Shown here piece by piece: positions 1 through 51,883 of a stretch of 51,883 nucleotides of DNA. The number at the start of each line of letters is the position of its first letter. The first letter of the stretch is position 1. Source of the DNA: a virus; the IMG/VR virus record IMGVR_UViG_3300024346_000098, positions 1 to 51,883 of that record; one strand, written 5' to 3'. The notes under the pieces were generated by a model. The model worked only from the letters and a program-made list of their open reading frames with translations. It made no database searches and was not told the DNA's origin. Made by a program: the position numbers and the translations under genes.

Positions 1-17
1 AAAATAATCACTGAGAG

Positions 18-41
18 AATCCCGCGAAAGCGGGATTTTTT
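18..41 (+). terminator. Rho-independent terminator
   Basis: A perfect 8-bp stem (18-25 with 30-37) closed by a GAAA tetraloop runs into a T tract at 36-41. It would end transcription of a gene lying before this window, just ahead of the promoter at 45-72. Confidence 0.9.
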
Positions 42-44
42 GTG

Positions 45-72
45 TTGACACTTGGCCCGGCGATGGTATAAT
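45..72 (+). promoter_or_regulatory. Sigma70-type promoter for the UV endonuclease operon
   Basis: A TTGACA box at 45-50 and a TATAAT box at 67-72 are 16 nt apart. Both hexamers match consensus exactly. It sits between the terminator at 18-41 and the AAGGAG ribosome site at 95-100, so a host-type housekeeping sigma factor should read the early genes from about position 79. Confidence 0.9.
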
Positions 73-107
73 AATAGTGTAACCAACCACTACTAAGGAG
101 ATTGATC

Positions 108-1004
108 TTGAAACTCGCACTGTGTTGCATCTCAAACGAACTGGCCGAGCGTGGCATTAAATTCCAGACCATGACATACGCAAGATTTTCTGCGTTGCCT
201 CATATTCAAGCTCTGGATACACTATGCAATCGTATCTTAAACAATTTCAAAGTTACGCATGAGACTATTAAGCACTGCATTGCAACAGGCATAAAAGGTT
301 ATCGCTTATCTTCAAGCATTACACCACTGCTTAACCATCCAGATATTCGCATGACTCTTGACCAATTGCCCAATTTTAATGCTATTGCCGATGAAATTGA
401 CGCTACAGCCAATACCATTGCAAGCAACGACATTCGTATCTCTGCTCACCCGTCAGAGTATATCTCATTGACTAGCAAAGAAGACAGAGTTATAGATAAC
501 AGTATACTTGACCTTGAGATGCACGCTATGATATTCGATCTACTGCAACTACCATGCGATTATCGTTCACCACTTAATATCCATTGCCGTCAAGATGGTG
601 ATCCAGAAGAAATTTCATCACGTTTTATGTCTAACTTTGCTAGACTTTCTAAGTCTGTACGCAATCGTCTAGTATTGGAGAATAATGACAATGCTAAAGG
701 TGTTTGGTCAGTTAAAAGACTCCATGATATTTTCCACATGCGTCATGGTATTCCTGTTACATTTGACAATCTCCATCATAAAATGTTGCCCGGAGATTTG
801 TCAGAACAAGAAGCGTTCGAACTAGCTTATTCAACGTGGCCTACGACTCCATTATTCCATTACTCAGAAGGTATTGGCAACACTCGCAACCATGCTGATT
901 ATGCAGTTAACACTCCAAAATCATATGGTAAAGATGTTTATTGGGATTGTGAATTAAAAATGAAGTGTTGGGCTATTCAAGACATAATGCTAAGGAGTAA
1001 ATAA
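108..1004 (+). CDS. uvdE: UV damage endonuclease (UvdE/UvsE family)
   Basis: This 298-residue protein matches the UV damage endonuclease family, metal-dependent TIM-barrel enzymes that nick DNA 5' of pyrimidine dimers and start an alternative excision repair. Supporting segments are the N-terminal LALCCISNEL, the ISAHPSEYISL stretch, the NIHC strand, LVLENND (metal-ligand Glu) and the FDNLHHK segment (Asp/His ligands). Length is normal for the family. I chose TTG at 108 rather than TTG at 102 because AAGGAG at 95-100 then lies 7 nt upstream. It is the first gene of an early operon with a consensus promoter. A phage copy would repair UV lesions independently of the host. Family assignment is firm; the exact start is less sure. 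Confidence 0.9.
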   Translation: MKLALCCISNELAERGIKFQTMTYARFSALPHIQALDTLCNRILNNFKVTHETIKHCIATGIKGYRLSSSITPLLNHPDIRMTLDQLPNFNAIADEIDATANTIASNDIRISAHPSEYISLTSKEDRVIDNSILDLEMHAMIFDLLQLPCDYRSPLNIHCRQDGDPEEISSRFMSNFARLSKSVRNRLVLENNDNAKGVWSVKRLHDIFHMRHGIPVTFDNLHHKMLPGDLSEQEAFELAYSTWPTTPLFHYSEGIGNTRNHADYAVNTPKSYGKDVYWDCELKMKCWAIQDIMLRSK

Positions 1005-1363
1005 TGGGATTAAATTTCTTTAGTCGTAGCGAAAAATCGTCGAATGTAAATACGGGGTTTCAAGATGTAGCTATCCAGCCTCCAAATCCAGACCCATCGA
1101 GATATCGTGTGATTAGTCAGGAAATTATTGGAAGATATAGTATAGTTGAGGCTGAGTATACAGGTTGCACTACTTTTAATGGTAGAAAATTGATGGTACT
1201 AAAAACAGATCAAAAAATTGGATCTAAACAGCTTGACCCACATCTGCTTGGTAAAGGACATCCAGTCATTGCTAGGTTTGAACCAAATGAAAATGGGAAG
1301 AGGCTTGCAAAAATGTGTGTCCTGTACTTGAAGGAGTTTAATGTAGATTATTGTGATCCATAA
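1004..1363 (+). CDS. Hypothetical protein, 119 aa
   Basis: Not recognised. The start overlaps the uvdE stop by one base, and AAGGAG at 992-997 supports it. The protein is soluble, with a polar Ser/Asn-rich N-terminus (about 1-35) followed by a mixed beta-type segment containing RYSIVEAEYTG and HPVIARFEP. No membrane segment or catalytic motif is visible. Its place in the same transcript as the UV endonuclease points to an early role, but no function can be assigned. Confidence 0.7.
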   Translation: MGLNFFSRSEKSSNVNTGFQDVAIQPPNPDPSRYRVISQEIIGRYSIVEAEYTGCTTFNGRKLMVLKTDQKIGSKQLDPHLLGKGHPVIARFEPNENGKRLAKMCVLYLKEFNVDYCDP

Positions 1364-1533
1364 TGAAAAGCAGAGATCTCAATTACAAGTGTAATAATTG
1401 TGGCAGAGAGAATAAGCTATCAAAGGAGCTGTTTGAGCGTAAGCAGACTCCTTTTTGTAGAATGTGCTTTTCGTTGGATATAATTTGTACAGATGAACAT
1501 GGAAAAATTTGGAGGATAGAAAATGAAAATTAA
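1363..1533 (+). CDS. Small double-CxxC zinc-binding protein, 56 aa
   Basis: ATG overlaps the previous stop codon (TAATG), and the reading frame runs to TAA at 1531-1533. The product has two CxxC pairs (C10/C13 and C32/C35), spaced as in a treble-clef or zinc-ribbon knuckle. It is rich in Lys and Arg, which fits nucleic-acid or protein binding. Its 3' end overlaps the next gene by 11 nt, as is usual here. The zinc-site call comes from the cysteine pattern alone. Confidence 0.6.
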   Translation: MKSRDLNYKCNNCGRENKLSKELFERKQTPFCRMCFSLDIICTDEHGKIWRIENEN

Positions 1534-1759
1534 ATTCCACGAAGAGACTTGGGCTTTAAAAGAGGAGTCAGGTGGATTCGAAGGTGCATACATTGTGAGC
1601 GCATCTCTGATAAAGCCAGAAGCATTTGAGATCATGTCACTTGCAACAAATGATGAAATCAACTATTCTACCATCTTGGTATATACGGATGATTTTATGG
1701 ATGGATATACTACAAGACTATTGAATGTTCCTAACTGTTTATTTAAGGTATTAAAATGA
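1523..1759 (+). CDS. Hypothetical protein, 78 aa
   Basis: Not recognised. It starts at ATG 1523, after GGAGG at 1511-1515, and overlaps both neighbours (11 nt upstream, 4 nt downstream). The protein is acidic and soluble with hydrophobic strands such as YSTILVYTD. It belongs to the run of very small translationally coupled genes between the UV endonuclease and thyX. Confidence 0.65.
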   Translation: MKIKFHEETWALKEESGGFEGAYIVSASLIKPEAFEIMSLATNDEINYSTILVYTDDFMDGYTTRLLNVPNCLFKVLK

Positions 1760-2016
1760 GCCAAGCTAATCTTGATTATTATCAATGTAAATGGACTAAT
1801 GAATGTCAAAATAGCAAGTGCTTCTGGAAGCAAAGAGATAGCTATGGACTTGAGCCATTTCCCATGTGGAGAGATGAGAACGGCGAATATCCAGCAATGA
1901 AAAAAAATGAAAGAATTAGACAGGAGTACGGAGATAGTTATTTTCCAAAGTTAAATATAACTGTCGGAACAAATACATATCATATTTATTGCGAGGATTA
2001 CATTGAGACAACTTAA
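1756..2016 (+). CDS. Hypothetical Cys-containing protein, 86 aa
   Basis: Not recognised. The N-terminus has four cysteines or near-cysteine pairs (C11, C17, C22 region) in a Tyr/Trp-rich context, and another cysteine lies near the C-terminus, so metal binding is possible. The start overlaps the previous stop by 4 nt. The last four codons (Glu-Thr-Thr-stop) lie in the 14-nt overlap that also encodes the Met-Arg-Gln-Leu start of the first YopX gene, the same arrangement seen at 2409 and 2815. Confidence 0.65.
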   Translation: MSQANLDYYQCKWTNECQNSKCFWKQRDSYGLEPFPMWRDENGEYPAMKKNERIRQEYGDSYFPKLNITVGTNTYHIYCEDYIETT

Positions 2017-2422
2017 ATTTAGAATCTGTTATACAGATCGACAAGATAATAAATCTATTATATATGATGCTAAAAATTTCCATATTGGACTTGATGGTAA
2101 TATTCTAGAGAACTATGGCGATCCCAACGGTAAACATTCTTGGGAAGTTCCTTTTGATGTTTGGACTCTTCCTTTTATTCAACAGTGGACTGGATTACAA
2201 GATAAGAATGGCAAGGATATATATGAAGGTGATCTAGTTACAGTATATGATAAAAAAATATATGAAGTAAAGTGGGGGAAAGCATATAATGGCTTTCAAT
2301 ATAATTTATATGATAAGGATGATGATCTGGACGATTACTATGGAGGAATTGGAGACAACCGTTGTCTAAAAGTCATAGGTAATATTTTTGAAAATCCGAG
2401 GTATTTTGATGAGACAATTTAA
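2003..2422 (+). CDS. YopX-family protein 1, 139 aa
   Basis: YopX proteins are widespread small phage proteins of unknown function. This one has the family layout: N-terminal MRQLKFRI, the central QWTGLQDKNGKDIYEGDLV motif (about 64-83) and a closing VIGNIFENP strand. It starts with TTG at 2003, overlapping the previous gene by 14 nt. It is the same length as the second copy and begins exactly 406 bp before it, which points to tandem duplication. Confidence 0.88.
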   Translation: MRQLKFRICYTDRQDNKSIIYDAKNFHIGLDGNILENYGDPNGKHSWEVPFDVWTLPFIQQWTGLQDKNGKDIYEGDLVTVYDKKIYEVKWGKAYNGFQYNLYDKDDDLDDYYGGIGDNRCLKVIGNIFENPRYFDETI

Positions 2423-2828
2423 ATTTAGAGTTTGGCATAAAAATGAATTGAGATGGCTAGACCCTTGGGCTGAAGAAGATCCTATACTTTCATTAAAAGA
2501 CTTTGGCCAAGGCTGCACAGTCTACCTTTACGATAGAGAAGATTCTGAACATACCAATAAGTATTGTCAGATGGATGATATAGTTATACAGCAATACACA
2601 GGAATGAAAGACTGCGATGGCGTAGAAATATATGAGGGCGATCTAGTTGATTTTGACATATGCATATCATCTAATAAAGGTGAATTTGAGAGCTATAAAA
2701 AACAAGAAGTTAAATACTGCGAAGTTAACGGCGTCTACGTATTTGGAAAAGATGAGTTTTGTATGCTAGATCATATAGTTAAACATACAGTTAAAGTAGC
2801 AGGGAATGTATTTAATGAGACAGCTTAA
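2409..2828 (+). CDS. YopX-family protein 2, 139 aa
   Basis: This is the second YopX copy. MRQFKFRVW at the start, QQYTGMKDCDGVEIYEGDLV in the middle and VAGNVFNE at the end align with copies 1 and 3. I set the start at ATG 2409 rather than 2388, because it reproduces the conserved MRQ start and the 14-nt overlap with the upstream gene. An internal stretch (about residues 84-125) differs strongly from copy 1, so the paralogues have diverged in the part between the conserved ends. Confidence 0.88.
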   Translation: MRQFKFRVWHKNELRWLDPWAEEDPILSLKDFGQGCTVYLYDREDSEHTNKYCQMDDIVIQQYTGMKDCDGVEIYEGDLVDFDICISSNKGEFESYKKQEVKYCEVNGVYVFGKDEFCMLDHIVKHTVKVAGNVFNETA

Positions 2829-3009
2829 TAATAAACCCAGATGTGACAAATGTGTCAATGCTATAATATATGAAGACAGAAATTACGACTATACACCAAG
2901 TTTAATGTGCCGCCTAGAGCATGAAACTATTGAAGCTGGCATTATGAAATTTTATCCAAAAGAGCATACATGCAAAGATTTTGAAAAAGGAGATTCTGAA
3001 TACACATGA
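2815..3009 (+). CDS. Small Cys-rich protein with a YopX-like start, 64 aa
   Basis: The first codons are identical to those of the third YopX gene (MRQL), but the rest is unrelated: it has RCDKCVN near the start, a central cysteine (C35 region) and a C-terminal HTCKDFEKG. The CxxC plus later cysteines suggest a zinc site. The start at ATG 2815 overlaps YopX 2 by the same 14 nt used at the other junctions, so the gene looks like a different body placed on the shared junction. Confidence 0.7.
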   Translation: MRQLNNKPRCDKCVNAIIYEDRNYDYTPSLMCRLEHETIEAGIMKFYPKEHTCKDFEKGDSEYT

Positions 3010-3341
3010 GACAGCTTAAATTTAGAGTCTGGGATACACGCGACAATGAATTCGTGCATGTTGATGATCTATATTGGTTTGAAGAGAACTTTATTCACAA
3101 TTCAGAAGATGCATCTGCATCTATTCAACAGTATACAGGAATAAAAGATTGTAATGAGATAGAAATATATGAGGGCGATCTAGTATCATTTAAAGTAAAT
3201 ACCTTCGCAGAAATTTTATCGTTTGAAAATCAAGAAGTGAAATATCTAGATGAGTACGCAATGTTTATCTTTGGCGATTATTGCCTGAGAGATTATATAA
3301 TTCATGAGTCAATCAAAGTGACGGGGCATAGATATGAGTGA
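3006..3341 (+). CDS. YopX-family protein 3, 111 aa
   Basis: A shorter YopX copy. It keeps MRQLKFRVWD, SIQQYTGIKDCNEIEIYEGDLV (about 39-61) and the terminal IKVTGHRYE strand, and lacks about 28 residues compared with copies 1 and 2, mainly before the central motif. It overlaps the preceding Cys-rich gene by 4 nt (ATGA) and the next gene by 8 nt. Function is unknown, as for the family. Confidence 0.87.
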   Translation: MRQLKFRVWDTRDNEFVHVDDLYWFEENFIHNSEDASASIQQYTGIKDCNEIEIYEGDLVSFKVNTFAEILSFENQEVKYLDEYAMFIFGDYCLRDYIIHESIKVTGHRYE

Positions 3342-3549
3342 TCGTAATATAAGATTTATCGGATCTATAGTTTTTTTATCTATAGAGATTGTTTTGTATA
3401 TGATTATGTATATCATTATAAGGGATAACTTTGAGGATAGCCCTGTTAGTTTTTTCATTGTCATGATATTAGTTCAGTCACACTATTTAAATCTAAAAAT
3501 ATTAGAGAATAGAGATAGAATAGAAAAATTAGAAAGAGGATCTCGATGA
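3334..3549 (+). CDS. Small membrane protein, 71 aa
   Basis: Two hydrophobic segments (about residues 7-29 and 38-52) are separated by a short acidic loop, followed by a charged C-terminal helix (NRDRIEKLERG). This suggests a two-pass inner-membrane protein with a cytoplasmic coiled tail. It overlaps both neighbours (8 nt and 4 nt). It is not recognised; its place next to thyX does not reveal a role. Confidence 0.65.
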   Translation: MSDRNIRFIGSIVFLSIEIVLYMIMYIIIRDNFEDSPVSFFIVMILVQSHYLNLKILENRDRIEKLERGSR

Positions 3550-4229
3550 GCAATAAAGTAGAGCTAATTGGTTGGTATGGTGGAGATGAAATCAATGCGT
3601 GTTCAGCTTGGACTTCTACGTCCAGAGATTTAACAGATGAGAAGAAAGATCGTATTCCTAAGCTGCTAAAGATGTTAGCTGAGAATGGACATGAAACTCC
3701 ATTTGAAAAATCTATAGTTCACTTTTTAGTAGATACTGAGATAGCATCACACATCCATATCCTGAAGCATAGAATCTCCAGTCTTAACGCTGAAAGTGCA
3801 AGGTATAAAGAACTTAAGGAAGATAAATTCTATATTCCAGAGGATTGGCAAAATGTTAAACTTGAAGAAGATTTAGATATTGAGAATTGGTATGGGCATT
3901 TCTCTGCTTTAAAAGGTGAAGCTTGGTCTAATATATTGGAAGATTATACAAAAGTTGGAAATGAATTATATCATCGAGCGTTAAAAGATTTGACCGCTAC
4001 TCTTGGACGTAAGCGAGCTAAAGAATCAGCTCGATTCTTCAAGACTTATAACTCTCAAATTCAAGCTGACGTAATGTTTAACTTTCGTAGTTTTGTTAAC
4101 TTCCAAAGACTTCGCAACTCAGAACATGCACAACTTGAAATTCGCGAGATTGCAGCGGAGATGTTGAGACTTGTAAAAGAAATTCCGGGCGATCCATTTA
4201 AATATACTATTGAGGCTTTTGGATTATAA
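3546..4229 (+). CDS. thyX: Flavin-dependent thymidylate synthase ThyX
   Basis: ThyX makes dTMP from dUMP using FAD and methylene-tetrahydrofolate and does not need a separate dihydrofolate reductase. The 227-residue length is normal. The signature is present as KHRISSLNAESARY (about 78-91); the usual first Arg of the RHR motif is Lys here. Upstream, TPFEKSIVHF matches the N-terminal FAD/dUMP strand region, and downstream NFRSFVNFQRLR followed by AQLEIREIA is typical of the family C-terminal half. It belongs to a phage nucleotide pathway with the dCMP deaminase (21525), RTPR (22010), dUTPase (30534) and dNMP kinase (35483). Confidence 0.93.
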   Translation: MSNKVELIGWYGGDEINACSAWTSTSRDLTDEKKDRIPKLLKMLAENGHETPFEKSIVHFLVDTEIASHIHILKHRISSLNAESARYKELKEDKFYIPEDWQNVKLEEDLDIENWYGHFSALKGEAWSNILEDYTKVGNELYHRALKDLTATLGRKRAKESARFFKTYNSQIQADVMFNFRSFVNFQRLRNSEHAQLEIREIAAEMLRLVKEIPGDPFKYTIEAFGL

Positions 4230-4913
4230 ATGTCATACCTTAACTGCAACATACCTCCAATAGAATGCTATGTTAGAGGTGAATTCTTACAAAATCTTGA
4301 AGGTGGACATGGAACATATTATCCATGTTTGCTTTTTGGATTCTCTAGCATAACAGGAAGAGTTCCTCTCTTTCATTCAATACTAGAAGATGGTGGAGTC
4401 TTTTGGAGATTACCAGTATCTGCGTTTTGCCATGAAGAAGGAACCCCAATTATAGGATCTAATGAACAAGAATTCCTAGAAGAGATAGAACTATGGGATT
4501 GCTTTAGTTATTATCCATCTATTACAATATTTGAAGTCTTAAAGAATAAAAGAATTAAATATGTCAGTAGAAAGGGAATTGAATATTTTGGAAGATATAT
4601 GTTTACAATAGATTGGGCAAATGAAGAAAGCAATGTAGCGGCCATGGGTTTTAGTGAAGCTCCGGGCCAACATAAATGTGGACATTTTATACAGCTTGAC
4701 AATGGGAATTTTGCCATACAGCCAAATAATAGAATTAAAATACACGATCCATCGTTTTGCACAAAACCAAATGCTCAAATACCTAGAAAAATACATACTA
4801 AAATATGGACAGCTGAAGGTAATTGGAAATGGATATTAGAAGATAATGAAAATTATGAATACAACATAGAAAATAGGAAAGATAAACCATGCCCAAATAC
4901 TACGTCAGAGTAA
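4230..4913 (+). CDS. Hypothetical protein, 227 aa
   Basis: Not recognised. It starts directly after the thyX stop with no gap. The protein is rich in aromatic residues and beta-type segments, for example a CLLFGFSSITGRVPLFHSIL stretch and a region with GHFIQLDNGNFAIQPNNRI. The C-terminus (about 185-205) is Trp-rich (IWTAEGNWKWILED) and reads like a repeat of short beta strands. It has no signal peptide or membrane helix. Direct coupling to thyX suggests an early cytoplasmic protein, but I cannot give a function. Confidence 0.7.
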   Translation: MSYLNCNIPPIECYVRGEFLQNLEGGHGTYYPCLLFGFSSITGRVPLFHSILEDGGVFWRLPVSAFCHEEGTPIIGSNEQEFLEEIELWDCFSYYPSITIFEVLKNKRIKYVSRKGIEYFGRYMFTIDWANEESNVAAMGFSEAPGQHKCGHFIQLDNGNFAIQPNNRIKIHDPSFCTKPNAQIPRKIHTKIWTAEGNWKWILEDNENYEYNIENRKDKPCPNTTSE

Positions 4914-5167
4914 CTGAAAAGCTACCGCTTGTTGAGGGAGCAGTTAATCCACTCAATCTCATTAAAGATTATCAAGAGATTGTAGATGCAAAGAATGAGC
5001 TTGACGCTTGTTTAAAAGTTTGGCTGAGATTAAGGATTGATGCCAAGGGTGCAGTCTGGATTGTAAATGAAACCGGATTTGCCGATAGCGACGACGATAT
5101 CTATTTCAACGACGATCCAGTGATAAAAAGAATTGATAAAATGAGAAAAAGGCGAAGAGACCCTTGA
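4889..5167 (+). CDS. Hypothetical protein, 92 aa
   Basis: Not recognised. The start overlaps the previous gene by 25 nt. The body is a mixed alpha/beta sequence with an acidic stretch (ADSDDDIYFNDD, about 66-77), and it ends in a strongly basic tail (KMRKRRR). It is the last gene of the first operon. The -35 box of the rIIA promoter begins inside its stop region at 5164. Confidence 0.65.
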   Translation: MPKYYVRVTEKLPLVEGAVNPLNLIKDYQEIVDAKNELDACLKVWLRLRIDAKGAVWIVNETGFADSDDDIYFNDDPVIKRIDKMRKRRRDP

Positions 5168-5191
5168 CAGGGCCGATTCTCATGTTAGAAT
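5164..5191 (+). promoter_or_regulatory. Sigma70-type promoter for rIIA-rIIB
   Basis: TTGACA at 5164-5169 and TAGAAT at 5186-5191 are separated by 16 nt. The -10 box differs from consensus at one base. The promoter lies directly ahead of the rIIA leader, whose AAGGAG is at 5224-5229, so the rII pair has its own early-type promoter. Confidence 0.82.
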
Positions 5192-5235
5192 AGTAGTACA
5201 AGAAACGTCAGATTGGACTTAACAAGGAGACAGAG

Positions 5236-7305
5236 ATGATTATTGCAGATGAAAAAAGAAAAGTTGTTCGCTCAAGTGGTTTTCAAGAATCAACATTCAA
5301 GATCGAGACCAGCTCCAAGGCTTTCAACATTCTCTCATCTAAGTTGTATAGCGATCAATATCAGGCTATCGTGCGAGAACTCTGCACAAACGCCTCAGAT
5401 GCCCACGTAAATGCCGGTATTAGCGATGTTCCAATCGAAGTCCACCTTCCAGACTTCATCGACCAATCGTTCTCTGTGCGTGATTATGGTAACGGTATCG
5501 ACCCCGAAGAATTCGAAAAGATTTACACTACGTACTTCTATTCTACCAAGACAACCTCTGACACTCAAGTCGGGTGTTTCGGCCTTGGTTCAAAAAGCCC
5601 CTTCGCATATACAAAGCAATTCACTGTAGAGAATAACTACAATGGACACAAGTATATCTACCTGTGTTTTGAAAATGAAAACGGCGAACCTTCTGTTTCC
5701 CTTATTGCTAATAGTCCTACTGAAGACAAGGGTGTAAAGGTTAGCTTTTCTGTTAAGAACTCTGACAACTCTAGCTTTAGAAAAGCCGCAGATAGAGTTT
5801 TAAGCTGGTTTGACCTCAAGCCAAAGTGCAATGACCAGTCTGGCAATATCAAAAACTTCATGAGTGGAAGAAAGGGCGAGAGGTTCGTTTTACTTGGCAA
5901 GGCCGATGGATTTGATAAGTATGAACATACTAATGATTACAACGCCAATATTTTTGTTCGTATGGGCCAAGTCATCTACCCTTGTGATAGTGAAACGCTA
6001 AAAGGCTTGTTCATTAATAAAACTGTTGTGATTAATGCTAACATAGGTGATGTTGACATTACCCCTTCTCGCGAATCGCTTGAATACAGAGCTAAGACTA
6101 ATAGTTTTATCGAGGAAGTCAAGAATGAATTTCTAAAAGATATTAGACAATCATGTCAAGATGTGATCAAGTCTGATGACAAGACTGAATTTGAAAAGTT
6201 TAAGACTGTCTTTGACCTAATCAATAATAGTGGAGTATCAAGAAAACTAATAAAAGATATCGTAGACAATGAGTACCAAACCTCACACGACGATTCTTAT
6301 TACTATGCACAATTATTTCAAGATAGCTTCTCTAAAGATATATCCTTTTGTCGATATGACAAATGGAGAGATAAAGTTGAGATTCTCAGAGTGGGAGACA
6401 AAGGATCTGCAAGGATTCACGAAAATGCTATTATTGTAATTAAGGACAAAAGGGTTAACTTAAATGCAAAAATAAAAGAGTTGATTAAAAATCATGTCAT
6501 GTGTGGCGTACACTATGCAAGTGTTTTTATCGTTGATCTTGCAGATAAAAACGTGCTTAAAGCTGGATACGGTTTCCAAGAATCAGATTTGCTTTACTCA
6601 TCTCAGTTGACATACAATAAAAATGCAAGTCCAAGCAGAGCAAGCACTGGTAATAACTGCACTGCTATGACCTATACAATCAATGGTGCAGATAGAAAAG
6701 GTATTAAGCTAGACAAAGATACTAAAGATGGATACTATCTTAAAGATGGCGAATATTATGGCTTAGACACTTCAAGTATTAATAACAGAGATGTAATTGG
6801 AGATAAGACAGTGTATATTTTTACTGACAATCAATTCAACAGTTTGAAAGTGGGCGAGCGTAACTTTGTAAATTTTCTAGATTATCTTGTTGATGAAGTC
6901 CAAACTAATAAGGACGAGATCATTCGCATGTTATCAAAAGATAATATGCGTAGTGATAAGACATGGAAAGCTCTTCAAGATATTCATGGGCTAACTGATG
7001 TTGCATCTATCATTGATAACTATGTACTTGAATATAATGATTGTCAATTAGATCATAGGAAGATAGGATATTACGAAGCGATTACAAATATCATTCGTCG
7101 TCATAATCATTCGCTATATCAAGAAATTGAAAAAGCAATCGGTGACTTGGATATCAAGCACCGTGAAGCCCAGAATAAAATCAAGGAAAAATACCCCCTG
7201 CTGAAAGTTTTGATTGACAACAGGGATTTTGACGGTATAATTAAACAAGTGGCCCAATACGTTGATCTGGTTTCTACAACAATTCAAAAGGATGGTGAAG
7301 TATGA
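5236..7305 (+). CDS. rIIA: RIIA-like GHKL ATPase
   Basis: This 689-residue protein resembles T4 RIIA, a membrane-associated protein involved in lysis inhibition and in tolerance of prophage exclusion systems. The N-terminal 200 residues show a GHKL ATP-binding fold: RELCTNASDAH (the N-box Asn/Asp, about 46-56), VRDYGNGID (G1 box, about 80-88), and GCFGLGSKSPFAY (G2 box, about 114-126). NIGDVDITPSRESLEY near 270 matches the conserved middle of the family. The rIIB start overlaps its stop by 4 nt, the classical order. The early part of the gene has distinctly higher GC than the small-gene region before it. Confidence 0.88.
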   Translation: MIIADEKRKVVRSSGFQESTFKIETSSKAFNILSSKLYSDQYQAIVRELCTNASDAHVNAGISDVPIEVHLPDFIDQSFSVRDYGNGIDPEEFEKIYTTYFYSTKTTSDTQVGCFGLGSKSPFAYTKQFTVENNYNGHKYIYLCFENENGEPSVSLIANSPTEDKGVKVSFSVKNSDNSSFRKAADRVLSWFDLKPKCNDQSGNIKNFMSGRKGERFVLLGKADGFDKYEHTNDYNANIFVRMGQVIYPCDSETLKGLFINKTVVINANIGDVDITPSRESLEYRAKTNSFIEEVKNEFLKDIRQSCQDVIKSDDKTEFEKFKTVFDLINNSGVSRKLIKDIVDNEYQTSHDDSYYYAQLFQDSFSKDISFCRYDKWRDKVEILRVGDKGSARIHENAIIVIKDKRVNLNAKIKELIKNHVMCGVHYASVFIVDLADKNVLKAGYGFQESDLLYSSQLTYNKNASPSRASTGNNCTAMTYTINGADRKGIKLDKDTKDGYYLKDGEYYGLDTSSINNRDVIGDKTVYIFTDNQFNSLKVGERNFVNFLDYLVDEVQTNKDEIIRMLSKDNMRSDKTWKALQDIHGLTDVASIIDNYVLEYNDCQLDHRKIGYYEAITNIIRRHNHSLYQEIEKAIGDLDIKHREAQNKIKEKYPLLKVLIDNRDFDGIIKQVAQYVDLVSTTIQKDGEV

Positions 7306-8198
7306 GTAACATCGCATTTATCGGAACAGAGAACTCCCTGACAGTTAGCTTCTTGGATACTGCTAAAGTATATAATATTGACGCAACTCATCTAAATTGG
7401 CAAGTGGTCTTAGATAAGCTAGACGCTGAAGACTATGAGGGTCTTGAAGAACTCCTAAGCGTCAAGAAAGCTGTTGAAGTATATGCTTCCGCTTCTGGAG
7501 TTGAAGTTGATGATATTGGTGTTAAGTATAATGGAAATTATATTGACAACTATGCCACTCAAAAGATTATGGAGTTTATGAAAGCAAAACTTCCAGTTAA
7601 GCCTCTTCTAAACTTTGTAAGTAAGGTAATGGCAAATCCTTCTCGCAGAGCAGTGCAAGAGCTTTATAAGTTCCTTGAGCATGGCCAAATGCCACTAACT
7701 CCAAGTGGTAATTTCTTGGCTTATAAATCAGTACAAGAAAATTACAAGGATTGGTATAGCGGCAAGTTCTCCAACACTGTGGGCAGCGAGCATACAATGG
7801 CCCGAAATGATGTGTGTGATGATCCTGATTTGGGCTGTAGCTATGGATTCCACGTTGGCACACTGGCCTACGCTACAGAGTTTAATCGCGGGTCTAATCG
7901 CCTGATGATTGTTGAAGTTGACCCGTCAGACGTTGTGAGCGTTCCTCACGACTGTCAGAATCAAAAGCTCAGGACGGCGAAGTATAAAGTTGTGGGAGAA
8001 TTTGAAAAACCTCTTGCCAACGACTATTCTTCGCAGTATAATAATGACGAGGACGAGGACGAAGACGAGGATGACGATGATTGCGGATTTCCAAACTGCG
8101 ATTGTGACGAACCTGATGAGTGCGATCAACTTCGCGAAGAGCTAGACGAGTGTCCTTATCACAACAAGCGTGATCAAAACGGCAGATTCTGTAAATAA
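7302..8198 (+). CDS. rIIB: RIIB-like protein with acidic, Cys-rich tail
   Basis: RIIB acts with RIIA in lysis inhibition in T4-like phages. The conserved core covers residues 1 to about 245 and includes LPVKPLLNFVSKVMANPSRRAVQELYKFLEHGQMPLTPSGNFLAYKSV-type sequence (given here only by its position, about 95-143) and an LGCSYGFHVGTLAYA segment. A stretch of about 14 consecutive Asp/Glu codons follows (about 249-262), then a Cys-rich end with cysteines in pairs, which could bind metal and is not part of the usual RIIB layout. Its stop codon forms one arm of the inverted repeat at 8196-8242. Confidence 0.85.
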   Translation: MSNIAFIGTENSLTVSFLDTAKVYNIDATHLNWQVVLDKLDAEDYEGLEELLSVKKAVEVYASASGVEVDDIGVKYNGNYIDNYATQKIMEFMKAKLPVKPLLNFVSKVMANPSRRAVQELYKFLEHGQMPLTPSGNFLAYKSVQENYKDWYSGKFSNTVGSEHTMARNDVCDDPDLGCSYGFHVGTLAYATEFNRGSNRLMIVEVDPSDVVSVPHDCQNQKLRTAKYKVVGEFEKPLANDYSSQYNNDEDEDEDEDDDDCGFPNCDCDEPDECDQLREELDECPYHNKRDQNGRFCK

Positions 8199-8248
8199 GA
8201 TGTTAAATAAAAAGTATAACTCTCGATAACTATAACATCTTAGAGTTA
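8196..8248 (+). promoter_or_regulatory. Interleaved inverted repeats (possible pseudoknot)
   Basis: A perfect 10-bp inverted repeat pairs 8196-8205 with 8233-8242. A second, 7-bp repeat pairs 8217-8223, inside the first loop, with 8242-8248, outside it. This crossing arrangement is that of an H-type pseudoknot. It lies between the rIIB stop and the GGGG-rich ribosome site of the next gene, so it may be a translational or processing element. There is no T tract, so it is not an ordinary terminator. Confidence 0.5.
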
Positions 8249-8269
8249 AGAGAGAAAAGGGGATTAGCG

Positions 8270-8617
8270 ATGGAAGAACAAGCATTATTCTTTATGGGGT
8301 GTTGCTTATTCTTGCCAATGCTAATCCCTCTTTTTGTTGGTTCACCTGAACCTGAAATAAGAACAGTTACAAAGGTTAAATTCATAAAGCGTCCACAAAC
8401 TAAATTTGCTAAGCCAAATTACAAAGTTAAAAAGGTGAAAGCTCCAGAGATTATCGCAGAAAAAGAAGTCCCTAAAGTATTAAAAGAAGATGCGGTGGAA
8501 TGCTTGACGAGTTTGGGGCTTAAAAAAGCTGCCGCGAACAAGAAGGTAAACGATCTTTTTTCAAAAAATAAATATAATTCCCTAGAAGAGTTCCTAGTGG
8601 ATGCCTATAAGCTGTGA
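8270..8617 (+). CDS. Membrane-anchored protein with RuvA-C-like end, 115 aa
   Basis: An N-terminal hydrophobic helix (about 6-24) is followed by a basic, Pro/Lys-rich linker (about 25-70) and a compact helical domain (about 76-115). The last domain, with ECLTSLGLKKAAANKKV, resembles the three-helix bundle that closes RuvA and related UBA-like domains. This resemblance is from pattern only. The topology would place the small domain on a flexible tether off the inner membrane. Its place behind rIIA/rIIB fits a membrane role. The alternative is an ordinary small membrane protein. Confidence 0.6.
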   Translation: MEEQALFFMGCCLFLPMLIPLFVGSPEPEIRTVTKVKFIKRPQTKFAKPNYKVKKVKAPEIIAEKEVPKVLKEDAVECLTSLGLKKAAANKKVNDLFSKNKYNSLEEFLVDAYKL

Positions 8618-8619
8618 TG

Positions 8620-8634
8620 TGTATATAATAGTGT
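8620..8634 (+). promoter_or_regulatory. Probable extended -10 promoter
   Basis: A TATAAT box at 8624-8629 is preceded by TGTG-type sequence and followed by AGTGTA, much like the first promoter in the window. No convincing -35 hexamer lies at the right distance, so it may be a weaker or activator-assisted promoter for the Dps-like gene. Confidence 0.55.
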
Positions 8635-8667
8635 ATACAACTTTTCAAATTCAATAAGGAGACCTTG

Positions 8668-9024
8668 ATGCAAAATTTAGCCAGCACACTACTGGGGTTC
8701 GTAGTACAGATTCATGTATTCCATTGGTTAACAACCTCATTTTCCCAACATGAAGCTCTAGGCGATCTGTACGATGGGATTCATGACCTAACAGATAGTT
8801 TTATGGAAGTATACATGGGTAAGTACGGCAGGAATATTGGGGCCAACACAGCAAGCATGATCACTTATAACTCTGCAAATGTTACTGATTGTATCTCTAC
8901 TTTTGAATCTTTCTTGATTGGTCTATCTAATGAATTAGATCCAGCAGATACCGACTTACTTAATATTAGAGATGAAATGCTTAGCTTGGTTCATAAAGCT
9001 CAATATCTTCTTACTTTAGGTTGA
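8668..9024 (+). CDS. Dps/ferritin-like phage protein, 118 aa
   Basis: The sequence is all helical, with an N-terminal helix carrying IHVFHWLTTSFSQHEALGDLYDGIHDL (given as residues about 14-40). This has the spacing of His/His-Trp and acidic residues seen in Dps-type ferroxidase helices and in a phage family of similar length (I believe DUF5856). A following helix contains VYMGKYG. The start is ATG 8668, 6 nt after AAGGAG at 8656-8661; the TTG at 8665 is too close. It could bind iron or DNA, or be a structural relative without enzymatic role. Confidence 0.65.
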   Translation: MQNLASTLLGFVVQIHVFHWLTTSFSQHEALGDLYDGIHDLTDSFMEVYMGKYGRNIGANTASMITYNSANVTDCISTFESFLIGLSNELDPADTDLLNIRDEMLSLVHKAQYLLTLG

Positions 9025-9047
9025 TAGGATTTTATTTAGGAGACGAT

Positions 9048-9347
9048 ATGAATAAACCACTTAAAAAAATCCAAGAGTCGGGCAAAGATAAATTTGTCAA
9101 TACGAAAAAATTACAGACAAACACCCTGCCTAACGGAACAAGACAAGATAAAGAACCTATGGATACGCCACTAGAAGTTGATCAGTTATCTTATTCTAAA
9201 AAAGACAAGGCAGATAAAATCCTGCCTCCAATCACAAATGATTCAAATGTAGCAAATAAAAAGTCAAAGATTAATCAACTTGAAGAATCTTGGAAAGAAA
9301 ACAAAAAAGAAAAAGATAAATCAGATTACGAAAGGGGTAATTTCTAA
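9048..9347 (+). CDS. Hydrophilic Lys-rich protein, 99 aa
   Basis: Not recognised. About one residue in four is Lys, and there are many Asp, Asn and Ser residues, so the protein is probably disordered. The start at ATG 9048 follows a TTAGGAGA site. The next gene starts on its last base (TAATG). Such proteins near virion-type genes are often scaffold or internal virion proteins, but nothing in the sequence proves this. Confidence 0.6.
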   Translation: MNKPLKKIQESGKDKFVNTKKLQTNTLPNGTRQDKEPMDTPLEVDQLSYSKKDKADKILPPITNDSNVANKKSKINQLEESWKENKKEKDKSDYERGNF

Positions 9348-9913
9348 TGCCACTGCCAAGTAAGAAAAAAGGTCAAGATTCTAAAGAGTTTGTTGCTGAT
9401 TGTATGGGCAATGACGCAATGAAAAAAGAATACCCAGATCAGGCCCAAAGAACAGCAATCTGTATTCATCAATCAAAAGGCGACATGATGGCTAAAGCTG
9501 ATCTGCATATGCAATATGCTGGGGCTGAGTGGGATGATGAGTGGGATGAGTTTACTTATGAAGTTACCATTGCGGGTGGAGTCTTTTATGAGGATGACAA
9601 AGATAAGACTCTTGAAGGCAATTCCCCCCATGAAGGATTGGGTGATAAAAAACAACCTTCAAAAGTTAAATTGAATAAACCCTTTAGAACCCCCAAAGGC
9701 CCGAAGAAATTCTCTGTATATGTTAAGAACGATAAAGGTAATGTTGTCAAAGTTAATTTTGGCGACCCGAATATGAGCATTAAGAGAGACGATCCAGAAA
9801 GACGAAAGTCTTACAGAGCTAGACATGGATGTGATAATCCGGGGCCAAAATGGAAAGCGAATTACTGGAGTTGTAAAATGTGGTCTAAGACTAATGTAAG
9901 CGATATGACATAA
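9347..9913 (+). CDS. Phage virion-type protein with two conserved modules, 188 aa
   Basis: The N-terminal segment (about 1-45: SKKKGQDSKEFVADCMGND, then PDQAQRTAICIHQ) is a short module seen in many large-phage proteins. The C-terminal module (about 118-180) contains KKFSVYVKNDKGNVVKVNFG, DDPERRKSYRARHGC and KANYWSCKMW, and is also common in phage virion or prohead-associated proteins, usually as a small domain fused to different partners. Two cysteines flank the last module. The exact role is unknown to me; a structural or maturation function is an inference. Confidence 0.7.
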   Translation: MPLPSKKKGQDSKEFVADCMGNDAMKKEYPDQAQRTAICIHQSKGDMMAKADLHMQYAGAEWDDEWDEFTYEVTIAGGVFYEDDKDKTLEGNSPHEGLGDKKQPSKVKLNKPFRTPKGPKKFSVYVKNDKGNVVKVNFGDPNMSIKRDDPERRKSYRARHGCDNPGPKWKANYWSCKMWSKTNVSDMT

Positions 9914-9914
9914 C

Positions 9915-10760
9915 ATGAGAACAAAACAAGTTGTAGCTATAAACGAAGTCCCCTCTGATTTATTAGATAATTATAATAAAAAAATTGAAGAGGGGAAAAT
10001 ATTGTGGAAAGATAAAAAAGTTGTTATATGTGGATTAGCTAGAAATTGTGAATCCAAGATTGATAAAAATATTGATCTTATAAATAAACTTGGAAAATAT
10101 TTTAAAGATTATAAAATTGTTATATTTGAAAATAATTCAGATGACAACACAAGAGAAAAGATTAGTTCTTATAGCAATATAGATCTTATTGGAAATAATG
10201 ATGGCGAAGATTTTTCTAGTGGATATGAAGAGTCAAGAATCCAACGGTTGGCAAATTACAGATCGCAAGTTCAGAGTTATATAAAAAATAATTACAGTGA
10301 TTACGATCATGTTATAATTATAGATTTTGATATTAAATTATTTTCTATTGATGGAATTTTAACATCATTAGCTTGGGATAAAAATTTTGATGTAATGGGC
10401 AGTGTTTCACTTGTATATCAACCAGATTTAGTTAGTGAAGATGGTTTTGTACACTATGACAGATGGGCTTTCAAATTCCATACATGGTACGAAGAATGGT
10501 CAATATCACAAGAAATGGATATGAGATGGTTTTGGTATTGGAAACCACCAATAGGAGCTAAGCCTATAGAATGTCTTAGTGTGTTTGGTGGTTTAGCTAT
10601 ATATAAAATCAATGCATATTTATCTGGATATTATGATTATAAGCACCCAGAAGAAATTAGTGGATGTGTAACATCTGAACACAATCAGTTTCATTACACT
10701 TTACATAAAAATGGATATAATAAAATATATATAAATCCTTGTCAAAGAGTTATAATATAA
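9915..10760 (+). CDS. GT-A type glycosyltransferase-like protein, 281 aa
   Basis: The fold signs are a nucleotide-binding start (KKVVICGLARNCE, about 34-46), KIVIFENNSDDNT (about 71-83), and an IIIDFDI strand carrying a DxD-type motif (about 131-137). The order resembles CAP59-type or related GT-A glycosyltransferases, which move a sugar from a nucleotide donor. The donor and acceptor cannot be told from sequence. It opens a block of sugar and methyl transferases (9915-12677) that is much more AT-rich than its neighbours, suggesting separate acquisition. Confidence 0.72.
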   Translation: MRTKQVVAINEVPSDLLDNYNKKIEEGKILWKDKKVVICGLARNCESKIDKNIDLINKLGKYFKDYKIVIFENNSDDNTREKISSYSNIDLIGNNDGEDFSSGYEESRIQRLANYRSQVQSYIKNNYSDYDHVIIIDFDIKLFSIDGILTSLAWDKNFDVMGSVSLVYQPDLVSEDGFVHYDRWAFKFHTWYEEWSISQEMDMRWFWYWKPPIGAKPIECLSVFGGLAIYKINAYLSGYYDYKHPEEISGCVTSEHNQFHYTLHKNGYNKIYINPCQRVII

Positions 10761-10778
10761 TAAAGAATTGGAAAAATT

Positions 10779-11297
10779 ATGAATAGAACAGAGGCTCTGC
10801 ATTGCATAAAAAGAATAATAAAAGAAAACCCAATAACTTGTGAAATTGGATTTTTTAAAGGTGATTTTTCAAAAGAAATAAATACGATCCTTGATTCTAA
10901 AATTCATTATGTAATAGATACATTTAACGACAATAGACATATTTCTGGCGATAAAGACGGACAAAATCACACATGTCAAGATATGACATTAATGAAAAAT
11001 TATTCCATATCATTAGGATTTAAAACTGTTGAGGGTTGTAGTGATGAATTAATTAATGTACAAGATACGTTAGATTTTATATATATAGACGCTGATCACA
11101 GCTATGAATGGGTAAAAAAAGATTTAAACAATGCACTGAAAAAAATAAATAAAAATGGAATAATAGCCGGACATGATTATGAAAAAAATATATTTCCGGG
11201 ATGCTTTCGTGCTGTAAATGAATTTTGTCAACAGAATAATTACGAAATATCAATATTAACAAATGATGGATGTCCATCATTTTTTATAATAACATAA
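10779..11297 (+). CDS. Class I SAM-dependent methyltransferase (Methyltransf_24-like)
   Basis: CEIGFFKGDFS (about 20-30) is the SAM-binding glycine-rich loop, HYVIDTFND (about 43-51) carries the acidic end of strand 2, and DFIYIDADHSYEWVKKDL followed by GIIAGHDYE (about 96-131) is the catalytic-metal type motif of the family seen in sugar and cephalosporin-type O-methyltransferases. The short 172-residue length fits. Lying between two glycosyltransferases, it probably methylates a sugar in the glycan being built, which is an inference from context. Confidence 0.8.
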   Translation: MNRTEALHCIKRIIKENPITCEIGFFKGDFSKEINTILDSKIHYVIDTFNDNRHISGDKDGQNHTCQDMTLMKNYSISLGFKTVEGCSDELINVQDTLDFIYIDADHSYEWVKKDLNNALKKINKNGIIAGHDYEKNIFPGCFRAVNEFCQQNNYEISILTNDGCPSFFIIT

Positions 11298-11314
11298 TAA
11301 TAAAAAATAAAACA

Positions 11315-11965
11315 ATGCTAAAAAAAATATTAATATCTGGATATAATGGCGATTATTTTAATAGAATGTCTAATATTACATTTCCAATAATGAAACAATA
11401 CGCTTTAAATTATAACATGGAGTATAAATTATACGAATTACCATATTTAAATAGACCAATTTCATGGTCTAAAATACCTATAATTCATGAATTATTAAAT
11501 AAATACGATTTAGTTATTTGGCTAGACTCAGATGTTGTCATAATAAATCAGTCCGAAGACATTACATATCAATGTAATGACAATAATATACAATATTTAG
11601 CCAACCACAATGTCGCAGGAAACAAAAATCCCAATTGTGGAGTTTGGATATTAAAAAAAGATATGATTCCAATTTTAGAACAAGTCTGGAAAATGGAAAA
11701 ATATATCAATAATTGTTGGTGGGAACAGGCAGCTCTTATAGAATTAATGGGGTACGAAATAAATTATAATTCTACAGGAGGTAATGTTGTGACTTTTAAA
11801 AATTATGAAAATGAATTATATCAAACAACAGGAAAGTTAGATTCAAAATGGAATTACTGCGAACCAGATATAGATAGATCTAACAATCCATTTTTTTTAC
11901 ACTTTGCGGGAATTCCAAATAGGCTTGAAAGTATATATAAAATTTTAAATAAGGAGATAGAATGA
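11315..11965 (+). CDS. GMA12/MNN10-like (GT34) glycosyltransferase, 216 aa
   Basis: The protein starts with LISGYNGDY, has ISWSKIPIIHELLNKYDLVIWLDSDVVI-type sequence (about 50-77) with the LDSD metal motif, and later NCGVWILKK and WWEQAALIELM, all in the order found in galactosyl/mannosyl transferases of the GT34 type. I chose ATG 11315 rather than 11270, since the upstream start lies inside the methyltransferase and lacks a ribosome site. It probably transfers a hexose from a nucleotide sugar. Confidence 0.75.
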   Translation: MLKKILISGYNGDYFNRMSNITFPIMKQYALNYNMEYKLYELPYLNRPISWSKIPIIHELLNKYDLVIWLDSDVVIINQSEDITYQCNDNNIQYLANHNVAGNKNPNCGVWILKKDMIPILEQVWKMEKYINNCWWEQAALIELMGYEINYNSTGGNVVTFKNYENELYQTTGKLDSKWNYCEPDIDRSNNPFFLHFAGIPNRLESIYKILNKEIE

Positions 11966-12132
11966 AAAAAGATTATATAGATACAATGAGCGAATACACA
12001 GAAGCTGACAAGCCCGGATTATGGGAAAATATTCGAAATAAAAAAGATCGCGAAGGCAAGAAATATAAACCAGCTAAGCCCGGTGATCCTGATCGACCAG
12101 ATCCAGAAGCGTACAAAAAAGCCCAGTCATGA
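11962..12132 (+). CDS. Small phage protein with W-x-N-I motif, 56 aa
   Basis: ATG 11962 follows AAGGAG and overlaps the previous stop by 4 nt. The 56-residue product is highly charged. It contains GLWENIRNKKDREGKKYKP followed by Pro/Asp-rich sequence, a short motif that recurs in many large-phage proteins, often at the end of structural or maturation proteins. Its presence inside a glycosyltransferase block is odd. The following gene starts inside its stop codon (ATGA). Confidence 0.65.
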   Translation: MKKDYIDTMSEYTEADKPGLWENIRNKKDREGKKYKPAKPGDPDRPDPEAYKKAQS

Positions 12133-12677
12133 AAACGCTCCAAATAATAACGCCTTGCTCAAGACCTCAAAACTTGCAAAAGATAAAAGAAAATATAGAG
12201 CAAGTTATAAAAGTTTCTTATGATTGGTATGTAGTATTTGACCGTAATACCGATCCAATCGAAATTTCTTCAGATGATATTAAAATTTATAAAAATCACG
12301 ACACTCCAAGTCAGTTTGGAAATATGGAAAGAAATTATGCATTAAATTATAAAGATAATTACGAGTTCGTATATTTCTTAGATGACGACAATCTAATTCA
12401 TGAAGACTTTATGGGTCTTTTTAATTATATAGATCCAACAACTGATATCTATGTATTTAATCAAGATTACAGAATGTTATCTGGAACTCATAAAGGATGT
12501 ACAGAAGGCAATACAGACACAGCTTGTTTTTTAATGAGGTCAAAAATAATTGGAGATGTTCGTTGGCATCCCTTTGATTATGGAGCAGATGGAAGATTTA
12601 TTGGAGACCTACAAGCTAATAATGTTGTAAAATTTATTCCAGTATTTTTTGCTAGGTATAACATGTTAAGAAAATGA
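12129..12677 (+). CDS. GT-A glycosyltransferase-like protein, 182 aa
   Basis: The start TLQIITPCSRPQNL (about 3-16) matches the nucleotide-binding strand of GT2/GT43-type enzymes, and FVYFLDDDNLIHEDF (about 79-93) gives a clear DDD metal motif. TACFLMRSKIIGDVRW and a late DGRFIGDL fit the acceptor-side loop. At 182 residues it is a minimal catalytic domain. It ends the AT-rich glycan block (one sampled 60-base line at 12301-12360 is 25% GC). Confidence 0.75.
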   Translation: MKTLQIITPCSRPQNLQKIKENIEQVIKVSYDWYVVFDRNTDPIEISSDDIKIYKNHDTPSQFGNMERNYALNYKDNYEFVYFLDDDNLIHEDFMGLFNYIDPTTDIYVFNQDYRMLSGTHKGCTEGNTDTACFLMRSKIIGDVRWHPFDYGADGRFIGDLQANNVVKFIPVFFARYNMLRK

Positions 12678-12703
12678 AAACTCAATCTTCATGAAATCTT
12701 AAC

Positions 12704-12732
12704 TTGACAATGGGATTGGGGTCGGTTATAAT
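12704..12732 (+). promoter_or_regulatory. Consensus sigma70 promoter for the pseudopilin gene
   Basis: TTGACA at 12704-12709 and TATAAT at 12727-12732 have the ideal 17-nt spacing and both match consensus. Transcription would begin about 12739, just before the leader hairpin at 12743-12767. It is among the strongest-looking promoters in the window. Confidence 0.9.
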
Positions 12733-12742
12733 AATTGAGTAC

Positions 12743-12767
12743 GAAGGACATCGCGTTGGTGTCCTTC
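12743..12767 (+). promoter_or_regulatory. Leader hairpin (attenuator or mRNA stabiliser)
   Basis: A perfect 8-bp stem (12743-12750 with 12760-12767) sits at the expected 5' end of the pseudopilin transcript and is followed by a pyrimidine run, TTCTTT. It could shield the mRNA from decay or cause partial termination before the coding region. Confidence 0.55.
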
Positions 12768-12796
12768 TTCTTTAAACACTTGAGAGAAAAATAAAA

Positions 12797-13921
12797 ATGA
12801 TCAAAACACAAAATGCTAATCGTCGTGGATTTACATTAATCGAACTATTGGTTGTAATCGCGATTATTGCGGTGCTGATTTCACTTCTGCTTCCAGCAGT
12901 GCAGTCAGCTAGAGAAGCAGCTAGGCGAGCGCAATGCACAAACAACCTAAAACAGTTAGCTTTGGCAGCACATAATTTTGAAAACGCACAAGGCACATTT
13001 CCACGCTCTGGAGAGCATAATGTAACAGTCGGCAGCACAACTTATAAGACGCAGGATTATCATAGTGCATTCACAATGATCCTTGGGAGTATTGAACAGG
13101 GTAATGTTTATAATCAGCTTAACTTGCAACTACCATATAATTTTTCTGGTAATGTAACTGCAAGTGCAACAGTGATTAACGCATTCTTGTGTCCAACAAA
13201 CGCACTTGAAAGTGATCGACAGAATGGACGCGATAGTATTGGATTTGGTTGTATTGACTATGCAACAGCTCCTTATACTGAGATCATGCCCGATGGCACT
13301 ACAAAGTGGCAAGCGGGTTATGTTGGGCCAACACCAGCTCCCGGATCATTGACTGGCAATGCTTATGGCACATCTGCTTATAAAGCGTATGGATGTACAG
13401 TATGCTCCTCTAGTAAAATTTATCAAATTGATCCAGCAAGAGTTTTGGATGGAACGGTCGATATTAATAAGGGTGGAGCAACGATTGGTGCAACGACAGA
13501 TGGCACATCTAATACTGCTATGTTTTATGAAGACACTGGTCGTAGCCCAAAGATGCAAGGCGTTGGTAACTACGCTTCTCCAACAACCGATTACGCTCCT
13601 GACTTGAATGCTCCTGCTCCTTATGTTCAAGGCGCTCGACGATCATGGAGATGGGGTGATCCTGACAATGCTGCTGGCGTTTCAAATGTTATCAACAACA
13701 ATAAAACGGGTGGATTTGGCAAGCCAAGTTGTGGTGCTAATGACTGGGGTATTCATGACTGCGGTCCAAACAATGAGATCTTCTCATGGCATCCCGGTGG
13801 AGCTAACATGGCAATGACAGATGGATCTGTAAGGTTTGTTAAAGATACAACAAATGCAGCGATTGTCAGAGCTTTGATCACGCGAGCTGGCAACGAAGTT
13901 ATCTCAGCCGATTCTTATTGA
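12797..13921 (+). CDS. DUF1559-type pseudopilin, planctomycete family
   Basis: This 374-residue protein has a type IV prepilin start: basic leader, cleavage expected after Gly11, Phe at +1 and Glu at +5 ([20 protein letters not shown]), then [25 protein letters not shown], the hallmark of the DUF1559 (SBP_bac_10) family. The C-terminus has the H-x9-DG motif ([18 protein letters not shown]). These proteins occur in large numbers in planctomycetes and pass to the cell surface by a type II secretion/pilus-type route. The gene has its own promoter, leader hairpin and terminator. Sampled lines (12901-12960, 13561-13620) are 50-52% GC against 25% in the gene before. It looks like a host-derived accessory gene (moron). 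Role on the host surface is inferred. Confidence 0.92.
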
Positions 13922-13943
13922 TATAACAAAAGTTAATAAATAT

Positions 13944-13973
13944 GAGTCGTCCTTTTGGGCGACTCTTTTTTTT
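13944..13973 (+). terminator. Rho-independent terminator after the pseudopilin gene
   Basis: A 9-bp stem (13944-13952 with 13957-13965, one G-T pair) with a TTTT loop is followed by eight T residues. It closes the one-gene pseudopilin transcription unit. Confidence 0.92.
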
Positions 13974-13983
13974 GGAGAAAATA

Positions 13984-14346
13984 ATGGTAGAATTTCTATT
14001 GCAGAATGAGATATTTGTATTTGGTAGCAATACTGAAGGTAGGCATGGAGCTGGGGCAGCTAAAACTGCAATGGCTTGGGGTGCAGAATATGGAAAGAAT
14101 AGTGGGCGTCAGGGGCAAACTTACGCTATAATAACTAAAGATTTGCGAACTGGATTTATAGGATGGGATTTTATTAGAATTCAACTGGAAGTTCTTATGA
14201 AATATGCACAAAGAAATGACGATCTTGTCTTTTTATTAACTCCACTGGCAACAGGACTAGCCGGACAGACTATTGAAGATTTAGATAATGCTATTAAAGA
14301 TCTATATTTTCCAGATAATATAATTAAACTTTGGGAGAGTTATTAA
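13984..14346 (+). CDS. Phage macrodomain-like protein (A1S_2505-type), 120 aa
   Basis: The N-terminal FVFGSNTEGRHGAGAAKTA (about 9-27) is the nucleotide-binding loop of a phage family related to macrodomains, and GQTYAIITKD (about 44-53) is its second signature. Macrodomains bind ADP-ribose or related nucleotides, and phage members may reverse or sense host NAD-based defences; that role is inference. The start is ATG 13984 after GGAG at 13974-13977; an upstream in-frame ATG at 13942 lies inside the terminator hairpin. The next gene starts on its stop codon. Confidence 0.78.
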   Translation: MVEFLLQNEIFVFGSNTEGRHGAGAAKTAMAWGAEYGKNSGRQGQTYAIITKDLRTGFIGWDFIRIQLEVLMKYAQRNDDLVFLLTPLATGLAGQTIEDLDNAIKDLYFPDNIIKLWESY

Positions 14347-15398
14347 TGTTTTTACAATGCCCTATAAATAGTCTTGGATATGGTCAAGTTGGATTTAATA
14401 TAGCAAAACAATTAGCTAAACAGCTTGGCGATAACTTGACAATCTTTCCAGTTGGTCAACCAGAACCAGAGCTATATGAACAATTAGCTCAATTTGATTG
14501 GAGAAATAAGGATGAGAACTTAAAATGGTCTCAACCATGTCTTAAAATTTGGCATCAGAATGGTCTACATGAATCTGTGGGCAGAGGAGAGAAGGTTGGA
14601 TTTCCAATCTTCGAATTAAATAAATTCACTCCAGAAGAAAAAAGGAGTATGAAATCTTGTCATCAACTTGTAGTATGCTCTGAGTGGGCTAAAAATATTG
14701 TTGAAGATGAGCTTGGTATATCTCCAAAAGTTATACCATTAGGTATTGATAGATCAATCTTTAATGAAAATAATAATGTAAGAAGAAAGCCTACTATTTT
14801 CTTTAACTGTGGAAAATGGGAAATTCGCAAAGGGCATGATATTATTAGACAGTGCTTTGACAAAGCCTTTAGTCAAGATGATAATGTAGAGCTTTGGATG
14901 ATGTGTGAAAACCCCTTCTTGGGAGAAAAGAATAACGATTGGATCAATTATTATAAGAGTTCTTCTCTTGCTAGTAAAATTAGATTTATTCCAAGGCAAA
15001 AATATCATCGCGATGTGTATAATATTATGAGACAAGTTGATGTTGGAGTATTTCCAGTTAGGGCTGAAGGTTGGAATCTAGAATTATTAGAACTTCTTTC
15101 GTGTGGAAAACACGTGATTACAACTGATTATTCTGGTCATACGGAATTTACGAATAGGAATAATTCTTATATTGTAGAAACAGACAAGTTAGTATCAGCT
15201 CAAGATGGAATATGGTTTCATGGTCAAGGCGAATGGGCTGAACTTGGAAAAGATCAAGAAGATCAAATTATAAATCATATGAAAGAAACTCATAGATTAA
15301 AACAAGATAGTGAACTAGAACTAAACTTAGCAGGTATTGAAACTGCTATAAAATTCTCTTGGGAAAATACGGCAAGGGAGATCTTAAATGGAATTTAA
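14346..15398 (+). CDS. GT4-type glycosyltransferase, 350 aa
   Basis: A GT-B fold transferase. The N-terminal domain (about 1-160) begins with a glycine-rich NSLGYGQVGFNIAKQL. The C-terminal domain has the group 1 pattern VIPLGIDRSIF (about 129-139), FNCGKWEIRKGHDII (about 149-163), and the donor-site VFPVRAEGWNLELLELLSCG (about 230-249), where E-x7-E is the nucleotide-sugar binding motif. The start at ATG 14346 overlaps the macrodomain gene stop. The acceptor is unknown; protein, DNA or host glycan are all possible. Confidence 0.88.
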   Translation: MFLQCPINSLGYGQVGFNIAKQLAKQLGDNLTIFPVGQPEPELYEQLAQFDWRNKDENLKWSQPCLKIWHQNGLHESVGRGEKVGFPIFELNKFTPEEKRSMKSCHQLVVCSEWAKNIVEDELGISPKVIPLGIDRSIFNENNNVRRKPTIFFNCGKWEIRKGHDIIRQCFDKAFSQDDNVELWMMCENPFLGEKNNDWINYYKSSSLASKIRFIPRQKYHRDVYNIMRQVDVGVFPVRAEGWNLELLELLSCGKHVITTDYSGHTEFTNRNNSYIVETDKLVSAQDGIWFHGQGEWAELGKDQEDQIINHMKETHRLKQDSELELNLAGIETAIKFSWENTAREILNGI

Positions 15399-16326
15399 TA
15401 GTCCAGAAGAACTTTTAGAACAGTACAATAACGGATTACAAGGTGCAGTATGTGATCCAGTTGACATGGCTAAACTTATGCATGAATTACCACATCCACT
15501 ATTTGGAGATGCTGGTGATCAATTATTATATGGCACAGGAAAAGGTGTTTTATCTTTACCGTACAAAGCAATTCAATATTTCTTCCCTTCTTTTGGAGGG
15601 GATGAATCACAGACCACTGGCGATTGTGTTAGTCATGCAACACGCAATGCTGTAGACATCACTAGAGCCTACGAGATTCTCTATGGCAAGGAGAAAGAAT
15701 CTTTCATTGCTAGAGGTGCTACTGAGCCAATCTACGGTTCTAGGGGGTCTAGCGGTCTAGGAATGCACTGCTCACAAGCTGCAAGGTTTGTAAGCGTGAC
15801 GGGTGGATTCTTACTTCGTCAAAAATATGAAAAACTCGGCATTGACTTATCCACGTACAATGCTAAAATAGGAATGAACTGGGGCGGCAGAGGCATTCCA
15901 GAACCAGTTATCAAAGAATGTGCAGAGCATAAAATCACTACAGTAACAACTGTAAATAGCGTAGAACAAGCTAGAGACTTATTGGCTAACGGGTATGTTT
16001 TATCTGTTTGCTCTAATTATGGATTCTCTTCTCAGAGAGATAAGAATGGAATAGCTGAACCTCAAGGTAGTTGGGCGCACGCAATGGCATTAATTGCATG
16101 TGACGACACTTATGAAAGATTTAATGAAATGCTATTCCTAGTTCAAAACAGTTGGGGTCTTTGGAATAGTGGACCTAAATGGTATGAACAACCAGATGGA
16201 AGTTTCTGGGTTAGGCAAAAGGTTGCTGAGGGTATGATTGGTGCTGGAGCAACATTTGCCTACACTAACTTCAATGGCTTTAAACGCAAGATGGATTGGA
16301 CAAGAGTCAAGGAGATTTTCGCATGA
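15388..16326 (+). CDS. Papain-like (C1 family) cysteine protease, 312 aa
   Basis: The catalytic triad can be placed at Cys80 (QTTGDCVSHA, with the oxyanion Gln75), His231 (GSWAHAMALIACD) and Asn254 (LVQNSWG), in the right order and spacing for a papain-fold peptidase. GSSGLGMHCSQAA (about 121-132) fits the region after the active-site helix. No signal peptide is present, so it works in the cytoplasm or leaves with help. It is followed by five small membrane proteins, one of which is holin-like. It could be a virion maturation protease, an anti-host enzyme or a wall-protein-degrading lysis enzyme. Confidence 0.85.
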   Translation: MEFNSPEELLEQYNNGLQGAVCDPVDMAKLMHELPHPLFGDAGDQLLYGTGKGVLSLPYKAIQYFFPSFGGDESQTTGDCVSHATRNAVDITRAYEILYGKEKESFIARGATEPIYGSRGSSGLGMHCSQAARFVSVTGGFLLRQKYEKLGIDLSTYNAKIGMNWGGRGIPEPVIKECAEHKITTVTTVNSVEQARDLLANGYVLSVCSNYGFSSQRDKNGIAEPQGSWAHAMALIACDDTYERFNEMLFLVQNSWGLWNSGPKWYEQPDGSFWVRQKVAEGMIGAGATFAYTNFNGFKRKMDWTRVKEIFA

Positions 16327-16721
16327 ATTTAAAAAGTGTGGTAGTTCTTGGACTTGGATTAATTGTAGGCTATACCTATAGTGAATATAAGGCAGCAGAT
16401 AAACAAATTCAAGTATACGGATCTAGAGATATTCAATCAGATCTAAAAAAAGAAGTTGAGAGAGTTAATAGTATTTTAGATACTACAGAAAAGAAAAATA
16501 TTAAAAAAGAAAATGTACCAAAGCCAGCTCCTCCAGCACCTGAAATCGCATGTAAATGCAACGGGACTGGCGAAATAGTTCAGGCAGATGGTAATAAGCT
16601 CAAATGTCAATGTTCAAAAGATGGTGGCGTGTGTAAATGTAAACCAAAAGAAGAGCCGCCAATCCAGACAACTCAACCTCAAGTACAACCCCAAGTACAA
16701 TATATTCAGGTGAACCCATGA
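16323..16721 (+). CDS. Membrane-anchored Cys/Pro-rich protein, 132 aa
   Basis: An N-terminal hydrophobic segment (about 4-18) acts as signal anchor. A charged helix follows, then a Pro-rich linker (about 66-74) and a Cys-rich segment (about 76-106) with CKCNGTGEI, KCQC and CKCK, which recalls the CxxCxGxG units of DnaJ zinc fingers. The end is Gln/Pro repeats (QPQVQPQVQ). ATG 16323 overlaps the protease stop by 4 nt, so the two are co-translated. The cysteines could bind metal or form disulfides outside the membrane. Confidence 0.65.
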   Translation: MNLKSVVVLGLGLIVGYTYSEYKAADKQIQVYGSRDIQSDLKKEVERVNSILDTTEKKNIKKENVPKPAPPAPEIACKCNGTGEIVQADGNKLKCQCSKDGGVCKCKPKEEPPIQTTQPQVQPQVQYIQVNP

Positions 16722-17062
16722 GTGCAACAGAAGATCTGGCTAAAGAAATAGCCTCAAATATAGAGGATGGCGAAAACAGCTACTCTTTTGATTTTGGTCT
16801 AATTGTAATTATTGGATCAATCATTATTGGAGTTCTTCAATTGCTAATGAAATGCAATGTGTTTGGAAGAAGTCTAGAAGACCGGGTTAAAAATCCCGGC
16901 ACGCTAGATAAAATTCTATTACGTAAAGCTGTAAAAGATAAACTTCCAAAAGAGTATGCCCATTTAAGACCGCAAGTGCAAGATCTTATACTGGCAAAGT
17001 CAAAAAAAATAACATCAGAAAATTTTCAATCAATCGTTCAGGAGGCAAAAAATGCAAACTAA
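16718..17062 (+). CDS. Single-pass membrane protein, 114 aa
   Basis: An acidic N-terminus (1-25), one hydrophobic helix (about 26-45) and a basic cytoplasmic-type C-terminal half with helices. It is not recognised. It overlaps both neighbours (4 and 11 nt). It belongs to the row of five membrane proteins after the protease. Confidence 0.65.
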   Translation: MSATEDLAKEIASNIEDGENSYSFDFGLIVIIGSIIIGVLQLLMKCNVFGRSLEDRVKNPGTLDKILLRKAVKDKLPKEYAHLRPQVQDLILAKSKKITSENFQSIVQEAKNAN

Positions 17063-17240
17063 AATTCAAGCATTGTTACAATCTCGTAGGTTCTGGGTCG
17101 CAGTGGCTGGCGTCGTAGCTGTAACAACAGAAAGTCTAGGAATTACTACTCTAAGTTCAGAACAGATCCAAAATATTGTTCTGCTTTGTGCAAGTTGGAT
17201 TGTTGGCGATTCGCTCAGAAAGACTGAGGTGACACAATGA
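17052..17240 (+). CDS. Small holin-like membrane protein, 62 aa
   Basis: Two hydrophobic helices (about 13-32 and 39-54) with a short turn and charged ends, the size and layout of a class II holin. The basic start has QSRRFWVAVAG, which recalls phage holin-like proteins. If it is a holin, it would form the membrane hole at lysis, and the protease at 15388 would be the natural candidate for its partner. This is topology-based only. Confidence 0.6.
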   Translation: MQTKIQALLQSRRFWVAVAGVVAVTTESLGITTLSSEQIQNIVLLCASWIVGDSLRKTEVTQ

Positions 17241-17515
17241 GTACGGGTCAAATAATTTTCTTAGGTCTTGGGATTGTTTTAGTTCTATCGTCCTTTGATT
17301 TCTCATCTTTGCTTAAAAGGCTAGAGAAGAAAGCTAATGAAATAGATATTCCAAATATCATTCCAGCTCCTAGTCCAGTTAATACTAAAGATAACTTAGT
17401 CGAAATTGTTCAAAAGTGGCAAGTCCTAAAAGATGCTTGCGAAGAGAACAATCTATCTGAAGCTGTAACAAAATTAGACGAAATTTTCCCGATGCTAATT
17501 AAAGTGGATAAATAA
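17237..17515 (+). CDS. Single-pass membrane protein, 92 aa
   Basis: One N-terminal hydrophobic helix (about 4-22) is followed by a basic stretch (KRLEKK), a Pro-rich hinge and a C-terminal helical domain (about 50-92). It is not recognised. The layout suits a spanin-like or anchor protein but has no specific signature. It overlaps the holin-like gene by 4 nt. Confidence 0.6.
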   Translation: MSTGQIIFLGLGIVLVLSSFDFSSLLKRLEKKANEIDIPNIIPAPSPVNTKDNLVEIVQKWQVLKDACEENNLSEAVTKLDEIFPMLIKVDK

Positions 17516-17516
17516 C

Positions 17517-17990
17517 ATGAATTTAAGACTATATTTAGGAATAGGTTTGATAGTTATCGGATTCTTCTGGGATAGCATATCAATATCTAATATTAATAAA
17601 CCTGTTGCTCCATCTACAGATTACAATAAAATATTAGACTTAAAAAAGCCTAGTGATAAAGTATATGAAGAATTAAAAGATGTAAAGTCTATAGTCTCAG
17701 GACCAGATGAAGTTTTTGACAGAGAAGTGATTGCTATATTTCATAATGAAATGGGTAAGAGATTACCATCTTATGAAAATGTAAATTCGATATCTTTTGA
17801 AAATTTCTATGTAGACTCTGCTAAACTAACTTTTAATAGTAGATTAAGCAATAAGTATAAAGCTCTTGGAGATAGAATGTATAAAATCATACTATCTACG
17901 CTCGGAGAAAATGAATCGATCATTACAAAAGAAGAGCAAATAGCTTTATCTGAAAAAATGCGAGCAATGGCTTGGATTTTACTAAATTAA
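17517..17990 (+). CDS. Membrane-anchored protein, 157 aa
   Basis: An N-terminal membrane helix (about 5-20) and a soluble, mostly helical domain of about 130 residues. Not recognised. It is the last of five consecutive membrane proteins behind the cysteine protease and precedes a strong promoter, so it ends this unit. Confidence 0.65.
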   Translation: MNLRLYLGIGLIVIGFFWDSISISNINKPVAPSTDYNKILDLKKPSDKVYEELKDVKSIVSGPDEVFDREVIAIFHNEMGKRLPSYENVNSISFENFYVDSAKLTFNSRLSNKYKALGDRMYKIILSTLGENESIITKEEQIALSEKMRAMAWILLN

Positions 17991-17991
17991 C

Positions 17992-18020
17992 TTGACATTT
18001 TGATGTGGGTCTGATATAAT
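17992..18020 (+). promoter_or_regulatory. Consensus sigma70 promoter
   Basis: TTGACA at 17992-17997 and TATAAT at 18015-18020 are 17 nt apart, a consensus match. It serves the 18051 gene, which has AGGAG 7-11 nt ahead of its start. The -10 box lies inside the inverted repeat at 18006-18032. Confidence 0.9.
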
Positions 18021-18032
18021 ACATTAGACCCA
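18006..18032 (+). promoter_or_regulatory. Candidate operator over the -10 box
   Basis: Seven-base arms TGGGTCT (18006-18012) and AGACCCA (18026-18032) are perfectly inverted around a 13-base centre that contains TATAAT. A dimeric repressor bound here would block the promoter. The same arms were not seen at the other promoters in the window. Confidence 0.45.
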
Positions 18033-18050
18033 TTTTCAAAAGGAGAAGAA

Positions 18051-18440
18051 ATGAAAAAGCAATACACCGCAGTGGTTTCCCTGATTGCAGTATTTCATGA
18101 TAAGTCATATCCACAGGCAGATCCTAACTATATAAAAATACTATTAGACGATGAAGATAAAGTTCTAAAAAAAGAAATTAACTTATTCCACGAAAATATA
18201 GACGCCTGTCTAGCAGAATTATTTAATGAGTATATAAAAATTAGCTACGAATGGGCAGAAAAAGAGCTAGTGATATGTAGAAAAAACAACGATGAAATAG
18301 AAATTATATACAGAGTTATAATGCCACACTTTAGAGATTGCACGAAGAAGGGCAATATTTTAAATATAACTGATTTTTTTAACTTAACAATGGATGAATA
18401 TTATGTCGAATGTATCACTGGAACCCCAAGAGGATTCTGA
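18051..18440 (+). CDS. Hypothetical protein, 129 aa
   Basis: Not recognised. It has an alternating pattern of beta strands and helices (TAVVSLIAVFHD at the start, then an acidic helix). It is the first gene behind a strong promoter with a possible operator, and the next gene overlaps its 3' end by 38 nt in another frame. It is soluble and acidic, with no catalytic motif that I can name. Confidence 0.65.
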   Translation: MKKQYTAVVSLIAVFHDKSYPQADPNYIKILLDDEDKVLKKEINLFHENIDACLAELFNEYIKISYEWAEKELVICRKNNDEIEIIYRVIMPHFRDCTKKGNILNITDFFNLTMDEYYVECITGTPRGF

Positions 18441-18729
18441 AGAAGAATTTACACCGAAGTCGTTTATAATCTTTTGCCTTGATGACGATGGAAATGTAGC
18501 GTTCGAAACGTCATGGGGAGATACAATCGAAGATATAAAGAAATTTGCTGTTCTTTTGAGTAAAGTAAATGACGGACAATTTGAAAAAATGATACTAGAG
18601 CAATTAAAGATTCAATCAAAAGAAAAAGAAAATGGCTCAAAGCAGTATTATGCTTTTAATAAAAGTTATAAAGAATTACAAAAGCCAACAGATTTAGTTA
18701 TAGATCCTACCAATGTGGAGTTAAACTAA
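18403..18729 (+). CDS. Acidic hypothetical protein, 108 aa
   Basis: Not recognised. Two in-frame starts exist, ATG 18394 and ATG 18403; I list the second, without strong evidence for either. A Glu-rich N-terminus (about 8-17) leads to a small alpha/beta body with FIIFCLDDDGNVAF. The next gene starts on its stop codon, so the group 18051-19632 is one transcript. Confidence 0.6.
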   Translation: MSNVSLEPQEDSEEEFTPKSFIIFCLDDDGNVAFETSWGDTIEDIKKFAVLLSKVNDGQFEKMILEQLKIQSKEKENGSKQYYAFNKSYKELQKPTDLVIDPTNVELN

Positions 18730-19136
18730 TGAAAAAAATAATGTGGGAAAACTGGAATGAAAAAGAAATCGAACTATCTGAAGGTGCATCCTTAGAAAGT
18801 CTAATGCTTGATAACTCAGATAATTCAGAAGATCAAATGATGCAGCTAGAGAATTTACTACCACCTTTTATGGCTGAAATGCAATCTCCTAATTTACATA
18901 CTCCATTCGGAGTTGTTCCAACAGAGTCGGCCTTGAAGCCATCGGATAGATGGCAATGCTGGATGGGATATACAAACTTTGATCTAACACATAAAGTGTC
19001 AGACAGAATGAAAGTAATTAACGGAGTGGAAGCTCTTAGGATTATGAGTCGATATACATTTTGTGTAGGCGTAGGAAAAATGTTTAACTTTACTAGCGTT
19101 CGGAAGGAAATAGAAAATGCAATCTGTAAACAGTGA
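18729..19136 (+). CDS. Hypothetical protein, 135 aa
   Basis: Not recognised. The first half is acidic; the second half contains RWQCWMGYTNFDLT and a following helical segment ending near a GVGKMFNF stretch. It is reminiscent of small proteins found near virion genes in large phages but has no named domain. It overlaps the sigma factor gene by 20 nt, which suggests coupled expression. Confidence 0.6.
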   Translation: MKKIMWENWNEKEIELSEGASLESLMLDNSDNSEDQMMQLENLLPPFMAEMQSPNLHTPFGVVPTESALKPSDRWQCWMGYTNFDLTHKVSDRMKVINGVEALRIMSRYTFCVGVGKMFNFTSVRKEIENAICKQ

Positions 19137-19632
19137 ACAGAATAATAAAAGATTCGAAGAAGCTATTAATAATGACTACTATAAAAAAATTATGCATAAA
19201 GTATGCAATGAAAATCTAAAAGGGATGGCCACTAAGGACGAAATAAAGTCATTGATAATGAATACGCTTTGGAACTGCATTCAAAAATTTGACGATCAAA
19301 AAAAGGTAAAGTTTTCTTCTTATCTATATAGAAGCATTCAAAATAACTCTAGAAGAATTTACAAGAGCAAAGCTAAAGAGTTTAGAAATATTGAATACAT
19401 AGAAAATTATCATAGCATCCCAGATAATGACTTTAAAAATAAGCAAGAGGTTAGAGATATATTGATGTCTGTAGTAGATTTAAATCCAGAATTGCATAAT
19501 ATACTAGTTCAAAAGTTTTATTATAACATGACAAATAAGGAAATTGGAGAGGCAAATGGCTATGGCAAAGAAGCTGCAAGAAAAAAATTAAAAAAGGCTA
19601 TAGAATTGTGTCGCGAATTGTGTATAGTATAA
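19117..19632 (+). CDS. Phage-encoded sigma-70 family factor
   Basis: A 171-residue protein of ECF/late-sigma size. The first half (about 40-90) holds a region 2-like pattern with LIMNTLWNCIQKFDDQKKVKFSSYLYRSIQNNSRR (given by position, about 46-80), matching the F-D-x-x-K/FSSYL segment that binds core polymerase and the -10 element. The second half (about 105-165) is a region 4 helix-turn-helix with TNKEIGEANGYGKEAARKKLKKA. It lies directly upstream of a probable major structural gene, which fits late transcription control. Its promoter preference is unknown. Confidence 0.82.
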   Translation: MQSVNSEQNNKRFEEAINNDYYKKIMHKVCNENLKGMATKDEIKSLIMNTLWNCIQKFDDQKKVKFSSYLYRSIQNNSRRIYKSKAKEFRNIEYIENYHSIPDNDFKNKQEVRDILMSVVDLNPELHNILVQKFYYNMTNKEIGEANGYGKEAARKKLKKAIELCRELCIV

Positions 19633-19633
19633 T
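19606..19633 (+). promoter_or_regulatory. Possible promoter of the structural gene
   Basis: TATAAT at 19628-19633 with a weak TTGTGT at 19606-19611, 16 nt upstream, overlapping the end of the sigma factor gene. The leader to 19703 is about 60 nt and A-rich. It could be read by the host sigma or, given the weak -35, by the phage sigma factor. Confidence 0.5.
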
Positions 19634-19702
19634 AGGAAAAGGAACTTATAGTTAAAAAGGACAAAAGGAAATTTAAAATTTAAAAAGAACGAGGTAATAG
19701 CT

Positions 19703-20341
19703 ATGGTTCCAAATCAAAGTGTAAACCCATATTTGAAGAATACTTCTGATGGGACATTCACAAAGCAAACTTATGGCGGCACAATCGTTGGACTTTCTTC
19801 TCCAACGACAATTATTACAAAAGCCCTTTTAGTTAAAGATATTAATGCTAGCGAACCTAACATTTATACTTTTCCTAAATTACTATCCGGCAACAGAACT
19901 TACAACACTGCTAAGATTCTAAGTTCTGGTACTTTTGCTTATAATGCAGCTGTGAATAAGACTTGGGTCATGACAAGATTGACAACAACTCTTGCTGGCG
20001 TATCCAAGACTTTCCTCCAGTTCATTGGCAATGTTGAATCTGCACCTTCTATTGCGTATTATGTAAAAGATAATTGGGTCAATAGAACTAGTGCAATTCG
20101 CACCAACCTCTTCAGTCGTACTGGATACAGCACAACTGGAACTGGATATGGTGGTAAGATTAAGAAGAGAACTACATGGAACACAACTCTTACAGCAACT
20201 GCTGGTGCAGATTTTGGTTCCGTTGCTTCTCAGCCAAGCAGAGCATATCCGGGCGAACTCTACATCTTGAATAACTTTGTAGATTACAATCCTGCTACAA
20301 GCTCCAATAAATTTTACTACAAGCCAATCACTGGTAAGTAA
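19703..20341 (+). CDS. Probable virion structural protein, 212 aa
   Basis: The composition is typical of an abundant structural protein: rich in Thr, Ser, Ala, Gly and Asn, few charged residues, no cysteine, and many alternating short strands. It has its own leader with a GAGG ribosome site and a strong terminator right after it, as expected for a highly expressed one-gene unit. No family was recognised; tail tube, decoration or head protein are all possible. Confidence 0.65.
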   Translation: MVPNQSVNPYLKNTSDGTFTKQTYGGTIVGLSSPTTIITKALLVKDINASEPNIYTFPKLLSGNRTYNTAKILSSGTFAYNAAVNKTWVMTRLTTTLAGVSKTFLQFIGNVESAPSIAYYVKDNWVNRTSAIRTNLFSRTGYSTTGTGYGGKIKKRTTWNTTLTATAGADFGSVASQPSRAYPGELYILNNFVDYNPATSSNKFYYKPITGK

Positions 20342-20357
20342 TGTAATTTTGAATATG

Positions 20358-20386
20358 GGGTCAGGTTTCGGCCTGACCCTTTTTTT
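20358..20386 (+). terminator. Rho-independent terminator
   Basis: A perfect 8-bp GC-rich stem (20358-20365 with 20372-20379), a TTTCGG loop and a seven-T tail. It ends the structural gene transcript before the AAGGAG of the next gene at 20387-20392. Confidence 0.93.
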
Positions 20387-20399
20387 AAGGAGAAGTGAT

Positions 20400-20804
20400 A
20401 TGACTTCATGGCATGAAATTTTACCAAATCTAGGCGAGTTTATAAATAAAACTGGATTTCCTGTTGGATTATGGCTTATCACTGGTTTTATAGTATATAA
20501 GCTTGGCAAAAAGGTTTTTGTTAAAATCGAACCAATCGTAGATGCGCATTTTGAATTAGTTACAGAACTTAAAAATAGCTCTAGTAGAACAACAGAAATT
20601 TTAGAAAAGCAAAATGAAATATTGGTAAGTAATTTTAATGTACACGCCGATATATTAAATGACCATACTAATAAGCTTGATAAAATAATGCAAGTTAATA
20701 TTGTAAGAAATGATATATTAGAAGATGCTAAAAAAAAAGTAATCCCGATGTCTAACGGAATGGCGACCGCTGTCGCTGGAGTTTCAAATGGAGTTAAAAG
20801 ATAA
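20400..20804 (+). CDS. Membrane protein with coiled-coil tail, 134 aa
   Basis: One hydrophobic helix (about 19-34), then a long charged helical region (about 45-110) with heptad-like spacing, and a Gly/Ala-rich end. The start is ATG 20400, 7 nt after AAGGAG. The layout resembles phage membrane proteins of the BhlA/holin-like or superinfection-immunity type, but there is no diagnostic motif. Confidence 0.65.
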   Translation: MTSWHEILPNLGEFINKTGFPVGLWLITGFIVYKLGKKVFVKIEPIVDAHFELVTELKNSSSRTTEILEKQNEILVSNFNVHADILNDHTNKLDKIMQVNIVRNDILEDAKKKVIPMSNGMATAVAGVSNGVKR

Positions 20805-20973
20805 ATTAGTCGAGATTTTACTGAATCAGCTAAATTTTTCCCAGTCAGATCTTGACAAAGTGAAAGCGGTGTTGGATAATATAAACGTAAGGAAGGTTGG
20901 AGACAAGACCTTCATCGACATAAGACTAAACAAGATAACCGTAGTTTTAGAAAGCGACAAGAATGAGTATTAA
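20788..20973 (+). CDS. Hypothetical protein, 61 aa
   Basis: Not recognised. It begins with two short helices (about 2-28) followed by two or three strands ending in DIRLNKITVVLE. It overlaps both neighbours (17 and 11 nt). The pattern is that of a small alpha/beta domain of unknown function. Confidence 0.6.
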   Translation: MELKDKLVEILLNQLNFSQSDLDKVKAVLDNINVRKVGDKTFIDIRLNKITVVLESDKNEY

Positions 20974-21307
20974 AATTGGATCTATTGACATTAAAGAAGA
21001 GTTTGAATGGATTAATGAAACATTGAGCTTCTTTAAATTTAGACAGAATAAGGTTAACTACTATTGTACAAGCATTCAAATGCTAGATGAAAGAGACGGT
21101 TATCTTGCTTTCTTTTTATCTCCTAAATTAGATAAACTTTTTAAAGATGGCGACTATAATAATAAAATGTTATATGAGCTAATTAGAGATGAAATAAATG
21201 ACTTTTACTTTATCTCATTTTCAGATGAAAATCCGGCGAGTGAGCAAATTGAATATGTAGGACAAATGGGGAAAAAGGACGTACTTTCATTTTTTGAAAT
21301 TGCATAA
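20963..21307 (+). CDS. Hypothetical protein, 114 aa
   Basis: Not recognised. Acidic, aromatic-rich and soluble, with mixed strands and helices and no cysteine pair or membrane segment. Overlap with the previous gene suggests that the two are made together. It lies before the nucleotide genes but shows no enzyme motif. Confidence 0.6.
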   Translation: MSIKIGSIDIKEEFEWINETLSFFKFRQNKVNYYCTSIQMLDERDGYLAFFLSPKLDKLFKDGDYNNKMLYELIRDEINDFYFISFSDENPASEQIEYVGQMGKKDVLSFFEIA

Positions 21308-21324
21308 CACTATAGGACAAAACA

Positions 21325-21528
21325 ATGATCAATTTAAAGACAGTAGATCTTGACAAGTTGGAAAACTTAACCCGTGTTACAATTCCGGGAACCGAAACAA
21401 ATAAAAGACTTTCTGGATATTTTGGATACTTTGAGTCAAAGCAAGGTTATAATAAGTTAGTAGCTTATGGGCCTGAAGAAAAGGCTTTTCAACTCACTTG
21501 GATTCACAAAGAGTATCTTACAAAATGA
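21325..21528 (+). CDS. Hypothetical beta-rich protein, 67 aa
   Basis: Not recognised. The sequence reads as a small beta barrel: repeated strand-like segments separated by Gly (TRVTIPGTE, SGYFGYFESKQGY, KLVAYGPE). It overlaps the dCMP deaminase start by 4 nt, which ties its translation to the nucleotide genes. Confidence 0.6.
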   Translation: MINLKTVDLDKLENLTRVTIPGTETNKRLSGYFGYFESKQGYNKLVAYGPEEKAFQLTWIHKEYLTK

Positions 21529-22010
21529 GAACCGACTGGGATCAATACTTTATGGCAATGGCCCATTTAGCCGCTGTGCGTTCACATGACGCTCAAACGC
21601 AAGTGGGCTGTGTCATTGTTAACGAAGACAATCATGTCGTTAGCATAGGATATAACGGCTTTCCAGCCGATACAAAGGACGAGAACCTACCAATGATACG
21701 TCCATATAAATATCCTTATATGATTCACGCAGAACAAAATGCTTTGGCCAATATGATCGTAAAAGAAAAAAACTTACGAGCTTATGTAACTGGATATCCA
21801 TGTTCTGTCTGTTCAAAAATATTATGGCAGAACGGGATTAGAAAAATTATAGTAGATAAACATGGAGTGATTTATTCCATGAGCGAAGATGATGTTAAGA
21901 TCATCAATTTCCTAATAGAAAATGGATTACAAATTAAAGAAGTAGATTTTGAATATAGTGTATTCAGCAATCTAAGCATCAAATTAAAAAACAAAAGGGC
22001 AAAAGAATAA
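21525..22010 (+). CDS. dcd-type: dCMP deaminase
   Basis: Deaminates dCMP to dUMP, the substrate of ThyX at 3546. The zinc-deaminase motifs are HAEQNAL (His and catalytic Glu, about 73-79) and PCSVC (two Cys ligands, about 99-103). The early TQVGCVIV and GYNGFP segments are typical of dCMP deaminases. I chose ATG 21525, which gives 161 residues and a 4-nt overlap with the previous gene. The RTPR gene starts on its last base. The symbol given is generic; the exact name used for phage versions varies. Confidence 0.92.
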   Translation: MRTDWDQYFMAMAHLAAVRSHDAQTQVGCVIVNEDNHVVSIGYNGFPADTKDENLPMIRPYKYPYMIHAEQNALANMIVKEKNLRAYVTGYPCSVCSKILWQNGIRKIIVDKHGVIYSMSEDDVKIINFLIENGLQIKEVDFEYSVFSNLSIKLKNKRAKE

Positions 22011-24193
22011 TGTCGATTAAAGCTTTACAGGATTATACGTTCTCTGCAAAATATGCAAGATATTTACCAGATAAGAAAAGACGAGAAACATATAAGGAAA
22101 GTGTTGACCGTGTTAGGAATATGATGCATAAACAATATGCAGATAAAAGTGAAGACTTGCACGCAGATATCGATTGGGCATATGACATGATGCTCAAGAA
22201 GAAGGGGTTGGGGTCGCAGAGAGCATTGCAATTTGGTGGAGATCCTATTTTTAAACATAACGCCCGTATGTTTAATTGTACAGTATCTTTCATTGATAGG
22301 ATTAGATTCTTTCAAGAGTGTATGTATATGCTTCTTTGTGGTTGCGGCGTAGGATTTTCAGTACAAAAAAAGCATATTAATAAATTACCTAACTTATCGA
22401 AAGAAAGATCTGGCAAAGTAAAATATACAGTGCCAGATGAAATTGAAGGCTGGAGCGATGCAATTGGAGTGTTGCTCAGTTCATATTTTGAAGGTGAAAC
22501 TGATTTTCCAGAATACAATGGAAAAGAAGTTCAGTTTAATTTCGACAAGATCAGAGCCAAAGGAACAAGAATTTCTGGAGGTGGAAAAGCTCCGGGGGCA
22601 GAACCGCTAAAGAAAGCTCTTGGTAATATTAAGAAAGTGCTAGACAATGCAGTTAATAGAGGAGATGGTAGACTTAAATCAGTCGAAGCATACGATATTG
22701 TTATGCACGCTGCCGATGCTGTTATTAGTGGTGGAGTGCGCCGTAGTGCTACCATTTGTCTCTTCTCGCCAGACGATAAAGAGATGGCTACAGCTAAAAC
22801 TGGCAATTGGTTTACTGATAATCCTCAACGGGGTCGCTCAAATAACTCGGCACTTCTTCTAAGGGGTAAAACAACTCCTGAACAATTTGCAGAACTAATG
22901 CAGTCAGTTAAGCAGTTTGGTGAACCGGGATTTGTGTGGGCCGACGATGAAGATTTTATTGTTAATCCATGTGTTGAAATTGGTATGTATCCAGTAGATG
23001 TAGAAACTGGTAAGAGTGGATGGCAGGGTTGTAATCTTTCCACAGTTAACTGTGCTAAAGTTACTACCGAACAAGACTTTTATGATGCAGTTAAAGCTGT
23101 AACTATCATTGGAACTCTTCAGGCTGGATTTAATAATTTTCCATATCTAGGCGAGACTAGTGAAAAGATTTTTGCTAGAGAAGCATTGTTAGGCGTATCT
23201 GGAACAGGTTGGCTAGAAAAGCCTGAAATCTGCTTGAATCCAGATATTCAACGAAAGGCAGCAGAGCTTGCAAAAGAAACCAACAAACTTATCGCCGAGA
23301 AGATTGGAATTAATCAAGCGGCGAGAGTCACATGTGTCAAGCCTGAAGGCACTGCTAGCTGTATCCTTGGCACTGCCAGTGGTATTCATCCTCATCATGC
23401 TAAACGCTACATTAGGCGTGTACAGGCGAATAAGGTGGAAGCGTTGTACCAACACTTCAACAAAGTCAACCCCAGAGCGTGCGAAGAATCTGTTTGGTCG
23501 GCCAATAGGACCGATGATGTAATCGCCTTCTGTATTGAAGTTCCAGACGGTAGCAAGACAAAGAATAAGATTACAGCTATTGAATTGCTTAAGATTGTAA
23601 AGTCAACTCAGCAGAACTGGGTATTGCCCGGAACTAATATTGAGCTTTGCACTAAGCCTTGGTTAACTCACAATGTAAGTAATACAATCAATGTCAAGCC
23701 CGATGAGTGGAATGAAGTAGAAGATTTTATCTATGCCAATAGAGAATTCTTCTGCGGCATTTCACTTCTTCCAGTTACTGGCGATAAAGATTATCCACAA
23801 GCCCCATTCACCGCTGTGTATTTACCTACAGAGATGATTTCTCATTATGGTGAAGGCGTGATGTTTGTAAGTGGTTTAATTGAAGTCGCACTTACTTTAT
23901 GGGAAGACAATCTCTGGGCAGCTTGTGATAGTATTTCTGGCCTTGGAAGTCCCATTAAAGGTAAAGCAAAATTAGATTGGGTCGAAAGATGCAAGAAATT
24001 TGCTAATAAATATTTTGAAGGTGATGTTAAAGAACTCACTTATTGTATGAAAGATATTTACAACTTTAAACTATGGACTGAACTTAAGAGGGAATATAAG
24101 GAAGTGGACTATACGGTTGTAGAAGAACAATATGACGACACTCAATTAGAGCAAGCCCTTGCTTGTTCTGGAAATTCCTGCGAGATAACATAA
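22010..24193 (+). CDS. nrdJ: Adenosylcobalamin-dependent class II ribonucleotide reductase (RTPR)
   Basis: At 727 residues it has the size of a monomeric class II ribonucleoside-triphosphate reductase, which makes dNTPs using a B12-derived radical and needs neither oxygen nor a small subunit. Motifs: FNCTVSF (active-site Cys, about 88-94), GCGVGFSVQ (about 109-117), GGVRRSAT (about 238-245), NPCVEIGM (radical Cys and Glu, about 323-330), and the C-terminal redox pair ACSGNSCEIT. No intein is present. It is coupled to the dCMP deaminase. Activity would depend on host cobalamin. Confidence 0.93.
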   Translation: MSIKALQDYTFSAKYARYLPDKKRRETYKESVDRVRNMMHKQYADKSEDLHADIDWAYDMMLKKKGLGSQRALQFGGDPIFKHNARMFNCTVSFIDRIRFFQECMYMLLCGCGVGFSVQKKHINKLPNLSKERSGKVKYTVPDEIEGWSDAIGVLLSSYFEGETDFPEYNGKEVQFNFDKIRAKGTRISGGGKAPGAEPLKKALGNIKKVLDNAVNRGDGRLKSVEAYDIVMHAADAVISGGVRRSATICLFSPDDKEMATAKTGNWFTDNPQRGRSNNSALLLRGKTTPEQFAELMQSVKQFGEPGFVWADDEDFIVNPCVEIGMYPVDVETGKSGWQGCNLSTVNCAKVTTEQDFYDAVKAVTIIGTLQAGFNNFPYLGETSEKIFAREALLGVSGTGWLEKPEICLNPDIQRKAAELAKETNKLIAEKIGINQAARVTCVKPEGTASCILGTASGIHPHHAKRYIRRVQANKVEALYQHFNKVNPRACEESVWSANRTDDVIAFCIEVPDGSKTKNKITAIELLKIVKSTQQNWVLPGTNIELCTKPWLTHNVSNTINVKPDEWNEVEDFIYANREFFCGISLLPVTGDKDYPQAPFTAVYLPTEMISHYGEGVMFVSGLIEVALTLWEDNLWAACDSISGLGSPIKGKAKLDWVERCKKFANKYFEGDVKELTYCMKDIYNFKLWTELKREYKEVDYTVVEEQYDDTQLEQALACSGNSCEIT

Positions 24194-25119
24194 TGGGAAT
24201 AAACCCTGCTGACTTTTTTCCAACACAGTATTTTGTACATACATTGCTCATAGATGGTACAAAAATTCATGGTGTCCAAACTGTAAATGTATCTGCGTCA
24301 TATGATGTAAATAATCTTACAATGAAAGGATTAGGAGCTGGGGTTGGACCAACAAAAGGATTTACCGTAAGAAATTTTTACAAAAAACCTACTATGGAAG
24401 TTAGTTTTACTAAAAATTTAGCCGATAATGTTGTCAGCTTGTTCCCTGCCAATTTTAATTTCTTTCAAACCCCGCCGAATTCATTTGAAATTTCGGTGGG
24501 TGTTGTTGGAGGAGGGGGAATGAAATTCAAAGATATGATTTTAAAATCTATCTCGTATAGTTTCCGCAATGAGGGAAACTTCACAGAGCAGTTAACATAT
24601 GAAGGCCATATGGTTGAAGATTTTCCAGAATTATCCGAAACAAATTACTACACTTCAAATCCAAGCTCATGGCCAGAATTTACAGGTAATGTAAAAAGAA
24701 GAAAAGACTTTAATATCGCTGGCGGTATAACGCCAAAAGAAGTAAGTGGTATATTATTATCCGTAGAAGCTTCTCTAAATATGAACTATGGAGAAATACC
24801 AACTTTTGGATATTTTCCATCGGTTAGAAATAAGTACATATCTCTTCCTATTGATATAAGTTGCACATATGAAGTTCTAGATAAAGGTTATAAAAATCAA
24901 AATAACTTATTCTATGATGGATATTCAGTAGATGGATATTCGGTAGGAGATTATGTCGAACCACAAAGTATAATAATAGCATCTTATCCTACTATAAATC
25001 TTGGTACAGGCAATTTCTTAACTAATATAGATAGAAGTGGAGGTGATGCCGGTCAAAGCGATTATTCGGTTTACAAATATACTTACAAAAATAACGATGG
25101 CTCATTTACAGTATCGTGA
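24193..25119 (+). CDS. Beta-rich probable virion protein, 308 aa
   Basis: The start overlaps the RTPR stop (TAATG); the longer open frame from 24163 would lie inside RTPR. The protein has few charged residues and many short strands, with segments such as FTVRNFYKKPTMEVSFTKN and SISYSFRNEGNFTEQLTYEGHMV (about 115-137), the type of pattern seen in tail tube or sheath-associated proteins. A short internal repeat, DGYSVDGYSVGDY, lies near residue 240. The call as a structural protein is by composition only. Confidence 0.55.
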   Translation: MGINPADFFPTQYFVHTLLIDGTKIHGVQTVNVSASYDVNNLTMKGLGAGVGPTKGFTVRNFYKKPTMEVSFTKNLADNVVSLFPANFNFFQTPPNSFEISVGVVGGGGMKFKDMILKSISYSFRNEGNFTEQLTYEGHMVEDFPELSETNYYTSNPSSWPEFTGNVKRRKDFNIAGGITPKEVSGILLSVEASLNMNYGEIPTFGYFPSVRNKYISLPIDISCTYEVLDKGYKNQNNLFYDGYSVDGYSVGDYVEPQSIIIASYPTINLGTGNFLTNIDRSGGDAGQSDYSVYKYTYKNNDGSFTVS

Positions 25120-25128
25120 GAAAAAACA

Positions 25129-25818
25129 ATGTCAAGATCAAGAACAAGAAAAGAAGCTGAGAAAGCCAGAGGCGTAGCAGTATCAAATCCACATCGTAAA
25201 ATTCTCCAGCCCAAAAGCATTAATCAAGAGAATTATATTATATCGATGGTCGAAAATGATGTTACAGTATGTAAAGGTCCAGCTGGATCTGGAAAATCAT
25301 CAGTCGCAGTTGGATTGGCGTGCAGTTGGCTTTTGGAAAATAGAGTTGAAAAGATTATTATAACTCGACCAACAGTGGAAAATGGCAGAGGCTTAGGTTA
25401 TCTTCCGGGCAATAAAGACGAGAAGATCCACCCTTATTTAGTGCCAGTTCTTGAAGAGATGGAACAGTATCTAGGAAAAATGTTGCTAACAAAATATAGA
25501 GAAGCTGGTATTATAGAAATGTGTCCTCTTGAATATATGAGAGGAAGAAATTTTCACTATTCTTTTATGATTTTAGATGAAGCTCAGAATGCAACATTTG
25601 AACAAATCAAAATGTTTTTAACTAGAATTGGCACTTACTCTCGCGCCGTGATTAATGGCGATGCTGACCAGTCAGATCTGCCTCATTCAATGAGAGGTGG
25701 ATTAGATATCGTAAGTGAAAAATTATTTGGATTAAAAGGTGTCGGAGTATGCGAATTAGACGCAAGCGACATTGTTAGAAATCCAATCATTGGCAGAATA
25801 TTAGAAAGACTAAAGTGA
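25129..25818 (+). CDS. phoH: PhoH-like P-loop ATPase
   Basis: A RecA-like superfamily 1 ATPase related to the C-terminal domain of bacterial PhoH, frequent in large phages. Walker A is CKGPAGSGKSSVAVG (about 47-61), the TRP-V-E-x-GRGLGYLPG segment follows (about 80-94), Walker B is FMILDEAQNAT (about 144-154), and a later NGDADQSDLP matches sensor I. At 229 residues it is a single-domain form. The role is unclear; RNA helicase or RNase-linked functions have been proposed for the family. Confidence 0.9.
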   Translation: MSRSRTRKEAEKARGVAVSNPHRKILQPKSINQENYIISMVENDVTVCKGPAGSGKSSVAVGLACSWLLENRVEKIIITRPTVENGRGLGYLPGNKDEKIHPYLVPVLEEMEQYLGKMLLTKYREAGIIEMCPLEYMRGRNFHYSFMILDEAQNATFEQIKMFLTRIGTYSRAVINGDADQSDLPHSMRGGLDIVSEKLFGLKGVGVCELDASDIVRNPIIGRILERLK

Positions 25819-26078
25819 AGAAGGTTATACCTGTTATACTAATCTGTGGAGCCTTAATTGGCTCCATAGTATATTATGAATCAGAAACTCAAGACATAAA
25901 ACAAGAGTCGTTATATATCAATGATGACTTTATTCAATTCTATGAAATGCTACTAGATGAATCTAAATTATCAGAAGAGGAAAGAATTGCATATAGAGAA
26001 AGTTATAGAACATTCTTAATATGGAGTGGGGAAGAATATAGAGAATATGACCCAAATGAATATTTATTAGAGGAATAA
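25815..26078 (+). CDS. Membrane-anchored acidic protein, 87 aa
   Basis: It starts with GTG at 25815, overlapping phoH by 4 nt. A basic N-terminus and hydrophobic helix (about 4-21) form a signal anchor, and the rest is strongly acidic and helical with many Glu and Tyr. It is not recognised. Confidence 0.6.
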   Translation: MKKVIPVILICGALIGSIVYYESETQDIKQESLYINDDFIQFYEMLLDESKLSEEERIAYRESYRTFLIWSGEEYREYDPNEYLLEE

Positions 26079-26079
26079 T

Positions 26080-26421
26080 ATGCCGACTTATCATTACAAA
26101 TGTTGTCAATGTAAAGAAGAATTTGAAACTTTTCATAGCATAAAAGAACCTTTGAGAAAATCGTGTCCGTTTTGCGATCTTGAAGGATTAGAGGTTGTTC
26201 TTGACGGACCTCCTGTTATAATAAATAAGGAAGTCAAGACAATTGGACAGCTCGCTGAAAAGAACGCCAAGAGTCTTGGAACTTATGGATTACAGGAAAA
26301 GATGGCAACAGATGGAACCGTGGAGAGAATTAAAAAACAGGAAAAGCGACAAGAGTTGAACAAGATAGCTAAGCTATCTCCCGATAAAGTTACAAAATAT
26401 ATAGAAACAGGAAAGCTATGA
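26080..26421 (+). CDS. FmdB-type zinc ribbon protein, 113 aa
   Basis: The N-terminal 35 residues form a zinc ribbon: PTYHYKCCQCKEEFE then KSCPFCD, that is two CxxC knuckles, as in the FmdB regulatory-type family. A helical, Lys-rich tail of about 80 residues follows. Such phage proteins are thought to bind nucleic acid or regulate transcription. The next gene overlaps by 4 nt. Confidence 0.75.
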   Translation: MPTYHYKCCQCKEEFETFHSIKEPLRKSCPFCDLEGLEVVLDGPPVIINKEVKTIGQLAEKNAKSLGTYGLQEKMATDGTVERIKKQEKRQELNKIAKLSPDKVTKYIETGKL

Positions 26422-26648
26422 AGCCAAGAGAGAAATTTAATACCGGACCACATATTGGAACAATAAAATTTAATATTTTTATAAATAGAATGTTACCAGA
26501 TGGAAGTATTGATCCTCTGATTATAGATTGTACTGATTTATTTGAAACTAACGAAATGGCTTCGAAGGGTGAAATTCATATCGTTGGGTTTGACAAGTGG
26601 AACTGTGTCCAAAAAATCAAAGAAAAATTAGAAAGCTTGAGTGGATAA
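26418..26648 (+). CDS. Hypothetical protein, 76 aa
   Basis: Not recognised. It has strand-rich sequence with GTIKFNIFINRML and a C-terminal basic helix. It is coupled to both neighbours (4-nt and 1-nt overlaps). No motif supports a function. Confidence 0.6.
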   Translation: MKPREKFNTGPHIGTIKFNIFINRMLPDGSIDPLIIDCTDLFETNEMASKGEIHIVGFDKWNCVQKIKEKLESLSG

Positions 26649-27007
26649 TGGCTCGCAATGAAAATGAAAGCTTACATGGACTAACAATTCCAGAAGCTGA
26701 TGAAGTTAAAATTGGATATATAGATAAAACAGGAAATCAATGTGAAGAAGAAAGAGACTCAGTTGCAAAAATAACAGAGTTTCACAATAAAGAAGATAAT
26801 AGAATCTCTACATATTATTATGTAAAATGCGGCAGAGGAATTATATTTGATCCTTATGGAATGGATATGAATAAGACTAACGCATACAATTTTCAATTTA
26901 AAAAAGTTGATCAATTGATATTTGATAAGTATATAGATTATTTAAGAACAAGAAGAGAAGTTTTTCTAATACAAGCAAGACGGTCATTTATAAGCAAAGG
27001 ATATTAA
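26648..27007 (+). CDS. Hypothetical protein, 119 aa
   Basis: Not recognised. Start at ATG 26648, on the last base of the previous stop; the longer frame from 26597 would overlap it widely. There is a charged N-terminal part, a central TYYYVKCGRGIIFDPYG and a basic helical end with RTRREVFLIQARR. This layout could suit a small structural or adaptor protein. Confidence 0.6.
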   Translation: MARNENESLHGLTIPEADEVKIGYIDKTGNQCEEERDSVAKITEFHNKEDNRISTYYYVKCGRGIIFDPYGMDMNKTNAYNFQFKKVDQLIFDKYIDYLRTRREVFLIQARRSFISKGY

Positions 27008-27008
27008 T

Positions 27009-27302
27009 ATGGCAAAGAAAAAAGCGGAAGTACCAAAGACTAATGTAAAAAAAGAAGTCAAGATGGGCGATGAGAAAAAGAAGGTAGATATCAGAGAGCC
27101 ATATGTTCAACAGCAAAACGTACCAGTCCTTCCTGATACCATGCAGATGTTTGCAAGTAAAAAGGAAAGGGGTTTTATAGCAATGACTCAAGAGGTATCA
27201 ATGAAGTCAGACGAAACAGCTAAAGAGCGTAGATCTAAAGCTCATGGCAATCTGCCCCCAAGACTAGGAAATTGTATTCATAAGATTAGGGAAGATCAAT
27301 GA
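27009..27302 (+). CDS. Basic, probably disordered protein, 97 aa
   Basis: Not recognised. The first 30 residues are mostly Lys, Glu and Val (KKKAEVPKTNVKKEVKMG), followed by a Gln/Pro patch and a basic C-terminus with KERRSKAHGN. It is probably unstructured alone. Low-complexity basic proteins of this type often bind nucleic acid or act inside the virion, which is a guess here. Confidence 0.6.
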   Translation: MAKKKAEVPKTNVKKEVKMGDEKKKVDIREPYVQQQNVPVLPDTMQMFASKKERGFIAMTQEVSMKSDETAKERRSKAHGNLPPRLGNCIHKIREDQ

Positions 27303-27790
27303 TTTGTAGTGGATATAATGGCCATATAATGGAATTACTAGGAAGACAAGAGTTGCTTTGGAAGTGTGTTCTAAGTGATGGCACAAACGCATTATCCGAC
27401 TTTGATCTTCCTGATACAAAAGACCCATGGGCAAGGCTAAAAATTTATTGCAATAATAATAATCTTGATATAGTGGAAGTAAGAGTTATATCCCCCGGAA
27501 TGCCAGAAACTTTAATATATGAAGATCCTAATGGATTAGATAATATTTTTATGATTAGAGGTATGTGCAAAGATATAACAGATGATGGTGGACAAGTATT
27601 CAAATATATGTGCTTTGGTAAACTAGAAGACGATGGGAATATCCACGTTAAAAAGTTTTACTGGCCTCAATTTGAGCTTGGCGAATCAGAAGAGATCAGA
27701 GGAATGACTGAAGAGAACGATAAACTCTTATATAAAAAACGTAAGAAATGCAAAGAGAATTGCGAATGTCAAAGCAACGAACAGATTTAA
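27299..27790 (+). CDS. Hypothetical protein, 163 aa
   Basis: Not recognised. Mixed alpha/beta with few signs: WARLKIYCNNNNLDIVEVRVISPG in the middle and a Lys/Cys-rich tail (KKRKKCKENCECQ) that could bind metal. Its stop codon is followed 8 nt later by a terminator-like hairpin (27799-27823) that lies inside the next gene. Confidence 0.62.
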   Translation: MICSGYNGHIMELLGRQELLWKCVLSDGTNALSDFDLPDTKDPWARLKIYCNNNNLDIVEVRVISPGMPETLIYEDPNGLDNIFMIRGMCKDITDDGGQVFKYMCFGKLEDDGNIHVKKFYWPQFELGESEEIRGMTEENDKLLYKKRKKCKENCECQSNEQI

Positions 27791-28209
27791 GCAAATACAA
27801 GTCCCCGTCCACCGGGGACTTTTGTACTTCTGCACAATACGTTGCAGAGATTATATGTCAACAGCAAGCTAAACATGAAAAAGCGGGTACTCTTCCTTAT
27901 AAATTTTGGAATAAGGGTAAGTGGAAGAATATATACATTCGTCAAATTGGATTAGCAAATAAACTAATCAAAGAGTTCGGCGAAGATGCGGTTATTAAAT
28001 TTATAAAATCTAAGGAGGGGTTGAGAACAATTTCTTTAGGGGCGAGAAATGTCAAAACTTCTTTAGCAAAAATTAGATATGAGCTTGACAACGCTCCAAA
28101 GCATGATACAATAATAGAAGTCAAGACTCAAGAGTTGGAATTCAAACCTAGAAAATCATTTGGGAATAAAACACTTATTGAAAGATTAAAGGAAATTGAA
28201 AATGGCTGA
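27766..28209 (+). CDS. Hypothetical phage protein, 147 aa
   Basis: I list the start at ATG 27766, which overlaps the previous gene by 25 nt; ATG 27748 in the same frame is possible. The protein has TSAQYVAEIICQQQA, then TLPYKFWNKGKWKNIYIRQIGLANKLIKEFG-type sequence (about 43-73), and reads as a helical protein known from other large phages near recombination genes. Function is unknown. The hairpin at 27799-27821 falls at codons 12-19. Confidence 0.62.
   Translation: MSKQRTDLSKYKSPSTGDFCTSAQYVAEIICQQQAKHEKAGTLPYKFWNKGKWKNIYIRQIGLANKLIKEFGEDAVIKFIKSKEGLRTISLGARNVKTSLAKIRYELDNAPKHDTIIEVKTQELEFKPRKSFGNKTLIERLKEIENG
27799..27823 (+). terminator. Terminator-like hairpin inside a coding region
   Basis: A perfect 9-bp GC-rich stem (27799-27807 with 27813-27821) with a 5-base loop runs into TTTT. 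It would suit termination of the 27299 gene, but it lies inside the 5' part of the next gene, so read-through or partial termination must be expected. Confidence 0.6.
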
Positions 28210-29209
28210 CAATGTAATGGATAAAGAGTTTGTAAAAAAATATGGAGACTATATAACAAGTGGCGACAAGGTGCTTGAACAAAAAAAGAACTATAAAACT
28301 ATCTCCATTAGTCCAGCTATTGATCTGGCTCTCGGTGGTGGCGTTAAAGAGGGTTCTTGGATGATTCTTTCTGGTCCTCCCAAGGCTGGAAAAACTACAA
28401 CAACTATGCAGATAATTGCCAACTGTCAAGCTCTTGGTCGAAAGATTATTTATCTTGACGTTGAAGGTCGATTAAAAGAAATGAACTTCGAAGTTCCCGG
28501 AATTGATCCTTCTTTAGTGCAAGTCATTAGGTCTGGAGACGAACCGCTTGCAGCAGAAACATTTCTAGATATTGCTAGAAAGTTAGTAGCAGCAAAAGAA
28601 AACGAAGGCTGCGTACTTGTAATTGATTCTATCTCTTCTTTAATGCCATCAAGGGATCTAGATGAAGATATTAGTGGTATGACTAGGCCGGGGCTTCCTA
28701 AAATTCTTTCCGACTTTGTTAAGAAACTAGGTCAAACAGTTCCTAATCAAAAGTGCTTAGTAATTCTTATCACTCACATGATCACGAACACAAGTGGATA
28801 TGGTAAGTCAAAAATGGCCGATGGCGGCGTTAAGATCCAATTCCAAGCAGATACTCGCATGGAAGTTAAAACTGTGTCACCTTGGGAATCTGCGGGTTCT
28901 TCTAAAGAGAATAAGAATGTTATTGGATTAAAAGTAACATGGGAAGTCTTATGCTCTTCAATTGGCGCTCCGTTTAAGACTTGTGATAGTTGGATTAGAT
29001 TTGGCCACGGCATAGATAAAGTACAAGAGATTATTATGATCGCAATTGATCTAGGACTTATTTCGGTTGCTGGTTCTTGGTATAATCTAGACTTTATAGA
29101 GGGCGAAAAGGTTAAACTCCAAGGCCAAGAAAAGGTATACAATTACCTATCAGAACGTAAAGAGTTTTACGCTTTGCTTGAAGCAAAAGTAAAGGAAATG
29201 TTATATTGA
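28202..29209 (+). CDS. uvsX: RecA/UvsX-type recombinase
   Basis: A strand-exchange ATPase of the RecA superfamily, 335 residues. Walker A is SGPPKAGKTT (about 57-66), the base of strand 2 is IIYLDVEGR (about 82-90), Walker B is CVLVIDSISSL (about 137-147), and CLVILITHMITNTSG (about 185-200 region) leads into the loop L2 area. Start is ATG 28202; a TTG at 28196 is possible. It drives homologous recombination and recombination-dependent replication. The next gene, a PD-(D/E)XK nuclease, begins inside its stop codon. Confidence 0.9.
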   Translation: MADNVMDKEFVKKYGDYITSGDKVLEQKKNYKTISISPAIDLALGGGVKEGSWMILSGPPKAGKTTTTMQIIANCQALGRKIIYLDVEGRLKEMNFEVPGIDPSLVQVIRSGDEPLAAETFLDIARKLVAAKENEGCVLVIDSISSLMPSRDLDEDISGMTRPGLPKILSDFVKKLGQTVPNQKCLVILITHMITNTSGYGKSKMADGGVKIQFQADTRMEVKTVSPWESAGSSKENKNVIGLKVTWEVLCSSIGAPFKTCDSWIRFGHGIDKVQEIIMIAIDLGLISVAGSWYNLDFIEGEKVKLQGQEKVYNYLSERKEFYALLEAKVKEMLY

Positions 29210-29619
29210 AAATCTTAGGTTTAGATGGCAAAGAATACTCATGGATACCAAGCAATAACATAGTCGATACTGAAAAAAGATCAGGATTACACAACAAAGC
29301 GAAGACGCTATTAAAAGAATTATATCCTAATGATAGAATCCTAGAAGAGTTGGTTCTCCCCGGAACAAAAACAGATAATCGAAAATCCACCCTGAAGGCG
29401 GATTTTTTTATTCCTCTTCGGAAGTTAATTGTAGAAGTCCATGGTCAACAACACTTTGAATTTAATAGTTTCTTCTTTGCAAATAAAATGGAATTTTTTA
29501 AAGCTAAGGCTAGAGATAAAGACAAGAAGCTTTGGTGTGATATCAATAACTTTACTATTATAGAATTAAATTATAACGAATCTATTGAAGATTGGAGAAG
29601 TAAATTGTGGAAGACATAG
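29206..29619 (+). CDS. PD-(D/E)XK nuclease, Vsr/EDxHD-like, 137 aa
   Basis: The core LKADFFIPLRKLIVEVHGQQHF (about residues 63-84) gives the Asp and Glu-x-His of a Vsr-like PD-(D/E)XK site, followed by KARDKDKKLWCDINNFTIIELNY (about 99-121), the later helix and strand. A near-identical layout is present in the homing-type protein at 48053. It starts with TTG at 29206 in the recA stop. It could resolve recombination intermediates or derive from a homing endonuclease. A terminator-like hairpin sits within it at 29382-29409. Confidence 0.72.
   Translation: MKILGLDGKEYSWIPSNNIVDTEKRSGLHNKAKTLLKELYPNDRILEELVLPGTKTDNRKSTLKADFFIPLRKLIVEVHGQQHFEFNSFFFANKMEFFKAKARDKDKKLWCDINNFTIIELNYNESIEDWRSKLWKT
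29382..29409 (+). terminator. Terminator-like hairpin inside the nuclease gene
   Basis: A 10-position stem with one A/C mismatch (29382-29391 with 29397-29406) and a short loop, flowing into a run of seven T residues at 29403-29409. It lies within the coding sequence, so it may cause partial termination downstream of recA. Confidence 0.5.
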
Positions 29620-30095
29620 ATGTTAAAATTGCTAACTTCCATAAGAATATTGACGATTGGGTTAAAAATAATCATGTAGATATCGATGATGAAAAGACCG
29701 CAGATAAAGTTTACGAAGTCAGAAGAATCATACACTTATCCCGCGAAGATATAAGTAAAATGTCTTCTGTGGAATGTCAAACTGCCGTATACTTATTAAA
29801 TCAATATTTAGGACATTTAAAAGCGAAGATCGCCAAAGAAAAAAGTGTCAAGGCTTGGGCAGAGCAAGGAATTGGATACCTTGTTAGCGGTACTAAACAT
29901 GACAAGTATGCTAAATGGGAAGAGAAATATTATGAGTCTATAAGGAGTAGTCAAACCGGAATAAAATTACAGACGCTAAAAACTACTGCCGATGCTAGAA
30001 TATTAAGTGTAGGAGCAACAATTGAAATGATTGAAAATGCGATGAGAGTTCTTGAAAATCTAGCAAGGAGTAAGAGTTATGAGCAGCGATCTTAA
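29607..30095 (+). CDS. Helical hypothetical protein, 162 aa
   Basis: Starts with GTG at 29607, overlapping the nuclease by 13 nt. All-helical pattern with charged repeats and a central AWAEQGIGYLVSGTKHDKYAKWEE segment (about 85-108). No catalytic motif. Its position in the recombination operon suggests an accessory to DNA transactions, but this is context only. Confidence 0.62.
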   Translation: MEDIDVKIANFHKNIDDWVKNNHVDIDDEKTADKVYEVRRIIHLSREDISKMSSVECQTAVYLLNQYLGHLKAKIAKEKSVKAWAEQGIGYLVSGTKHDKYAKWEEKYYESIRSSQTGIKLQTLKTTADARILSVGATIEMIENAMRVLENLARSKSYEQRS

Positions 30096-30537
30096 GGAAC
30101 AGGCTAAAAAAATTATAGCAAAAGGAAAAACATTAAATGATCCTGAGCTAATAAAAATGGGACTGGACATGCTGGATGCCTATACAGATATCATAGAGCC
30201 AGTAGAAGCTCAGCCAGTAAAATCACCCGTTAGTAACGCTGGAAAATTTGATATGGAACAATTTACCATGTCAAAAGCTACATCAAATGTAATTGATAAA
30301 ATGGGGAAAAAGCAGTCTATCTATATCGGGCCTCGCGAAAATAAGTACAAAGATGATGGAATTGAACATAAGGAAATAAAAACACCATTTGTTGAACCTA
30401 CCGAAAGAGCAAGAAAATCCGATATCGTAACTGCGACATGCAGTACTTGTGGAAAAGTGGAAAATGTTAATAAGATTTTTACGACGATGAAAGAAGTTTA
30501 TCGTTGTGATTCCTGTATATTGAAAGGGAAAGTATGA
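30079..30537 (+). CDS. Protein with C-terminal zinc ribbon, 152 aa
   Basis: The first 110 residues are polar and helical with linker-like parts. The end holds two CxxC knuckles, TCSTCGK (about 119-125) and YRCDSCI (about 140-146), a classic zinc ribbon. This suits a DNA- or protein-binding partner. It overlaps dut by 4 nt. Confidence 0.68.
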   Translation: MSSDLKEQAKKIIAKGKTLNDPELIKMGLDMLDAYTDIIEPVEAQPVKSPVSNAGKFDMEQFTMSKATSNVIDKMGKKQSIYIGPRENKYKDDGIEHKEIKTPFVEPTERARKSDIVTATCSTCGKVENVNKIFTTMKEVYRCDSCILKGKV

Positions 30538-30980
30538 GTATATTTATTAGTCACGAATTGCCAGTCAAACTTCTTACGGAAACAGCTAAATTACCAGATA
30601 AAGCAAATTTATTTGATGCTGGATTAGACCTGTATTGCGATGAAAAGGAAGTAGTGAGATTAGCGCCCGGCGAACGCAGACTCTTCTCTACGGGCATCTC
30701 TGTGGCCATTCCGAAGGGATTTGTAGGTTTGATTTGGCCAAGGTCTGGACATGCCGTTAAAAAAGGATTAGATACAATGGCTGGTGTAATTGACTCCCCG
30801 TATCGTGGAGAAGTAAAAGTCTTACTAGTAAATCACGACGAAGACTATCAAATTTACTCTCCGGGGGACAAGATTGCTCAAATTATTATCCAAGAAGCTC
30901 CAGACTTCACGCCTGTTGCTTACAAGGATCTGAGTGAAACTTCTCGCGGAGAGAATGGGTTTGGGAGTTCAGGGACTTGA
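30534..30980 (+). CDS. dut: dUTPase
   Basis: Trimeric dUTPase, cleaving dUTP to dUMP and pyrophosphate, which keeps uracil out of DNA and feeds ThyX. The five motifs are present: DAGLDLYC (about 23-30), WPRSGHAVKKG (about 63-73), GVIDSPYRGEVKV (about 79-91), GDKIAQIII (about 103-111) and the C-terminal RGENGFGSSGT (about 138-148), which closes the active site. At 148 residues the length is normal and complete. Confidence 0.95.
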   Translation: MSIFISHELPVKLLTETAKLPDKANLFDAGLDLYCDEKEVVRLAPGERRLFSTGISVAIPKGFVGLIWPRSGHAVKKGLDTMAGVIDSPYRGEVKVLLVNHDEDYQIYSPGDKIAQIIIQEAPDFTPVAYKDLSETSRGENGFGSSGT

Positions 30981-31090
30981 TATATCTCAAAGCGGGTTTT
31001 ATATTATTCATAGCGTTCTATTGTATCGTACTATACAGAATAGTTAACGGTACAATTATAGGAGATATAAATGACAGAGATAATATTTAG
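30977..31090 (+). CDS. Possible 37-aa membrane peptide
   Basis: TTG at 30977 overlaps the dut stop (TTGA), and the frame runs to TAG at 31088-31090, overlapping the next gene by 20 nt. The product would be one hydrophobic helix (about 6-22) with basic and acidic flanks. The coupling pattern matches real genes in this window, but the ribosome site is weak, so it may not be translated. Confidence 0.4.
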   Translation: MIYLKAGFILFIAFYCIVLYRIVNGTIIGDINDRDNI

Positions 31091-31295
31091 CCTTACATTC
31101 ATCTGGCTAGTGGGAACTTTTTTCTTTTTGATGGCGTATGATATTTATGCTGTTACAAAAGGTAAATCCACAGTTAGCTGGATAGTATTTGACACTAGTC
31201 GTAAATGGCCCATCGTGCCATTCTTATTCGGATTTTTAATTGGAGGATTGGCAGGACATTTTTTCTTTCCTATTCCAATCCCGGCAGGACAATAA
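31071..31295 (+). CDS. Two-pass membrane protein, 74 aa
   Basis: Hydrophobic helices at about 4-26 and 47-66 with a basic loop between them. A good GGAG-type site lies ahead of ATG 31071. It is not recognised. The second helix with GFLIGGLAGHFFFPIPIP is Gly/Phe-rich. It stands beside dut, another small membrane ORF and an exported peptide gene. Confidence 0.62.
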   Translation: MTEIIFSLTFIWLVGTFFFLMAYDIYAVTKGKSTVSWIVFDTSRKWPIVPFLFGFLIGGLAGHFFFPIPIPAGQ

Positions 31296-31296
31296 T

Positions 31297-31620
31297 ATGC
31301 AAGAGAATATAAAGATTCAACCATTTGCTGTAACAAAGGATGGAAACTTTCTACTAGTTACAGACCTTACTGAAGAAGTGTTTAATAATATTTTTTCTAA
31401 GTTAGAAGAAGATTTTGTTAACAAGATTGATAATAACGCATGGATAATGGAACTTGTAGAAGGAAATACTCATATTCCAGAAAATATTTCAAAAATTTTT
31501 GTAGTTCTTTCAAGGGATGAATTAGCAGTTTCTAATTTTATGAACGGCGCATTTTTTGCCGAAGATGTTTTGAAAAAATTTAGTTCTAAAGAATTGACAA
31601 GTGAAAATCTTATCCTATAA
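31297..31620 (+). CDS. Hypothetical protein, 107 aa
   Basis: Not recognised. Start at ATG 31297, directly after the previous stop. Soluble and acidic, with alternating strands and helices (QPFAVTKDGNFLLVTDL at the start). No cysteine or catalytic motif is visible. Confidence 0.62.
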   Translation: MQENIKIQPFAVTKDGNFLLVTDLTEEVFNNIFSKLEEDFVNKIDNNAWIMELVEGNTHIPENISKIFVVLSRDELAVSNFMNGAFFAEDVLKKFSSKELTSENLIL

Positions 31621-31636
31621 TAGAAAAGGTAATACA

Positions 31637-31861
31637 ATGAATACATTAGTCATGCTAGCAACAATGTCGCTTGGGCAATTATTTGTGGTCAATCCACAAA
31701 TCCCAGTAGTGATCCAACAACCGCAACCAGTTGTAATTCAACAATACGTAGTACAACAACCACAATATATCATAGTGCAAAGGCCAATATATGTCCCAGT
31801 ATATCAACCAATATATCAGCCCACATATTATCCATATCCAATATATAGAATCTACCCTTAA
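31637..31861 (+). CDS. Exported Gln/Pro/Tyr-rich peptide, 74 aa
   Basis: The first 20 residues look like a signal sequence (MNTLVMLATMSLGQLFVV). The remainder is low complexity, built of Gln-Pro, Tyr-Pro and Val-Val units such as QQPQPVVIQQYVVQQPQY and PVYQPIYQP. It would be secreted or membrane-tethered and extended in shape. It overlaps no annotated domain. The start is ATG 31637; the longer frame from 31601 lies inside the previous gene. Confidence 0.6.
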   Translation: MNTLVMLATMSLGQLFVVNPQIPVVIQQPQPVVIQQYVVQQPQYIIVQRPIYVPVYQPIYQPTYYPYPIYRIYP

Positions 31862-31871
31862 GGAGAATACA

Positions 31872-32252
31872 ATGAGCGAAGAAAAGAATCCATTGAATGT
31901 TTACAATCAGCTAGAGATTATTAAAAATGCTGTTGACCAAATTGAAACAATTCATGTGTATGAACTTGCCAATCGTCAATTTGGAACTTCGTCGGAAGAC
32001 AGTTTAAAAATTCGAATTGATGAATTAGATAAGCAGATTCTTGAATACGAACTACAGCTTGCAGATTCGCAATCTTATATTGATAGCATATTAGACTCAA
32101 ACAAGAGATTGCTTGAGGCAAACAATAAACTTATTTCTGAAAAGAATCTAGCACTAGAGAATCGCCAACTTACACAAGATCAGGCAGATGAAATAATTTC
32201 TGCATATAAGAAATTGCCTCGGATTGTAAAGAAATTTTATGGAGTAGATTGA
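31872..32252 (+). CDS. Coiled-coil protein, 126 aa
   Basis: A long amphipathic helix (about 45-100) with Leu/Ile at heptad positions predicts a coiled coil. Start at ATG 31872 after AAGGAG; the track of in-frame codons upstream has no ribosome site. It is the last gene before the inserted HNH endonuclease, so in an uninterrupted relative it would directly precede the helicase. Confidence 0.65.
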   Translation: MSEEKNPLNVYNQLEIIKNAVDQIETIHVYELANRQFGTSSEDSLKIRIDELDKQILEYELQLADSQSYIDSILDSNKRLLEANNKLISEKNLALENRQLTQDQADEIISAYKKLPRIVKKFYGVD

Positions 32253-32270
32253 TATATATTGACGCTATAT

Positions 32271-32322
32271 TATCAAATACCGTGTATTAATATATGTAAT
32301 TAATATTTTCTGGTATTTGGTA
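32271..32322 (+). promoter_or_regulatory. Inverted repeat ahead of the HNH gene
   Basis: An 11-bp inverted repeat (32271-32281 with 32312-32322, one G-T pair) encloses a 30-nt AT-rich loop with its own ATTAAT repeats. It ends 5 nt before the AGGAG site of the endonuclease. Freestanding homing endonuclease genes in T4 often carry hairpins near the ribosome site that limit early translation; a similar role is inferred. Confidence 0.5.
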
Positions 32323-32337
32323 ATATAGGAGTTAACC

Positions 32338-33039
32338 ATGTCTAATAAAAAATATGATCTTTCAGACGTACAACAGTTATTAAACGAAGGATATACTGTC
32401 CAAGATATAATGAAAATAAAAGGATGCAAGCATCATTTTACTATATATAGTTATATCAAACAAAACAATATTATATACGAATCAAGATATTCTAAAGATT
32501 TAACTGGATACGAATGGAATAATATGAAAGTTTTAAATTTAGACATATCGACAAAGAAAAAAGAAAGATATTGGAATATTGAATGTCATTGCGGAAACAC
32601 ATTTAGATTAAATACTTATGAAATTTTCAAAAGCAATCAAAAAAGTTGTGGATGCATCTTTAAAAGTAAAGCTTATAAATTAAGTCATCCAAACAGGACG
32701 GGTTATCAAGAAATATCAGGAAATTTCTGGTATGAACTTAAACAGAATGCAAAAGTTAGAAATATTGAATTTGATTTAAAAATAGAAGATTTGTGGGAAT
32801 TATTAGAATTTCAAAACATGAAATGTAAACTAAGTGGAATATGCATAGGATTTGGACTTGAAAATGGAATGAATTCAAGAAAAGACACTACAGCGTCATT
32901 AGACAGAATAGATTCTAAAAAAGGATATACAATAGATAATGTACAATGGGTACATAAAAGAATAAACATGATGAAACAAAGCTTATCTGATGATGATTTT
33001 ATATTTTTTTGTAAGGCGGTAGCAAATAATGTCAAATGA
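32338..33039 (+). CDS. HNH homing-type endonuclease, 233 aa
   Basis: A freestanding mobile endonuclease. The N-terminus (about 5-45) is a helix-turn-helix-like DNA reader. A CHCG...CGC zinc-type segment follows (about 83-105), and the C-terminal HNH motif reads CKLSGICI then TASLDRIDSKKGYTIDNVQWVHKRINMMK (about residues 161-210), with the typical Asp-Arg-Ile-Asp and Asn-x-Gln/Val order. Such enzymes cut intron-less or gene-less copies of the neighbouring locus and spread by repair. It sits between a coiled-coil gene and dnaB, overlapping dnaB by 11 nt. Confidence 0.85.
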   Translation: MSNKKYDLSDVQQLLNEGYTVQDIMKIKGCKHHFTIYSYIKQNNIIYESRYSKDLTGYEWNNMKVLNLDISTKKKERYWNIECHCGNTFRLNTYEIFKSNQKSCGCIFKSKAYKLSHPNRTGYQEISGNFWYELKQNAKVRNIEFDLKIEDLWELLEFQNMKCKLSGICIGFGLENGMNSRKDTTASLDRIDSKKGYTIDNVQWVHKRINMMKQSLSDDDFIFFCKAVANNVK

Positions 33040-34477
33040 AGTTTTAATGAATTTACCCGTAGAACGGGCCGTACTCGCAGGAATTTGCCAGTACGGTTTG
33101 GAGGTCTATGTTGAGCTTGACTTCTTGCAAGCAGAATACTTTAGCCATGAATTAAATCAGGTTATATTTACATGTTTGCAAGATGTTATCAACAACAATC
33201 AGAATATTGAATATCTTTCTATATTCTCAACAGCTCAAAAGCTTGGCGTATACGAGTTAATTAATAAAGCGACTGAAATGAGTTTCATCCGGTCGCTTTT
33301 TAATTTTCCCATAAATAAGGATAATGTACCTAAGTTTGCAGCTAAGCTAACTAAACTTAAACTAGCTAGAGATATCAAGAATACACTATCTATTTGTGAC
33401 AAGTCAATGACTAAAGTTACAGGAGATGAGAGTGTAGAAGATATTATTGGTATGGTTGAGACTCCAATCATGGAAATTACTTCTCTTGCATATAAAGAGC
33501 AAAATAATAAGACTGTTCTTCTTGGCGAAGACATTGATGAGTATGTTGAATATCTTATTAATAATCCTTCTGATTATCTTGGTATTCCTACGGGTTTTCC
33601 TAGATTTGACGAAGCTATTGGAGGTGGCCTTAGAAGAAAGTCGGTCACTCTAATAGGTGCTAGAACTGGGGTTGGTAAAAGTGTTATCTCTACTAATGTA
33701 GCTAAGTATGTTTCAGAAGCTTATGGCATTCCAGTGCTGTATTTAGACACAGAAATGGATCTTGGAGACCAAAGAAACCGTATGTTAGCAAACATTAGCG
33801 GAATTAAGATCAATGATATTGCAAAAGGGTCTTTTGCCAAGACCTTTAATTCTAAAGAAAAGGTGATTGCCGCAGCTAAGCTGATTGAAAAGATACCATA
33901 TCACTATATATCAATTGCTGGCCAACCATTCGATAATATTCTTAATATTATTAAAAGATGGGTCCATCAATATGTTGGATTTGATGAAAATGGTAGAACT
34001 AAAGACTGCTTAATCATATACGATTATTTCAAGTTAATGAGTTCAGCTGGACTAACCGCTGCTATGCAAGAATATCAGGCTTTAGGCTTTCAGATTACAA
34101 AGATGAATGACTTCTGTATTAAATATGATTTACCTTGTCTGTCCTTTGTTCAGCTTAATAGAGAAGAAGAGATTGCTCAGTCTGATAGACTTCAATGGCT
34201 AGCTTCTACAGTTGCAAAATTTCAAATGAAAAGTGATGAAGAGGTAGCAGATGATGGTGATGAACATGGAAATAGGAAGTTTGTCATTGTAAAAGCAAGA
34301 CATGGATCTGGATTAGAATATGGCAACTATATAAATGTAAAAATGAATGGCTCAATCGCTAAACTTACTGAATGGTATACAAGAGATGAACTTAAAAATG
34401 GAGCCGCGAATGCAAGTCAAGACAACTCCTTTGAAATTCGAGAAGGTGAGTCGGGAGAAGATCTATTCGATATGTAA
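33029..34477 (+). CDS. dnaB: Replicative DNA helicase (DnaB-like)
   Basis: Hexameric helicase that unwinds DNA at the fork, 482 residues. The N-terminal domain (about 1-110) is of DnaB type (ERAVLAGIC at the start). The C-terminal RecA-like domain has GIPTGFPRFDEAIGGGL (about 185-201), Walker A GARTGVGKS (210-218), YLDTEMD (about 238-244), and the Walker B-like LIIYDYFKL. The motif LSFVQLNRE is also family-typical. It is followed by the primase, in a 68-nt overlap. A terminator-like hairpin lies inside at 33266-33301. Confidence 0.92.
   Translation: MSNEVLMNLPVERAVLAGICQYGLEVYVELDFLQAEYFSHELNQVIFTCLQDVINNNQNIEYLSIFSTAQKLGVYELINKATEMSFIRSLFNFPINKDNVPKFAAKLTKLKLARDIKNTLSICDKSMTKVTGDESVEDIIGMVETPIMEITSLAYKEQNNKTVLLGEDIDEYVEYLINNPSDYLGIPTGFPRFDEAIGGGLRRKSVTLIGARTGVGKSVISTNVAKYVSEAYGIPVLYLDTEMDLGDQRNRMLANISGIKINDIAKGSFAKTFNSKEKVIAAAKLIEKIPYHYISIAGQPFDNILNIIKRWVHQYVGFDENGRTKDCLIIYDYFKLMSSAGLTAAMQEYQALGFQITKMNDFCIKYDLPCLSFVQLNREEEIAQSDRLQWLASTVAKFQMKSDEEVADDGDEHGNRKFVIVKARHGSGLEYGNYINVKMNGSIAKLTEWYTRDELKNGAANASQDNSFEIREGESGEDLFDM
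33266..33301 (+). terminator. Terminator-like hairpin inside dnaB
   Basis: An outer 8-bp stem (33266-33273 with 33292-33299) carries an inner 5-bp stem (33274-33278 with 33283-33287) and is followed by TTTTT then AATTTT. It lies at codons 80-91 of the helicase gene. Confidence 0.5.
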
Positions 34478-35483
34478 TGAATTATCGGATAAGGTTCCAG
34501 AATTATTAAACGCTTTAAAAATTGAATACATTGAATTTCCAAATAGAATAGCTTTTCCATGCCCGGTGCATGGAGGAGACAACTGTGAAGGATCATGTAT
34601 TTTTACTGATGGTTCTAAAACTAAAGGTAATTGGGTTTGCTGGACGCATTCATGCGAAAAAGACTATGGCAAAAATATGATAGGCTTTGTGAGGGGTGTT
34701 CTTTCACAAAGAGAAGGTAAAGAAGTTAATTTCTATAAGGCTTTAAATTTTTCACTTTCATTCTTAAATAAGAAAATAATAGATATACCAGAAGAGAAGA
34801 TAAGCGAAAGCATTTACGAGATTAATAAGATTAACGAAATATTAACTCGCAAATGCGAAAAGATAGAATTAAATATATCGCGTGAACAAGTTATTTCAAC
34901 CCTTGATATTCCATCTAGGTACTATCTCAAAAGAGGATTTTCTAGTGAAACACTGGTAGCCTTTGATGTTGGCGAATGTTATAATTCTAATAGACAGATG
35001 TTCAATAGAGCAGTTGTACCCGTGTATGATGATAAATCCAAATATATCGGATGTGTGGGTCGTGCAACAGATGAGGACACTAAGCCAAAATGGTTTAACA
35101 GTAAAGGATTTAAAAAATCCTTTTATTTATATGGACTCTGGGTTACTAAACCATATATTCAAAGCACATCTACTATCGTTCTTGTAGAAGGACAAGGAGA
35201 TGTCTGGAGATTATATGAATCTGGAATTAAAAATTGTGCTGGTATTTTCGGATCAGATCTAAGTGAAGACCAGTTAATTATACTTGAAGAACTAGGAGTC
35301 ATGAATATTGTCATATTAACGGACAATGACGAGGCGGGACAGAAAGCTGCAAATGGAATCATACAGCGAGGAGGTAGAAGATTCAATTATTTTACACCTA
35401 AGATATCAAAAAAAGATATCGGCGAAATGTCTATTGAAGATATAAACAACGAACTCAAACCACAAATTAAGGGGCTTTTTTAA
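34410..35483 (+). CDS. dnaG: DnaG-like primase
   Basis: Makes RNA primers for replication. A CHC2-type zinc site, CPVHGG then CxxxC and WTHSC (about 40-75 region), is followed by a linker and a TOPRIM domain with STIVLVEGQGDVWRL (Glu, about 253-267) and VILTDNDEAGQKAA (DxD-type, about 303-316). I chose ATG 34410, 6 nt after GGAG at 34400-34403; 34347 and GTG 34446 are alternatives. The gene overlaps dnaB by 68 nt. A hairpin at 35103-35123 lies within. Confidence 0.87.
   Translation: MQVKTTPLKFEKVSREKIYSICNELSDKVPELLNALKIEYIEFPNRIAFPCPVHGGDNCEGSCIFTDGSKTKGNWVCWTHSCEKDYGKNMIGFVRGVLSQREGKEVNFYKALNFSLSFLNKKIIDIPEEKISESIYEINKINEILTRKCEKIELNISREQVISTLDIPSRYYLKRGFSSETLVAFDVGECYNSNRQMFNRAVVPVYDDKSKYIGCVGRATDEDTKPKWFNSKGFKKSFYLYGLWVTKPYIQSTSTIVLVEGQGDVWRLYESGIKNCAGIFGSDLSEDQLIILEELGVMNIVILTDNDEAGQKAANGIIQRGGRRFNYFTPKISKKDIGEMSIEDINNELKPQIKGLF
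35103..35128 (+). terminator. Terminator-like hairpin inside the primase gene
   Basis: A perfect 9-bp stem (35103-35111 with 35115-35123) with an AAA loop and T-rich tail. It is AT-rich and so weaker than the others, and could be a chance structure in AT-rich code. Confidence 0.4.
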
Positions 35484-36295
35484 TGGGTCAAATTTTAGCA
35501 TTTTCAGGAAAAAAAGGATCAGGAAAGAATACACTATCAAATTTTATACATGGATATCAATTAAAGTCGTATGGTTTAATTGCAGCTTTTGAAATTGCTG
35601 ACACTGGAGAGCTTGTAATTGAAACAGATGTTAAACAAGAGAATGGTAGAATTACAAGAGGTAAGGGGTCTATTGATGTAACCAGACTTGATATTGAATT
35701 TACTATTTGGGCAATGGATAATGTTTGGCCATTTATTAAGCATTATGCTTTTGCAACCGCATTAAAAGAGCTTGGGATTGGACTATTTGACTTGTCTCGC
35801 GAATCAGTTTATGGAACTGATGAACAGAAAAATTCACCAATTAAATATACTTGGGAAGATATGCCTACGAAGGTCAAAGGCAAAACAGGACCAATGAGCG
35901 GCAGAGAATTTATGCAATACTTTGGAACTGATATTTGTAGAAAGATTTATACGGATATCTGGACAGACCGAACAATCAAGGATATCGTAGCAGAAGAATC
36001 CAATTTAGCAATTATTACTGATGCCAGATTTGAAAACGAAGTAAGGGCAGTCCAAAATGCTGATGGAAAAGTTATTAGATTAACTAGATCGATAGATGAA
36101 GACTCTCATCCTAGCGAGTTAGCATTAGATACCTACGAATCATTTGATGCTATTATAGATAATAAGAATATGACAATAGAAGAGTCTTGCCATGAATTAA
36201 TTAAAATTTTGGATGGTTGGGGGTGGTTTGATAATAAAGTTATCATACCCCAAGAAAAGCCACTTAAAAAGCAAACAACCACAACAATCAAATGA
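35483..36295 (+). CDS. Deoxynucleoside monophosphate kinase (T4 gp1-like)
   Basis: Phosphorylates dNMPs, a phage kinase type best known from T4 gene 1. The P-loop is FSGKKGSGKNTLSN (about 7-20). The LID/substrate part has GREFMQYFGTDICRKIYTDIWTDR (about 141-164), and IITDARFENEV (about 174-184) carries the later Asp-Arg typical of the family. The 270-residue length includes an insertion with an acidic/basic loop near residues 45-70. It closes the nucleotide pathway of the phage and starts on the primase stop. Confidence 0.87.
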   Translation: MGQILAFSGKKGSGKNTLSNFIHGYQLKSYGLIAAFEIADTGELVIETDVKQENGRITRGKGSIDVTRLDIEFTIWAMDNVWPFIKHYAFATALKELGIGLFDLSRESVYGTDEQKNSPIKYTWEDMPTKVKGKTGPMSGREFMQYFGTDICRKIYTDIWTDRTIKDIVAEESNLAIITDARFENEVRAVQNADGKVIRLTRSIDEDSHPSELALDTYESFDAIIDNKNMTIEESCHELIKILDGWGWFDNKVIIPQEKPLKKQTTTTIK

Positions 36296-37323
36296 TTACC
36301 ACTTATTTTAGATCGTCCAGTCTTAACAACTGGAAGTATTGTGAACTCCAATACTTTATGACTTATGTTCTTGGACATTATTCCCCATCAGGGAAAAAGG
36401 CAGATTTGGGAACAATAACGCACGCAGTATTTGAAACATTAGCAATATGTAAAAAGAGGACTCAGTTCAATAAAAGATCTAAAATGAAAATCACTCAGGA
36501 ACCCTTGGGTGATTTTTCTTTTTCAGAGGATGAATTATTTACTGATGACTTTGTAAATAAAGTTTTAGATAGAAGTTTTGAATTTTACAAATCTAATTCC
36601 AAGCATAATGAATTTAATGAGAAAGATTATCAGTTTTGCTATAAAATGGTTTGGGATACATTAGCCTACAACAAAGGACAATTTGATCCACGTAATCGCA
36701 AGATTATTGATACTGAGCCTCACTTTGATATTCCAATCAATGAACCTTGGGCAAAATTTACTTTTGATGGGCCAGATGGGCCAATTTCTGGAAATCTTGC
36801 GATAAAAGGAACGATAGATCTTGTCACTGAGCTGCCAGATGGTACAATAGAAGTAATCGACTGGAAGACTGGCCAGAGGCTTGATTGGGCCACTGGAGAA
36901 CGCAAGGACTATGACAAACTGATGAAAGATACTCAGCTTTTACTATATCACTATGCTATTGGTAAATTGTACCCTAAGTATAGATATACATTAATGACTA
37001 TCTTTTTCTGTAGAGATGGTGGTCCATTTACGCTTGCTTTTGATAAAGATGATGATGAGTATTTTCTTAACAATACTTTAAAATCAATGTTCGAAGAGAT
37101 TAGAGCAAATCAAAAGCCTAAACCAGTATCACAAGATCGAAATAGTTTTAAATGTCAAAAGCTATGTCATTACTATAAGACAAATTGGCCGGGTACTGAA
37201 AAAACTATGTGTCATCATATCGAAGATCAAATCAAAACTATTGGAATGCAAAAAACGGTTGAAACATGCACTAGGCCGGGATTTGTGATTGGAACCTATA
37301 AAGATCCGGGAGCAGTTGAATGA
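36292..37323 (+). CDS. RecB/Cas4-like PD-(D/E)XK nuclease
   Basis: The first residues, TYFRSSSLNNWKYCELQYF, match the RecB/AddB/Cas4-type start with its first Cys (about C17). The catalytic strand is GTIDLVTELPDGTIEVIDWKTG (about 178-199; Asp, then Glu-Val-x-Asp-x-Lys). A later QLLLYHYAI helix with Gln and Tyr fits motif QxxxY. The end has four or more cysteines (CQKLCHYY and TMC), as in Fe-S-containing members. It is probably an exonuclease for recombination. A strong terminator-like hairpin lies in the gene at 36487-36523. Confidence 0.85.
   Translation: MITTYFRSSSLNNWKYCELQYFMTYVLGHYSPSGKKADLGTITHAVFETLAICKKRTQFNKRSKMKITQEPLGDFSFSEDELFTDDFVNKVLDRSFEFYKSNSKHNEFNEKDYQFCYKMVWDTLAYNKGQFDPRNRKIIDTEPHFDIPINEPWAKFTFDGPDGPISGNLAIKGTIDLVTELPDGTIEVIDWKTGQRLDWATGERKDYDKLMKDTQLLLYHYAIGKLYPKYRYTLMTIFFCRDGGPFTLAFDKDDDEYFLNNTLKSMFEEIRANQKPKPVSQDRNSFKCQKLCHYYKTNWPGTEKTMCHHIEDQIKTIGMQKTVETCTRPGFVIGTYKDPGAVE
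36487..36523 (+). terminator. Terminator-like hairpin inside the RecB-like nuclease gene
   Basis: A 10-bp stem (36487-36496 with 36507-36516, one G-T pair) is followed by TTTTTCTTTTT. In an intergenic place it would be called a terminator without doubt; here it falls at codons 66-78. Confidence 0.58.
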
Positions 37324-38822
37324 TATTGCCAGTGATAACAACACACTATTCATTGTTGAAAGGTTTCATCAAACCAGATGAAGCTGCCAAGAAATGTAAA
37401 GAATTAGGCTACACACATTGCTTAATTGCCGATATTGAAACTATTAGTGGTGTTGTTGATTTCTTCAATGCCATGAATAAAGCTGGAATCGTACCCATTC
37501 TTGGAATGCAAGCCGATAATGGGTATTACATTGCTAAATCTCTAAAAGGATATAGAGCTTTAATTAAGCTAGCATCTAAAGAAAAGATAGAATATGCCAA
37601 AGAAGACATGCAATTTTACACAGAAGATCAACTAGCAGTTATGCCAGTTTATTATGCTGAACAAAATGATGCGATTCTTCATAGAATGGTATTATGTCTT
37701 AACTTTAAAACTACACTCAAGAGAGCTAAAGATGTGGACATGGGAGAATATAAAAAGTTTTTCGAGTCTGATCATTATTTCTTTCATCCAACCGATAGGA
37801 TTATACCTAGCGAAAAGCAATACTTTGGAACTAAACAGTTATATTCTGAACTGCAACAGTATAGCATTCTTTCTAAGCCTAAATTACCTCGCGTAGATTG
37901 TGCAGATATGTCTGAGAATGATTATCTAACACAGTTATGTAGAAATGGCTGGCGAGCAAAGCTTATGCATTTAAAAGATGACAAGAAGAAAGAATATACT
38001 GATCGTATTAAGTATGAGTTGTCTGTTATTCATGGATTTGAACTATCTGGATACTTTTTAATTGTGCAAGACATCATTAACTATGTAAGAAAGAATGAGT
38101 GGCTACCGGGACCGGGGCGTGGAAGTGCTGGTGGATGTTTAGTATCATATTTACTTGGAATTATTGACATTGATCCCTTGAAATATGATTTACTATTCTC
38201 TAGATTTTTAAACGCTGGACGATTTACTAAAGACAACATCTCTTTGCCCGATATTGATATGGATGTTCCATCTGTTCACCGTGATGAGATTATTGACTAT
38301 ATCAAGAATAAGTATGGCAATGAAAGAGTGTATCAGATGATTACATTTGGGCGTCTACAAGGTCGATCAGCAGTTAAGGATGTTGCTAGAGTTTATGGTG
38401 ACTTATCTTTTAGTGAGCTGAATGAGATTACTGAAAGTTTACCGCAGGAGGCTAGTATTTCGGATGAGTTGGAAGAGATGGATATCAAATCAGTTATTCG
38501 ATGGACTCTTGAAAATGATCCAAAGAAACTTGAAAAGTGGTGTAGAATTGATAAGGAGGGCAATTTGTCTGGTGAGTTGTCAGATCTTTTCTCTCTTGCT
38601 ATAAGAATAGAAGGAACTTATAAATCTCAAGGAAAACATCCGGCGGGAGTGATTATTTCTAATGAAGATCTAATCAATGACGCACCTCTTATCACAGATA
38701 AGAATGGACATAGGTTAGTTGCATTTGAAATGCATGACTTGGATAAGGTTGGTTTGACTAAATTTGATGTGCTTGGGATTAACTTACTAGATAAAATTAT
38801 GCAGATTACAGACAAGGATTAA
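37320..38822 (+). CDS. dnaE-N: DNA polymerase III alpha, N-terminal half (split)
   Basis: The first part of a bacterial-type replicative polymerase, 500 residues. A degenerate PHP domain lies at about 1-180 (TTHYSLLKG in place of the HxH metal site). The palm has the GPGRGSAGGCLVSYLLG loop (264-280), catalytic PDIDMD (Asp311, Asp313) and, at the very end, KFDVLGI with the third catalytic Asp (about 483). It stops soon after, where normal alpha subunits continue into the GVFQLES segment. The remaining part is at 39752. No intein sequence is at the break, so the halves must join without covalent splicing. Overlaps the nuclease by 4 nt. Confidence 0.9.
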   Translation: MILPVITTHYSLLKGFIKPDEAAKKCKELGYTHCLIADIETISGVVDFFNAMNKAGIVPILGMQADNGYYIAKSLKGYRALIKLASKEKIEYAKEDMQFYTEDQLAVMPVYYAEQNDAILHRMVLCLNFKTTLKRAKDVDMGEYKKFFESDHYFFHPTDRIIPSEKQYFGTKQLYSELQQYSILSKPKLPRVDCADMSENDYLTQLCRNGWRAKLMHLKDDKKKEYTDRIKYELSVIHGFELSGYFLIVQDIINYVRKNEWLPGPGRGSAGGCLVSYLLGIIDIDPLKYDLLFSRFLNAGRFTKDNISLPDIDMDVPSVHRDEIIDYIKNKYGNERVYQMITFGRLQGRSAVKDVARVYGDLSFSELNEITESLPQEASISDELEEMDIKSVIRWTLENDPKKLEKWCRIDKEGNLSGELSDLFSLAIRIEGTYKSQGKHPAGVIISNEDLINDAPLITDKNGHRLVAFEMHDLDKVGLTKFDVLGINLLDKIMQITDKD

Positions 38823-38823
38823 C

Positions 38824-39057
38824 ATGAAGGAAAAATTTCTAGACTACGCAACTGTTATCAGGGATGGTAATGACATTGACTTTAAAGATTTGAGCTTATC
38901 TGATCTAAGAAATCATGTTCCTTGGTACAGGGAAAAGAAGAATGGAATATACCAAGTCCATAATAATAAGTATTCACAAATATTTTATGATCTAAATGAA
39001 GCTATTGATAAATTTTTAGAATTGAGAAAAACCTATGTCACTAAACAGCAATCGTGA
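38824..39057 (+). CDS. Hypothetical protein in the polymerase gap, 77 aa
   Basis: Not recognised. It lies between the two polymerase halves with the exonuclease gene, starting 1 nt after the N-half and overlapping the exonuclease by 23 nt. Acidic and basic residues alternate in helices. It has NHVPWYREKKNGIYQVHNNKYSQ-type central sequence. Its place suggests a replisome accessory, unproven. Confidence 0.6.
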   Translation: MKEKFLDYATVIRDGNDIDFKDLSLSDLRNHVPWYREKKNGIYQVHNNKYSQIFYDLNEAIDKFLELRKTYVTKQQS

Positions 39058-39742
39058 TTTTTTGATTTTTGACTTTGAAACTACAGGTAAGAATCCAAAT
39101 AAGTGCCAATTGACTCAAATCTCCGCAATTGTATTGCATGGTAAGAAATTAACACTCCAGCCGGGTGGAGTGTTTGATATTGAAGTGCGACCTGAGTTTG
39201 ATGACGAAAAAGCTATTAAAGCAGGGTTTGATCCTGTTGAGCAAGAAGCTCTTGATGTAACACGTAAAACCCGCGAACAATTAGAAAAAGCTGTCGGACC
39301 TAAAGTTGCTTGGCAGCAGTTCTCTAACTTTGTAACTAAGTTTAATATGAAGGGGTCTCCATACTTTGCCCCAATTCCTGTAGGATTTAATATCAATAAC
39401 TACGATATGCCAATCTTAAATAGGTATTGTCAAATGTATGGGCCATCTGAAGAAAAAACCGGAAAACAAAAGCTCGTTCATCAAATTTATAAAGTAGACA
39501 TGATGGATGTATTGTTTGGATGGTTTGAAGATAACGACTCAGTTAAGAAATTAAATATGGGATATCTTAGAGAGTTCTTTGGATTCCCCGAAGAGAGTAA
39601 AGCAAATGCTCACAATGCTATTTATGATGTTGTTGACACTGCAAATATTTTTGTCAGATTTATGAAGTATCAACGTAAGTTAAACTCTAAGACTAATTTT
39701 GAGAAGTCGTTTGCAAATGCTCCTATGGATATTACTATATAA
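39035..39742 (+). CDS. dnaQ: DnaQ-like 3'-5' exonuclease
   Basis: A proofreading nuclease of the DEDD superfamily, 235 residues. ExoI motif FDFETTG (about 12-18), ExoII region VGFNINNYDMPIL (about 113-125), and ExoIII AHNAIYDVVDT (about 185-195, with His and Asp) make it DEDDh type. It lies between the two parts of the polymerase gene, so it most likely proofreads for it. An 18-nt perfect inverted pair lies at 39151-39174 inside the gene. Confidence 0.9.
   Translation: MSLNSNRDFLIFDFETTGKNPNKCQLTQISAIVLHGKKLTLQPGGVFDIEVRPEFDDEKAIKAGFDPVEQEALDVTRKTREQLEKAVGPKVAWQQFSNFVTKFNMKGSPYFAPIPVGFNINNYDMPILNRYCQMYGPSEEKTGKQKLVHQIYKVDMMDVLFGWFEDNDSVKKLNMGYLREFFGFPEESKANAHNAIYDVVDTANIFVRFMKYQRKLNSKTNFEKSFANAPMDITI
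39151..39177 (+). other. Hairpin inside the exonuclease gene
   Basis: A perfect 9-bp stem (39151-39159 with 39166-39174) with a six-base loop. Only three T residues follow, so it is less like a terminator than the other internal hairpins. Confidence 0.4.
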
Positions 39743-39751
39743 GAGGAACTA

Positions 39752-41341
39752 ATGGTTCAAATTGAAGATATCAAAAATTTTGAAGACGAAGCGACTTGGG
39801 ATTTGATTTGTAGCGGAAGAACTAAGGGGGTTTTTCAATTGGAGTCCAGACTGGGTTCCAGTTGGGCAAAAAGGGCGCAACCTCGTTCTATTGACGAATT
39901 AGCTGACTTAGTATCCATTATTCGCCCCGGTACGCTAGAGGCCGAATTAGACGGTAAATCCATGACCAAGCACTACACAGACCGCAAGGCTAAGATTGAC
40001 GAGACCAAATATTTACACCCGGCACTGGAAACGGTACTGGGTAAAACTTATGGAATTATCGTTTATCAAGAACAAGCTATGCGTATTGCTACAGAAATTG
40101 CTGGCTTTACACCTGAAGAAGCTGACTCACTTCGTAAAGCTATGGGCAAAAAAGATGCAGCACTTATGAAAGAAGTTGAAGAGAAGTTTATCAATGGAGC
40201 AAAAGCTAAAGGGCTAGTAGATAACGTATCAGCAGCTAAGATTTTTGAATGGATTGCCGCATCTGCTCGCTATTCATTTAACAAATCTCACGCTGTGGCA
40301 TACGCTATCAATTCATTTGCTTCGGCTTATTGTAAAACTCACGATCCAATTAAGTTCTATACTGTATATTTAAACAATGCTTCTAGTAAACCAGACAAGC
40401 AACGAGAGATAAAAGAACTTGTTATGGATGCAAAGCTACAAGGAATTGAAGTTCTGCCCCCTAGACTTGACTTCTTTTATCGTCGCTTTACAATGGATAG
40501 AGCTAGGAATGTCATATACTTTGGATACAGCGATGTTAAGAATGTTGGAGAGGGTGAGCAAGAGACATTAGCTAGAGTTGTCAAAGAAGCGGAAGGCGTC
40601 ACAGGAAAGTCTATTAAAGAATTTAATTGGCTGGAGTGCTTATTTCTTATTGGCAATGAGATCAAGAAGAATGCATTTATTTCTATTATTAGTGTTGGTG
40701 GCTTAATTGGAAAGAACAATAAGCTAAACAGGAATAGAATGGTCTTTGAATTTGATATTTGGAATAAGCTAACTATCAAAGAACAAGGATGGATAATAGA
40801 CAATTGGAAAAGCACAAAGATGGCTAATAGTGCATTCATTGAGTTAGTCAATAGAATGATTAATAATAACGAGAAGATTAATTCTCGCAGGATTACTTCC
40901 GTGCTAGATATCTATCAAGCCTTGCAAAATCCTCCTTATTCACTTGAGGACGATTATGTGTGGATTGCAGATATAGAACAGAAGCTTATGGGGTGTTCTT
41001 TGACTTGTTCTCAAGCAGATAACTTGGCGTTAGATGATGTTAATATTACTTGCAAAGAAATTGCTAATGGCGAAGTAACTAAAATGCAAGATGCTAAATT
41101 AGCAGTGAAAATAAACCAAGTTAGAGAATATAAACTAAAGAGAGGACAACATGAGGGCGAGTTTATGGCATTTGTAATTGCCGAAGATAGTTCTGGTGAA
41201 TTAGATTCTATTACGGTTTTTTCTGAAGAATTTTCCCAGTATAAGAAGTTGCTTTTTGAGGGCAATACGGTATTATTATATGGAGAAGTCCAAGAGAAAA
41301 AGGAAAAATCATTTGTAGTTAAAAAAGTATTTCAAATTTAG
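39752..41341 (+). CDS. dnaE-C: DNA polymerase III alpha, C-terminal half (split)
   Basis: The second part of the polymerase, 529 residues. It starts with FEDEATWDLICSGRTKGVFQLES (about 10-32), which follows directly on the last residues of the N-half in normal alpha subunits. The fingers contain RPGTLEAE, GIIVYQEQAMRIA (about 106-118) and FNKSHAVAYA (about 180-189). A helix-hairpin-helix/beta-binding type region with GYSDVKNVGEGEQETL (about 266-281) and an OB-fold (about 437-529) complete it. It has its own GAGGA ribosome site 9 nt after the exonuclease. Confidence 0.92.
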   Translation: MVQIEDIKNFEDEATWDLICSGRTKGVFQLESRLGSSWAKRAQPRSIDELADLVSIIRPGTLEAELDGKSMTKHYTDRKAKIDETKYLHPALETVLGKTYGIIVYQEQAMRIATEIAGFTPEEADSLRKAMGKKDAALMKEVEEKFINGAKAKGLVDNVSAAKIFEWIAASARYSFNKSHAVAYAINSFASAYCKTHDPIKFYTVYLNNASSKPDKQREIKELVMDAKLQGIEVLPPRLDFFYRRFTMDRARNVIYFGYSDVKNVGEGEQETLARVVKEAEGVTGKSIKEFNWLECLFLIGNEIKKNAFISIISVGGLIGKNNKLNRNRMVFEFDIWNKLTIKEQGWIIDNWKSTKMANSAFIELVNRMINNNEKINSRRITSVLDIYQALQNPPYSLEDDYVWIADIEQKLMGCSLTCSQADNLALDDVNITCKEIANGEVTKMQDAKLAVKINQVREYKLKRGQHEGEFMAFVIAEDSSGELDSITVFSEEFSQYKKLLFEGNTVLLYGEVQEKKEKSFVVKKVFQI

Positions 41342-41354
41342 GAGTTCGCACTTT

Positions 41355-41678
41355 ATGAATAGTTGTCATTTTGTAGGAAAGTTGGCAGCAGATCCTGAGC
41401 TAAGAGAAGTTAACGGCACACATGTCGTTAATTTTTGTTTAGCTGTTGAAGATTATCGCAAGGATAAAGAAGGAGAAAAACATCGTCAAGTTAATTTTCT
41501 TGATTTTGAAGCTTGGGATAGCGGAGCTACAACCATAGCTAAACACTTTAAAAAAGGCGATATGTTAATTATTGAATCGGAAGCTCGGCAACACAAGTGG
41601 ACATTCAATGATCAAAAAAGACAAAAAATTGTATTTAGGGTCAAAACATTTAAATCAGCAGGATGTAAAACGGAATAA
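41355..41678 (+). CDS. ssb: Single-stranded DNA-binding protein
   Basis: An OB-fold SSB of 107 residues with the family start (SCHFVGKLAADPELREV, about 3-19), the central VNFLDFEAWDSGATTIAKHFKKGD (about 46-69) and a final QKIVFRVKTF strand. It ends just after the OB-fold with SAGCKTE and lacks the acidic DDDIPF-type tail that recruits partners in bacterial SSBs. It follows the C-half of the polymerase by 13 nt. Confidence 0.9.
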   Translation: MNSCHFVGKLAADPELREVNGTHVVNFCLAVEDYRKDKEGEKHRQVNFLDFEAWDSGATTIAKHFKKGDMLIIESEARQHKWTFNDQKRQKIVFRVKTFKSAGCKTE

Positions 41679-41681
41679 CAT

Positions 41682-43334
41682 ATGAGACGAAAAAAAGTTC
41701 TATTCGTAACGGAAGCATCTTTCCATCCAACAGGATATTCCGTATACACAAAAGAAGTCTTGGCAAGACTACATAAAAATCCAAATATTGAAGTGGCCGA
41801 ATTGGGTTGTTTCACAGGTCCAGAATCACCAGAAATTAAAAATATTCCTTGGAGATTTTACGCCAATATTCCACCTGAATCAAATAAAGAATATATGGAT
41901 ACATATAATTCTTCAATGAGTAATAAGTTCGGAGAATTTTCATTCAATAGTGTTCTACTTGATTTTCAACCAGACTTTGTTATGGATATCAGAGATTGGT
42001 GGATGTTGGAATTTGAAGAAAGATCGCCTTTTAGGAATTTTTTCAATTGGGCCATCATGCCAACAGTAGATGCGGAACCGCAAAACACACAATGGATGGA
42101 CACATTCTCGACTGCTGATGCAGTATTTGCATACTCTGAGTTTGGTAGAGATGTTATGCTAAGGCAGTCAAAGAATATTAATTTTATTGACGTTGCTTCT
42201 CCTTGTGCAAGCGATAGCTTTTTCCCTATAAAAGACAAAAAAGCTTTGCGTAAAGAGTTTGGTGTAGATGAAAACGCTATTATATTTGGAACTGTGATGC
42301 GTAATCAAAGGCGTAAACTATATCCAGATTTATTCAAAGCTTTTCGATTGTTCTTGGATAAAAATCCTAGCTTATCAAATGTTTATCTATATTGCCATAC
42401 TGGATATCCAGATGTCGGATGGGAAATTCCAGATCTCATTAAAGAGAATGGGTTAGGCAATAAAGTGTTGATGACTTATAAATGCAAAAAATGCAATAAA
42501 GTTAAATCAATGTTCTTTAACGATGCTGTAGTTTATTGTCAGGATTGCAAAATGTTCTCTTCCACGCTAGCGGGGATTGGGAATAAGATGGAGGAAACCG
42601 AATTAAATAAAGTATACAATTTATTTGATGGTTATATTCAATGGGCAAATAGCGAAGGTTGGGGAATGCCACAACTTGAAGCTGCATATACTGGACTTCC
42701 AATTATATCAGTTCATTATTCAGCTATGCAATCATTAGTTGATAATATCAAGGGCATCGGAGTTAAGCCTTTAGGATTTTATAAAGAACTTGAAACCGGA
42801 TGCAATAGAGCCATTCCTAATAATCAAGAGCTAGCCAATGTACTTAGCTCTCTATCAACAGATGCAACAAAGAGAAAATACACAGCTACAAAATGCTATG
42901 AAAATTCCAAGAAGATTTATAATTGGGATTACACAGCAGATAAATGGCTGAAGTATTTCTTAGAAACTCCTGTTCCCGAATTAAGTCAAACATGGGATTC
43001 GCCTTCTAGGATATTTAATCCTGCAACTAGAATTCCAGATCAAATCTTACAATCGCCTCCGATTGAACAAGTTAATTGGCTATTCGTAAATGTATTGGGT
43101 AGACCAGACCTAATAAACAAATCTATGTGGAAAAGAATGGCAAAAGATCTTATGTATAGATCAACAATGACATCTCACATTGCAGGATATTATTATAACG
43201 ATTACTCTCATCCAGATATGGAAAAAAGATTTGAAGAGTTTACAATAGATAAAGCTCTACAGACATGTTTAAATATGAGAAATAATTTTAATCAATGGGA
43301 ATCAATTAGATTGCAAAAGGTTAACGCTAAATGA
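41682..43334 (+). CDS. GT4-type glycosyltransferase with zinc-ribbon insert, 550 aa
   Basis: A GT-B enzyme with an N-terminal domain starting KVLFVTEASFHPTGYSVYTKEVL (about 5-27) and a C-terminal domain with IIFGTVMRNQRRKLYPDLFKAF-type sequence (about 200-222) and NSEGWGMPQLEAAYTGLPIIS (about 324-344; E-x7-E). Between the two halves of the C-domain an insert (about 266-289) has CKKC and CQDC pairs, a zinc ribbon. About 130 extra residues follow the domain. Phage GTs of this kind could modify DNA or virion. It is the first gene of the second glycan cluster. Confidence 0.85.
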   Translation: MRRKKVLFVTEASFHPTGYSVYTKEVLARLHKNPNIEVAELGCFTGPESPEIKNIPWRFYANIPPESNKEYMDTYNSSMSNKFGEFSFNSVLLDFQPDFVMDIRDWWMLEFEERSPFRNFFNWAIMPTVDAEPQNTQWMDTFSTADAVFAYSEFGRDVMLRQSKNINFIDVASPCASDSFFPIKDKKALRKEFGVDENAIIFGTVMRNQRRKLYPDLFKAFRLFLDKNPSLSNVYLYCHTGYPDVGWEIPDLIKENGLGNKVLMTYKCKKCNKVKSMFFNDAVVYCQDCKMFSSTLAGIGNKMEETELNKVYNLFDGYIQWANSEGWGMPQLEAAYTGLPIISVHYSAMQSLVDNIKGIGVKPLGFYKELETGCNRAIPNNQELANVLSSLSTDATKRKYTATKCYENSKKIYNWDYTADKWLKYFLETPVPELSQTWDSPSRIFNPATRIPDQILQSPPIEQVNWLFVNVLGRPDLINKSMWKRMAKDLMYRSTMTSHIAGYYYNDYSHPDMEKRFEEFTIDKALQTCLNMRNNFNQWESIRLQKVNAK

Positions 43335-44422
43335 AAATTAAATATATTGGAAATTTTAATGATGGAACGGGCTGGGCAAAAGCTGCTACCTATAATGCTT
43401 TAGCATTAGATGCGGCTGGCTATGATATATACTGTGAAATTATTAGTTATAACAGTAAAGTCCCTAGCGATAAAGTACTTGAACCAAGAATTCAAGAATT
43501 GTTAGATAAAAAGACTGAAGAAGTTGATACTATTATTTATCATATGTTGCCTAGCGATTATAGATATAATGTAGGCGTAAAAAATATTGGATGTCTTGAA
43601 TTAGAAACTTTAAACTTATCTAATACTTTATGGATTAAAAAAATCAATATGATGGATGAGATTTGGGTTCCAAATCAAGCGTCTAAAAACTGCTTAGTAA
43701 ATTCAGGAATATCAGAAGATAAAATTAAAATATTAAACCATTCCTTTAACTTTGATAGCGTTGCTTCTGCGGAAGAAAGAAATACTATCGCCGGACTAAA
43801 TGGAACTTTTAACTTTGCTTTCGTTGGAGAGTTTGTAAGTAGAAAAAATTTAGAAGCTTTACTTATCGCTTTTCATAATGAATTCGATAAAACCGAACCC
43901 GTTAGCCTTTTGATTAAAACAAACGGTAATCCAGAAAATATTAATCAGTTTTGCGAATCCGTAAAAGTCAAAATGAAGAAAAGCAATAAATATAAAAAAG
44001 AAGTAGTTATATGCAATCAGCTAGAAGAAAAAGATCTATTCTCTTTATTAAAGCAGTGTCATGCACTTGTTGTGCCAAGTAGAGGTGAGTCATGGTGCTA
44101 TCCCGCTCTGGAATCTATGGCATTAGGATTGCCTGTGGTATACACTAGTGGGATTGGAATTGACGAGTATGATGTAAGTGGACTATCTGTTGCCTCTCAC
44201 GTAACCCCATGTTTTGGAGCCAATGATACACTGCAAGATTTATATACATCGGAAGACAATTGGCTTGAAATTAATATATTAGACTTGCAAAAGAAGATGA
44301 GAGAAGTGTTTACTCTATATCGAGAAGAAAGAGATTTATATAATCAAAAATCTAGTCAATGTATTGAAATGGCATCTAAATTTAATTTTACAAATAATGA
44401 ATCGGTAAGGAGTATCCTATGA
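43331..44422 (+). CDS. GT4-type glycosyltransferase, 363 aa
   Basis: A second GT-B enzyme. It begins IKYIGNFNDGTGWAKAATYNALAL (about 3-26). The acceptor domain ends with DEIWVPNQASKNCLV (about 109-123), and the donor domain has FAFVGEFVSRKNLEALLIAF (about 159-178) and VVPSRGESWCYPALESMALGLPVVYT (about 249-274), giving the E-x7-E motif. It overlaps the first GT by 4 nt. Confidence 0.88.
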   Translation: MKIKYIGNFNDGTGWAKAATYNALALDAAGYDIYCEIISYNSKVPSDKVLEPRIQELLDKKTEEVDTIIYHMLPSDYRYNVGVKNIGCLELETLNLSNTLWIKKINMMDEIWVPNQASKNCLVNSGISEDKIKILNHSFNFDSVASAEERNTIAGLNGTFNFAFVGEFVSRKNLEALLIAFHNEFDKTEPVSLLIKTNGNPENINQFCESVKVKMKKSNKYKKEVVICNQLEEKDLFSLLKQCHALVVPSRGESWCYPALESMALGLPVVYTSGIGIDEYDVSGLSVASHVTPCFGANDTLQDLYTSEDNWLEINILDLQKKMREVFTLYREERDLYNQKSSQCIEMASKFNFTNNESVRSIL

Positions 44423-44835
44423 AAGTTTATATTGGAAGTAGAGAGATTCAAGATCAAGCCTTTAAAAGTATCAAAGATGTCTCATTATTACAAGCCATCG
44501 CTGATGATGCAGAATGTACTAATGTTATCCTAGACGGGGTATTGCGTAAATATACTTTGTCTGAAATTGCAAATGTATTAAATACAGCTTTGTCAAAATT
44601 AAGAATCGGCGGGGAGTTAGTTATCAGCGATTTGGACTTCGATCTAATTATCTTTGCCCATAAGAAATTGTCAAATATGATTGAATTAAATAAGATGGTT
44701 GAAACAATAGGTGGATTTAAATCATTTTTGACTTATGAACTTGTATCGGATATGGTAAAAAGTAATCCTAGAATAAGTCTTATTTCTGTAGACATAACAA
44801 ATATCGAATTTAAATTAGTATTTAAGAGGGTATAA
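44419..44835 (+). CDS. Methyltransferase-like fragment, 138 aa
   Basis: RIGGELVISDLDFDLI (about 62-77) and the following helices resemble the second half of a class I methyltransferase as found in many sugar cluster genes. The glycine-rich SAM loop (motif I) is not visible in the first 50 residues, so it may not bind SAM. It could be a degenerate domain or one that works with a partner. ATGA overlap at both ends. Confidence 0.5.
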   Translation: MKVYIGSREIQDQAFKSIKDVSLLQAIADDAECTNVILDGVLRKYTLSEIANVLNTALSKLRIGGELVISDLDFDLIIFAHKKLSNMIELNKMVETIGGFKSFLTYELVSDMVKSNPRISLISVDITNIEFKLVFKRV

Positions 44836-45572
44836 TGAAGACATATATTTTTTCATGTGAAAATTGTAAACACGCAGATATAGCCGATGGAATTCAGACT
44901 GGTTGCAGCTTACACAAGCTGCAATCTTTTATTGATCAAGAAAAAGCATCTTTAAATCCTGAAAGTAATTTTTATGATTTAAACAGAGTGTGCCTATCAA
45001 AAAACTCAGATGAAGTCGCGCTAAAAACAAAAATAGGATATGTGTTTATTCTTAACGAGGTGTCAAAATTAGAAACCTTAAAAGAAAATATACATCTTTG
45101 CTTAGAAAATAATCCTATTTGGATTGGAGTTGTTCATAACTTACCAGAAGCTAACGACAATATCATAGAGTATTTTAAAGATGTACCATGCTTGCATAAT
45201 ATTATATGTAATTATGATCTTATAGATGATATCTATAAACCAGATCAACTACTTAAAAAGTATAAAAATGGATGGACTATTGTCAATGTAGTAGGCGAAG
45301 AATTCAATAAAGATTTGTGCTTAACCTTAGAAAACTATATTAGCAATAATGAGCAACCTGTAGGTCTAATTAAAGACGAGGGTGAATCCGTAAATAATTT
45401 CTGCTTCTTTAATATTATATATAAATTCCTAAAGGGTAGCAAGCCGGATATAAACGAAGAAACTGACGAAGTTACATTTGCAACATACGAAGAGAAGATC
45501 ATGGCTATGTCGCCCGATATGATTAAGACATGGAAGGAAATCTATGAGATCAACCGTAATTCTTCCAATTGA
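44835..45572 (+). CDS. Divergent glycosyltransferase-like protein, 245 aa
   Basis: The first 55 residues have four cysteines (CENC, C24, C53 region), possibly a small metal site. Then comes an alpha/beta domain with GYVFILNEVSKLETLKENIHLCLENNP (about 69-95) and WTIVNVVGEEF (about 147-157), which recalls GT-A folds. No DxD motif is seen. It overlaps the next gene by 29 nt. A hairpin with an 11-bp stem lies at 44901-44926. Confidence 0.5.
   Translation: MKTYIFSCENCKHADIADGIQTGCSLHKLQSFIDQEKASLNPESNFYDLNRVCLSKNSDEVALKTKIGYVFILNEVSKLETLKENIHLCLENNPIWIGVVHNLPEANDNIIEYFKDVPCLHNIICNYDLIDDIYKPDQLLKKYKNGWTIVNVVGEEFNKDLCLTLENYISNNEQPVGLIKDEGESVNNFCFFNIIYKFLKGSKPDINEETDEVTFATYEEKIMAMSPDMIKTWKEIYEINRNSSN
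44901..44930 (+). terminator. Terminator-like hairpin inside a glycan cluster gene
   Basis: An 11-bp stem (44901-44911 with 44916-44926, one G-T pair) with an ACAC loop is followed by TTTTATT. It lies near codons 23-32 of the 44835 gene. Confidence 0.55.
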
Positions 45573-46167
45573 TGATAAAGAAGATGATGTTGTCAGCTCG
45601 ATAATAAACCTGTTACAGAGCAACATAAAGCCCACAAATATATGCGTTATTGTAAACAAATCTATGGATGAGGCAAAAAAGGAAACAATCAAAGCTTTTT
45701 TTAGAAGTTGTTGTGACGATAGTCCTTATATAGAAGAGTATGAGCAAAATTATAAGGTTTGCAAAAAGACAAGAGAAGGTGTTAATTTCTTGAATATGAT
45801 TGTCAATGGAAAAAGTGACAATGATATGAAAAATATGGCTTTTGAATATATGAAAAATGATACAGACATATTTTTTACAATGGATTCAAATACTAAATAT
45901 TCACCTGAGTTTATAGAAAAGCATTTAGAAAAATTCACTGAGAAGATAATTGGGGCGGTTTACTCTGATTATATAATGAATAACAGCGTTGTTCTTTTGG
46001 ATTCAATACATAGCTTATTAGATCATAATGTAGATTGTAAACATGTAGCATTCAGATCTACTTTATTTTCAGATGGACCTTTTGATGGAGATAACTTTAG
46101 CGTTATCAAAGCGGGTTATCAAGACTCAATAATTAGACATATTCCTGAACCACTATATTCAACATGA
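45544..46167 (+). CDS. GT2-like glycosyltransferase, 207 aa
   Basis: A GT-A-type enzyme: STVILPIDDKEDDVVSSIINLL (about 3-24) is the nucleotide-binding start and DIFFTMDSNTKYSPEFIEKHL (about 114-134) is the metal-site region, with Asp-x-Asn rather than DxD. It ends with a FDGDNFSVIKAGY strand. It overlaps the nucleotidyltransferase gene by 4 nt. Confidence 0.65.
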   Translation: MRSTVILPIDDKEDDVVSSIINLLQSNIKPTNICVIVNKSMDEAKKETIKAFFRSCCDDSPYIEEYEQNYKVCKKTREGVNFLNMIVNGKSDNDMKNMAFEYMKNDTDIFFTMDSNTKYSPEFIEKHLEKFTEKIIGAVYSDYIMNNSVVLLDSIHSLLDHNVDCKHVAFRSTLFSDGPFDGDNFSVIKAGYQDSIIRHIPEPLYST

Positions 46168-46880
46168 GTAGATATGTAAGAAAAATCAAAGGGAAGAATT
46201 TCCCGCAAATTCAAATAGTAATTTTAGCTGCCGGATTGGGAGCCAGAACTAAATCTTACGAACCTAGATGTTTATTAAAAACTAATAATAAAAAAACAAT
46301 TCTAGAAAATCAAATGGATATATTGGAAAATATATTTAATAAAGCAGAAATTAGTATAGTTGGTGGATTTGGAATTGATAAGATAATTAAAAAGGTTGGT
46401 AAAAGAGCAAGAATTATTGAAAACCAAATGTATGAAAATACAAATAGTGGAGAGAGCTTAAAGCTTGCTGTAAATAATTCCTTGCTAGACAATGTATTAT
46501 TCTTGCATGGCGATTTAATAATATCTGACTCTATATTTGATAATGCTAATATAAATCAATCATTTTTACTTATTGATAAGTTAGGAAAGTTTGAAGAAAA
46601 AGAAGTCGGCCTAACTATTGTAAACAATAAGGCTACAGTTTTATCATATAACCTACCTACAAAATGGTGTCAGATTGCTTTCTTGGCAGAGAACGAGTTA
46701 GCTATATTGCGAAAATTATTTTTAAAACCTGATTTTAATCCAAAATTTATGTTGACTTTTGAAGTTATAAATAAGATAATAGAGAATGGTGGAAGTTTTA
46801 ATTGTTTTGACATTGGAAATAGTTTTATAAAAGAAATAGATAGTTTAAAGGACATTAATAATGAAAATTTTAGTAGATAG
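46164..46880 (+). CDS. Sugar-phosphate nucleotidyltransferase, 238 aa
   Basis: A member of the NTP-transferase (GT-A-like) superfamily that makes nucleotide-activated sugars. The signature is IVILAAGLGARTKSYEPRCLLK (about 18-39; G-x-G-x-R and the Lys). VLFLHGDLIISDSIFD (about 113-128) is the metal-binding Asp region. It would supply the activated sugar for the neighbouring transferases. The sugar cannot be told; phosphocholine-like or glycerol-like substrates are also possible in this superfamily. Confidence 0.82.
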   Translation: MSRYVRKIKGKNFPQIQIVILAAGLGARTKSYEPRCLLKTNNKKTILENQMDILENIFNKAEISIVGGFGIDKIIKKVGKRARIIENQMYENTNSGESLKLAVNNSLLDNVLFLHGDLIISDSIFDNANINQSFLLIDKLGKFEEKEVGLTIVNNKATVLSYNLPTKWCQIAFLAENELAILRKLFLKPDFNPKFMLTFEVINKIIENGGSFNCFDIGNSFIKEIDSLKDINNENFSR

Positions 46881-47622
46881 CACTTTGACATCGTATGCTA
46901 AGCCAGCTATTCTTTGCGGATTTCAAGCTTTTAGACATGACCCTAGACAAATCCCAACTTTCGATACTTTTGATATGGCAAGTCCAGACGTATATCTAGC
47001 GGACGCCGACTTGCTAAATCCAACTGTTTACAAAAATATTCAAGAGCGACCATCATTAAAAGTATGTGTAGTTCAAAAAGATGCAGGAACTGATCACGCG
47101 AATAAGAAAAGTTTTACAGAAATTTTTTCAAATCTATACGAATGGATTAATGATCCGGGCCATGCAGATATAGTGGAATATTCAAAAGCAAATTATATGC
47201 CAGAATACAAATCGGATATAGTGGCAATTGAAGAAGATGGGTCCCCCATAAGGGGAATTGAAAATATAGATCTTCCAAGTTCAATTATTTTTAGAATTTT
47301 TTCAAGTAGATTAATTAAAAATAATAAGTACTGTGGATATCTACAAGACAATGTAAGAAAGCACTTCTTTAAATCTTCTAGATTGAGCGTCTCAGAAGGA
47401 AATAATATATACAATTCAATTATATGCGGATGTTATCCGATTAGTGTATCTGACGATATAGTCACTGAATTAAATATAAATCATTCAATAAGACTAAAAG
47501 AAATGAATGAACAAATCCTAGATAGTAATACAAATTTTCATGCGTTGTCTAGAATACTTGATAAATTAGGACTAGAAAAAGAAGCGGATATCTTAAATAA
47601 GAAAGTGAAGGATCTATTATGA
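46861..47622 (+). CDS. Hypothetical glycan-cluster protein, 253 aa
   Basis: Not recognised with confidence. It has a Rossmann-like rhythm, with KVCVVQKDAGTDHA (about 67-80), and a late IICGCYPISVSDDIV (about 186-200), the type of loop found in CgeB-like or spore-type GT-B proteins. It overlaps the nucleotidyltransferase by 20 nt. Most likely another transferase in the pathway. Confidence 0.5.
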   Translation: MKILVDSTLTSYAKPAILCGFQAFRHDPRQIPTFDTFDMASPDVYLADADLLNPTVYKNIQERPSLKVCVVQKDAGTDHANKKSFTEIFSNLYEWINDPGHADIVEYSKANYMPEYKSDIVAIEEDGSPIRGIENIDLPSSIIFRIFSSRLIKNNKYCGYLQDNVRKHFFKSSRLSVSEGNNIYNSIICGCYPISVSDDIVTELNINHSIRLKEMNEQILDSNTNFHALSRILDKLGLEKEADILNKKVKDLL

Positions 47623-48065
47623 ATTTAGGTTTTGTAGTAAACAATTTGGGCAATTCAGAAAAAATTTATGATCTTTTGAATTTTGTAAAAAAAGTTCCAG
47701 AAATAAATAATAGGATCAACCCCTGTATATTCTTTCAAAATGCATTACCTCCTCTATTAGATCCAAGTTGTCTAACGATGAATATACTTGGGATATCAAA
47801 TTTCACAGGTAAAGTTGTGGCGCTTGATATAGAGTCAGCTCAAGCAGTATATAATAATAATTCTATAACAGAAAATTGGCTATATTTATATAGTATCCCT
47901 TGGCTAAATTCTGTTGTTAATTATCAGGGCTGTTTAGATATTATGAAGAATTTTAAAATTGTAGTAAAAAGCAAATCTCAACAGGAGATTGTAAAGAATT
48001 TTACTGGATTTGACAATATACACGTAGCAGAAAATATGGAAGCCCTACTAAAATGCTTGACATAA
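47619..48065 (+). CDS. Hypothetical glycan-cluster protein, 148 aa
   Basis: Not recognised. A small alpha/beta protein with LGFVVNNLGNSEKIYDLLNFVKK at the start and KVVALDIESAQAVYNN in the middle. The pattern resembles one half of a GT-B domain. Coupled to both neighbours by short overlaps. Confidence 0.55.
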   Translation: MNLGFVVNNLGNSEKIYDLLNFVKKVPEINNRINPCIFFQNALPPLLDPSCLTMNILGISNFTGKVVALDIESAQAVYNNNSITENWLYLYSIPWLNSVVNYQGCLDIMKNFKIVVKSKSQQEIVKNFTGFDNIHVAENMEALLKCLT

Positions 48066-48829
48066 ACAAGATTATACAAGAGTACAAAGAAGGTAAAAGC
48101 ATCAGAGAGCTTGCCAAGGCTTATAGTACTTATCCAAATAAAATTGCTAGACTGATTAAAAATACAGGAATGGAACTTAGATCAAAAGAAGAAGCTGCAA
48201 AAGTTGCTATTGGTCTGGGCAAAATTAAACCACCAATGCTTGGTAAAAAAAGAAGTCAAGCTGAAAAAGAAAACATTAGCAAAAAAAGATCTAAAAAGTG
48301 GAAGGACATGAATGCTGACGATTTAGAGATTTTTAAAAAGAACGCCAAGGATCGGTGGGAATTGCAAACATCAGAAGAAAAAATTGATCGACAAAAACGA
48401 GCTGGAGAAGCACTTCGCCGAGCCAGCACTGAAGGATCAAAAGCTGAAAAATTTGTTTATGAACACTTGACAAAAGCTGGGTATGAGGTTATAATGCATA
48501 AGGTCGGATTGATTCCCGGCGAAAAGTACGAAGTGGACTTGTTTCTCCCTTCAATGAGGGTTGCTATTGAAATAGATGGGCCTCAGCACTTTCTTCCTAT
48601 TTATGGAGAAAAGAATCTAAGGAACAATATAAAGTATGACGCAATTAAAAACGGCGCACTTATTTCGCGTGGAATATGTGTAATAAGAATAAAATATCTA
48701 TTAAGAAGTTCTTCCCAGAACACTAATAGAAGAATCTTAGACCTTATTAAAAAAGAACTAAATAGAATTGAACAAACCTTTCCAGATCCTGCAAATAGAT
48801 TGATAGAAGTGGAGATATCCAATGAATGA
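48053..48829 (+). CDS. HTH-NUMOD3-Vsr-like homing endonuclease, 258 aa
   Basis: Modules in order: a helix-turn-helix (about 12-42: GKSIRELAKAYSTYPNKIARLIKNTG), a NUMOD3-type DNA-contact segment (about 58-80: PPMLGKKRSQAEKENISKK), and a Vsr/EDxHD PD-(D/E)XK nuclease (about 128-220) with KYEVDLFLPSMRVAIEIDGPQHF and a later GICVIRIKY strand. This set is typical of freestanding homing endonucleases. It ends the glycan cluster and abuts the Rad52-like gene, perhaps its cleavage target region. The HTH and NUMOD3 calls are by pattern. Confidence 0.8.
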   Translation: MLDINKIIQEYKEGKSIRELAKAYSTYPNKIARLIKNTGMELRSKEEAAKVAIGLGKIKPPMLGKKRSQAEKENISKKRSKKWKDMNADDLEIFKKNAKDRWELQTSEEKIDRQKRAGEALRRASTEGSKAEKFVYEHLTKAGYEVIMHKVGLIPGEKYEVDLFLPSMRVAIEIDGPQHFLPIYGEKNLRNNIKYDAIKNGALISRGICVIRIKYLLRSSSQNTNRRILDLIKKELNRIEQTFPDPANRLIEVEISNE

Positions 48830-49583
48830 AGACGAAAGCGTATTTGACTTATCAACACCCACAACAAATGTAATTGAAACTGCTAGCGATGTCCCAGACA
48901 TGCTTTCTCCTGAGTGGCATGACTATGTTATGACTAAATTTACAGATACAGAACTAGTAGAAATTAACGGAGAACGATATCCAAATTGCTATGGATTGCG
49001 TAGAGTAGTTGAACTCCTTATTGGTAGCATTGTAGAAAGCAGACCAACAAACCTTATTATGTCCCCCGACTCAAATGGTAATACTCCGGGCCGAGTAACA
49101 TGTATGTATGAAGTTGTTGTTCGCGACCATGAAACAGGAATGCTAAAGAAATACGGGGATGTGGCAGAAGTGTTCTCTCTTAACTGTGATGATCTTTTCC
49201 TTGCATATCCTGCTGCGACCGCTGTAACACGCGCAGAGGGGCGTTGCTTGAGAAAGCTACTCAAAGTACGTTGCGTTGCAGCAGAAGAACTGACGCGAAA
49301 TAAGGACGTTGGCAAGGCTGTTAGGGATATGATTAAATCAGCTCCAACAGACGGTTCTTATCAAGAAGAAGATCCTTTGAGCGGAGCGCAGATCAAAGCT
49401 ATTGAAACTCGATGTGGATTACTAGGAATTGATATCATGAAGTTTATCAATAGCGGAGAAAAAACTTACGGCAAACTTGAAGACGTAAGAAAGAAAGTGG
49501 CGATTAAAATGATTGGCTTGCTAAACGAGTACCAAAATAACAGTAAACCAATCCCATTAAATATCTTGAAAGGCAGTGAATAA
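48822..49583 (+). CDS. Possible Rad52-like single-strand annealing protein, 253 aa
   Basis: The central half has TPGRVTCMYEVVVRD (about 87-101), a strand pair, and AYPAATAVTRAEGRCLRKLLKV (about 127-148), the helix with small residues and Arg pairs seen in Rad52-superfamily annealing proteins such as Sak-type proteins. The C-terminal part (about 185-240) is a separate helical domain. It would anneal single strands beside RecA. The next gene codes for a zinc protein in the same unit. This is my best guess from the helix pattern. Confidence 0.55.
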   Translation: MNEDESVFDLSTPTTNVIETASDVPDMLSPEWHDYVMTKFTDTELVEINGERYPNCYGLRRVVELLIGSIVESRPTNLIMSPDSNGNTPGRVTCMYEVVVRDHETGMLKKYGDVAEVFSLNCDDLFLAYPAATAVTRAEGRCLRKLLKVRCVAAEELTRNKDVGKAVRDMIKSAPTDGSYQEEDPLSGAQIKAIETRCGLLGIDIMKFINSGEKTYGKLEDVRKKVAIKMIGLLNEYQNNSKPIPLNILKGSE

Positions 49584-49927
49584 TGAGTTTTACAATTACA
49601 AAAACAGTTGGCAGTGTTACGATTGGCGTTGAAGCAGATAAGACGACAGACGCCTTTAAAGACTTGTCTAGTCTTGAAGAGGTGTTTGGTATTTCTTGTT
49701 GTGGTAAGTGTGCGTGCGAAGACTTGACTCACGTAGTCCGAAAGGATGCGGAAGAGAATGAATATTATGAACTTCGCTGCACGAACAGAGATTGCCGTGC
49801 AAAGCTCGCTTTTGGATTGCATAAGAAAGGTGGAGGTATGTATCCTAAACGCAAGGACAAGGACGACAAGTGGCTTCCTGATGGCGGCTGGATGAGATGG
49901 GACGCAGAGAAGAAGAAAGAAGTCTAA
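49583..49927 (+). CDS. Zinc-binding protein next to the annealing protein, 114 aa
   Basis: Starts on the stop of the previous gene. The N-terminus is a small beta segment; the middle has CCGKCACED (about 39-47) and LRCTNRDCRAKLAFG (about 65-79), a four-cysteine zinc knuckle; the C-terminus is basic with KRKDKDDKWLPDGGWMRW. Similar small zinc proteins accompany annealing or recombination genes in other phages, so DNA binding is likely. It is the last plus-strand gene before the convergent region. Confidence 0.65.
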   Translation: MSFTITKTVGSVTIGVEADKTTDAFKDLSSLEEVFGISCCGKCACEDLTHVVRKDAEENEYYELRCTNRDCRAKLAFGLHKKGGGMYPKRKDKDDKWLPDGGWMRWDAEKKKEV

Positions 49928-49937
49928 ATTAAAATAC

Positions 49938-49984
49938 AGGTATCAAAAAAAGGTAAATAATTATAGTTTAGCCGATTGATACCT
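49938..49984. repeat. Inverted repeat in convergent intergenic region
   Basis: A perfect 9-bp inverted repeat (49938-49946 with 49976-49984) with a 29-nt AT-rich loop. It lies between the last plus-strand gene and the bidirectional terminator. No function can be assigned. Confidence 0.5.
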
Positions 49985-49999
49985 ATCAACAATTATAAT

Positions 50000-50032
50000 A
50001 AAAAAGCCCCGGTATTATCCGGGGCTTTTTTT
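50000..50032. terminator. Bidirectional rho-independent terminator
   Basis: A GC-rich stem continuous with A and T tracts (50000-50012 pairs with 50019-50031) with a TATTAT loop, so it works on both strands. It separates the convergent transcripts of the 49583 gene and the minus-strand unit. Confidence 0.93.
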
Positions 50033-50038
50033 ATATCG

Positions 50039-50071
50039 CCACAATTTGTCATCGTTCGTCTTCAATTGTGG
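50039..50071. repeat. Inverted repeat
   Basis: A perfect 8-bp inverted repeat (50039-50046 with 50064-50071) with a 17-nt loop. There is no T tract. It is the third element in a row in the convergent region. Confidence 0.45.
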
Positions 50072-50080
50072 TACGAAAGT

Positions 50081-50092
50081 GAGTCGCGACTC
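50081..50092. promoter_or_regulatory. 12-bp perfect palindrome
   Basis: GAGTCGCGACTC is its own reverse complement and is unusually GC-rich for this region. It could be a protein-binding site or resolution site. Nearby ACGAAA/CGAAACG repeats flank it on both sides. Confidence 0.5.
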
Positions 50093-50128
50093 GAAACGAT
50101 AAAAAGGTCGCCAGCTACTTTTTCGATA

Positions 50129-51139
50129 TTATAGATATTCTAACGATATGTATAATGCATAACTAGACTTTGCACCAATTGTAAGTGGCCTAGCACTTAA
50201 TGCAACAAACCACATATGATTTGTATGCGCACCGGAACCACCCCATGATAGCGTGTGATTAGTTGAGGGGGTGACAAGAGGATCACCACTTGCATTATAT
50301 GTAGTAGCAACTCCAAGAGTAGTTTGATATGCTTCATTGGCATATTGCGCGTATTTAGGAACAAGTGTAGCGGTGTTAGCAATAGCTGTTAGTCCAGAAC
50401 CGCTTGGTCCCGGAGAATTTAACAATGGAACAATAAGGCCGGTTCCACCGACTGTAAATGTTCCAAGGTTAGCTCCAACAAGTCTGCTATCTGGATTACC
50501 ACTACCGCCCTGACTAAAAGCGTTATAATCAGTAAAATTATAAAAACTCACTCCAACAGAATTCACATAGCGAGGTCTTACAGTCTTATCTGTCCCATAG
50601 ACAGAGCCACTGGGCCAAGGCGCACCCCACCAAAAAGCATCTCCTGACGCATAGCCCAAAGTTGAAACAAAATCATTTCCGGGCTGAGCTATCCATCCAT
50701 CAGTGCCACCATGAGCAATACCGCTAAAGTTTACAATTTCTGCAACCTTAGTAACAACGCCTGTTGCCGGATAATCTATATTAGTACGATCATAAATTCT
50801 AAGTTGACAATTTTGGACGTTAACAGATGTGCTATGATTAAAATTAATTCTTAAGGTCGCAGCTTTGCTATTAGTTCTTAGCAAAACTCCTGTTTGACCG
50901 TCAATTAAGCAATGTATCCCAGTTGGATTATTGCCGCCTTGATTAAAATCTCCTAAAAATCTAGTATTCCTAGCAGCACCCCTAGGGTTGCCACCAAGTC
51001 CATCTGTAACATAAGTAGATCTTTGGTATTCAGTAGTCGGAACACTATTTCCATAATTAGCTCCAAAGAATCCAAGACCCGAACCATTGACCCCAATTGC
51101 GGTCTGGTTGTCCAAAACACTAAAAGTTATGTCTGCCAT
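50129..51139 (-). CDS. Probable virion surface protein, 336 aa
   Basis: A minus-strand gene with a strong ribosome site (AGGAGG just ahead of ATG at 51139). The protein is rich in Gly, Ser, Thr, Asn and Tyr, with few Lys, Glu or Cys, and reads as beta-sandwich repeats: for example NGSGLGFFGANYGNS (about 18-32) and a jelly-roll-like middle. This fits a tail fibre, head fibre or decoration protein. No known receptor-binding motif was recognised. Confidence 0.65.
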   Translation of the reverse strand: MADITFSVLDNQTAIGVNGSGLGFFGANYGNSVPTTEYQRSTYVTDGLGGNPRGAARNTRFLGDFNQGGNNPTGIHCLIDGQTGVLLRTNSKAATLRINFNHSTSVNVQNCQLRIYDRTNIDYPATGVVTKVAEIVNFSGIAHGGTDGWIAQPGNDFVSTLGYASGDAFWWGAPWPSGSVYGTDKTVRPRYVNSVGVSFYNFTDYNAFSQGGSGNPDSRLVGANLGTFTVGGTGLIVPLLNSPGPSGSGLTAIANTATLVPKYAQYANEAYQTTLGVATTYNASGDPLVTPSTNHTLSWGGSGAHTNHMWFVALSARPLTIGAKSSYALYISLEYL

Positions 51140-51165
51140 TAAAACCTCCTACATAGGAAAAAAGT

Positions 51166-51184
51166 GATATATCACCATATTATA
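51166..51184 (-). promoter_or_regulatory. Minus-strand promoter -10 box and palindrome
   Basis: On the minus strand TATAAT (51184-51179) is preceded by TGTG, as at 8620, and followed by the 12-bp palindrome GTGATATATCAC (51177-51166) and six T residues. It could be an extended -10 promoter for the 50129 gene with an operator, or a weak terminator of the gene upstream. No -35 box was found. Confidence 0.4.
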
Positions 51185-51188
51185 CACA

Positions 51189-51413
51189 CTACCATTTATC
51201 TATGGGGCATTTTTCAGAATTCCAAGAGGCTTTAAGTTTTAGAAAACATCCACAATTCTTGCACCTAGACGCATCCGCATCAAAAAATTCACAACCTCGA
51301 CAGATCTTCATTCTATTTTCAAACTCTTCGTCTGAAACTTTTTTAAATCCATCTTTTGCATGTTCAAATGCAGCCTTGCCTAGTCTGCCAGCAAGATTAA
51401 AGATGTCACTCAT
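51189..51413 (-). CDS. Small zinc-finger phage protein, 74 aa
   Basis: Four paired cysteines, CRGCEFF (about 38-44) and CKNCGCFLKLK (about 51-61), then a final C-P near the end, form a zinc ribbon-like fold common in phage proteins encoded beside virion genes. The N-terminal helix (about 1-30) is amphipathic. It overlaps the upstream minus-strand gene by 4 nt (ATGA). Confidence 0.75.
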   Translation of the reverse strand: MSDIFNLAGRLGKAAFEHAKDGFKKVSDEEFENRMKICRGCEFFDADASRCKNCGCFLKLKASWNSEKCPIDKW

Positions 51414-51754
51414 ATTAAGATCTCCGTAGTCTCAGATTCAGGTGTATCTTTATAAAGAACAGATATTTCAAAGTCTTCTTTGATATCAAGTAAATCTTTA
51501 ACGTATTCCTTGAATTTAACTAAAGAATCGTGACCACACTCTATTAATAAATTAACAACGTGTGACATAAAAGACATGATTGTAGGTTCAATCAAATTCT
51601 TTTCAGCGCAAGCTGTGCATCCACCTTCTCTTGACATTTCTTGAACTATCTTATATCCAGCTTCTTTTAAGTAATAGAATTCGGGAACTCTACTATAAAA
51701 GGTTTCTTGAACTAAAATTTCTTTAATCAAATCTCTATCTAAATTTATTTTCAT
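51410..51754 (-). CDS. Hypothetical helical protein, 114 aa
   Basis: Not recognised. Helical throughout, with GGCTACAEKN (about 44-53) holding a CxxC pair. A good AAGGAT site precedes ATG at 51754. It is co-translated with the zinc protein next to it and belongs to the minus-strand virion-type unit. Confidence 0.65.
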   Translation of the reverse strand: MKINLDRDLIKEILVQETFYSRVPEFYYLKEAGYKIVQEMSREGGCTACAEKNLIEPTIMSFMSHVVNLLIECGHDSLVKFKEYVKDLLDIKEDFEISVLYKDTPESETTEILI

Positions 51755-51765
51755 TTTTATTATCC

Positions 51766-51883
51766 TTAAATAACATCATCACAAGTTAATTCTAGCCCTC
51801 TGCATGGTAAAACTCCCACGGTTTTACCTACAAATCCAAGTCTACTCCAGTTTGGAAAAGGATATTTAACATCATCAAAAGTA
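51766..51883 (-). CDS. Partial CDS running off the window end
   Basis: An open minus-strand frame enters from beyond 51883 and ends at a stop codon at 51768-51766, giving at least 38 C-terminal residues, including FPNWSRLGFVGKTVGVLPC. The spacing to the next start (12 nt) fits the operon. The protein cannot be identified from this piece. Confidence 0.55.
   Translation of the reverse strand, partial: TFDDVKYPFPNWSRLGFVGKTVGVLPCRGLELTCDDVI

Follow-up and report, generated by a model that had tools for sequence, protein, structure and literature searches.

A phage DNA polymerase III alpha subunit divided between two genes at the palm/fingers seam, with a DnaQ-like exonuclease gene in the gap

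Bacterial chromosomes are copied by family C polymerases, which are regarded as one-chain alpha subunits. In the viral DNA analysed here (IMG/VR record IMGVR_UViG_3300024346_000098, positions 1 to 51,883; the whole stretch of 51,883 nucleotides is called the window), such an enzyme is not encoded as the single polypeptide that characterizes DnaE, but as 2 ORFs with separate starts and stops. The features concerned are collected in Table 1. The 77-aa gene and the exonuclease gene overlap by 23 nt, and the C-half ORF has its own ATG, with AAGAGGA just before it.

Table 1. Features of the split polymerase locus and its surroundings in the window.
Feature	Position	Strand	Remarks
Endonuclease VII/HNH-like gene	32338..33039	+	phrog_3322 1.6e-26, phrog_1035
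PD-(D/E)XK exonuclease, Cas4/RecB type	36292..37323	+	PF12705 6.5e-18; upstream neighbour
DnaE N-half (PHP + palm + thumb)	37320..38822	+	500 aa; stop shortly past KFDVLGI
Catalytic Asp pair D311/D313 (PDIDMD)	38250..38258	+	E. coli D401/D403 by alignment
Third catalytic Asp D483 (KFDVLGI)	38766..38768	+	E. coli D555 by alignment
77-aa protein gene	38824..39057	+	Between the halves
DnaQ-like DEDDh 3'-5' exonuclease	39035..39742	+	235 aa; DFETTG and HNAIYD motifs
DnaE C-half (fingers, HhH region, OB domain)	39752..41341	+	529 aa
SSB gene	41355..41678	+	PF00436 3.4e-19; directly 3' of C-half

An earlier, sequence-only reading had proposed that DnaE is split here into 2 genes. Domain matches and residue alignment to E. 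coli alpha bore this out and placed palm and fingers on different chains. The N-half matched PF07733 (E=3e-74) and PHP (E=7.5e-14) in Pfam and phrog_405 (2e-116) in PHROG; the C-half matched the PF17657 fingers (E=9.3e-46) and, weakly, OB, both HHH_6 and OB lying under the Pfam cut-off in the window protein. All 3 catalytic aspartates of a DnaE palm were found in the N-half, aligned with those of the solved E. coli Pol III alpha, and the fingers and C-terminal HhH/OB part of DnaE were found in the C-half. The alignment also agreed with the reading that the N-half ends shortly past the third of these residues. The C-half, which had been said to begin with the GVFQLES region, does carry the sequence that follows the cut, but its start lies in the linker, ~26 residues ahead of GVFQLES. 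Residue 491 of the N-half aligned with E. coli residue 563, and residue 10 of the C-half with residue 591, so that only variable linker is absent and nothing conserved has been lost; in E. coli numbering, the cut falls between ~572 and ~583, at the palm/fingers seam. In the predicted structure the C-half folds as a complete unit (pLDDT 89.8, with values <50 at residues 1-3 only), and this model matched the Pol III alpha structures 3e0d, 4iqj and 5fku over ~530 columns.

The gap was likewise as previously described, with a 77-aa gene and a DnaQ-like exonuclease gene between the halves. The exonuclease ORF matched RNase_T of Pfam (PF00929, E=2.7e-10) and, in PHROG, the 'DNA polymerase exonuclease subunit' family phrog_192 (6.9e-25). 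It carries motifs I (DxE) and III (HxAxxD) of the DEDDh class, which are kept in all 118 full-length relatives. Most of these (107/118) also end in a short F-x-x-S-F-like tail, possibly a docking peptide. When used as a query, the exonuclease gave no match at 1e-5 in the phage collection and 16 loci among the viral contigs; these were mostly contigs that the clade already included, and the one new contig, L498, has the order N-half, 77-aa gene, exonuclease, C-half. An HMM of the type-A exonucleases found no type-B exonuclease even at E=10, and the 2 types probably represent different lineages. The 77-aa protein had no convincing Pfam or PHROG match and no PDB or viral fold match at E<=0.001. 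It constitutes a separate family that is conserved in the gap of the polymerase (38-member alignment), with a predicted alpha-beta-beta-beta-beta-alpha fold (pLDDT 88), although one subgroup has in its place a ~60-aa ORF of uncertain relation. Probably, it is a fourth small subunit or an assembly factor.

We observed the palm/fingers cut in 128 distinct loci. The exonuclease lay inside the cut in 125 of these, which come from many metagenomes, and such gaps usually also hold a small protein gene. Gap length ranged from 152 to 4110 nt, additional genes come and go, and the catalytic motifs are retained in nearly all split relatives. All 4 genes are under strong purifying selection: against the near relatives L003, L008 and L013, dN/dS was 0.015-0.042 for the N-half, 0.012-0.024 for the exonuclease, 0.039-0.067 for the C-half and 0-0.056 for the 77-aa gene. 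Against L003 and L008, these 4 genes form an island of 0.84-0.98 identity with sharp edges near the N-half start and the C-half end. The flanks are at ~0.7-0.8, except for DnaB (0.90 in L008), and the pattern is reversed for L022. By these identity profiles, the SSB gene and the PD-(D/E)XK exonuclease gene are conserved neighbours, yet are not part of the co-exchanged block. Homing drive, rather than co-adaptation, could be behind part of the island. Protein distances correlated at 0.94 between N- and C-halves and at 0.93 between exonuclease and C-half.

Each of the 8 type-A records of 148-230 kb contained one palm and one finger domain, and no PolA or PolB, which leaves the split enzyme as the sole polymerase of family A, B or C detected in them. 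PolB was searched for in 12 records and was found in none. A search for a DnaN-type clamp, which would have accounted for processivity, found none.

From these observations we infer, with a probability of about 0.82, that this is the phage's own replicase, a C-family Pol III alpha whose 2 polypeptides come together non-covalently. The N chain would contribute PHP, palm and thumb with the 3 metal-binding aspartates, and the C chain the HhH/OB part and the fingers, which would place the template and incoming nucleotide. The chain would have been opened at the flexible linker leading from the palm helix to the fingers, where cutting should cost least. The exonuclease encoded in the gap would serve as proofreading subunit, the overlapping and co-localized genes would make co-translation possible, and the 4 genes travel between phages as one unit. 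A precedent for such assembly is provided by gp43A and gp43B of Aeromonas phage 25, which co-purify with polymerase activity (PMC2988022).

A more specific proposal, which we regard as tentative, is that PHP-palm-thumb, fingers-OB, DnaQ-type exonuclease and 77-aa protein form a core of 4 obligate subunits, that the seam is a recurrent fission point where replication nucleases are captured in the gap, and that the exonuclease helps to keep the chains together or couples proofreading to their opening and closing. The earlier reading had suggested that the exonuclease might act as a bridge. We consider it rather unlikely that it is an obligatory one, bound to both halves, holding the active site and hence locked in the gap. 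Its presence there in nearly all loci despite the wide range of gap lengths, its possible docking tail and its distance correlation with the C-half are in keeping with such a role. However, the same cut occurs where the gap has no DnaQ-type exonuclease, in Rossellomorea phage phiT1 (gp20/gp19/gp18, PV767480), which has a 49-aa ORF at that place, and in the sister contigs L315, with RNase HII in the gap, and L323, with unrelated small genes. In a second phage group (64 loci) another DnaQ-type exonuclease occupies a different gap, produced by a cut between PHP and palm, and contact cannot be demonstrated from gene order alone. Since phiT1, L315 and L323 stand outside the exonuclease clade, bridging could be a later gain within it.

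As to the origin of the cut, a single event shared with phiT1 was rejected by trees with denser sampling (AU p 3e-5), which resolved a question left undecided by earlier trees (AU p 0.29 and 0.36); on this phylogenetic evidence the palm/fingers cut arose at least twice. A bacterial origin was rejected, the 80 best bacterial loci all (80/80) being unsplit at the seam. In L007 and L021 the gap contains, beside the conserved genes, a mobile-type endonuclease of the endonuclease VII/HNH family, from the same families (phrog_3322, phrog_1035) as the endonuclease gene listed in Table 1; the window's own gap has no endonuclease gene, and no locus was found whose palm/fingers gap holds an endonuclease alone. 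On this indirect evidence, the cut most likely began when a mobile element entered the linker of a then undivided dnaE, after which the element would have been lost and replication genes retained or captured in the gap. The reverse history, in which the two-gene state is old in the phage lineage and unsplit relatives arose by fusion, appears improbable to us. It could draw on the sister group, where split L315 and L323 occur with unsplit L324, a mixture that calls for one re-fusion or more, or else for several splits, but the bacterial loci and most sampled phage DnaE are unsplit with a short continuous linker at the seam, and phiT1 is split amid an otherwise unsplit neighbourhood.

If the halves were rejoined, by trans-splicing inteins, an RNA intron or ribosomal bypassing, the product would be one ordinary polymerase. 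Means of joining do exist among these phages, in that L053, L134 and L346 carry split inteins in this same C-half, at the FNKSH site. Yet Pfam searches for Hint/intein domains at E<0.1 found none in either window half, while detecting those of the positive controls L053, L134, L346 and L364, so that the absence of intein motifs from the break ends, noted previously, was confirmed and an intein at the break was rejected. Relatives have 12-40 residues past the last N-half motif, too short for an N-intein. An RNA intron at the cut was also rejected, Rfam searches for group I/II introns having found no hit at the gathering threshold nor, within the gap, any at E<=1. Finally, the gap genes are conserved, under selection, in different frames and variable in length. 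We consider rejoining very unlikely. Decay of one or both halves to pseudogenes, or an assembly or sequencing artefact, for which nothing in the window speaks although the contig of the relative L002 is chimeric at its end, where a bacterial-type dnaE fragment has been joined on, can be practically dismissed, since 125 distinct loci are alike, dN/dS is 0.012-0.07, catalytic motifs persist in nearly all, and the large records show no polymerase of family A, B or C besides the split one.

Split phage polymerases are already known (T4-like PolB, jumbo minimal PolIII), and the present enzyme is a further variant; our search of the open-access literature found no description of this arrangement. 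In Aeromonas phages 25 and 44RR the family-B polymerase is split as gp43A/gp43B, with the homing endonuclease seg43 at the split in phage 25 (PMC2988022). That system and ours share a phage replicase in 2 adjacent genes without an intein, but its gap is filled by an endonuclease or by untranslated sequence, whereas here the family is C and a proofreader lies in the gap. In group 2.2 jumbo phages, a minimal Pol III alpha is split into 2 standalone proteins, other PolIII domains are missing, the genes are far apart and a PolB replicase is present (Iyer et al. 2021, PMC7824862). The C-family catalytic module is in 2 proteins in both cases; the DnaE described here, in contrast, is almost complete (PHP, fingers, OB); its genes are adjacent, an exonuclease gene lies between them, and PolB was not detected. 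The phiT1 polymerase is cut in the same linker, but differs in its gap content and forms a separate lineage in the tree. In cyanobacteria the dnaE split lies within the fingers (FNKSH site), and a split intein ligates the products by protein splicing. There, too, DnaE comes from 2 genes, but the palm/fingers cut and lack of an intein distinguish our locus; L053, L134 and L346 share the FNKSH split-intein site with cyanobacteria. The pairing of polymerase and DnaQ-type proofreader is also found in the E. coli Pol III core (alpha-epsilon) and in PolC, in both of which alpha is a single chain; in PolC the exonuclease sits as a domain inside PHP. The second phage group, with PHP, exonuclease and palm-fingers as separate genes, resembles the PolC order.

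A large and widespread group of uncultured phages thus apparently lives on a two-chain family C polymerase. Palm and fingers need not belong to one protein, and the seam between them can be opened repeatedly in evolution. The locus offers a ready two-component system for structural and mechanistic work, in which the survival of a cut replicase becomes testable. The recurrence of the seam, together with the nucleases in its gaps (exonuclease, RNase HII), hints at a rule by which single-chain enzymes turn into replication operons and multi-subunit enzymes.

We observed that the division of DNA polymerase III alpha (DnaE) into two genes with an exonuclease gene between them, as proposed in a sequence-only reading of this 51,883-nt virus record, recurs widely: among the loci fetched, 128 distinct ones carry the palm/fingers cut, and 125 of these have the exonuclease in the gap (counts and not frequencies, because the loci were chosen by similarity). 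The genes for DnaB, primase, dNMP kinase and a PD-(D/E)XK nuclease lie upstream of the N-half. In alignments with the solved E. coli alpha, window residues D311, D313 and D483 correspond to D401, D403 and D555, N-half residue 491 to residue 563, and C-half residue 10 to residue 591; the N-half thus ends at about E. coli position 572 and the C-half starts at about 583, which places the cut in the variable palm/fingers linker. Alignment with unsplit relatives indicated that the linker alone is touched, the N chain holding all three catalytic acids and the C chain the fingers.

Coordinates of polymerase-associated features in the window and in related loci (L-numbers)
Locus	Position	Strand	Feature	Remarks
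Window	32338-33039		Endonuclease VII/HNH-family gene	
Window	37320-38822	+	N-half of DNA polymerase III alpha	PF07733 3e-74, PHP 7.5e-14 (Pfam)
Window	38824-39057	+	77-aa ORF	
Window	39035-39742	+	DnaQ-like exonuclease	PF00929 2.7e-10 (Pfam); phrog_192, DNA polymerase exonuclease subunit
Window	39752-41341	+	C-half of DNA polymerase III alpha	PF17657 fingers 9.3e-46, weak OB (Pfam)
Window	41355-41678	+	SSB	Downstream of C-half
L053	12712-15659		Split intein	C-half FNKSH site; LAGLIDADG endonuclease in gap
L134	8904-11760		Split intein	C-half FNKSH site
L315	3788-4975		Gap genes	RNase HII and zinc-ribbon protein
L316	2373-6560		PHP/palm cut	DnaQ-type exonuclease gene in gap
L346	8725-11080		DUF1559 and DUF1501	Inside polymerase gap
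L346	11967-12854		Split intein	C-half FNKSH site
L361	9175-10248		DUF1559	Inside polymerase gap
L364	7707-10046		Contiguous HNH-bearing intein	C-half fingers

Identity to the window N-half ranged from 100% down to about 47% in the first two scans. Gap length spans 152 to 4110 nt across the loci, since some carry other, inserted genes. Between the N-half and the small ORF of L079 (2193-3005) and L080 (6848-9125), these resemble NAD-dependent sugar-nucleotide enzymes by eye. The motifs at both break ends are retained in nearly all loci, and all four genes are under strong purifying selection; judged from sequence, the cut is real and old. The four genes, from N-half through C-half, form a single block of 0.84-0.98 nucleotide identity between the window and L003 and L008, with edges near the N-half start and the C-half end and adjoining genes at ~0.7-0.8. 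Synonymous divergence (dS) from L003 outlines the same island (N-half 0.34, exonuclease 0.43, C-half 0.55; PD-(D/E)XK gene 2.0), and L022 shows the reverse, its PD-(D/E)XK gene being close and its polymerase block distant. The block therefore seems to have been exchanged as one unit. The N-half and C-half distances gave the highest correlation of the genes compared (0.94). One contig end (L002, 14067-14623) is chimeric, joined to a bacterial-type dnaE fragment (SAR11-like by eye), and is an assembly artefact of the collection.

Maximum-likelihood analysis placed loci with the exonuclease-bearing split in one clade (support 100/100), with a sister group (86/52) comprising L324, whose DnaE is unsplit, and L315 and L323, which have the palm/fingers cut and whose gaps hold RNase HII (PF01351 1.1e-35) in L315 and three different small genes in L323. 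The cultured Rossellomorea phage phiT1 is cut at the same seam around a 49-aa ORF alone. A single origin of all same-site cuts was rejected (AU p 3.4e-5), and the tree tests therefore indicate at least two fissions at this seam; with phiT1 left out, a single origin excluding L324 was not rejected (p 0.063), nor was a common clade with phiT1 in two earlier, thinner trees. In a second group, comprising 64 distinct loci (L316, L402-L481), the break separates PHP from palm. Every one of the 64 gaps holds a DnaQ-type exonuclease, and the HMM of the palm/fingers-group exonucleases matches none of those in this second group. This arrangement parallels PolC, in which the exonuclease lies inside PHP. 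DnaE is cut within the palm in phages Larrie and Jayan, and in the fingers, with an endonuclease, in Alicyclobacillus phage MMB025. These three and phiT1 are cultured phages in which dnaE is annotated as two polymerase genes, at three cut sites.

Origin of the cut through a mobile endonuclease is plausible, because endonuclease VII/HNH genes lie inside the polymerase gap of L007 and L021 and the window carries a gene of the same family; no intermediate was seen among the loci. The sequence-only reading had found no intein motifs at the break ends, and an intein there is ruled out: Pfam intein/Hint models matched neither window half, although the same search detected the split inteins of L053, L134 and L346 and the contiguous intein of L364. 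In the split-intein relatives (e.g. L053 and L134) the polymerase is coded as three parts; ligation presumably joins just the two that bear intein sequence. An RNA intron is likewise ruled out, no intron RNA being found at the split.

The best reading is that the two chains would assemble into an active polymerase, with the exonuclease acting as its putative proofreading subunit. Gp43A and gp43B of phage 25, a two-chain family B polymerase, co-purify and have activity (PMC2988022); the present proposal is the family C counterpart. The further suggestion that the exonuclease bridges the halves stands as a possibility within the exonuclease-bearing clade; the cut itself does not require bridging, because the gaps of phiT1, L315 and L323 are without a DnaQ-type exonuclease. 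Structure comparison of the confident C-half model (pLDDT 89.8) gave matches of about 530 columns to complete Pol III alpha structures, and DxE and HxAxxD are kept in 118/118 full-length exonucleases. The 77-aa family occurs in the gap of many loci, with an ORF of ~60 aa in its place in one subgroup; its predicted alpha-beta-beta-beta-beta-alpha fold (pLDDT 88) had no convincing known relative in family and fold comparisons. An HxH motif can be recognised in the PHP domain of only 59 of 125 N-halves; the window N-half lacks it. In one subgroup (L029, L034, L037, L044), the C-half is extended at its N-terminus, ahead of the fingers, by a stretch carrying a conserved CGC motif; this extension may be a metal-binding element for docking at the cut.

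Each of eight records of 148-230 kb with the exonuclease-bearing palm/fingers cut has one PolIII palm domain and one fingers domain, and none has a family A or B polymerase or a DnaN-type clamp domain; the split enzyme is apparently the sole replicase in these possibly incomplete records. The window also carries rIIA- and rIIB-like genes (5236-8198), although its replicase is DnaE-type and not a T4-type PolB. A DUF1559 protein with an N-terminal (prepilin-type) methylation motif is encoded at 12797-13921, and in L346 and L361 DUF1559 lies between the exonuclease and C-half genes, with DUF1501 also in L346. Because both families are typical of Planctomycetota, this suggests such bacteria as putative hosts, or genes acquired from such hosts.

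Split phage polymerases are known, and jumbo phages even have a PolIII module that is split (PMC7824862); the open-access literature searched yielded no description of a palm/fingers-split DnaE with the exonuclease in the gap. What appears to be new is a nearly complete DnaE, encoded by two genes and apparently the sole replicase, with its putative proofreader fixed in the cut across a large phage group. Also apparently new are the repeated appearance of this cut and the existence of another cut type that follows the same logic.
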